A DNA stretch of 33,850 nucleotides from Paracoccaceae bacterium. Lineage in GTDB: Bacteria > Pseudomonadota > Alphaproteobacteria > Rhodobacterales > Rhodobacteraceae. The position numbers and the translations under genes were made by a program. The stretch spans positions 1 to 33,850 of the forward strand of contig SPJP01000027.1 in the NCBI GenBank assembly GCA_006844665.1. Direction: 5' to 3'. Every line of letters begins with the position of its first letter. Positions within the stretch are counted from its first letter, which is position 1. Of the stretch, positions 1 through 33,850 are shown one piece after another. The notes under the pieces were generated by a model that saw only the letters and a list, made by a program, of their open reading frames with translations, did no database searches and was not told the DNA's origin.

Positions 1-276
1 GGCCCGCCACCCCAAGGACGGCGTCACAAAAACCCAGCCCCCGTTCGACGACAAGGCCAACTCGCCCTCATGGCCGCTCCATTCGTTCACGGCCCCGCTC
101 GCGACGGCCCAGACCAAACCGTCAGCAACCCCAACAGGCGGTGTGAACTCCGTGTCAGATTGAATGACCAATTGCGCCATCCCGTCCAATTTGGCCAACG
201 CCTCGTTCACCGTCACATGCTTTTGCGCTTGGGCCGCTTGCACCAGCGGAAGCAACAGATTTGCTGTCTCAGTCAT
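1..276 (-). CDS. DUF2793-type protein following the GTA cluster (C-terminus beyond window edge)
   Basis: Minus-strand reading from ATG at 276: MTETANLLLPLVQAAQAQKHVTVNEALAKLDGMAQLVIQSDTEFTPPVGVADGLVWAVASGAVNEW...; 'QAQKHVTVNEAL..LD' is the DUF2793 N-terminal signature; overlaps the g15 stop by 8 nt. Confidence 0.8.
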   Translation of the reverse strand, partial: MTETANLLLPLVQAAQAQKHVTVNEALAKLDGMAQLVIQSDTEFTPPVGVADGLVWAVASGAVNEWSGHEGELALSSNGGWVFVTPSLGWRA

Positions 277-3200
277 TTAGATCAATCCTTTTAAAAGAGC
301 CCGGCCCAAACCGGTCCGAAACCTGCGCTACGCTGATCGCGTAGGCACCCGAAACACCATCCACGGCCCGCAACCCCGCCGGGTAAATCCAACTTGGGGT
401 GCTTAGGGTCACCTCCCGCAGCACAGCACCTTGGTCATCCTGCACGCGCACCAAATAAGCCTCGCTCGTCTCGCCCAGGGGCACATCGGTCAGATCCCAA
501 CTGTCACCTTCAATCCGGGTGCGGCGCTGCCAGGACAAGTACAGATCCCCTGCCGCATCTTTGACCCCGCGCAGATGCGCAGGCGACAAAGGCCGCAAGC
601 CCCGCCCCTCGAACGCGTACGCCGCATATGTATAGGAACTGTCATCATAGCCGCGCAGCGCAGGCCCAGTTCGGAAATGCCGGATCAAGCCGCGCCCACT
701 GGACGGCAAACCAATCTGCTCGACCGAGGCATTCAGGATCACTACATAGCTGCCCATTGGCCAAACATCTGGGATCTCAGGTTCGGACCCCGCTTGGCCA
801 CGCAAGCGCCCCGACAGCTCGTATACCCCCGGCGACACCAGGTCGGCGGTCTGGAACTGGAACACTTCCCATGTGGCCGGATCACCCGACCCGATGGCCG
901 CAATATTAGCCCCGCGCAACAGCTGCGCCTCGGACACGCTGGACAAACCATCAGACGCGCTGAACCGCACCCTTAAGGGTGCGCCCCGGTCATAAAGCCC
1001 CGGCGCCGCACGGGGCAGCACCGTTTCTGTTTGACCAACGATAGACGGCGCACCGACCAGATGATCCAGCGTATAATCGCTGTCCTCATCCGATCCATAC
1101 ACAGCCACACTGCCCGGCCAAGGCTGGGCCGCTATCGCAATATGGGGCGCATGAGGCAGCTCGTCCCCGGTCAACAACGGTAAATCCATAAAGAACGGTG
1201 CCACAGGCACCGGCGGCACAAAGGCTTTGACGGTACTCGGTGCCTCCACTTCATCCGAGGGTTCAAACAACCCGGTCTCGATCCGAACGACCTCAGAAAC
1301 CCGCGCCCCACGATCCTCGATCCGATCCACACGGTAAACCGCATCATCGCCTTCAATCTGAACAACTGTGCCTGGTTCCACATCCGCCATCGACATCGGC
1401 AGCGCAAATTTTGCCGTGTCCCGCGCCACTCGGGCTTCGGCCAACCAGCGTTCCGCCATCGCTTGCCCTTCCCAGGGCAGCAATGACATTGCCAGATCCG
1501 TTTGCGACGCCCCACGCGACACCTCGCCGGGGAAAATAGCCTCGGACGCACGGGTCGCATAATCGGCACTGGCATCGACAAAGTTCACCCGAACCCGGCC
1601 CGCCGTTTCCGCCGCAGGCGCTCGTGTCCTGGCCACATCGCCTGGCACGTCAGACACCACCGCCATCTCTTCTGTGTCCAGCGCCAAAGGCGCTTTGGCC
1701 CGCCGCGTTGCAAAATCCAACACGCCGTTCTTTTCCACCACATCCAACCCATGGGCCAGCATCAAAGGCTGCAACACCGACCGGCCAGAGCTAACTTCGG
1801 TCTGTGCATAGCCCCTCACGATTCCATAAAGCTGCTCGACCGAAATTTCAGAAACCCCGTTGCGGGCACAAATCTCGGCCACAACCGCGCTCAGATCCTG
1901 GGCCGAGGTCCGACCATTCAGCCAATGTCCCGCGCTGTGATTGCCCCCGTCGCGCCACAGCTCCACATTATTCGGAAAAGCAGGCCAAGGCCGCGCATCC
2001 CAGGCCCAAACATGGGTCCGCGACACATCAATCATCGGCCCCCCATAAACGCCCGAGGTCGGATTGCGTGCCTCGTCGCCCCAGTAGTCCAAAACCGAGT
2101 GCAGATATTGCGCTTGGATCAGATCATCCCGCTTGCCATTGGAGTAATTTGGCAAGGCGGATTCTGACGATTGCACATCCACAAACTTGTTCGGCTCGTT
2201 CGTGCCTTTGTCGACTGCGGCGCAGCCAATTTCCGTGAACCAGATCGGCTTGCTTTCGGGCACCCAATCCGTGGCCGCTGCCTGCCTGACCCCGCCTATC
2301 CGGTTGTGATGCGCGTTCTGCCACCAGTTGCGAATGTCCTTATAGCGGTAGATCCAATCCTCGCGATGGGCCCCATCCACAATTGGACGGCGCACCTGAG
2401 CATCCCGGTCCGCCTGGTCATTATAGTACCAATCGTAACCTTCCCCGCCCTCGACATTTCCTTGCAAATACAAAGCATTATAGATCGATCCAACCACCGC
2501 ATCCGCATGGTCCAACCCATCGCGCCAATCGGACAAAGGCATGTAATTGTCGATGCCGATAAAGTCGATATTTCCATCTGCCCACAGCGCATCCAGATGG
2601 AAAAACACATCCCCCGATCCGTCTTGCGGGTGGTAGCCAAAATATTCCGACCAATCGGCTGCATAGCCAATTTTTGCTGAAGGCAGCAAAGCCCGCACTT
2701 CAGCCGCCAGCGCTTGCAGCGCCGTCACAGAAGGAAAGCTATTACCTGCCCCCCGGATTTGGGTCAGCCCGCGCATCTCGGACCCGATGACAAACGCTTC
2801 GACCCCACCAGCCGCCGCACAAAGGGCCGCGTTGTGCAAAATGAACCGCCGAAATCCCCATTCTGATGGTCCTGAATAGATGACCGAGCCTGCCCCGACC
2901 GTGAAATCCGACGCCTGCGCGGTACCAAAGAACGCCGCAACTTCGGCATCAGCCGCAGCGGTTCCATCGGGCGAGCCGACCTGCCCCAAAGCTTTCGAAG
3001 ATGTAATCCGCCCCCGCCATGGCATCACCGGCTGCGAAACATTATCGCTATAGGGATCGGCCCGGCCATTCTCCGCAACTTGATCCATCAAAACAAAGGG
3101 ATAGAACGTAACATCCTTGCCCACCGCCTGCATCGCAGCAATCGCCTCAATCACGGATTGGTCCGTGGGCGTCCCGCCATAGATTGACCGGTCATCGGCA

Positions 3201-4219
3201 TCCTTCGGCACCAGATCCGCAGTGCTACGAGTCTGTCCGCTAACGTTCCAGGCCATGCCAACGCCGTCAAAATCGGCTTGCTCAACCTTGGGTTTGATCT
3301 GGCATTGGTTACAGCGCAGATCATCCCCAAACCAACTGACCACCAGCAGGCCAGACCCACAGCCCGGCAGCTCGTCGGACAGTTGTTCAAGCGAGACCGC
3401 GAAATCCGTTTTGCCCGCAGGCGTGTTCACATTGGATGACGCGTTCTGACCGACCCCATAGGAAGAATGCACCGGTGTCGTCGCCAGGCTGTATTCCCCG
3501 GTCCCTGGAATGATCGCGACCCCTGGAATTTTGGACTGCAAAGGTTGAACGCCTTCGCCTTGGGCCGGGCGGATCACTTCGAAGCTAAACTGAGGCACCC
3601 GGTTGCCAAACCGTCCCAACTGAAGGTCTTCAATCACCACATAAGCAAGTCCTCGGTAGGCCGGAACAGTGCCCGCGCCCTCAACCGCCTCGATTTTCGG
3701 GTCCGGCAATTGGTCCGCTGCACCTGAATAGACGCGCATGTTGAATTCTTCTTTACCGACCTCAACCCCATCGGCCCAAACCCGGCCCACGCGCGTAATT
3801 TCGCCCTCGCACAACGCCAGCGCCACACTGACCGAATAGCTATGCTCGGTCGTGGTCACGACGTTAGAAGAGGCTCCACCACCACCACCTTTGCCGCCGC
3901 CGCCGGTGCCTCCAGTGGTCGAAGTCGTAGTCGTATCCAGAAACCGTGAAGACCAGATCACCTGGCTGCCAACCCGCATGGCCCCCCAGACCATGGGCAC
4001 CGCAGCCCCCTCACTGGCCCCTGCAAGGCGAAACCGATCAATCTGCCCGGTTTCCACAGCCTGACTGCCAGCCCCTAGAACTTGCTGGTTCATGTCGATC
4101 ACGCGACCGATCGTGGCCCCCACAGCGCGCCCAATGACCGTCGAGGTCAACCCAAGCACACTGCCCCCGACCGCAGACCCGACCGAGGCGCCAACCGCCG
4201 ATAATACCAGTGTCGCCAT
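269..4219 (-). CDS. GTA host specificity / baseplate megatron-like protein (g15), 1316 aa
   Basis: Long ORF at the end of the GTA cluster; GTA TIM-barrel-like region (AFVIGSEMRGLTQIRG..., WFTEIGCAAVDKGTNEPNKF) and phage-tail-like C-terminus; Gly-rich linker after TTTTSTTGGTGGGGKGGGGG. Confidence 0.93.
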   Translation of the reverse strand: MATLVLSAVGASVGSAVGGSVLGLTSTVIGRAVGATIGRVIDMNQQVLGAGSQAVETGQIDRFRLAGASEGAAVPMVWGAMRVGSQVIWSSRFLDTTTTSTTGGTGGGGKGGGGGASSNVVTTTEHSYSVSVALALCEGEITRVGRVWADGVEVGKEEFNMRVYSGAADQLPDPKIEAVEGAGTVPAYRGLAYVVIEDLQLGRFGNRVPQFSFEVIRPAQGEGVQPLQSKIPGVAIIPGTGEYSLATTPVHSSYGVGQNASSNVNTPAGKTDFAVSLEQLSDELPGCGSGLLVVSWFGDDLRCNQCQIKPKVEQADFDGVGMAWNVSGQTRSTADLVPKDADDRSIYGGTPTDQSVIEAIAAMQAVGKDVTFYPFVLMDQVAENGRADPYSDNVSQPVMPWRGRITSSKALGQVGSPDGTAAADAEVAAFFGTAQASDFTVGAGSVIYSGPSEWGFRRFILHNAALCAAAGGVEAFVIGSEMRGLTQIRGAGNSFPSVTALQALAAEVRALLPSAKIGYAADWSEYFGYHPQDGSGDVFFHLDALWADGNIDFIGIDNYMPLSDWRDGLDHADAVVGSIYNALYLQGNVEGGEGYDWYYNDQADRDAQVRRPIVDGAHREDWIYRYKDIRNWWQNAHHNRIGGVRQAAATDWVPESKPIWFTEIGCAAVDKGTNEPNKFVDVQSSESALPNYSNGKRDDLIQAQYLHSVLDYWGDEARNPTSGVYGGPMIDVSRTHVWAWDARPWPAFPNNVELWRDGGNHSAGHWLNGRTSAQDLSAVVAEICARNGVSEISVEQLYGIVRGYAQTEVSSGRSVLQPLMLAHGLDVVEKNGVLDFATRRAKAPLALDTEEMAVVSDVPGDVARTRAPAAETAGRVRVNFVDASADYATRASEAIFPGEVSRGASQTDLAMSLLPWEGQAMAERWLAEARVARDTAKFALPMSMADVEPGTVVQIEGDDAVYRVDRIEDRGARVSEVVRIETGLFEPSDEVEAPSTVKAFVPPVPVAPFFMDLPLLTGDELPHAPHIAIAAQPWPGSVAVYGSDEDSDYTLDHLVGAPSIVGQTETVLPRAAPGLYDRGAPLRVRFSASDGLSSVSEAQLLRGANIAAIGSGDPATWEVFQFQTADLVSPGVYELSGRLRGQAGSEPEIPDVWPMGSYVVILNASVEQIGLPSSGRGLIRHFRTGPALRGYDDSSYTYAAYAFEGRGLRPLSPAHLRGVKDAAGDLYLSWQRRTRIEGDSWDLTDVPLGETSEAYLVRVQDDQGAVLREVTLSTPSWIYPAGLRAVDGVSGAYAISVAQVSDRFGPGSFKRIDLND

Positions 4220-4297
4220 GTCAGCGCTCCTTTACGGGCAGCAGAAGGCCCATTCGAATACAAAATTTGTGAAAAATCAGGGAATTACGAAGCGATT

Positions 4298-4732
4298 TTA
4301 AAGCAACTCCGGAAACCGAAACCGCGCCACAACACGCCTGGCCCATGGCCCAGACAAAGCGTTTTCGATCACGCCGTGACCAGAATACGCATGGATAAAC
4401 GCCGGTGTTTCCACACCCGACTGAATCCCCAAATGCTTGGCAATCCCCCGCGCGCGCATTCGAAACAGCAACACGTCCCCCACCCACGCATCCGCCAGAT
4501 CCACGGCCTGCAGATGACGGGCAGCGGCCTGCCACAGCACCTCTTGGCGCTGGGGTTCATCCCAATCGGAACTATAAGGCGGCACGGCTTCGGGCTCTGT
4601 CCCGTAGACCTCGCGCCACACGCCGCGCAGCAGGCCAAGGCAATCGGTCCCGGCGGCTTTGGTGCTGGCTTGGTGCACATAGGGCGTGCCCAGCCACCCC
4701 CGCGCTGCTTGAACAACAACAGGCCCAATCAT
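4298..4732 (-). CDS. GTA NlpC/P60-family peptidase (g14)
   Basis: GTPYVHQASTKAAGTDCLGLLRGVWRE...: DCxGL catalytic Cys motif and GTA gene order. Confidence 0.92.
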   Translation of the reverse strand: MIGPVVVQAARGWLGTPYVHQASTKAAGTDCLGLLRGVWREVYGTEPEAVPPYSSDWDEPQRQEVLWQAAARHLQAVDLADAWVGDVLLFRMRARGIAKHLGIQSGVETPAFIHAYSGHGVIENALSGPWARRVVARFRFPELL

Positions 4733-5610
4733 ATCAAAGATCCCCCGTCATTGACCCCGGCACTGACCGGATAGCTCATTAGCCAGTCCTCGCCCGGGAC
4801 ATGGGGAAAGCCTTGATAATTCAGCAGGTTCTGGAATTTCAACCGACAGGTTTCCGCTCGCTTATCACAACCAGCCTCTAACCGGATCAAATCGCCGGCC
4901 TCCAATGGCAAACGCAGTCCCTGCCACAGCTCGATTTCTCGGCCATCTTCCAACCACCGGTCATTCTTGATGATGGCAACAAGCCCGGCAGCTTGCCCAG
5001 TCAGAACCTCCGCCTTGCCGCGTTCAAACCAACGCAGATCAAAATCCACCAAGGGCGCAAAGCGTAAAACCCGCGCGTCCTCGGACGACACCAACGTCAC
5101 TTCAGTCCGGTATCCCGGCGTCGCCAGATCAAACCCGCAACCCGCCTGCCCCAACACAGCCGAGCACGGCTTTTGGAACACACGACCTTGGGGCTGGCTC
5201 AGCGCCTCGGACACACCGCGCAGCTCGGCTTGAAACGCCCCGGCCCCTTCGGTGATTTCCCCAAGCGAGCCTCGGAACACCACCCGGCGCTCGATGATCT
5301 TGGCCCAGTTGACCTGCCAGATCACGATCTCGGCCCCATCATAACGCCCAGCCCGAATATCCTCGGCTTTAATGCCGACATGGCTAAGCACGCCCAAAGC
5401 TTCGGTATTGTCCACCGCCAGCCCGTTTTTCGAATCCAACGCCTGGGCGCTCATCCCGCCATCGGCGGCAAACGTGATACCCTCGAACGTGATTTCTCGG
5501 TCGTGATCGGTAAAGCCCAGAACCGTCCCGTCGGTCCGCGTCAGTGCCCAACAAGAACACACCGTGGTGTGCCCGGTCTTCAGATGCGCGATCAGCGCCT
5601 CGGCACTCAT
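4729..5610 (-). CDS. GTA DUF2163 baseplate hub-type protein (g13)
   Basis: LKTGHTTVCSCWALTRTDGTVLGFTDHDREITFEG...: DUF2163 N-terminus; ATGA overlap with g14. Confidence 0.92.
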   Translation of the reverse strand: MSAEALIAHLKTGHTTVCSCWALTRTDGTVLGFTDHDREITFEGITFAADGGMSAQALDSKNGLAVDNTEALGVLSHVGIKAEDIRAGRYDGAEIVIWQVNWAKIIERRVVFRGSLGEITEGAGAFQAELRGVSEALSQPQGRVFQKPCSAVLGQAGCGFDLATPGYRTEVTLVSSEDARVLRFAPLVDFDLRWFERGKAEVLTGQAAGLVAIIKNDRWLEDGREIELWQGLRLPLEAGDLIRLEAGCDKRAETCRLKFQNLLNYQGFPHVPGEDWLMSYPVSAGVNDGGSLI

Positions 5611-6239
5611 ACCCGCACCTCGACCACTGGAACCGCAGGCATATCCCCCGCCTGGAACGACGCGACCGAGGTTTGGATCCGGTCCGTGTCAAACCGCACA
5701 GGCACATCAAATTCAAACCCCGCCCGGATCGGCACGCCAATCCCCGGCGCATCCTGCAAAGTCACAAGCCCGGTCACCGTGTCGACTGTGTAATGCACAT
5801 CTTCCGCCAATTGCAGATCGTCGATGCCGACCTTCACACTGCCGGCAACAGGCTTAGTGATCGGGCGCGCATATCCCTGGGGGCCGGACTGGTACAGTTT
5901 GACCAGCTGGAACACCTTGGTTTCACCGTCGCCTTGGGCAATTTCCTGATCCTCGAACCCAACCTCGGCCGAGGGCGAGCAGGATTTGTAATCCGACCAG
6001 TCTTTCCAGCGAAACCCGTTCAGCTGCCCCTGCCGCGCCTCGAAAAATGCGACCAGCTGTTCGATATCATCCAAGCTGCGCAGACCCACCCCCGCATCAT
6101 AGCGCCGCCGCGCATGGGCCCAAGGAGAGTTCCGTTCCTCGAACCCATTAGCCAGGGTCACAACATCCGTGCGCCGTTCTGGCCCCCCGACCGAGCCAAA
6201 GCTCAAATTGGCGGGGAAACGTACCTCGTGAAAAGCCAT
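5607..6239 (-). CDS. GTA DUF2460 distal-tail-type protein (g12)
   Basis: MAFHEVRFPANLSFGSVGGPERRTDVVTLANGFEERNSPWAHARRRYDAG...: DUF2460 family pattern. Confidence 0.93.
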   Translation of the reverse strand: MAFHEVRFPANLSFGSVGGPERRTDVVTLANGFEERNSPWAHARRRYDAGVGLRSLDDIEQLVAFFEARQGQLNGFRWKDWSDYKSCSPSAEVGFEDQEIAQGDGETKVFQLVKLYQSGPQGYARPITKPVAGSVKVGIDDLQLAEDVHYTVDTVTGLVTLQDAPGIGVPIRAGFEFDVPVRFDTDRIQTSVASFQAGDMPAVPVVEVRV

Positions 6240-6267
6240 ATCCGTTCCTTTCAGCTGCTAATTGGGC

Positions 6268-6933
6268 CTAGCGGTTGCGCGATCCCCGCGCCAAAGCGCG
6301 ATTCATCTCGGCTGCCACTTGGGATTTTGACCGGCGGAAACTGTCGGCATCGGGGGTCGAGATATTCATCACCACCGAAACCGCGCGTCCTCCTCCGCCC
6401 GAAGACGCCACCCCTAGGCGCCCATCTGCGCCCCGGGTCAGCGGCATGATCGCTTCGGGGCCAGCTTCGCCCATCAAGCCTGTTGCCCCGCGCATTGGAA
6501 AATAGGTTGGGCTGGTCACCACACCGCCCCGGGCAAAAGGCATCACGCGCCCTTGGGCAAACCCCGCCCCGTCGGCAAAGGGCAAAACCGCCCCCGCAAT
6601 CCCGTTGATCCCTTGGGCAATCGCACCGCCCAAGGCGTTTTGCACGGGGCGTATCGCTGTGTTGTAAGCGGCATCAGCCATAGATTTCGCCACGCCTCGC
6701 AGCGCGTCCGACAGCTTCAGGCCATCAAACACCACCCCGTCAAACGCTCCGCGCAAACCGGTGCCGATAGTGCGCGACATTGATGACACCTCGCGCCCGG
6801 TATACAGCATCTGGTCCTTCATCCGGGCCAGCTCGGTGTCAAACGCTGCAGTCATATTGGCCGCTTCGTTCAACGTGATTTCCAGACCGCCAACGCGATC
6901 TTCAAGCCCTTCCAGGCTGTCCAAGGTAGCCAT
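6268..6933 (-). CDS. GTA short tape-measure protein (g11)
   Basis: Short tail tape measure with C-terminal FARGGVVTSPTYFPMRGATGLMGEAGPEAIMPLTRGADGRLGV. Confidence 0.92.
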   Translation of the reverse strand: MATLDSLEGLEDRVGGLEITLNEAANMTAAFDTELARMKDQMLYTGREVSSMSRTIGTGLRGAFDGVVFDGLKLSDALRGVAKSMADAAYNTAIRPVQNALGGAIAQGINGIAGAVLPFADGAGFAQGRVMPFARGGVVTSPTYFPMRGATGLMGEAGPEAIMPLTRGADGRLGVASSGGGGRAVSVVMNISTPDADSFRRSKSQVAAEMNRALARGSRNR

Positions 6934-6945
6934 TGGATGCTCTCC

Positions 6946-7176
6946 CTAACTGTTTGAATTCTGGGACGGTTTGGCGAACGGATCAGGCTGAGTATCTGGG
7001 AACTGCGCCGCCAGCTCTTCCAACCGGGACCGCCCCAAAGGCCCGTCAGCGCCCTGATCCGCGCCCAGCATCACCAACAGCTCTGCCGGGGTCAGGGACC
7101 AAAACACATCTGGTTGCAGCCCCAGCCCCCGCAGGCCCACCCGCATCAATCCCGGCCAATCCATGATTGTCTTCAT
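6946..7176 (-). CDS. GTA small tail-assembly/rcc01693-type protein (g10.1)
   Basis: Internal start MKTIMDWPGLMRVGLRGLGLQPDVFWSLTPAELLVMLG...; ATGA overlap with g10. Confidence 0.8.
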   Translation of the reverse strand: MKTIMDWPGLMRVGLRGLGLQPDVFWSLTPAELLVMLGADQGADGPLGRSRLEELAAQFPDTQPDPFAKPSQNSNS

Positions 7177-7490
7177 TGCGATGGCACCGCAAAGGCCCGT
7201 GCCAACAAGGATGCCGCCGCACGGGCGGCCTCGACCGGGCCACCTTCGATTTCGGCCTGACCCAGATCGGTCGCGGTGCAGTCCCACCCACCCCCGCGCA
7301 ACCCTGCCACCAGCAGCAACAGCACGTCTTTCGCGCCATATGCCCCGGTTTCAAAACGGTCCACCATTTCCACAAGCGAGGTCGTCTCCAACCCCGCTTC
7401 CAGTTCAGCCAGCGCGCCCAGGGTCAGCTTCATCACCCGGCGCTCGCCATCAACGACCAGCGCCACTTCACCTGCGTAAGGGTTTGCCAT
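7173..7490 (-). CDS. GTA family protein (g10)
   Basis: MANPYAGEVALVVDGERRVMKLTLGALAELEAGL...: GTA gp10-type signature. Confidence 0.88.
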   Translation of the reverse strand: MANPYAGEVALVVDGERRVMKLTLGALAELEAGLETTSLVEMVDRFETGAYGAKDVLLLLVAGLRGGGWDCTATDLGQAEIEGGPVEAARAAASLLARAFAVPSQ

Positions 7491-7497
7491 ATCGACC

Positions 7498-7911
7498 CTA
7501 CAGCGCGTTAAAGATCAGTTGCCCGGCCGAGGCCAACGACATCTCGTAGGTCGCCTCGCCATTATGGCTGCCCGCATATTCGATCGAGGTGATCATAAAT
7601 TTGCCCTGAACAATCCCGAAATCCGGGATGATCACCTGAAATTCCGGCACATCCCCGTCGAAAAAAATCTGACGGGCCCGTTCGTCCGTGTTCGCATCGC
7701 GAAACACACCAGACCCCGACATCGTGGCCGATTTGACCCCGGCGCCGCCCAACAGCTCACGCCAGCCCCCCGCAGATTCAAGCGAGGTCACATCAACGGA
7801 TTCTGCGTTAAAGCTTAACCGTGTGGCCCGCAGCCCCGCGATGGTTTCGAATTGGCCCGCACCTGTCAGGTCCAGCTTGATCAGCAAATCTTTGCCCTTT
7901 TGCACGCTCAT
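7498..7911 (-). CDS. GTA major tail tube protein (g9)
   Basis: MSVQKGKDLLIKLDLTGAGQFETIAGLRATRLSFNAESVDVTSLESAGGWRELL...: phage major tail protein TP901-1-like family. Confidence 0.93.
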   Translation of the reverse strand: MSVQKGKDLLIKLDLTGAGQFETIAGLRATRLSFNAESVDVTSLESAGGWRELLGGAGVKSATMSGSGVFRDANTDERARQIFFDGDVPEFQVIIPDFGIVQGKFMITSIEYAGSHNGEATYEMSLASAGQLIFNAL

Positions 7912-7937
7912 GGCGGCCTCCTATCGTGAAATACGTT

Positions 7938-8336
7938 TTAGAAATCGTCCGTCAGCGCTCGGAAACGCAGATCGATCTGACGCTGCGCGCCACTCTCCAG
8001 CCGCCGCGCATTGGCTTTTCGCAGCCAAATGCCGGTCAAGCCGCCCCGTGCCAAAACCAGGTTGGCCGCCAGCAGATTGTCGGAAATCGCCACCGCCACG
8101 GATTTGGCCGCGGCAAAGCCAGGCGCGCTGGACACCACAGCAACCGTGAAATCATGCTGCGCGCCCGCCCCGGTGCTGTCGCCTGTCGTCGTGACATCCT
8201 CACCGCCCAAAACCACATAGGTTTCTGGCAGAACCCCGGCGGGCAAGGCGTCATAAATCGGAACCGTGATAGCCACATCACCGGAAAGGGCGGTAAAAAC
8301 AGCCTCTTGCAGCGCATTTGCAACCCCATAGCTCAT
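7938..8336 (-). CDS. GTA tail terminator-type protein, DUF3168 (g8)
   Basis: MSYGVANALQEAVFTALSGDVAITVPIYDALPAG...: DUF3168-like; start moved to internal ATG at 8336, overlapping the g7 stop. Confidence 0.88.
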   Translation of the reverse strand: MSYGVANALQEAVFTALSGDVAITVPIYDALPAGVLPETYVVLGGEDVTTTGDSTGAGAQHDFTVAVVSSAPGFAAAKSVAVAISDNLLAANLVLARGGLTGIWLRKANARRLESGAQRQIDLRFRALTDDF

Positions 8337-8680
8337 GTCGGGACCTCCTCCTCGGCAAAGCATGTCAGGTAGTGCCCTTGGGCATCAGCCTCTGCCACCG
8401 CTAGAATTTTGAACAGCCGCGTGCCTTCGGCGAAACGCTGATCCGGCCGTGGCCGGGACGGCGCATCCACAGGCGCGCCGCGCACAGTGATCCGGTAGCT
8501 GGCCTGTGCGACAACCGCCTGGCCAAAGCGCACGTCCCGTCCCGAACGCAGCGCAACATCCGCCCAAACCGAGCCGATCGTTTGCCACGTGGTCACGTAA
8601 CCGCCCGCCCCATCCGGGGTTTCAACTCGGTCCTGCAATTCTAAGGCGCGGTTCAGAACCGGTTGTTTCGACCGGTTCAT
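8333..8680 (-). CDS. GTA head-tail adaptor/stopper (g7)
   Basis: LNRALELQDRVETPDGAGGYVTTWQTIGSVWADV...: phage head-tail joining protein pattern. Confidence 0.9.
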   Translation of the reverse strand: MNRSKQPVLNRALELQDRVETPDGAGGYVTTWQTIGSVWADVALRSGRDVRFGQAVVAQASYRITVRGAPVDAPSRPRPDQRFAEGTRLFKILAVAEADAQGHYLTCFAEEEVPT

Positions 8681-9264
8681 CCTGCACGCCCCAAGGTCAG
8701 ACGGCCCACGCGGAACTCAGCCAGCAGCGCATTCACAGTTGGGGTCAGGATATCCCCGCCCACCGCAGACCGGCCTTCATACAGACCAGCAGCCACCATG
8801 ATCACAGCCTGACGCAGCCCCGCAGGCACCGCGTTCCACGCCGCTCCGTAACCTGCGACCACATCAATCTCGATCCGGCCATGCTGGGGAACTGTCGGAA
8901 ACGCGCCCAAAGCCTCAATGCTGGCGCGGTGCTTGGACTGGACCAGCCGGTACACCGTGTTGGCCAAGACCTCTACATCGTCGTTCACATCATAGATCCG
9001 GACCTGATCCACCGACACAATCGGACAGATCGGCAAACGTTGAGAATACAGATCGCGCCAACCCTGCAAGATCACGCGAAACGGGCGGGACAAAACGGCT
9101 TTTCCGGTGCGTGCTTCGACCAAAGCCAAAGCCGCGCGCAGGCTTGCAATCAACAAGCCATCTTGCAAACTATCGTCGGAAAACCCTGTCCCCAGCCGCA
9201 AATGTTCACGCAGCGGCGCGACGGGAAGGACAGCCTCGTCCACTGAGGTAATTTCGGTCAACAT
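8677..9264 (-). CDS. GTA head-tail connector/adaptor (g6)
   Basis: Internal start MLTEITSVDEAVLPVAPLREHLRLGTGFSDDSLQDGLLIASLRAALALVEARTGKAVLSRPF; upstream ORF extension looks non-coding. Confidence 0.88.
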   Translation of the reverse strand: MLTEITSVDEAVLPVAPLREHLRLGTGFSDDSLQDGLLIASLRAALALVEARTGKAVLSRPFRVILQGWRDLYSQRLPICPIVSVDQVRIYDVNDDVEVLANTVYRLVQSKHRASIEALGAFPTVPQHGRIEIDVVAGYGAAWNAVPAGLRQAVIMVAAGLYEGRSAVGGDILTPTVNALLAEFRVGRLTLGRAG

Positions 9265-9434
9265 GCGCTGAACTCCTAATCGCTCCGTCGCGAAAACTAA
9301 CTTGGAATAAGGGTGCGCGCGCCTGCCCCGCTCGGACGGAGGAAAGCAGCTAGACAGCGCAGGCAAGGGATCCCCCAGCTGCGCGCACCCCGCACGGCGC
9401 TGGCCCCAATGGACCCGCACCGCACCTTCAACGG

Positions 9435-10652
9435 TTAGGAAACCGCGAAGTTCAGGGCCTTGATCGCAGCAAAGTCGCTAACATCACCGCCAACGCGCTT
9501 GGTCGCATAGAACAGCACATGTGGCTTGGCCGAGAACGGATCACGCAGCACGCGCAGGTCCGGACGCTCGGCAACGGTGTAGCCCGCGTTGAAATCGCCA
9601 AACAGGATCGCCGCAGTGGCAGGTGCAATGTCAGGCATGTCCTCGGACACCATCACAGGGTAGCCCAGCAGACGTGCAGGCTCGCCTGCGCTCAGACCGT
9701 CAGACCACAAAAAGCGGCCATCGGCGTCCTTGATCTTGCGTACAACACCCGCGGTTTTAGAGTTCATGACAAAGGTCGCATTGGCGCGGTAGCGTGCACC
9801 CAGAGCATAAACCAGATCCACCAGCGCGTCCGCAGGGGCAGCGGCGTTGAATTCGCCGTCTACACCGGTGACAACATAGCCGATATTGCCCCAGGCCCAG
9901 CTGTCCTCGGCCACCAATGTATGGTCCAGAACACCCTTGGGCTTGTCCACACCGTCACCGTTGATAAAGGCAGACGCTTCAGCGCGGGCAAACTTGTTGG
10001 CGATACGGTCGGCCAACCAGGCTTCAACGTCGAACGCGCTGTCGTCCAGCAGACGCTGAGACGCCTTTGGCAGAGCAGACAGCTCGTGCAGCGGGATGCT
10101 GATACGGTCGATCTGGGGTGTGCTTGTTTCAGTCACAGCCGCGGTTTCAGACGCCCAACCAGTGCCGATTTCAGTGTGGTCAACCAGTACGTCGTAAGAG
10201 GTCGCCTCGACATTCACCACCTGGGCGATGCCACGCAAAGACGCCATGTTGTGCATCACGGTCTTGACCGTGTCGCTTGTCTGAGGGTCCACAAGGTAGC
10301 CGCCTTCAGCCGCAACAGTTGTAGACAGCGCCTTTTCTTCCAGCGCCAAACCACGCAGCGCGTCGTCGTCGCCAGACCGCAGATAGGCCTCGAACGCTTT
10401 TTGATGCGGCGCCTCATGGGCAATCGCCCCAGACAGCGCAGGACGGTTGGCAGATGTCATTGTTTTACGATCCAGCATGTTCAGTCGCTCTTCTTGCTTT
10501 TGAAGTTTCGTTTCAATTTCAGACTGCAGGCCTTTGAATTCCTGCACAAAACCCGTCAACGCGTGCGCGACGCTTTGGGTTGGGCTTGTTGATTTCCGCT
10601 CGACCGGGGGCATAGGTTCCCCGGCCCGAGAGGTGATCTCGGGGTGGCTCAT
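9435..10652 (-). CDS. GTA major capsid protein, HK97 fold (g5)
   Basis: EKALSTTVAAEGGYLVDPQTSDTVKTVMHNMASLRGIAQV... HK97-type capsid motifs; 405 aa. Confidence 0.95.
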   Translation of the reverse strand: MSHPEITSRAGEPMPPVERKSTSPTQSVAHALTGFVQEFKGLQSEIETKLQKQEERLNMLDRKTMTSANRPALSGAIAHEAPHQKAFEAYLRSGDDDALRGLALEEKALSTTVAAEGGYLVDPQTSDTVKTVMHNMASLRGIAQVVNVEATSYDVLVDHTEIGTGWASETAAVTETSTPQIDRISIPLHELSALPKASQRLLDDSAFDVEAWLADRIANKFARAEASAFINGDGVDKPKGVLDHTLVAEDSWAWGNIGYVVTGVDGEFNAAAPADALVDLVYALGARYRANATFVMNSKTAGVVRKIKDADGRFLWSDGLSAGEPARLLGYPVMVSEDMPDIAPATAAILFGDFNAGYTVAERPDLRVLRDPFSAKPHVLFYATKRVGGDVSDFAAIKALNFAVS

Positions 10653-10697
10653 CGTCTTCTCCTTGATGAGGGTTGGTTACGGGATCGGTCGGCCCAA

Positions 10698-11279
10698 TTA
10701 GCCCTGACCCGTCAGCGTCAGACGGGCCGCGTCCAGCGCCTCCGCCAACTCTTGCAGGCTGTCGTCCAGGCTCTCGCCCTTGCCGCCCAGCCGGGCCTGC
10801 GGCAGCATGGGGAAGGTCACAACCGACACTTCCCACAGCTCCAGCTCCGCCAATAGGCGCTGGCCCTTTGTATCTTTGGATGCTTTGACTGTGCGGTAGC
10901 CGATCGACAAACCGTCAATTGCGCCCGCTTCGATCAAGGCTGCTGCCTCGCGGCCCTTGGCCACGCTGTCCAGCAAACGTCCTTTGACATACAGGCCCTT
11001 GGCGTCTTCGCGGATCTCGTCCCACACGCCAATCGGCTCACGCGGGTCGTGCTGCCACAGCATCTTGACCTTACGCCCGGCCCCTTGCAGCGCGGTCAGC
11101 GAGGCCCCGTAAGCCCCCGCCTGCACGATATCCCCGCCTTGATCCTTAGCCCCGAACAAGGACGCATAGCCCTCGATCACAGTGCCATCGGCCACCTGTA
11201 CGTCCTCGCCAAACCGGCAGAACTTATGTTCCAGCTCGTTTGCAAACCCGGTCCCGGGCCCGCCTTCATAGATCGTCAT
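10698..11279 (-). CDS. GTA prohead protease, HK97 family (g4)
   Basis: Internal start MTIYEGGPGTG...; IEGYASLFGAKDQGGDIVQAGAYGASL... MLWQHDPREPIGVWDEIREDAKGLYVKGRL: U35 protease. Confidence 0.94.
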   Translation of the reverse strand: MTIYEGGPGTGFANELEHKFCRFGEDVQVADGTVIEGYASLFGAKDQGGDIVQAGAYGASLTALQGAGRKVKMLWQHDPREPIGVWDEIREDAKGLYVKGRLLDSVAKGREAAALIEAGAIDGLSIGYRTVKASKDTKGQRLLAELELWEVSVVTFPMLPQARLGGKGESLDDSLQELAEALDAARLTLTGQG

Positions 11280-11299
11280 GGAAATCTCCTTTCCCGCGC

Positions 11300-11560
11300 T
11301 CATGGCGCACTGCTCAGCACTGTTTGCACCGCATCTGCCAACACCACGCCTGCGACGCTGACGATGGTCATCCACAGACGTTTTTCCAGCCGCTGGATCA
11401 TCGCCTCGAACAAGGTCAAACGCCGCTCTAACCCAATCCAGCGTTCGGCCATCACGCGCTCGTAAGCGTCCAGGGATTGGGACGGTCCACATTCAGGCTT
11501 GGCGCACTCAAAGGGCTCATACAAAAACCGCGATCCCCCCCGCGGCAGCCCGCCTCTCAT
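11300..11560 (-). CDS. GTA g3.5 small membrane protein
   Basis: 86 aa between g3 and g4, C-terminal hydrophobic helix (LWMTIVSVAGVVLADAVQTVL); position matches g3.5; ATG overlaps the g3 stop. Confidence 0.75.
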   Translation of the reverse strand: MRGGLPRGGSRFLYEPFECAKPECGPSQSLDAYERVMAERWIGLERRLTLFEAMIQRLEKRLWMTIVSVAGVVLADAVQTVLSSAP

Positions 11561-12729
11561 GACGCATCCCCGTCATCAGCTGGCAGCCCCAACAGACGGC
11601 GCTTTTCAGCACGGCTTAGAAACTCTGCCGATCCAACCCGGTTCCACAGCGCTTCACGTTCGGGCGCTAGGGCTGCAACCTGATCCGGGTCGGGCCAGAT
11701 CTTAACGTTTGATCCGTCAAAGCCCGCCAGCCAATTGCCCATCGCCTCGCACACTTTGCGCGCCAAAGGCAGCACGGTCAGGCGGTAGAACGCCCGGTGG
11801 GCTTCGGCGTAATTGGCATAGGTCGCGTCGCCCGGAATACCCAACAGCATCGGTGGAACCCCAAAGGCCAGGGCAATCTCTCGCGCCGCGGCTTCTTTGG
11901 TTTTCTGGAACTCCATATCGCTGGGCGAGAACCCCATAGGCTTCCAGTCCAAGCCCCCTTCCAGCAACATCGGACGCCCCGCATTGCGCGCGCCCTGATG
12001 ATAGCTTTCCATTTCCACCTGCAATCGGTCGAACTGGTCCTGGCTCATCACCCCGTCATCGCCGTTATAGACAATCGCCCCAGACGGGCGCGCCGCATTG
12101 TCCAGCAACGCCTTGGACCACCGCGTGGCCGAGTTGTGGACATCCATCGCACTGGCCGCCGCCTGCAACGGACTAAGGCCATAGTGATCATCATGGGGGT
12201 GAAAGCTCTTGATATGGCAGATCGCCGGGCGCGGGCCGGTCACGTCAAACCGGTGCTTCTTGGCCCCTACAACGTAATCATAGGCCATTGGCCAACCGTC
12301 TGCGCCGGGCACAACCTGCATCCGGTCCGACCGCAGCGCATGCAGCTCAGCCGGCGTTCCTTCCTCGGCTGCAACAGCCTCGATATAGCCATTGCCGGTC
12401 AACAGGATCTGAGCATAGATCGCCTCTAGCAGATCGCTTTGCCCCTGGGCCTGATTGGGCCGTGCCAGCAAGGCCAGCAGCGGATGCGTGTCATAGCGCT
12501 GCCCGTCATCTTGGGCCACCAGCGGCAAGCTCGCAGCCGCCTCAGCGATCATCTTGACCGACCGGAACCCGACCGGGTTGCCCGCGAATCCGTTGCGCGC
12601 CAGGCTCACTGCATCCCGAGGCGTCCACGCCACCCGGCCCACGCTGCCCATCGACACAACACGCCCCGTGGCGCTCGCCTTTGCCTCCGGCGCCGCAGAG
12701 CGACCCGGCTGAAATAGATTGAACACCAT
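11557..12729 (-). CDS. GTA portal protein, HK97 family (g3)
   Basis: Internal start MVFNLFQPGR...; ...SRNGF-like NGFAGNPVGFRSVKMIAEAAASLPL... AFGVPPMLLGIPGDATYANYAEAHRAFYRLTVLPL: portal signature. Confidence 0.95.
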   Translation of the reverse strand: MVFNLFQPGRSAAPEAKASATGRVVSMGSVGRVAWTPRDAVSLARNGFAGNPVGFRSVKMIAEAAASLPLVAQDDGQRYDTHPLLALLARPNQAQGQSDLLEAIYAQILLTGNGYIEAVAAEEGTPAELHALRSDRMQVVPGADGWPMAYDYVVGAKKHRFDVTGPRPAICHIKSFHPHDDHYGLSPLQAAASAMDVHNSATRWSKALLDNAARPSGAIVYNGDDGVMSQDQFDRLQVEMESYHQGARNAGRPMLLEGGLDWKPMGFSPSDMEFQKTKEAAAREIALAFGVPPMLLGIPGDATYANYAEAHRAFYRLTVLPLARKVCEAMGNWLAGFDGSNVKIWPDPDQVAALAPEREALWNRVGSAEFLSRAEKRRLLGLPADDGDAS

Positions 12730-12829
12730 GCAGATGCCCCCTTTTGAATGACAGGAGTTTTCGTTCGGCCAGCCCAAAACAGCCCGCACGCGGCGCGAAC
12801 CGTTTCTCTACCGACATGTCTAAGTTATC

Positions 12830-14230
12830 CTACAGAACCCGCAGCTTGGGGCTCGATTTCGGCGCGATCATCGCCGCTTGCAGCGCCCAAACCAAAGCAT
12901 CCACCCGGTCAGGCGACCCCTGGCCCTGAAAGCCCTGCACCGTCATGCGACACATCTGGTCTTCCAATGCTGCGAACCGTTTTGTGTGATGCACCCGGCC
13001 TTGTTCATACAAGGCTGCAATCGGTTCGGCCCGGGCGCTTTTGCCCGTGTTGGCCCGCACTTTGGTCACCGGCAAAGCCCCGTCCACTTGGCGCAAGACC
13101 TCCTCAACCAGATCGCCGCCCTGGTTCACTTCCGCGACCACACGGTCAGCACCCCAACGCGCGTAAACCCGCACCACTTGCTCGGCCCACGCCCGGGGCG
13201 AGACACCCTGGACCGTTGCGTCCTCTAGCACAAAGGCCTGCCAGTCCCGCCGCTCGGGCCCGTAACAGACCCCGGCGACCACGATCCCGCAGGCATCGCT
13301 GTTCTTGTGCCCGGTCACCGGCGGGTCAACCGCAACCACAACCCTGTCAAATTCCGGCAACGCCTTCACGCGCCCTGCATCCAGCACCGCGTTCGTCCAC
13401 AGCGCGCCGCCCACGTCCTCTAACAACTCGCCGTCCAATTCCTGCCGCCCAAGGCTTGTGCCCTCGTACCGCGCGCGCACCTCCGCCAGAAACGAGGCCG
13501 CCAGATAGGCCGCATTCGCCTCGGTCGCCGCATGGGTCATCACGGTAGAGCTTTGCTGGATCAGCGATTTAATCAACGGGATCGGTTGGGGCGTTGTCGT
13601 CACCACCTGCTGGGGATTATCTCCAAGCCTCAGGGCAAATTGCAACATGTCCCAAGCGTCCTGGGCATTCGGCCACTTGGCCAGCTCGTCCACCCAGGCC
13701 GCATCGAACTGCGGGCCCCGTATCGCTTGCGCGTCGCGGCCCGAAAAAACTTGTGCCACCGCCCCGTTCGGCCAGATCAGCTGACGACGCGACGCGACCC
13801 AGGTCGGCTTGCGGTCTGGCGGTGTGATTGCCAGCAGACCGCTTTCGCCAAACACCATCACCTCGCGTGCCTGGTCATAGGTTTCCCCGACCAAGGCGAC
13901 CCGGTGGGCCCGGCCTGGATCCAAAGGGCCAGCGCCCTCGACCTGCGACCGGACCCACTCTGCACCAGCGCGGGTCTTGCCCGCACCGCGCCCCCCAAGG
14001 ATCACCCAACTGCGCCAATCCCCTTCTGGTGGCATCTGGTGTTCAAACGCCCAGACCTCCCACAGATAGGGCAAGGCCGCCAAAGCATTGGGGCTTAGCC
14101 CATCAAGAAACTCCTGAACCTCCTGCGGCGCCGCGCAGGCAAGCCAACCGGCACTCAATTTCAGCCCGGGCTCCGTCAAGGTCCAGCGCCTGTCCTCCGG
14201 CTGCACCGTTAAGTTTTCTGCTGAGGTCAT
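12830..14230 (-). CDS. GTA terminase large subunit (g2)
   Basis: Walker A WVILGGRGAGKTRAGAEWVR; nuclease region VVAVDPPVTGHKNSDACGIVV; first ~43 codons overlap g1 in another frame. Confidence 0.94.
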   Translation of the reverse strand: MTSAENLTVQPEDRRWTLTEPGLKLSAGWLACAAPQEVQEFLDGLSPNALAALPYLWEVWAFEHQMPPEGDWRSWVILGGRGAGKTRAGAEWVRSQVEGAGPLDPGRAHRVALVGETYDQAREVMVFGESGLLAITPPDRKPTWVASRRQLIWPNGAVAQVFSGRDAQAIRGPQFDAAWVDELAKWPNAQDAWDMLQFALRLGDNPQQVVTTTPQPIPLIKSLIQQSSTVMTHAATEANAAYLAASFLAEVRARYEGTSLGRQELDGELLEDVGGALWTNAVLDAGRVKALPEFDRVVVAVDPPVTGHKNSDACGIVVAGVCYGPERRDWQAFVLEDATVQGVSPRAWAEQVVRVYARWGADRVVAEVNQGGDLVEEVLRQVDGALPVTKVRANTGKSARAEPIAALYEQGRVHHTKRFAALEDQMCRMTVQGFQGQGSPDRVDALVWALQAAMIAPKSSPKLRVL

Positions 14231-14444
14231 TCAGTTTGTCTCCCTCTTTCAGAAGTAACACCTGCATAGAACGCATCTCGTCGATGCGCTTTTTCACGCT
14301 CGCGTCCAGCTCGTTGCTGGCCTCTAGCGCGTCTGCGGCCCCGTCCAGGGCGTCATACAAGTGGTCTAAGATCTTCTCGGCGCGTTGCACCGTCTGTCCC
14401 GAGTGCCGGTCTGGCGTGTCGTTTAGGACTGGGTTTTCTGTCAT
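14103..14444 (-). CDS. GTA terminase small-subunit-like protein (g1)
   Basis: Internal start MTENPVLNDTPDRHSGQTVQRAEKILDHLYDALDGAADALEASNELDASVKKRIDEMRSMQVLLLKEGDKLNDLSRKLN; coiled-coil-like, immediately upstream of TerL. Confidence 0.82.
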   Translation of the reverse strand: MTENPVLNDTPDRHSGQTVQRAEKILDHLYDALDGAADALEASNELDASVKKRIDEMRSMQVLLLKEGDKLNDLSRKLNGAAGGQALDLDGARAEIECRLACLRGAAGGSGVS

Positions 14445-14490
14445 ACGGAAGTCCTGCCTTTGGCTTTTCCGCACGAGAGCAGCAGGCATA

Positions 14491-14528
14491 AAAAAACGAC
14501 CGAGGCCATAATGACCCGGTCGTTTTTT
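14491..14528 (-). terminator. Intrinsic-terminator-like hairpin between mltG and GTA g1 (symmetrical)
   Basis: 12-bp perfect stem AAAAAACGACCG/CGGTCGTTTTTT (14491-14502 / 14517-14528); followed on the minus strand by a U-tract of 7. Confidence 0.8.
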
Positions 14529-14553
14529 GCCCACTTCTTCTAGCTTGCCACAA

Positions 14554-14582
14554 GGTATACCTCAGGGCGTACGCATTGTCAA
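14554..14582 (-). promoter_or_regulatory. Consensus sigma70-type promoter upstream of the GTA cluster
   Basis: Minus strand TTGACA (14582-14577), 17-nt spacer, TATACC (14559-14554); 50 nt past the mltG stop. Confidence 0.65.
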
Positions 14583-14631
14583 TCACTAAACTTTAGGTTG
14601 CACAACTTTTTTGCAGAACCATGGGTTTGGA

Positions 14632-15780
14632 TCAGTTGCGATCCCGCTCGATCTGGCGCCACTTGGCCACGTTCGCATTATGCTCGGCCAAGGTCACCGC
14701 AAAGGCGTGCCCACCCGTCCCATCAGCCACAAAGAAGATATAGGGTGTCTCGTCAGGGCTCAGCGCCGCTTCAATCGCCTTACGACCCGGATTGGCAATT
14801 GGAGTCGGCGGCAAAGCATCGATTACATAGGTATTCCAAGGCGTTGGACGACGAAGCTCTGACCGACGCAGACCACGACCCAAACGACCCTGACCATTGG
14901 TAATGCCATAAATCACTGTCGGGTCCGTTTGCAGGCGAATACCCCGGCGCAATCGGTTCACAAACACGCTGGCCACCTGTCCACGTTCGTCCGCAACACT
15001 GGTTTCCTTTTCGATGATCGACGCCATGATCAGCGCCTCTTCCGGCGTGTCATAAGGCAGGTCGTCATCCTTCAACGCCCAAGCTTCGGCCAAAATGAAC
15101 TCCTGCGCATCAGACATACGACGAATCACATCTTCCCGAGTCGCCCCCTTCGTCACCTCATAGGTGTCGGGCGCCAGCGAGCCTTCGGCCGGGGTTTCTT
15201 CCGGCACATCGCCCGACAAGAAATCCGCCCGCTTCAACGCTTCAACAATGTTCCAGCTGGTCACACCTTCGGCAATGGTCAGACGGTAGGCGACCGGAAT
15301 ATTGCGTTCCACAAGGTCGGTATATTCCTCCGGCGCGCCCTCTTCATATTTAAAGGACACAACTTCAGTCAGACCTTCGCCCGCGATCCGTTCCCGTAGC
15401 CGCATCTCAGACCCGAACTCGCTGATCGTATATTGGGCGATGTAACGGTAGGTCGGCGCGGCAGCTTGGGTCACAATATCCAAAATCTGCTGCATAGAGG
15501 CACCGGCAGGCAGCTCGTAATTGTTGAACTTCAGTTCATTCGCCTTGCCCGAATACTGCGCTCCGATCCGAAAGATCCGCGCATTGGTGACCGCGCCCGC
15601 CTCTTCCAGATCATTTGACACCCTAATCAAGCTGGCCCCACGGGGCACCTCAAAAAAAGTGGTCTGTTCTAGGGGCCCGATTTTGCGGAACTCGTTCTGG
15701 CCCCAGCTGATCATGCCAATTCCCATGATCAAAACAACAATCCCCAACGTCATCGCGTTCGAGGCGAAATTCTTCCACAT
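14632..15780 (-). CDS. mltG: Endolytic transglycosylase MltG (YceG-like)
   Basis: EEALIMASIIEKETSVADERGQVASVFVNRLRRGIRLQTDPTVIYG...: MltG catalytic region; N-terminal TM. Confidence 0.96.
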   Translation of the reverse strand: MWKNFASNAMTLGIVVLIMGIGMISWGQNEFRKIGPLEQTTFFEVPRGASLIRVSNDLEEAGAVTNARIFRIGAQYSGKANELKFNNYELPAGASMQQILDIVTQAAAPTYRYIAQYTISEFGSEMRLRERIAGEGLTEVVSFKYEEGAPEEYTDLVERNIPVAYRLTIAEGVTSWNIVEALKRADFLSGDVPEETPAEGSLAPDTYEVTKGATREDVIRRMSDAQEFILAEAWALKDDDLPYDTPEEALIMASIIEKETSVADERGQVASVFVNRLRRGIRLQTDPTVIYGITNGQGRLGRGLRRSELRRPTPWNTYVIDALPPTPIANPGRKAIEAALSPDETPYIFFVADGTGGHAFAVTLAEHNANVAKWRQIERDRN

Positions 15781-17042
15781 CAGTCAGTTACCTTCCCAAG
15801 GACAAGCGATGCATTCGTTCCGCCAAAGCCGAACGAGTTCGAAAGAGCCACATTGATTTCTCGTTTCACAGCCTTGTTCGGCGCCAAGTCCAGCTTGGTG
15901 TCCACAGCAGGGTTATCTAGGTTGATCGTCGGTGGCGCAATCTGATCCCGGATCGCCAGGATCGAGAAGATCGCCTCAATCGCGCCCGCAGCGCCCAGCA
16001 AGTGGCCGGTTGCAGATTTGGTCGACGACATTGTCGCCTTTCCGGCCTTGTCGCCAAGCATTCTCTCCACAGCTGCCAGCTCAATCGTGTCTGCCATGGT
16101 CGAGGTACCGTGAGCGTTGATGTAGTCCACGTCACCAGGCTCCAACCCCGCGCGCGACAAGGCCGCCCGCATGGACCGTTCAGCACCGTCGCCATCCTCG
16201 GACGGGGCCGTAATGTGGTATGCGTCGCCGGACATGCCATAGCCCAGCACTTCGGCATAAATCTTTGCACCGCGGGCCTTTGCATGTTCGTATTCTTCCA
16301 AAATAACGATACCAGCCCCTTCGCCCATCACGAACCCATCGCGATCTGCATCATAAGGACGGCTTGCTTTTTCAGGCTCGTCCCCACGCTTAGTGCTTAG
16401 GGCTTTGCAGGCGTTAAACCCAGCAATACCGATTTCAGAAATCGAGCTTTCTGCGCCGCCGGCAACCATCACATCGGCATCACCCCATTGGATAATCCGC
16501 GCCGCATCGCCAATGGCATGGGCCCCGGTAGAACAGGCCGTCACAACCGCGTGGTTGGGGCCACGGAAACCAAACTTAATGCTCACCTGACCGCTAATCA
16601 AATTGATCAAAGCGCTGGGAATAAAGAAGGGCGAAACCCGGCGGGGGCCGCGTTCCTTCAACAAAATTGCCGTGTCAGCAATTGCTGACAAACCGCCGAT
16701 TCCGGACCCGATCATAACACCCGTGCGGCACTGATCCTCTTTTTCAGTGGGCATCCATCCCGAATCCTGCACAGCCTGAATAGCCGCCGCATAGCCGTAA
16801 AGGATAAACTCATCGACCTTGCGCTGCTCTTTCGGCTCCATCCAATCGTCGGGGTTGAACGTCCCGTCCGTACCATCACCGCGGGGAACTTCGCAGGCAT
16901 AGGTTGTTGCCAGACGGCTCGCGTCAAATCGCGTGATCGGTCCTGCGCCCGATTGACCGTCCAGAATCCGAACCCATGTCTCTTCGACGCCGCTTGCCAG
17001 CGGTGTAACCATTCCTAAACCGGTGATAACTACTCGACGCAT
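15780..17042 (-). CDS. fabF: Beta-ketoacyl-ACP synthase II
   Basis: RRVVITGLGMVTPLASG..., VTACSTGAHAIGDAARII (active Cys), INAHGTSTMADTIEL, SATGHLLGAAGAIEA; start placed at MRRVV. Confidence 0.97.
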   Translation of the reverse strand: MRRVVITGLGMVTPLASGVEETWVRILDGQSGAGPITRFDASRLATTYACEVPRGDGTDGTFNPDDWMEPKEQRKVDEFILYGYAAAIQAVQDSGWMPTEKEDQCRTGVMIGSGIGGLSAIADTAILLKERGPRRVSPFFIPSALINLISGQVSIKFGFRGPNHAVVTACSTGAHAIGDAARIIQWGDADVMVAGGAESSISEIGIAGFNACKALSTKRGDEPEKASRPYDADRDGFVMGEGAGIVILEEYEHAKARGAKIYAEVLGYGMSGDAYHITAPSEDGDGAERSMRAALSRAGLEPGDVDYINAHGTSTMADTIELAAVERMLGDKAGKATMSSTKSATGHLLGAAGAIEAIFSILAIRDQIAPPTINLDNPAVDTKLDLAPNKAVKREINVALSNSFGFGGTNASLVLGKVTD

Positions 17043-17226
17043 GCCCGCTCCCATCTTGTCCGCATTTGCTTACGCTTTTCTTCTGTCATTAGTTACACGC
17101 CACAAGCCCTATGGGGCAAGAGCATGCCACGCCGCAAATTGTGCTAAACCCAGCCTGTGTCGCAAAATTAGCATCCAAAAATCCCGATTCCAGACCTGAA
17201 AGATCCATTAGTCGATCTTCTGGCAC

Positions 17227-17260
17227 AAAAAAACGGCGGCCCCACCTGGGACCGCCGTTT
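17227..17260 (-). terminator. Intrinsic terminator of acpP
   Basis: Minus-strand AAACGGCGG-(TCCCAGGTGGGG)-CCGCCGTTTTTTT. Confidence 0.8.
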
Positions 17261-17283
17261 CATCTGCGCAAATGCGCTAAACC

Positions 17284-17517
17284 TTAGGAAGCTTCAGTGA
17301 TGAATTTCACTGCGTCGCCGAAAGTCTGAATTGTTTCTGCTGCATCGTCAGGGATCTCGATCGAGAACTCTTCTTCGAACGCCATAACCAGCTCAACTGT
17401 GTCAAGGCTGTCTGCGCCCAGATCGTCGATGAAAGACGATGCTTCCAGGACTTTTTCTTCAGTAACGCCGAGATGCTCTACGACGATTTTCTTAACGCGA
17501 TCGGAAATGTCGCTCAT
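17284..17517 (-). CDS. acpP: Acyl carrier protein
   Basis: [57 protein letters not shown] motif; start at 17517. Confidence 0.98.
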
Positions 17518-17777
17518 AGTGATGTCCTCATCTATAATTGGGCAGTTCAGCCCTTGAATTGCAATTCTTTGCCGGGCCAACGGCCAGCCTCAGACAAAGA
17601 ACAAATACCCCCGGCGGGGGCGGCTCTGGCCTGAATGTGCGCCGCCTATAGCAGAACGGGCGGCAAAGGCAACGCGAAACACGCCACTTTTCGCCGCACT
17701 CTGCTAGGGGAACGGTTGACGCTGCGCCGCAGTATCGGCAAGAACTATGTCAGTAAACCCTGCAAAAGGAAGATCCA

Positions 17778-18587
17778 GTGGACGCGTTTCTGAGCCAAAT
17801 TCAACCTTATCTCGACCAAGCCCAGATCGCGGCAATTCAAGTGTACGAAGCAGCCCTTGCGAATCCGACGGAAACGGCGGCATTTGCAGCTGTTTTTCTG
17901 CTGTTGATGTTCCTGCGCCGCCGCCGTCTGCGCATAGAAAAAGCGCAAAGCATTGCGCGCGAACAGCGCAAGACAGAAGCTGCGGCCGCAGAAGCTGCCC
18001 CAGCAGTTGAAACAGTCGAAGCGGTTGAAGAAGTAGAAGAAGCGCCCGAGCCTGTACAACAAGACCCACGCGAAGCCGAAGCTCCCACTGCTGCCCCAGC
18101 GGCCGAGGGCACTCGCGAAGCACCACTTGTTCTGAAAGAAAGCGCCAAAGCGAAAGCCCCGCTGACCCCGAACAAAGTCGTGCGCCGTCCAGCCGTCAAA
18201 ACCCAAGCCGCTGGCGCCGCCCGCCCGGTCAAGCGCGCAGCCACAGGCCCCAAGCTTGTCCACATTCTGCGCCGCATCACCCGCGCCAATGACGCTGGCT
18301 TCGAAGTCAAGCGCAACGTCGCCCTGTCCAAGATCCTGACTGACACCTCTGAGCTGAGCCCTCGGGATCTGAACAAAACCGTCGACTACGGTATCTTTTC
18401 CCCCGAAGGCAAATTGGTTGCAGCCATCGAGGACCACACCGAAACTCCCAAAGGGTCCGAACCTGCCCGCGACGCCGAAAAGCGCGAAATCCTGCGCAAA
18501 GCGGGCATTCCCGTGACCGAGCTGCTGGCAGGCTTCACCGAAGCGCAATTGTCGACCCATCTGAACAAACTGATGGGCAGCACATAG
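17778..18587 (+). CDS. Membrane-anchored DUF2726-like domain protein
   Basis: GTG start preceded by AAAGGAAG; N-terminal TM (AAFAAVFLLLMFLRRRRLR), Ala/Glu/Pro linker, C-terminal VDYGIFSPEGKLVAAIEDHTETPKGS...RDAEKREILRKAGIPVTEL similar to DUF2726. Confidence 0.7.
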   Translation: MDAFLSQIQPYLDQAQIAAIQVYEAALANPTETAAFAAVFLLLMFLRRRRLRIEKAQSIAREQRKTEAAAAEAAPAVETVEAVEEVEEAPEPVQQDPREAEAPTAAPAAEGTREAPLVLKESAKAKAPLTPNKVVRRPAVKTQAAGAARPVKRAATGPKLVHILRRITRANDAGFEVKRNVALSKILTDTSELSPRDLNKTVDYGIFSPEGKLVAAIEDHTETPKGSEPARDAEKREILRKAGIPVTELLAGFTEAQLSTHLNKLMGST

Positions 18588-18614
18588 CCCCCTTCTGCAC
18601 ATAGACCATGACCT

Positions 18615-18643
18615 AAAGGGCCGGGTTCTCCCGGCCCTTTTTT
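18615..18643 (+). terminator. Intrinsic terminator for the DUF2726-like gene
   Basis: AAAGGGCCGGG-TTCT-CCCGGCCCTTTTTT. Confidence 0.85.
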
Positions 18644-18658
18644 CACATCCACTAATGA

Positions 18659-18690
18659 AAAAGCCCCCAGCGCAACCGCCGGGGGCTTTT
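18659..18690 (-). terminator. Intrinsic terminator for fabG
   Basis: AAAAGCCCCC...GGGGGCTTTT on both strands, minus strand followed by T-run. Confidence 0.75.
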
Positions 18691-18731
18691 CTATTTCACC
18701 AAGCCACAAATACTCATGGCTCGACGGGTGC

Positions 18732-19469
18732 CTACAGCATCGCCATGCCGCCATTGACGTGCACTGTGCTGCCGGTGACATAGGCCGCCTCTGGGCTGGA
18801 TAGATACAGCACTGCTGCAGCAATCTCCTCGGGCTGACCCATGCGGCCTGCAGGGATCTGGGTGTTGATCTTGGCTTTCTGATCATCAGTCAGCTTGTCG
18901 GTCATAGCCGTCTGAATAAAGCCCGGCGCAACAGCGTTCACCGTGATGCCCCGGCTTGCAACCTCGTAAGCCAAAGACTTGGACATGCCGATCACACCGG
19001 CCTTGGACGCCGCATAGTTGCCCTGCCCCGGATTGCCCTTGGCCCCCACGATAGAACTGATATTCACAATGCGGCCCCAGCGCGCCTTCATCATGCCGCG
19101 CAGAACGCCCCGGCACAGACGGAAGGTCGAGGTCAGGTTGACCTCCAACACACTGTTCCATTCTTCGTCAGACATGCGCATGAACAGGTTGTCCCGCGTG
19201 ATGCCGGCATTGTTGACCAGAATATCCACGGACCCCATGGCCGCGGCGGCCGCTTTGGGCAGGCCGTCAACGGCCTCGGGATCGCTTAGGTTGCACGGCA
19301 CCACATTGGCCTGCGCGCCGATCTCTGCGGCCAGGGTCTCCAGCGGTTCAACCCGCGTGCCAGACAAGGCCACTTGCGCCCCCGCCCCGGCCAAAGCTTT
19401 TGCGATATCTGCACCGATGCCGCCCGATGCGCCCGTTACAAGCGCGCTCTTTCCTGTCAAATCAAACAT
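18732..19469 (-). CDS. fabG: 3-oxoacyl-ACP reductase
   Basis: SDR: TGASGGIG, NNAGITRDNL, YAASKAGVIGMSKSLA; adjacent to fabD. Confidence 0.96.
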   Translation of the reverse strand: MFDLTGKSALVTGASGGIGADIAKALAGAGAQVALSGTRVEPLETLAAEIGAQANVVPCNLSDPEAVDGLPKAAAAAMGSVDILVNNAGITRDNLFMRMSDEEWNSVLEVNLTSTFRLCRGVLRGMMKARWGRIVNISSIVGAKGNPGQGNYAASKAGVIGMSKSLAYEVASRGITVNAVAPGFIQTAMTDKLTDDQKAKINTQIPAGRMGQPEEIAAAVLYLSSPEAAYVTGSTVHVNGGMAML

Positions 19470-19513
19470 ATTTCTGCCCTTCCGTTTTCCATCTATTCAG
19501 TCGCCGCGCAAAC

Positions 19514-20443
19514 CTAGCCCGCTTTGACCGCCGCCACATCATCCGGTGTGCCCACGGCCTTGCACGCCACCGACCGGTCGATTCGCTTGACCATGCCCGA
19601 CAGCGCCTTGCCTGCGCCAATCTCCCACATCTCTGTCACGCCTTGGGCGGCCATATAGCCTACGCTTTCGCGCCACCGGACAGAGCCCGTTACCTGATCC
19701 ACCAGCAATGACCGGATCACAGCGGGGTTTTCCACCGATTGGGCCAGCACATTGGCCACCAATGGCACGGCGGGGGTCTTTATCTCGACATCATTCAACG
19801 CTTCCGCCATGGCCTCGGCCGCGGGCTGCATCAATGCGCAATGGAACGGGGCGCTAACCGGCAACAGCAGCGCGCGCTTGGCGCCCTTGGCTTTGGCGAT
19901 CTCGCAGGCACGCTCGACAGCTGCCTTGTGGCCAGACACCACAACCTGGCTTGGATCATTGTCATTGGCGGCCTGGCACACCTCGCCCTGGGCGGCCTCT
20001 TCCGCGACAGCTTGGGCGGTCTCAAAATCCAGACCCAGCAAGGCAGCCATGGCACCTACACCAACGGGGACCGCTTTTTGCATCGCATCACCGCGAATTC
20101 GCAACAGGCGTGCGGCATCCGCCACGCTAAGTGATCCTGCGGCGGCCAGCGCAGAGTATTCCCCCAGCGAATGGCCCGCCACAAAAGACGCGTCTGTGAC
20201 CTGCACGCCTTCGGCCTCTAGCGCGCGCAGGGCTGCCAAGGATGTGGCCATCAAGGCAGGCTGCGCATTCGCTGTCAGGGTCAGGGCCTCGATCTCGCCC
20301 TCCCAAATCACGGCGCTTAACTTTTCGCCCAAAGCTTCGTCTACTTCGTCAAACACGGCCTTGGCGGCGGGATACGCATCGGCCAAAGCCTTGCCCATTC
20401 CAATGGTCTGGGCCCCTTGCCCGGGAAAAACAAATGCGCGCAT
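19514..20443 (-). CDS. fabD: Malonyl-CoA:ACP transacylase
   Basis: FVFPGQGAQTIGMGKAL; GHSLGEYSALAAAG. Confidence 0.97.
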   Translation of the reverse strand: MRAFVFPGQGAQTIGMGKALADAYPAAKAVFDEVDEALGEKLSAVIWEGEIEALTLTANAQPALMATSLAALRALEAEGVQVTDASFVAGHSLGEYSALAAAGSLSVADAARLLRIRGDAMQKAVPVGVGAMAALLGLDFETAQAVAEEAAQGEVCQAANDNDPSQVVVSGHKAAVERACEIAKAKGAKRALLLPVSAPFHCALMQPAAEAMAEALNDVEIKTPAVPLVANVLAQSVENPAVIRSLLVDQVTGSVRWRESVGYMAAQGVTEMWEIGAGKALSGMVKRIDRSVACKAVGTPDDVAAVKAG

Positions 20444-20602
20444 AGTTGGGTGTCCTTATCCTGCGGTCTGGCCCATGTTCTGGTCCATCAAATTACCGCC
20501 CCATCTACCCAAAGCGCCCCCCGCGCGCAATCACCGCGGCACATCTTGAAAGATTGGCCCCAAAGCAGTTGCATCCTACCCCAAAGCCGCTATACCCCGT
20601 CC

Positions 20603-20665
20603 GTCCCGAGACGACGTATTCCGCGCGGTCCCTCGTAGGTGGCACTCGGGACATTGCCCGCCACC
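20603..20665 (+). promoter_or_regulatory. Structured leader upstream of rpsF (candidate autoregulatory element)
   Basis: GTCCCGAG (20603-20610) pairs perfectly with CTCGGGAC (20645-20652); alternative hairpin GGTGG-CACT-CGGG-ACATTG-CCCG-CCACC (20638-20665). Confidence 0.45.
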
Positions 20666-20697
20666 CAGTGAAACCCGCCTGTAAGAAAGAGCATCTC

Positions 20698-21051
20698 ATG
20701 TCACTTTATGAGCATGTCTTTATCGCGCGCCAGGACCTGTCCAACACACAGGCCGAAAGCTTGATAGAGCATTTTGGAACCGTTCTCGCAGACAATGGCG
20801 GCCAGTTGGTCGACAGCGAGTACTGGGGCCTGAAGACCATGGCCTACAAGATCAACAAAAACCGCAAAGGGCACTACGCCTATCTGCGTACAGACGCCCC
20901 AGCCCCTGCCGTGCAGGAAATGGAACGTCTGATGCGGTTGCATGACGACGTCATGCGGATCTTGACGATCAAAGTGGACGAGCACAAAGAACTGCCGTCC
21001 GTCCAAATGCAAAAGCGTGACGAACGTGGCGAACGCCGCGAGCGCCGCTAA
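20698..21051 (+). CDS. rpsF: 30S ribosomal protein S6
   Basis: MSLYEHVFIARQDLSNTQAESLIEHFG...; start moved to ATG 20698. Confidence 0.97.
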   Translation: MSLYEHVFIARQDLSNTQAESLIEHFGTVLADNGGQLVDSEYWGLKTMAYKINKNRKGHYAYLRTDAPAPAVQEMERLMRLHDDVMRILTIKVDEHKELPSVQMQKRDERGERRERR

Positions 21052-21068
21052 GCGAGGAGATCTAAACC

Positions 21069-21296
21069 ATGGCAACTAAACCATTTTTCCGTCGCCGCAA
21101 AGTTTGCCCATTCTCGGGTGAAAACTCTCCTGCGATCGATTACAAAGACACACGTCTTCTGCAGCGCTACATTTCTGAGCGTGGCAAAATCGTGCCATCC
21201 CGCATCACTGCCGTATCGGCCAAGAAGCAACGCGAGCTGGCCCGTGCCATCAAACGCGCCCGCTTCCTCGCCCTGCTGCCTTACGCCGTGAAATAA
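21069..21296 (+). CDS. rpsR: 30S ribosomal protein S18
   Basis: [67 protein letters not shown]. Confidence 0.99.
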
Positions 21297-21308
21297 GGAG
21301 AGACTTAG

Positions 21309-21914
21309 ATGCAAGTTATCCTACTAGAGCGTGTGGCCAAACTGGGTCAGATGGGCGACGTCGTCGCTGTAAAGAACGGCTACGCCCGGAACTTCCTGCT
21401 GCCCCAAGGCAAAGCGCTGATGGCTTCCAAAGCCAACATCGCCAGCTTTGAAGCGCAGAAAGCCCAGCTGGAAGCCAACAACCTGGAAACCAAAAAAGAA
21501 GCAGAGGCCATGGCCGAGCGTCTTGATGGTCAATCCTTCATCGTGATTCGTTCCGCGTCCGATTCCGGCTCGCTATACGGCTCTGTCACCACACGTGACG
21601 CGGCCACTGCAGCGACCGAAGCTGGTTTCACAGTGGATCGTCGTCAGGTTGCCCTGACAGCACCGATCAAAGATCTGGGTCTGCACGACCTGTCCGTGAC
21701 CCTGCACCCCGAAGTGGTTGCAACGATCTCGGTCAACGTTGCGCGTTCCGTTGAAGAAGCTGAGCTGCAGGCATCCGGCAAGTCCATTCAGGAACTGGCC
21801 GCCGAAGCAGAAGCAGAAGCAGAATTCGAGATTTCTGAACTGTTCGACGATATCGGCGGCGCTGCTTCCGATGACGACGACGGCGAAGAGCGTCCGGCTG
21901 CCTCGGAAGAGTAA
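21309..21914 (+). CDS. rplI: 50S ribosomal protein L9
   Basis: [37 protein letters not shown]. Confidence 0.98.
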
Positions 21915-21930
21915 GCTTTCTAAAACTGTT

Positions 21931-21969
21931 AAAAAAGCCGCGTTTCCTGATGGATAACGCGGCTTTTTT
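21931..21969 (+). terminator. Intrinsic terminator after rplI
   Basis: AAAAAAGCCGCGTT-loop-AACGCGGCTTTTTTTT, 14-bp stem. Confidence 0.88.
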
Positions 21970-22068
21970 TTGCGCCTGCAAAACCTGCGGCAAAACTTTT
22001 ACAAAAAATAACTGGCCAGGTCGCGAATGTCGCGCTTAATCTATTGAAACCAGATAAGGGAGACATAG

Positions 22069-22560
22069 ATGAAAAAGTTATTTTATTCAGTCCTTGCTTG
22101 CATAGGTTTTGCCACAGGCGCGGCCGCGTGCCCCGACATTCAAGCTTACGGATCAACATTCCATTACACCGGTGCGCAGTTGTACAACCGTGTTGAATTG
22201 CCAGTGGTTGCTGGCGGCAACAATTGGATTTCCCAATGCCGCAACGTCCGCCCTGCCCCGGATTCCCATGATTGGGGCGACGGCACTGTCGCGACCGCGC
22301 CAGATTTTTCGATCCAGCTGTCCGGTATGGGCCGCTTCAAACTCTCCGTCGGTGCTTTGACCACTGTAGCAGGCTGCGACCCGATCCTGTTGATCAATAC
22401 AGGCTCAGCCAATTTCTACTATGATGACGATGATTGGGGCGACGGCGATGCGAAAATCGATCTGCGACGCCCATCAAACGGATGGCTAGACATCTGGGTC
22501 GGCACGTTTGACGGCAACGTTTGCGACGCTTATTTGGTGCTAGAGACTTTCAACCGATAG
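22069..22560 (+). CDS. Small secreted/periplasmic protein of unknown function, 163 aa
   Basis: Signal peptide MKKLFYSVLACIGFATGAAA; GGGAGA-type RBS upstream; own terminator; two DWGDG modules. Confidence 0.75.
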   Translation: MKKLFYSVLACIGFATGAAACPDIQAYGSTFHYTGAQLYNRVELPVVAGGNNWISQCRNVRPAPDSHDWGDGTVATAPDFSIQLSGMGRFKLSVGALTTVAGCDPILLINTGSANFYYDDDDWGDGDAKIDLRRPSNGWLDIWVGTFDGNVCDAYLVLETFNR

Positions 22561-22579
22561 CCCGGCACCCTACACAAAG

Positions 22580-22616
22580 AAAAAGCCCCGCAAGCAACAG
22601 CTTACGGGGCTTTTTT
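22580..22616 (+). terminator. Intrinsic terminator between the secreted protein gene and tig (convergent)
   Basis: AAAAAGCCCCG...CGGGGCTTTTTT. Confidence 0.82.
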
Positions 22617-22647
22617 AACATCTTTCAAACCGAAGTCCGGTGAAAGA

Positions 22648-23973
22648 TTACTCTTCTTCCAGCGCCTCGATAGCGGTCTGAAGTTCGTCTTTCGACACTT
22701 CTTTGTCAGACACTTTTGCCAGCTCGAAGATGTAGTCGACGACTTTGTCTTCAAACATCGGCGCGCGCATCTGCTGCTGGACTTGCGCGTTCTGCTGAAC
22801 AAACTCAAAGAACTGACGTTCCTGGCCAGGATACTGGCGCGCTTGGTTCATGATCGCTTGGGTCATTTCAGCGTCAGAGACGGTGATATCGTTCTTCTGG
22901 CCCAGTTCCGCCAGCAACAAGCCCAGGCGAACCCGACGCTCGGCCAGTGTCTTGTGCTCGTCTGTGGTCTCGATCTCAGGGTGATCGTGGCCTTCGACTT
23001 CTGGGTTTTCTTCGTGCCACAGCTGGTGGGCAATCTGGCCCGCTTCTGCGTCAACCATGGACGGCGGCAGGTCGAATTTGACCAGCGTGTCCAGCTCGTC
23101 CAGAAGCTTACGCTTCATGATCTGGCGAGACGCGCCTTTGTATTCAGCTTCCAGACGTTCGCGGATCTGACCTTTCAGCGCGTCCAGGTCATCTGCCCCA
23201 AAGCCTTTGGCCATCTCGTCGTTGATTTCCGCCGCGACCGAGGCTTTGACGCCTTTTACGGTGCAGGTGAAGACAGCGGCCTTACCGGCCAGGTTTTCAG
23301 CTTGGTAATCTTCTGGGAAGGTCACTTCGACGTCTTTTTCGTCACCGGCTTTCACGCCAACCAGACCTTCTTCGAAACCAGGGATGAACGAGTTCGACCC
23401 CAGTTCCAGCGGATAGTCTTCTGCCGCGCCGCCATCAAAGGCTTCGCCGTCAACTTTACCCAAGAAGTCAAAAACAACCTGATCGCCCATTTCGGCGGCA
23501 CCGTCTTTGTCTTCAAAGTTCTTCGCTGTTGCGGCCAGGCTTTCCAGCGCCTCGGTCACTTCGGCGTCGGCGGCGGACACGACCATGCGATCCAGTTCGA
23601 TGCTCGAGAAATCCGCGTCAGGAACGTCAGGCAGACGCTCGTAGGACATGTCGACGATGACATCGTCGCCCTCTTTCCAGTCGTCATTGGTCATTTTGAC
23701 TTCTGGCTGCATGGCAGGACGATCGCCGCACTGTTCAAAATGCTCGGCCATCGCGCCATCGATGGTTTCCTGCATCGCTTCACCCAGCAAACGCTGACCG
23801 AACTGCTTTTTCAGCAGCGGCATAGGCACCTTACCCTTGCGGAAGCCCTTCATCTCGATCTCGGGCTGCGCTTCGGTTAGCTTTTCGTTGACCTTAGCTT
23901 CAAGTTCACCAGCCGAAACGGTGATGGTGTAGGCCCGCTTCAGGCCTTCGTTCAGAGTCTCGGTGACTTGCAT
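22648..23973 (-). CDS. tig: Trigger factor
   Basis: [59 protein letters not shown]; start placed at 23973. Confidence 0.97.
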
Positions 23974-24001
23974 CAGTGAGTTCGTCCTTTTCATCAGTCT
24001 T

Positions 24002-24087
24002 TGGTGCGGGTGAAGGGACTCGAACCCCCACGCCTTGCGGCGCCAGAACCTAAATCTGGTGCGTCTACCAATTCCGCCACACCCGCA
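24002..24087 (-). tRNA. tRNA-Leu (anticodon UAG)
   Basis: Minus strand TGCGGGTGTGGCGGAATTGGTAGACGC-ACCAGATTTAGGTTCTGGC-...-GGTTCGAGTCCC-TTC-ACCCGCA-CCA; 7-bp acceptor stem, loop TTTAGGT, encoded CCA. Confidence 0.96.
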
Positions 24088-24260
24088 TTGAAACGTATCG
24101 ACGCCCGCGCGAACGGGGCTTCGAAGTTGCGGCCTTCTAGCAAAGCAAATCGGGCGATGCGAGCGAAAAACGCGCAGTTTGGAAATCGACAAAAGCTTTT
24201 CGACTTTCGGGGCGGTTCTGCTATACCCGGCGGACTATGTAACTCAGAGAGTGTCCCTTG

Positions 24261-24752
24261 ATGAACGCTTCTCCTCCTGCCGCCTCGGCGACCGACGAAC
24301 AAACCAGCCTTCATCTTGGAGGCATGGCGGAAGGTACGTCGATTCTAACCGCGAAGGGCCTTGTGAATGTCGAGGATCTGTCCGCAGGGGACCGTATCCT
24401 GACCCGCGACAAAGGGGTTCAGCAAGTCAGCTTGATCACCCAACGTTTTATGGGTTTGGGCGAGGTTTTGCACGTCTCGCCAGCGGCTGTTGGCCATCCT
24501 GATGATGGCACAGAAATTGTCGTGGTCCCGTCCCAACGTCTGGTGCTGCGGGACTGGCGCGCCAAGGCAATGTTCGACCGTTCTATTGCACTGGTTTCGG
24601 CAAAACGGCTGATCGACGGCGAATATGTCCGCCGCCGTCCAGCGCAGAATCTGCGGATCTTTTCCCTGCATTTTGACGCGCTTCGGATCATCTATTCCGG
24701 CGATATTGAACTGGGCACCGCAACGCCCGTCACGCAAATGTTTGGCGCTTAG
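24261..24752 (+). CDS. Hint-domain-like (Hedgehog/intein) short protein
   Basis: GMAEGTSILTAKGLVNVEDLSAGDRILTRDKGVQQV... resembles Hint_2 proteins; upstream TTG at 24258 also possible. Confidence 0.78.
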   Translation: MNASPPAASATDEQTSLHLGGMAEGTSILTAKGLVNVEDLSAGDRILTRDKGVQQVSLITQRFMGLGEVLHVSPAAVGHPDDGTEIVVVPSQRLVLRDWRAKAMFDRSIALVSAKRLIDGEYVRRRPAQNLRIFSLHFDALRIIYSGDIELGTATPVTQMFGA

Positions 24753-24767
24753 CGCCAGGGCCGCGCC

Positions 24768-26345
24768 TTAACCATTCGTTTTTTCGATCAGATCCTGCAA
24801 CACAGCGGGCACCGAGTCGACCAGATCGTCAGCGATCAATCCTGGCCCGAACCGCCGGGCCAGGTCCCCGTGAATCCATGTTGCATCGCTTGCCGCCTTA
24901 AACGGTTCCCACCCCCGCGCCACCAGCCCCGCAATCAGGCCGGCCAGCACATCGCCTGACCCCGCCGTCGCCAGATCCGGCGCAGCGCGGTGCGCCCCAC
25001 CATGAACCGCAACCGCCCCGTCCGGCTCTGCAATCACCGTCGCGGGGCCCTTCAGCAAGACCACCGCCCCCAAGGCCTGGGCCGCATCCTGGGCCGCTTG
25101 AACCCGACTATAGACCGGTGCGTTGTCTGCCGGGGCAGCCAAACGCTGGGCGATCTGGGGGCACAGTGCGGCAAACTCTCCTTCGTGCGGGGTCAGCACG
25201 CAGTTGGTATGCAGGCTGCGGCGGAAATCATCTGACCGGGCCAACAGACGCAAGGCATCCGCATCCAGTACAGCCGGGGTTCGGGCGGACAAAGCAGCCT
25301 CTACCAGATTCACCGCCCGCTGGTCCTGCCCCAAACCTGGCCCCAGACATACGCACGTCACCCGGGGGTCTGACACGGCTTGGGTCAAATCGCCTGCATC
25401 CTCAATCACTCGCTGCATCAAGGCCGCCGTTGGGCCTAGGCTATGCTCAAGCAGCGCGTCTTGCGGGCAGCCCACAGTGACAACCCCTGCCCCAATCCGC
25501 AGCGCCGCCCTTGCGGCCAGTTGTGCCGCCCCGCCGCTGCCCAAAGGACCCGACAGAACAACGCAGTGCCCATGGCGGAATTTGTGACCTGTAGGGGATT
25601 TCGCCAAGGCCTGCCCTTTGGACGCGCTTATCTGAGCAAACAGCCCGCCATATTCAGCGCGTGCTGCGGCCACAGAACGGCCCAGCGAGGCCACGACGAT
25701 TTGGCCGCAGACCTGTGGGCCGTGGTCCAGCACATGGCCCAGGAATGGCGCCTCGAATGTCACGGTCAGATCAGCGCGCAGGGCGTCATCTAGGTTGGAC
25801 GCCCCCAACACACGCCCCGAATCCGCGCACAGCCCCGACGGCACGTCCACCGCCACGACATAAGGTGTATCGGGGCGGCGCGCGGCAAGATCCCGGCGCA
25901 GGTCACGCAAGATGCGAAACGGCCGGGTCAACCCGCTGCCAAAGATCGCGTCGATGACAAGCGCGTAGTCCGACATCTGCCGTCCCAAAGCAGAAAAGCC
26001 ACCTGCACTGAACTGTTTGCCCAAACCAACCCATTTTTGCGCCATTGCCTGCGCTGCTTCCCCTTTGGGCGGTGCAGTCTGCACCAGATCAACCTGCCAT
26101 CCGGCATGGGCCAGCAGCCGCGCAATCACATAGCCATCGCCCCCATTATTGCCCGGACCACACAGAACCAATGCCCGTGCGGGGCTTTGTGCAAGGCGGG
26201 GCCATTTGGCCTGAATCGCCGCCCAAACCGACCTGCCTGCTGTCTCCATAAGCTCTTTTGCCGTGACCGCGCCTGAATTTATGGCAAGCGCCTCTATTTC
26301 ACGCATTTGGGCCGCGGTCAGCAGGGGGAAATCATCCATCGGCAA
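24768..26345 (-). CDS. nnr: Bifunctional NAD(P)H-hydrate epimerase / ADP-dependent NAD(P)H-hydrate dehydratase
   Basis: VLCGPGNNGGDGYVIARLL epimerase motif; ATAGSGDVLAGLIAGLVARG dehydratase motif; 525 aa. Confidence 0.95.
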   Translation of the reverse strand: MPMDDFPLLTAAQMREIEALAINSGAVTAKELMETAGRSVWAAIQAKWPRLAQSPARALVLCGPGNNGGDGYVIARLLAHAGWQVDLVQTAPPKGEAAQAMAQKWVGLGKQFSAGGFSALGRQMSDYALVIDAIFGSGLTRPFRILRDLRRDLAARRPDTPYVVAVDVPSGLCADSGRVLGASNLDDALRADLTVTFEAPFLGHVLDHGPQVCGQIVVASLGRSVAAARAEYGGLFAQISASKGQALAKSPTGHKFRHGHCVVLSGPLGSGGAAQLAARAALRIGAGVVTVGCPQDALLEHSLGPTAALMQRVIEDAGDLTQAVSDPRVTCVCLGPGLGQDQRAVNLVEAALSARTPAVLDADALRLLARSDDFRRSLHTNCVLTPHEGEFAALCPQIAQRLAAPADNAPVYSRVQAAQDAAQALGAVVLLKGPATVIAEPDGAVAVHGGAHRAAPDLATAGSGDVLAGLIAGLVARGWEPFKAASDATWIHGDLARRFGPGLIADDLVDSVPAVLQDLIEKTNG

Positions 26346-26493
26346 GTCCTACTTTTCTTTTTGCACCATTTTCGAACTTAACGCACAAAAATTAGGCATC
26401 GGGTAGAGATTCACTCTTACAACCTGCCCCACGCGGGGGTCGTCAATTGTAGGACCCAAGTGAAAGTGTTTTTCAAGGCTCGCCACACGTTAG

Positions 26494-26844
<351 letters not shown>

Positions 26845-26854
26845 ATCAGAATTA

Positions 26855-26908
26855 CGGCGCGAGGGTCCTCCCCCGCGCCGCCGACCACCCGCCGGTGCTG
26901 TTCCGGCG
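26855..26908 (+). promoter_or_regulatory. Tandem GC-rich hairpins in the glnB-glnA spacer
   Basis: CGGCGCG-A-GGG-TCCT-CCC-C-CGCGCCG (26855-26880), then CGCCGG-TGCTGTT-CCGGCG (26890-26908). Confidence 0.5.
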
Positions 26909-26938
26909 TAAGATATTCAAACCGAAAGGGAACCTCAG

Positions 26939-28345
26939 ATGAGCAACGAAGCCGTTCTGTCAATGATCAAGGATGAAAGCATCGAGTATGTCGACATCCG
27001 CTTTACCGATCCACGGGGCAAACTCCAGCACGTGACGGTCATGTCCGATCAGGTTGACGCCGATTTCCTCGAAGAGGGCTTCATGTTTGACGGCTCTTCC
27101 ATCGCGGGCTGGAAGTCGATCGAAGAATCCGACATGAAACTGATGCCGGACACAGATAGCGCCTATCTCGATCCGTTCTATGCAGAAAAAACACTCTGCA
27201 TTCACTGTTCTGTTGTCGAGCCTGACACAGGTGAGCCTTATGCCCGTGACCCACGCGGCACAGCCGAAAAAGCCGAAGCTTACCTGAAGTCTTCCGGCAT
27301 TGGCGACGTTTCCTACTTTGGTCCAGAAGCCGAATTCTTCCTGTTTGACGACGTTCGCTTCTCGAACTCGATCAACAAGGTTTCCTACGAAGTTGATGCC
27401 CAGGACGCGTCCTGGAACACAGATACCGAGTATGAAATGGGCAACATGGGCCACCGCCCTGGCGTCAAAGGCGGTTACTTCCCAGTAAACCCAACTGACG
27501 CTGCCCAAGACCTGCGTTCGGAAATGCTGTCCACCATGAAGCGCATGGGCATGAAAGTTGACAAGCACCACCACGAGGTTGCGTCTTGTCAGCACGAGCT
27601 GGGCCTGATCTTTGGATCGCTGACCCACCAGGCGGACGAACTGCAGAAATATAAGTACGTGATCCACAACGTGGCCCACGCCTACGGCAAATCTGCAACC
27701 TTCATGCCAAAGCCAATCGCAGGCGACAACGGCACAGGCATGCACGTGAACATGTCCATCTTCAAAGACGGCAAGCCTCTGTTCTCTGGCGACCAGTACG
27801 CTGACCTGTCCGAAGAAGCCTTGTTCTTCATCGGCGGCATCCTGAAGCACGCCAAAGCGTTGAACGCGTTCACAAACCCATCGACCAACAGCTACAAGCG
27901 TCTGATCCCTGGTTTTGAAGCCCCCGTTCTGCGTGCTTATTCCGCGCGTAACCGGTCTGGTTGTGTTCGGATCCCATGGGCCGAAAACCCCAAGGCAAAG
28001 CGTGTAGAAGCGCGTTTCCCTGATCCAGCATCCAACCCATACCTGTGCTTCGCAGCGCTGCTTATGGCTGGCCTGGACGGCATCAAGAATAAGATCCATC
28101 CTGGTGAAGCGTCTGACAAAGACCTGTATGACCTGCCCGCAGAAGAGCTGGCCGGCATCCCAACAGTTTGCGCAAGCTTGCGTGAAGCCATGGACGAGCT
28201 GGAAAAAGACCACGAGTTCCTGCTGGCCGGTGACGTGTTCACCAAAGACCAGATCGAAGGCTACATGGAGCTTAAGTGGGAAGAAATCTACGCTTACGAG
28301 CACACTCCGCATCCGGTTGAATTCCAGATGTATTACAGCTGCTAA
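26939..28345 (+). CDS. glnA: Glutamine synthetase type I
   Basis: [62 protein letters not shown]. Confidence 0.98.
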
Positions 28346-28366
28346 TCCAGCCTGTAGCGAACTACG

Positions 28367-28396
28367 AAAAGGGCGGCCCATCGGGTCGCCCTTTTT
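28367..28396 (+). terminator. Intrinsic terminator after glnA
   Basis: AAAAGGGCGGCCCATCGGGTCGCCCTTTTT. Confidence 0.85.
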
Positions 28397-28451
28397 GCTG
28401 CCCTGCCGGTTTGCCGCCATTTAAAGATCACATTTTGGCCCCGTTTCCGCG

Positions 28452-28466
28452 TTAACCATTTGTTAC
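28452..28466 (+). promoter_or_regulatory. CtrA-like box upstream of small membrane protein gene
   Basis: TTAA-CCATTTG-TTAC, near match to TTAA-N7-TTAA, 23 nt before the ATG at 28489. Confidence 0.4.
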
Positions 28467-28488
28467 GAGTAACCAGAAGGGGCGTAGT

Positions 28489-28818
28489 ATGTCCGACCAA
28501 ACAGCCGAATTGTATGAAGATGAAGATCTGACGGAACCGCCGCTCAGCAAATTTTCTAGCCGTTTGCATGACGCAATCACTGCGTTCTTGTTGCTGGTCG
28601 CCTTCCCCTTCGGCTTTGCGCTATTGGCCTTGTCCAGCGTTTTTGGACGCTCGATGATCCGGGCGTTCAGCGTCGTGGTATTCCTATGCGCCGTGCATCT
28701 GGTCGCCGGGGTCAACATCATGCTGGGCAACGAATCCGTGGCCCATCTGTACGAACATGGCCCCAACTTAGTGACCCTGTTGGGCAAAGGGCTGACCGCC
28801 TTGTTGCCAAACGCCTAG
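28489..28818 (+). CDS. Small membrane protein of unknown function, 109 aa
   Basis: Two hydrophobic segments (ITAFLLLVAFPFGFALLALSSVF; AFSVVVFLCAVHLVAGVNIML); terminator upstream separates it from glnA. Confidence 0.7.
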   Translation: MSDQTAELYEDEDLTEPPLSKFSSRLHDAITAFLLLVAFPFGFALLALSSVFGRSMIRAFSVVVFLCAVHLVAGVNIMLGNESVAHLYEHGPNLVTLLGKGLTALLPNA

Positions 28819-28970
28819 GCTCAGGTCCCACGCATTTTCCTGCTCCGGTTTCGAACATCGCGCGAACCCGTGCCAACAGGCATAACCGGGACACCACCTT
28901 CGTTCCCATAGCCTGGCGCATCCCGGCCGATGCCTCGGTACCGATCCGCTGGGCGCGGTTTGGGTACGGA

Positions 28971-28983
28971 CATAGGGCCTATG
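28971..28983. promoter_or_regulatory. 13-bp perfect dyad upstream of dddP (candidate operator)
   Basis: CATAGG-G-CCTATG. Confidence 0.35.
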
Positions 28984-29117
28984 CACCTCGACTAGCCCGA
29001 AACCTGCCCCACTCGGACAGTGAAAAACGTAAAATGCGACGCTAAAACATGTCGGAAATTGAAAGGCATGGGCGCGAATCGCGGGGCAGTCTTGGGCATC
29101 ACCAGCCAAAGGCCGCC

Positions 29118-30443
29118 ATGACCCAGCATTTCCGAGAGACCCGCAAAATCGACCCGACCCGTGGCGCGTTTCTGGGCGACGGCACGCCGAACGATGCCGA
29201 CCGGGTGGAAATTGGCCCGACCCAGCTGGCGTTTCAGGAATTCGAACAGGCCGGCCTACAGCTGCCCAATCTGGCCGATATGCGCCGCTACCGCTGGGAA
29301 CGCCTGACCCAACATATTGTGCAGCGCGACTATGGCGGCGTTTTGCTGTTTGACCCGCTGAACATCCGCTACGCCACCGACAGCACCAATATGCAGCTGT
29401 GGAACACCCATAACCCGTTTCGCGCCGTGCTGGTCTGCGCTGACGGCTATATGGTGATCTGGGACTATAAGAACTCGCCCTTTCTAAGCGGCTTTAACCC
29501 CCTGGTCCGCGAAGCCCGCTCGGGCGCGGATCTGTTCTATTTCGACCGCGGCGACAAGGTGGATGTGGCTGCCGACACCTTTGCGAACGAGGTCCGCACC
29601 CTGATCGCCGAGCATGGCGGCGGCAACAACCGGCTGGGCGTCGACAAGGTCATGATCCACGGCCTGCGCGCGCTTGAGGCCCAGGGCTTCCAGGTCATGC
29701 CGGGCGAGGAGCTGACGGAAAAGGCCCGCTCGATCAAGGGCCCGGACGAACTGCTGGCCATGCGCTGCGCCGTCCATTCCTGCGAAATCGCCATGGCCGA
29801 AATGGAGGCCGCCTGCCGCCCCGGCCTGTCAGAGGACGAGCTGTGGTCGGTCCTGCATGCCGAAAACATCAAGCGCGGCGGCGAATGGATTGAAACCCGC
29901 CTGCTGACCAGTGGTCCGCGCACCAATCCGTGGTTTCAGGAATGCGGCCCCCGGATCATCCAGAACAACGAAATCGTGGCCTTCGATACCGATCTGGTCG
30001 GCGTCTACGGCATCTGCAGCGATATGAGCCGCACCTGGTGGGTCGGCGACCGCAAACCCCGCCCCGATATGATCCAGGCCATGCAGATCGCTCATGACCA
30101 CATCATGATCAATATGGAGATGCTGAAGCCCGGCGTGAATATCGAGGACCTGTCCCGAAACACCCATGTGCTGCCCGACAAATACCAACAGCTGAAATAT
30201 GGCTGCCTGATGCACGGGGTGGGCCTGTGCGATGAATGGCCCCTGGTCGCCTATCCCGACCACATGGTCCCCGGCGCCTTCGACTACGTGCTGGAACCCG
30301 GCATGACCCTCTGCGTCGAGGCCCTGGTCGGCGAGGTCGGCAGCGACTTTATGATCAAACTGGAAGACCAGGTGGTGATCACCGAGGACGGCTACGAGAA
30401 CCTCTCCAAATACCCGTTCGATGGGCAGCTGATGGGGGCGTAG
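29118..30443 (+). CDS. dddP: Dimethylsulfoniopropionate lyase DddP (M24-family fold)
   Basis: MTQHFRETRKIDPTRGAFLGDGTPNDADRVEIGPTQLAFQEFEQAGL...; metal-ligand pattern FDTD / SDMSRTW / MHGVGLCDEW / CVEALVGE / KLEDQVVI; ORF can extend to 29049 but conserved N-terminus starts at 29118. Confidence 0.93.
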   Translation: MTQHFRETRKIDPTRGAFLGDGTPNDADRVEIGPTQLAFQEFEQAGLQLPNLADMRRYRWERLTQHIVQRDYGGVLLFDPLNIRYATDSTNMQLWNTHNPFRAVLVCADGYMVIWDYKNSPFLSGFNPLVREARSGADLFYFDRGDKVDVAADTFANEVRTLIAEHGGGNNRLGVDKVMIHGLRALEAQGFQVMPGEELTEKARSIKGPDELLAMRCAVHSCEIAMAEMEAACRPGLSEDELWSVLHAENIKRGGEWIETRLLTSGPRTNPWFQECGPRIIQNNEIVAFDTDLVGVYGICSDMSRTWWVGDRKPRPDMIQAMQIAHDHIMINMEMLKPGVNIEDLSRNTHVLPDKYQQLKYGCLMHGVGLCDEWPLVAYPDHMVPGAFDYVLEPGMTLCVEALVGEVGSDFMIKLEDQVVITEDGYENLSKYPFDGQLMGA

Positions 30444-30462
30444 CCACGCCTTGCCCGCGTCG

Positions 30463-32175
30463 CTATTTTTGCTCCAACGCTTCTAAGGCCCGACACCCAA
30501 GCTCGTCCCCGCCGTCACAAGCTTCCTCAAAAAGCTCGACCGCACGCGAAACGTCCCGCGCAACGCCTGTTCCTTTGTAGTAGAGAGCACCGAGTATTGT
30601 GCAGCCAATCGCATTCCCACCGTCGCAATCTTCTCTAAAGATCTCGATCGCGCGCGCAACGTCCTGCGCAACGCCCGTTCCTTTGTAGTAGAGAGCACCG
30701 AGATTTCTGCAGCCAAGCCAATGCCCACCCTCGCAACCTTCCTTATAAAGCGCGGCCGCGCGCGCAAAGTCCTGCGCAACGCCCGTTCCGGCCCCGTAAA
30801 GAGTTCCAAGGTATGTACAGCCAAGCGCGTCCCCACCGTCGCAGCCTTCCTTATAAAGCGCGGCCGCGCGCGCATAGTCCTGCGCAACACCCGTTCCGTT
30901 ATCATAGAGAAAACCGAGGATTGTGCAGCCATTCGCATGCCCACCGTCGCAGCCTTCCTTATAAAGCTCCGCCGCGCGCGCATCGTCCTGCGCAACACCC
31001 GTTCCGGTCCCATAGAGAAAACCGAGTTTTGTGCAGCCAGGCGCATCCCCACCATCGCAGCCTTCCTCAAAAAGCGCAGCCGCGCGCGCATAGTCCTGCG
31101 CAACACCCGTTCCGTCCCGATAGAGATAACCGAGGTTTGTGCAGCCAGCCGCATTCTCGCCGTCGCAGGCGGCTCGAAAATGCTCGAATACCACCTCTGG
31201 GTCGATCTCATATCGACTTAGCCCTTTTTCAAGGCAAACAGCGCTTGCCCCCGTCGCGCAGCCTTGCAGCACCCGTTGCGCCTTGGCTTCTTCATCCTCC
31301 GTCAGCCGGGCGACCGCGTGGCATGTTTGCCCGCCGAACGCATTGCACAGGGTGTTTTCAAACCGGGATACCCCATCGGCGTCTTTTTGCAGCGGGACCA
31401 AGGCCACTAGGGTGCCTGCCCCGATCACCAGCCCGACAAAGGCCGCCAGCACAAAGGCCAGGTTGTCTTGGGCATCAAACCGTTCGGCCAGCCGGTAGCG
31501 GGCAAACAGGCGGATCGTCCAGCTGGACAGGATATACCCCCATGTCCAGACCGAAGTGATGAAGGTGGAATAAAAGAAGATCGAATAGATGCTAAACACG
31601 CCCAACAGCTCGCCTACCGAAAAATCACCGCCCTCGTTTAGCGGGGAAGCGGCGTAGGCGTAGATGGCCCCCAAGATGATCGCGGCGGTTATCGCCAAAT
31701 CGGCCAGCAGCACGCCAGCTTGCGCCCAAACGCTGCGCCAGCCGCGCATGCCCCTCAGCAACCAGCGGGTTTCCAGCAAGGACACATAGTCCGCGACCAC
31801 ATTGATCGCCAAACCGATGACCAAAACCTGCAAGAACGGGCGCGCATCCTCGGTCCGGGTCTGCATCGTCCCCTCGCCCCCCAGGACAATCCACAACGCC
31901 GTCACCGTTGTCAGGGACATAATGACCGAAAGAAAAATACACCGCAAGCTCAGGTGATTGCGTCCAAAGAACCCGTCGAACAGGGAACAGACACTGTCGC
32001 TCCACCGCTCTTCCTCGACCCCCATCAGGCGCAGGGTGATCGTTTCCCGCACATTTGGCGAAGCGATGCGCACCAGCAGCAAGGTCGCCGAAAACATCGC
32101 GCCCCCGACCCATAGCGCAAGGAACCATTCGTCAGCCAGGTTGCTGACAATGACGGCTGGATCAAATGAACTCAT
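30463..32175 (-). CDS. Multi-TM membrane protein with C-terminal Cys-rich Sel1-like (Hcp-like) repeats, 570 aa
   Basis: N-terminal hydrophobic segments; about seven 36-aa units such as DYARAAALFEEGCDGGDAPGCTKLGFLYGTGTGVAQ. Confidence 0.88.
   Translation of the reverse strand: MSSFDPAVIVSNLADEWFLALWVGGAMFSATLLLVRIASPNVRETITLRLMGVEEERWSDSVCSLFDGFFGRNHLSLRCIFLSVIMSLTTVTALWIVLGGEGTMQTRTEDARPFLQVLVIGLAINVVADYVSLLETRWLLRGMRGWRSVWAQAGVLLADLAITAAIILGAIYAYAASPLNEGGDFSVGELLGVFSIYSIFFYSTFITSVWTWGYILSSWTIRLFARYRLAERFDAQDNLAFVLAAFVGLVIGAGTLVALVPLQKDADGVSRFENTLCNAFGGQTCHAVARLTEDEEAKAQRVLQGCATGASAVCLEKGLSRYEIDPEVVFEHFRAACDGENAAGCTNLGYLYRDGTGVAQDYARAAALFEEGCDGGDAPGCTKLGFLYGTGTGVAQDDARAAELYKEGCDGGHANGCTILGFLYDNGTGVAQDYARAAALYKEGCDGGDALGCTYLGTLYGAGTGVAQDFARAAALYKEGCEGGHWLGCRNLGALYYKGTGVAQDVARAIEIFREDCDGGNAIGCTILGALYYKGTGVARDVSRAVELFEEACDGGDELGCRALEALEQK
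30480..31190 (-). repeat. ~108-bp coding tandem repeat (Sel1-like units)
   Basis: Recurring plus-strand blocks 'gcagccttccttataaagcgcggccgcgcgcgcatagtcctgcgcaacacccgttcc' at ~108-bp period. Confidence 0.9.
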
Positions 32176-32305
32176 AACGGGTACTCACAGTCGCGAATGC
32201 ACCGCCAGCTTAGCAGGTTATTTCAAACATTCATCTGTTTGCGGCCCCTGTAGGGCAGATTTCCGCGCGTCCATTTCCCAAGGCACCCCGGGGGACAACA
32301 ACAAG

Positions 32306-32575
32306 CTATTCTGACGTTTTGGCCGCCTTGGCCCGTGGCTTGCGCGGGTTTTTTGCCTTGGCCTCGGCCGGGGATTTGGTGGACGTCTTGGCTTTGGCCG
32401 CGCGGGGTTTGGTGGCGGCTTTGCGGGCGGGTTTGGCTTTGGGCTTGGCCGGGCTAAGCGCGTCGATGGCCTTTAGCCAATGCTCTTGGTCGCGGCCCAT
32501 AGGTTGGCCTTCGTCCAGCCACAGCAAATAGGCGGCTTCGCGGATCTGGGCTTCGTCAAGGGTTGGGGTCGGCAT
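32306..32575 (-). CDS. DUF2934-like protein with Lys/Ala/Pro histone-H1-like tail, 89 aa
   Basis: MPTPTLDEAQIREAAYLLWLDEGQPMGRDQEHWLKAIDAL + SPAKPKAKPARKAATKPRAAKAKTSTKSPAEAKAKNPRKPRAKAAKTSE. Confidence 0.82.
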   Translation of the reverse strand: MPTPTLDEAQIREAAYLLWLDEGQPMGRDQEHWLKAIDALSPAKPKAKPARKAATKPRAAKAKTSTKSPAEAKAKNPRKPRAKAAKTSE

Positions 32576-32811
32576 AGGGTGGCTCCTTTGTGATCTGTTG
32601 TCAGTGAAATCCCTAGTGGTCTTTATCGGAATGCAGTTACGATGCGCGAATTGCTGCACCTGCACAATGGGGTGAATTTTGCGGGGCTATCCGTGTTGCA
32701 CCGCTGCAATTTGGGCTTGGATCGTCACCTCCCCGCGACTTGGCTGTAACACATCTTGCGTCTGTGGGATTGTGCTGCCACCTGTTGGTCTGTCTTAACG
32801 GAGCGTTCGCG

Positions 32812-33850
32812 ATGCCTACTGAAAAGCTGTCATTCCCCGGTCATTCTGGCGCGACCCTGGCCGCGCGGCTGGATCTGCCCGAAGGCCCGGTTCTGGCCAC
32901 CGCCTTGTTTGCCCATTGCTTCACCTGCTCTAAAGACATCCCCGCTGCTCGCCGGATCGCAGCACGTCTGGCGGCCATGGGGATCGCGGTTCTGCGGTTT
33001 GATTTCACCGGGTTGGGCCATTCGGAAGGCGAGTTCAAGAACACCACGTTTACCAGCAATGCCGAGGATCTGATTGCCGCCGCAAACGCGCTGGCTGCCC
33101 GCGACATGGCCCCCAGCCTGCTGATCGGCCATTCCCTAGGCGGGGCTGCAATGCTGCGCGTCGCAGGCGATATCCCAAGCGCCAAGGCCGTGGTCACCCT
33201 GGGTGCGCCCTTTGATCCGGGCCATGTGACCCATAATTTCGGCAACGCACTGGACCAGATTGAAAGCCAAGGTCAGGCCGAGGTGCATTTGGGCGGCCGT
33301 CCCATCACCATTGGCCGGGACTTCGTGCGCGATGTTGCGGCCTCGGCCCTCGGGCCCCGGATTGCGGCGATGAAACCGGCGCTGCTGGTCATGCACGCGC
33401 CCCAGGATGATGTGGTCGGCGTGGAAAACGCGACCCAGATCTTTGTGGCGGCCAAACACCCCAAAAGCTTTGTCACCTTGGATGATGCCGATCACCTGAT
33501 CAGCCGGACCGAGGATGCCGAATATGCAGCAAACGTGATCGCCGCCTGGGCGGGCCGTTATCTGGACCTGCCACGCCCCGCCCCGCCTATCGGCGCGCCC
33601 GAGGGCGTGACCCGCGTGGTAGAGGCCGATCCAAGGGGGTTCCTGCAAGATGTCCATGCCGGGCCCAAGCACCACATTCTGGCCGACGAGCCTTTGGCTT
33701 ACGGCGGCGACGACAAGGGCCTGACCCCGTACCAGCTGCTGGCCGCCGGGCTTGGGGCCTGCACTTCGATGACCATCCGGATGTATGCGCGGCGCAAGGG
33801 CTGGCCGCTCGACAGCGTCTCGGTCGATGTGACCCATGACAAGGTCCATG
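32812..33850 (+). CDS. Bifunctional alpha/beta hydrolase - OsmC family protein (truncated by window end)
   Basis: Not in the ORF track (runs off the edge). MPTEKLSFPGHSGATLAARLDLPEGPVLATALFAHCFTCSKD...LIGHSLGGAAML (GxSxG) then OsmC-like LTPYQLLAAGLGACTSMTIRMYARRKGWPLDSVSVDVTHDK. Confidence 0.92.
   Translation, partial: MPTEKLSFPGHSGATLAARLDLPEGPVLATALFAHCFTCSKDIPAARRIAARLAAMGIAVLRFDFTGLGHSEGEFKNTTFTSNAEDLIAAANALAARDMAPSLLIGHSLGGAAMLRVAGDIPSAKAVVTLGAPFDPGHVTHNFGNALDQIESQGQAEVHLGGRPITIGRDFVRDVAASALGPRIAAMKPALLVMHAPQDDVVGVENATQIFVAAKHPKSFVTLDDADHLISRTEDAEYAANVIAAWAGRYLDLPRPAPPIGAPEGVTRVVEADPRGFLQDVHAGPKHHILADEPLAYGGDDKGLTPYQLLAAGLGACTSMTIRMYARRKGWPLDSVSVDVTHDKVH

Follow-up and report, generated by a model that had tools for sequence, protein, structure and literature searches.

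A conserved leader with a predicted promoter-proximal terminator precedes RcGTA-type gene transfer agent clusters in Rhodobacteraceae and probably forms a GafA-dependent gate

Antitermination in phages and gene transfer agents

Several described systems place a terminator between a promoter and the genes that it serves and rely on a dedicated protein to carry RNA polymerase across. In the PR'-tR' regions of phages lambda and 21, which are served by Q proteins, the QBE lies between the -35 and -10 elements, a -10-like pause element is found in the initial transcribed region, and a terminator precedes the late genes (PMC6606751, PMC7171158). The AlpA system of Pseudomonas aeruginosa, used in a subset of cells that lyse, has a GGGACG motif between -35 and -10 (PMC7969949, PMC9371919). 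Its promoter contains an essential -10-like sequence, CACGAT, at positions -1 to +5 (PMC9371919), and an intrinsic terminator is located before the first gene (AlpA/alpB).

Among gene transfer agents (GTAs), the closest case is CcGTA of Caulobacter crescentus, whose regulators belong to the same family as GafA of Rhodobacter capsulatus (GafA = GafY + GafZ, DUF6456). The GafA homologue GafZ has its only genomic target at the main cluster promoter, where it binds between -35 and -10, and it lets polymerase pass a terminator; Tran and Le suggested that GafA might have an unrecognised antitermination activity (PMC11150451). BaGTA of Bartonella, by the title of that work a chimeric GTA of diverse phage origin, is also cited as using antitermination (Korotaev et al. 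2025, cited in PMC13236601).

In R. capsulatus, GafA is required for GTA expression. It bound one 50-bp probe, located 76-125 bp upstream of g1 and containing the -10 element and the start site (Fogg 2019, PMC6363796); its C-terminal domain bound the same probe (Sherlock and Fogg 2022, PMC9638019). Binding to the -10/start region is accompanied by contact with the omega subunit (PMC9638019). How GafA switches on the RcGTA cluster is unsettled, antitermination having previously only been suggested (PMC11150451). Neither GafA paper uses the word "terminator" in its main text (PMC6363796, PMC9638019), and "antiterminat" and "anti-terminat" are absent from that of PMC9638019. Literature searches covering open-licence papers found no report of the leader analysed here, so that in these papers a leader-terminator layer of the best-studied GTA is undescribed.

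Organization of the leader

The window is the whole 33,850-nucleotide stretch of contig SPJP01000027.1 (Paracoccaceae bacterium, assembly GCA_006844665.1). Its genes include mltG (YceG), g1, and those for the terminase, portal, prohead protease, and capsid, assigned with Pfam; g1 itself has no Pfam hit. The only Rfam match in the window is a tRNA gene on the minus strand (24005-24086). Direct reading of the minus strand gives the order mltG, TTGACA-N17-TATACC, a box in the initial transcribed region, a hairpin with seven T residues, and g1, as follows:

14632..15780, minus strand: mltG (YceG family), the gene upstream of the leader; Pfam PF02618, E=3.5e-79; stop codon at 14634-14632
14577..14582, minus strand: -35 element TTGACA, read from the sequence
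14565..14574, minus strand: spacer motif GCGTACGCCC (family form CGnACGnTC), recognised by spacer conservation and present in the GafA-bound R. capsulatus 50-bp probe
14554..14559, minus strand: -10 element TATACC, last base degenerate across the family, preceded by a conserved G at 14560
14542..14547, minus strand: CAAGCT, resembling a -10 element; candidate sigma-dependent pause site, approximately -1 to +5
14527..14547, minus strand: initial-transcribed box CAAGCTAGAAGAAGTGGGCAA, 21 nt, assigned by family match
14491..14528, minus strand: predicted intrinsic terminator hairpin of the leader, from sequence, fold, score, and covariation
14490..14496, minus strand: T tract, seven T, read from the sequence
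14103..14444, minus strand: g1 of the RcGTA-type cluster, ATG at 14444, 113 aa, similar to g1 of relatives
12830..14230, minus strand: g2, large terminase; Pfam PF03237 and PF17289

The TTGACA hexamer begins 49 nt past the mltG stop, and g1 starts 45 nt beyond the T tract. The promoter-like sequence is found at 14582-14554, just past mltG, where a preliminary description of this DNA had placed it. That description called it a consensus promoter, which holds for the -35 element but not for the -10 element, which is degenerate and has no T at its last position. For this reason, a simple consensus promoter scan does not list TTGACA-N17-TATACC. The same scan lists no promoter-like pair between the hairpin and g1, in agreement with the earlier reading of that gap. 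The position of the -10 element predicts an RNA start at A14546.

The G+C-rich hairpin is formed by a 5' arm, AAAAAACGACCG (14528-14517), and a 3' arm, CGGTCGTTTTTT (14502-14491), and its stem is extended by an inner GGTC/GGCC helix. The predicted RNA fold of 14550-14444 has an energy of -43.9 kcal/mol (z = -3.7), and none of 200 shuffled sequences was as stable. Together with a value of +32 on our own terminator score, reading and fold bear out the 12-bp stem and seven T residues originally reported before g1. Terminator-like sites inside the GTA cluster occur at chance level.

Conservation in the family

A search for the g2 protein covered 150 family genomes, close to one for each genus, and gave matches in 136. 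From about 110 of these, the sequence upstream of g2 was extracted, which yielded 108 usable leaders (locus L086 was left out, as it had no match). The RcGTA portal sequence (PDB 6tba) served to find named genomes that contributed another 79 leaders, R. capsulatus DSM 1710 (L113) among them. Leaders were scanned for intrinsic terminators with a hairpin-plus-U score, and terminators were counted from box+15 to box+85.

These leaders share an architecture consisting of TTGAC (exact in 67 of the 77 genera with the box), a 17-nt spacer (73/77) with CGnACGnTC, a -10 element GTAtA, a gap of 5-6 nt, the box, and the hairpin. The family form of the box is CANGCTRGAAGAARTGGGCAA; 77 of 108 genera match it at 14 or more of its 21 positions. 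It is the sole site with 0 mismatches in this genome, and likewise in R. capsulatus. The promoter pattern also occurs once in each of these two genomes, at the cluster only.

Among leaders with a recognised box, a terminator is found at the same place in 64 of 76 genera (one genome each) versus 1.1 expected from dinucleotide shuffles, and in 73 of 74 named relatives versus 2.7 expected; the reverse-strand control gives 6 of 77. With no box filter, 76 of all 108 family leaders show a terminator as far upstream of g2 as expected. The co-occurrence of promoter and hairpin in relatives, proposed earlier as a check on this leader, is thus seen throughout the family. The hairpin starts 19-25 nt, usually 21-22 nt, past the box start. 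Covariation supports the structure: 87.4% of the alignment cells are paired, and there are 40 two-sided changes compared to 13.4 in shuffles, none of 500 shuffles being as high. Slid structures fare far worse than the true hairpin. In alignment A1, three T-tract columns are at least 90% conserved.

The candidate pause element was retested on leaders anchored by the promoter alone, with the box excluded from the choice, because the box had earlier served to select leaders. All 66 such leaders have xAxxxT, a hexamer whose second base is A and whose sixth is T, located 5 or 6 nt after the -10 element, compared to a background of 7% elsewhere. By sequence, CANGCT is compatible with a -10-like sigma-dependent pause element, in the position that such an element has in the Pseudomonas AlpA system.

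Twelve leaders from genomes with strong GafA have no scored terminator at the expected place, one of them in a cut-off contig; the terminator is therefore not indispensable. A subgroup of these leaders keeps the CATGCTGG box and lacks the T tract. Loci L042, L046, L066, L078, and L092, with GafA kept and no scored leader terminator, form a group with which the model could naturally be compared.

When 290 genomes of the class were scanned with model R1 of the leader, only weak matches (21-27 bits) lay outside the family. In some other alphaproteobacterial families (loci L237, L238, L240, L248, and L249), terminators with different sequences lie 20-60 nt ahead of the first GTA gene; L248 and L249 have a common spacer motif, CGTCACGCT.

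Many relatives contain a second small stem-loop, CTCGTGC-GGAnn-GCATGAG-AGGC, between the T tract and g1. The corresponding interval here is 14489-14445, and the 3' arm is absent from this window.

GafA and comparison with known systems

The genome under study encodes a GafZ-type (DUF6456) regulator, GafA (contig C65; DUF6456, 205 bits, with weak N-terminal HTH matches). DUF6456 is found in 138 of the 150 family genomes, and the GafA score correlates with the box match (rho 0.63, uncorrected for phylogeny). In R. capsulatus DSM 1710, the GafA probe corresponds to CATTGCGGACGCTCTAAGGTAGAAATAAGCCATGCTAGGAGAGGTGGGCA, by our own count from the ATG rather than from the figure in the papers. It covers the spacer motif, the -10 element, and the box, ending at the hairpin start. 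In R. capsulatus, transcription from the published start site begins ahead of the hairpin (PMC6363796), so that the RNA must cross the terminator before any GTA gene, as originally proposed for this locus.

The leader has the parts of a Q/AlpA-type arrangement: a promoter of the sigma-70 type whose -35 and -10 flank a conserved element, a putative -10-like element where the transcribed region begins, and a predicted intrinsic terminator between promoter and first gene. CANGCT lies at about -1 to +5, as does CACGAT in the AlpA promoter, and CGnACG in the spacer resembles GGGACG, shifted by 1 nt in our count (PMC7969949, PMC9371919). However, the latter likeness may be coincidental: GafZ has no sequence or structural similarity to AlpA (Tran and Le, PMC11150451), and the exact AlpA motif, GGGACG-N5-GGTA, is absent from all 108 leaders. 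The lambda and phage 21 systems likewise differ in that Q proteins have no known homology to GafA (PMC11150451); the candidate pause element of the present leader is recognised by its sequence.

CcGTA shares with this locus the regulator family, an element in the -35/-10 spacer of the main cluster promoter, a single target, and a terminator to cross. In CcGTA, however, the tested terminator follows the first gene and involves three 150-bp repeats, whereas here a short predicted intrinsic terminator precedes g1. The -35 element is degenerate there and near consensus here, and the palindromic ZBE, GCGCCCG-CTGGCGC, is unlike the spacer motif and box in sequence. It is absent from the spacer, which here reads ATGCGTACGCCCTGAGG (CGnACGnTC in the family). 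This motif is a candidate GafA/GafZ loading element between -35 and -10.

A probable gate and its alternatives

This leader is probably a promoter-proximal gate of the Q/AlpA kind, at which GafA loads at the promoter and carries polymerase through the leader terminator. RNA polymerase with a housekeeping sigma factor would start at about 14546 and may pause at the -10-like CAAGCT while GafA, on the spacer and box, loads. In the absence of GafA, most transcripts would stop at about +50, at the leader terminator; with GafA, polymerase would pass it and the cluster would be transcribed. GafA probably has a second role in initiation, like GafY in Caulobacter, given that the -10 element is degenerate and lacks T at its last position family-wide. 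The same feature means that initiation itself may be the main control. Three steps of this model are inferred: termination at the hairpin in vivo, a polymerase pause at CANGCT, and GafA-mediated read-through at this locus. One observation that counts against a gate comes from phage RDJL Phi 1, which carries a GafA-like protein and in which no such leader was found.

A terminator after the promoter of its own operon makes sense mainly if something lets polymerase through. Insulation offers another account, in which the terminator passively lowers leak, GafA solely boosts initiation, and natural read-through suffices. GafA binding at the -10/start region with its omega contact (PMC9638019), the degenerate -10 element, and the absence of the terminator in some relatives are all compatible with it. 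We regard insulation as unlikely, however, because it leaves unexplained both the invariant -10-like element with the post-start box and the demonstrated antiterminator role of the GafZ homologue (PMC11150451). The preliminary description raised attenuation as a possibility. A strong terminator within a 5' leader would suit attenuation in the classical sense, by a leader peptide, a riboswitch, or another ligand-sensing RNA. Yet only about 20 nt separate the predicted start from the hairpin, too short for an open reading frame or an aptamer, and Rfam, with the tRNA as its sole match, finds no known RNA at the leader. Leader peptide and riboswitch were rejected on this ground, and such a mechanism appears exceedingly improbable; protein-mediated processive antitermination is the better reading.

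The hairpin might instead simply end the upstream fabF-mltG transcript, with GTA transcription starting downstream of it or ignoring it. In favor of this proposal, mltG has no other terminator in this window, and in the one-per-genus set a separate mltG terminator is present in only 9 of 58 leaders with adjacent mltG. Nevertheless, such a terminator is found in R. capsulatus, Thioclava, and others (19 of 32 named leaders with adjacent mltG). In R. capsulatus, AAAACCCCGGCTGGGCCCGGGGTTTTT directly follows the mltG stop and the leader terminator, GCGCAACGGGAAACCGTTTGCGCTTTTTT, lies further on. The distance of the hairpin is fixed relative to the promoter and box and not to mltG, the mltG-to-box interval spanning 55 to 439 nt. 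With separate mltG terminators in relatives and this spacing, the hairpin is not merely an mltG terminator, and that earlier alternative fails as a general explanation. A GTA promoter between hairpin and g1, suggested along with it, finds no candidate in the consensus scan and is at odds with the published R. capsulatus start, which already contradicts a role of the hairpin as mltG terminator only (PMC6363796). This explanation was rejected and seems quite improbable for the family, but the hairpin may serve both the mltG and the leader transcripts here, where mltG has no other terminator. A role of the hairpin in stabilizing or processing the GTA mRNA, rather than in termination, would be in line with the second stem-loop that follows in many relatives. 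However, a stability hairpin would not need the conserved T tract directly after the stem, which makes this role highly improbable.

For RcGTA-family clusters at large, we lean toward the view that they are held off by the leader terminator and that GafA combines Q-like processive antitermination with promoter activation. Under the gate reading, cells that are not making GTA should contain a terminated leader RNA about 50 nt long. The conserved terminator, the pause-like element, and the spacer motif in the GafA footprint come together in one testable leader of about 100 bp. If the reading is true, GTA production in Rhodobacteraceae is gated at elongation, which would bear on why few cells express GTA and on descent from a phage late-gene switch, of which the leader gate may be a retained form.

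Phage-related sequences and g2 variants

The GafA-like protein of phage RDJL Phi 1 matches R. capsulatus GafA in BLASTP (E=2e-10) and is encoded next to a ctrA homologue (gp37). Relatives of this protein are found in RDJL Phi 2, RDJL6, and perhaps vB_DshS-R4C. MW462191.1 ("Bacteriophage sp."; loci L250 and L251), the best "phage" match for the terminase and GafZ, contains a GTA cluster, cellular genes, and, next to a sulfur acceptor gene, gafY- and gafZ-like sequences as two separate genes. As this record appears to be a bacterial contig, it was rejected as phage evidence.

In about 10 family genomes (e.g., G071:C8, G138:C5, and G044:C11), the g2 terminase match ends near residue 183-184, inside open frames that are mostly 830-880 aa long, suggesting that these frames contain an inserted domain such as an intein.
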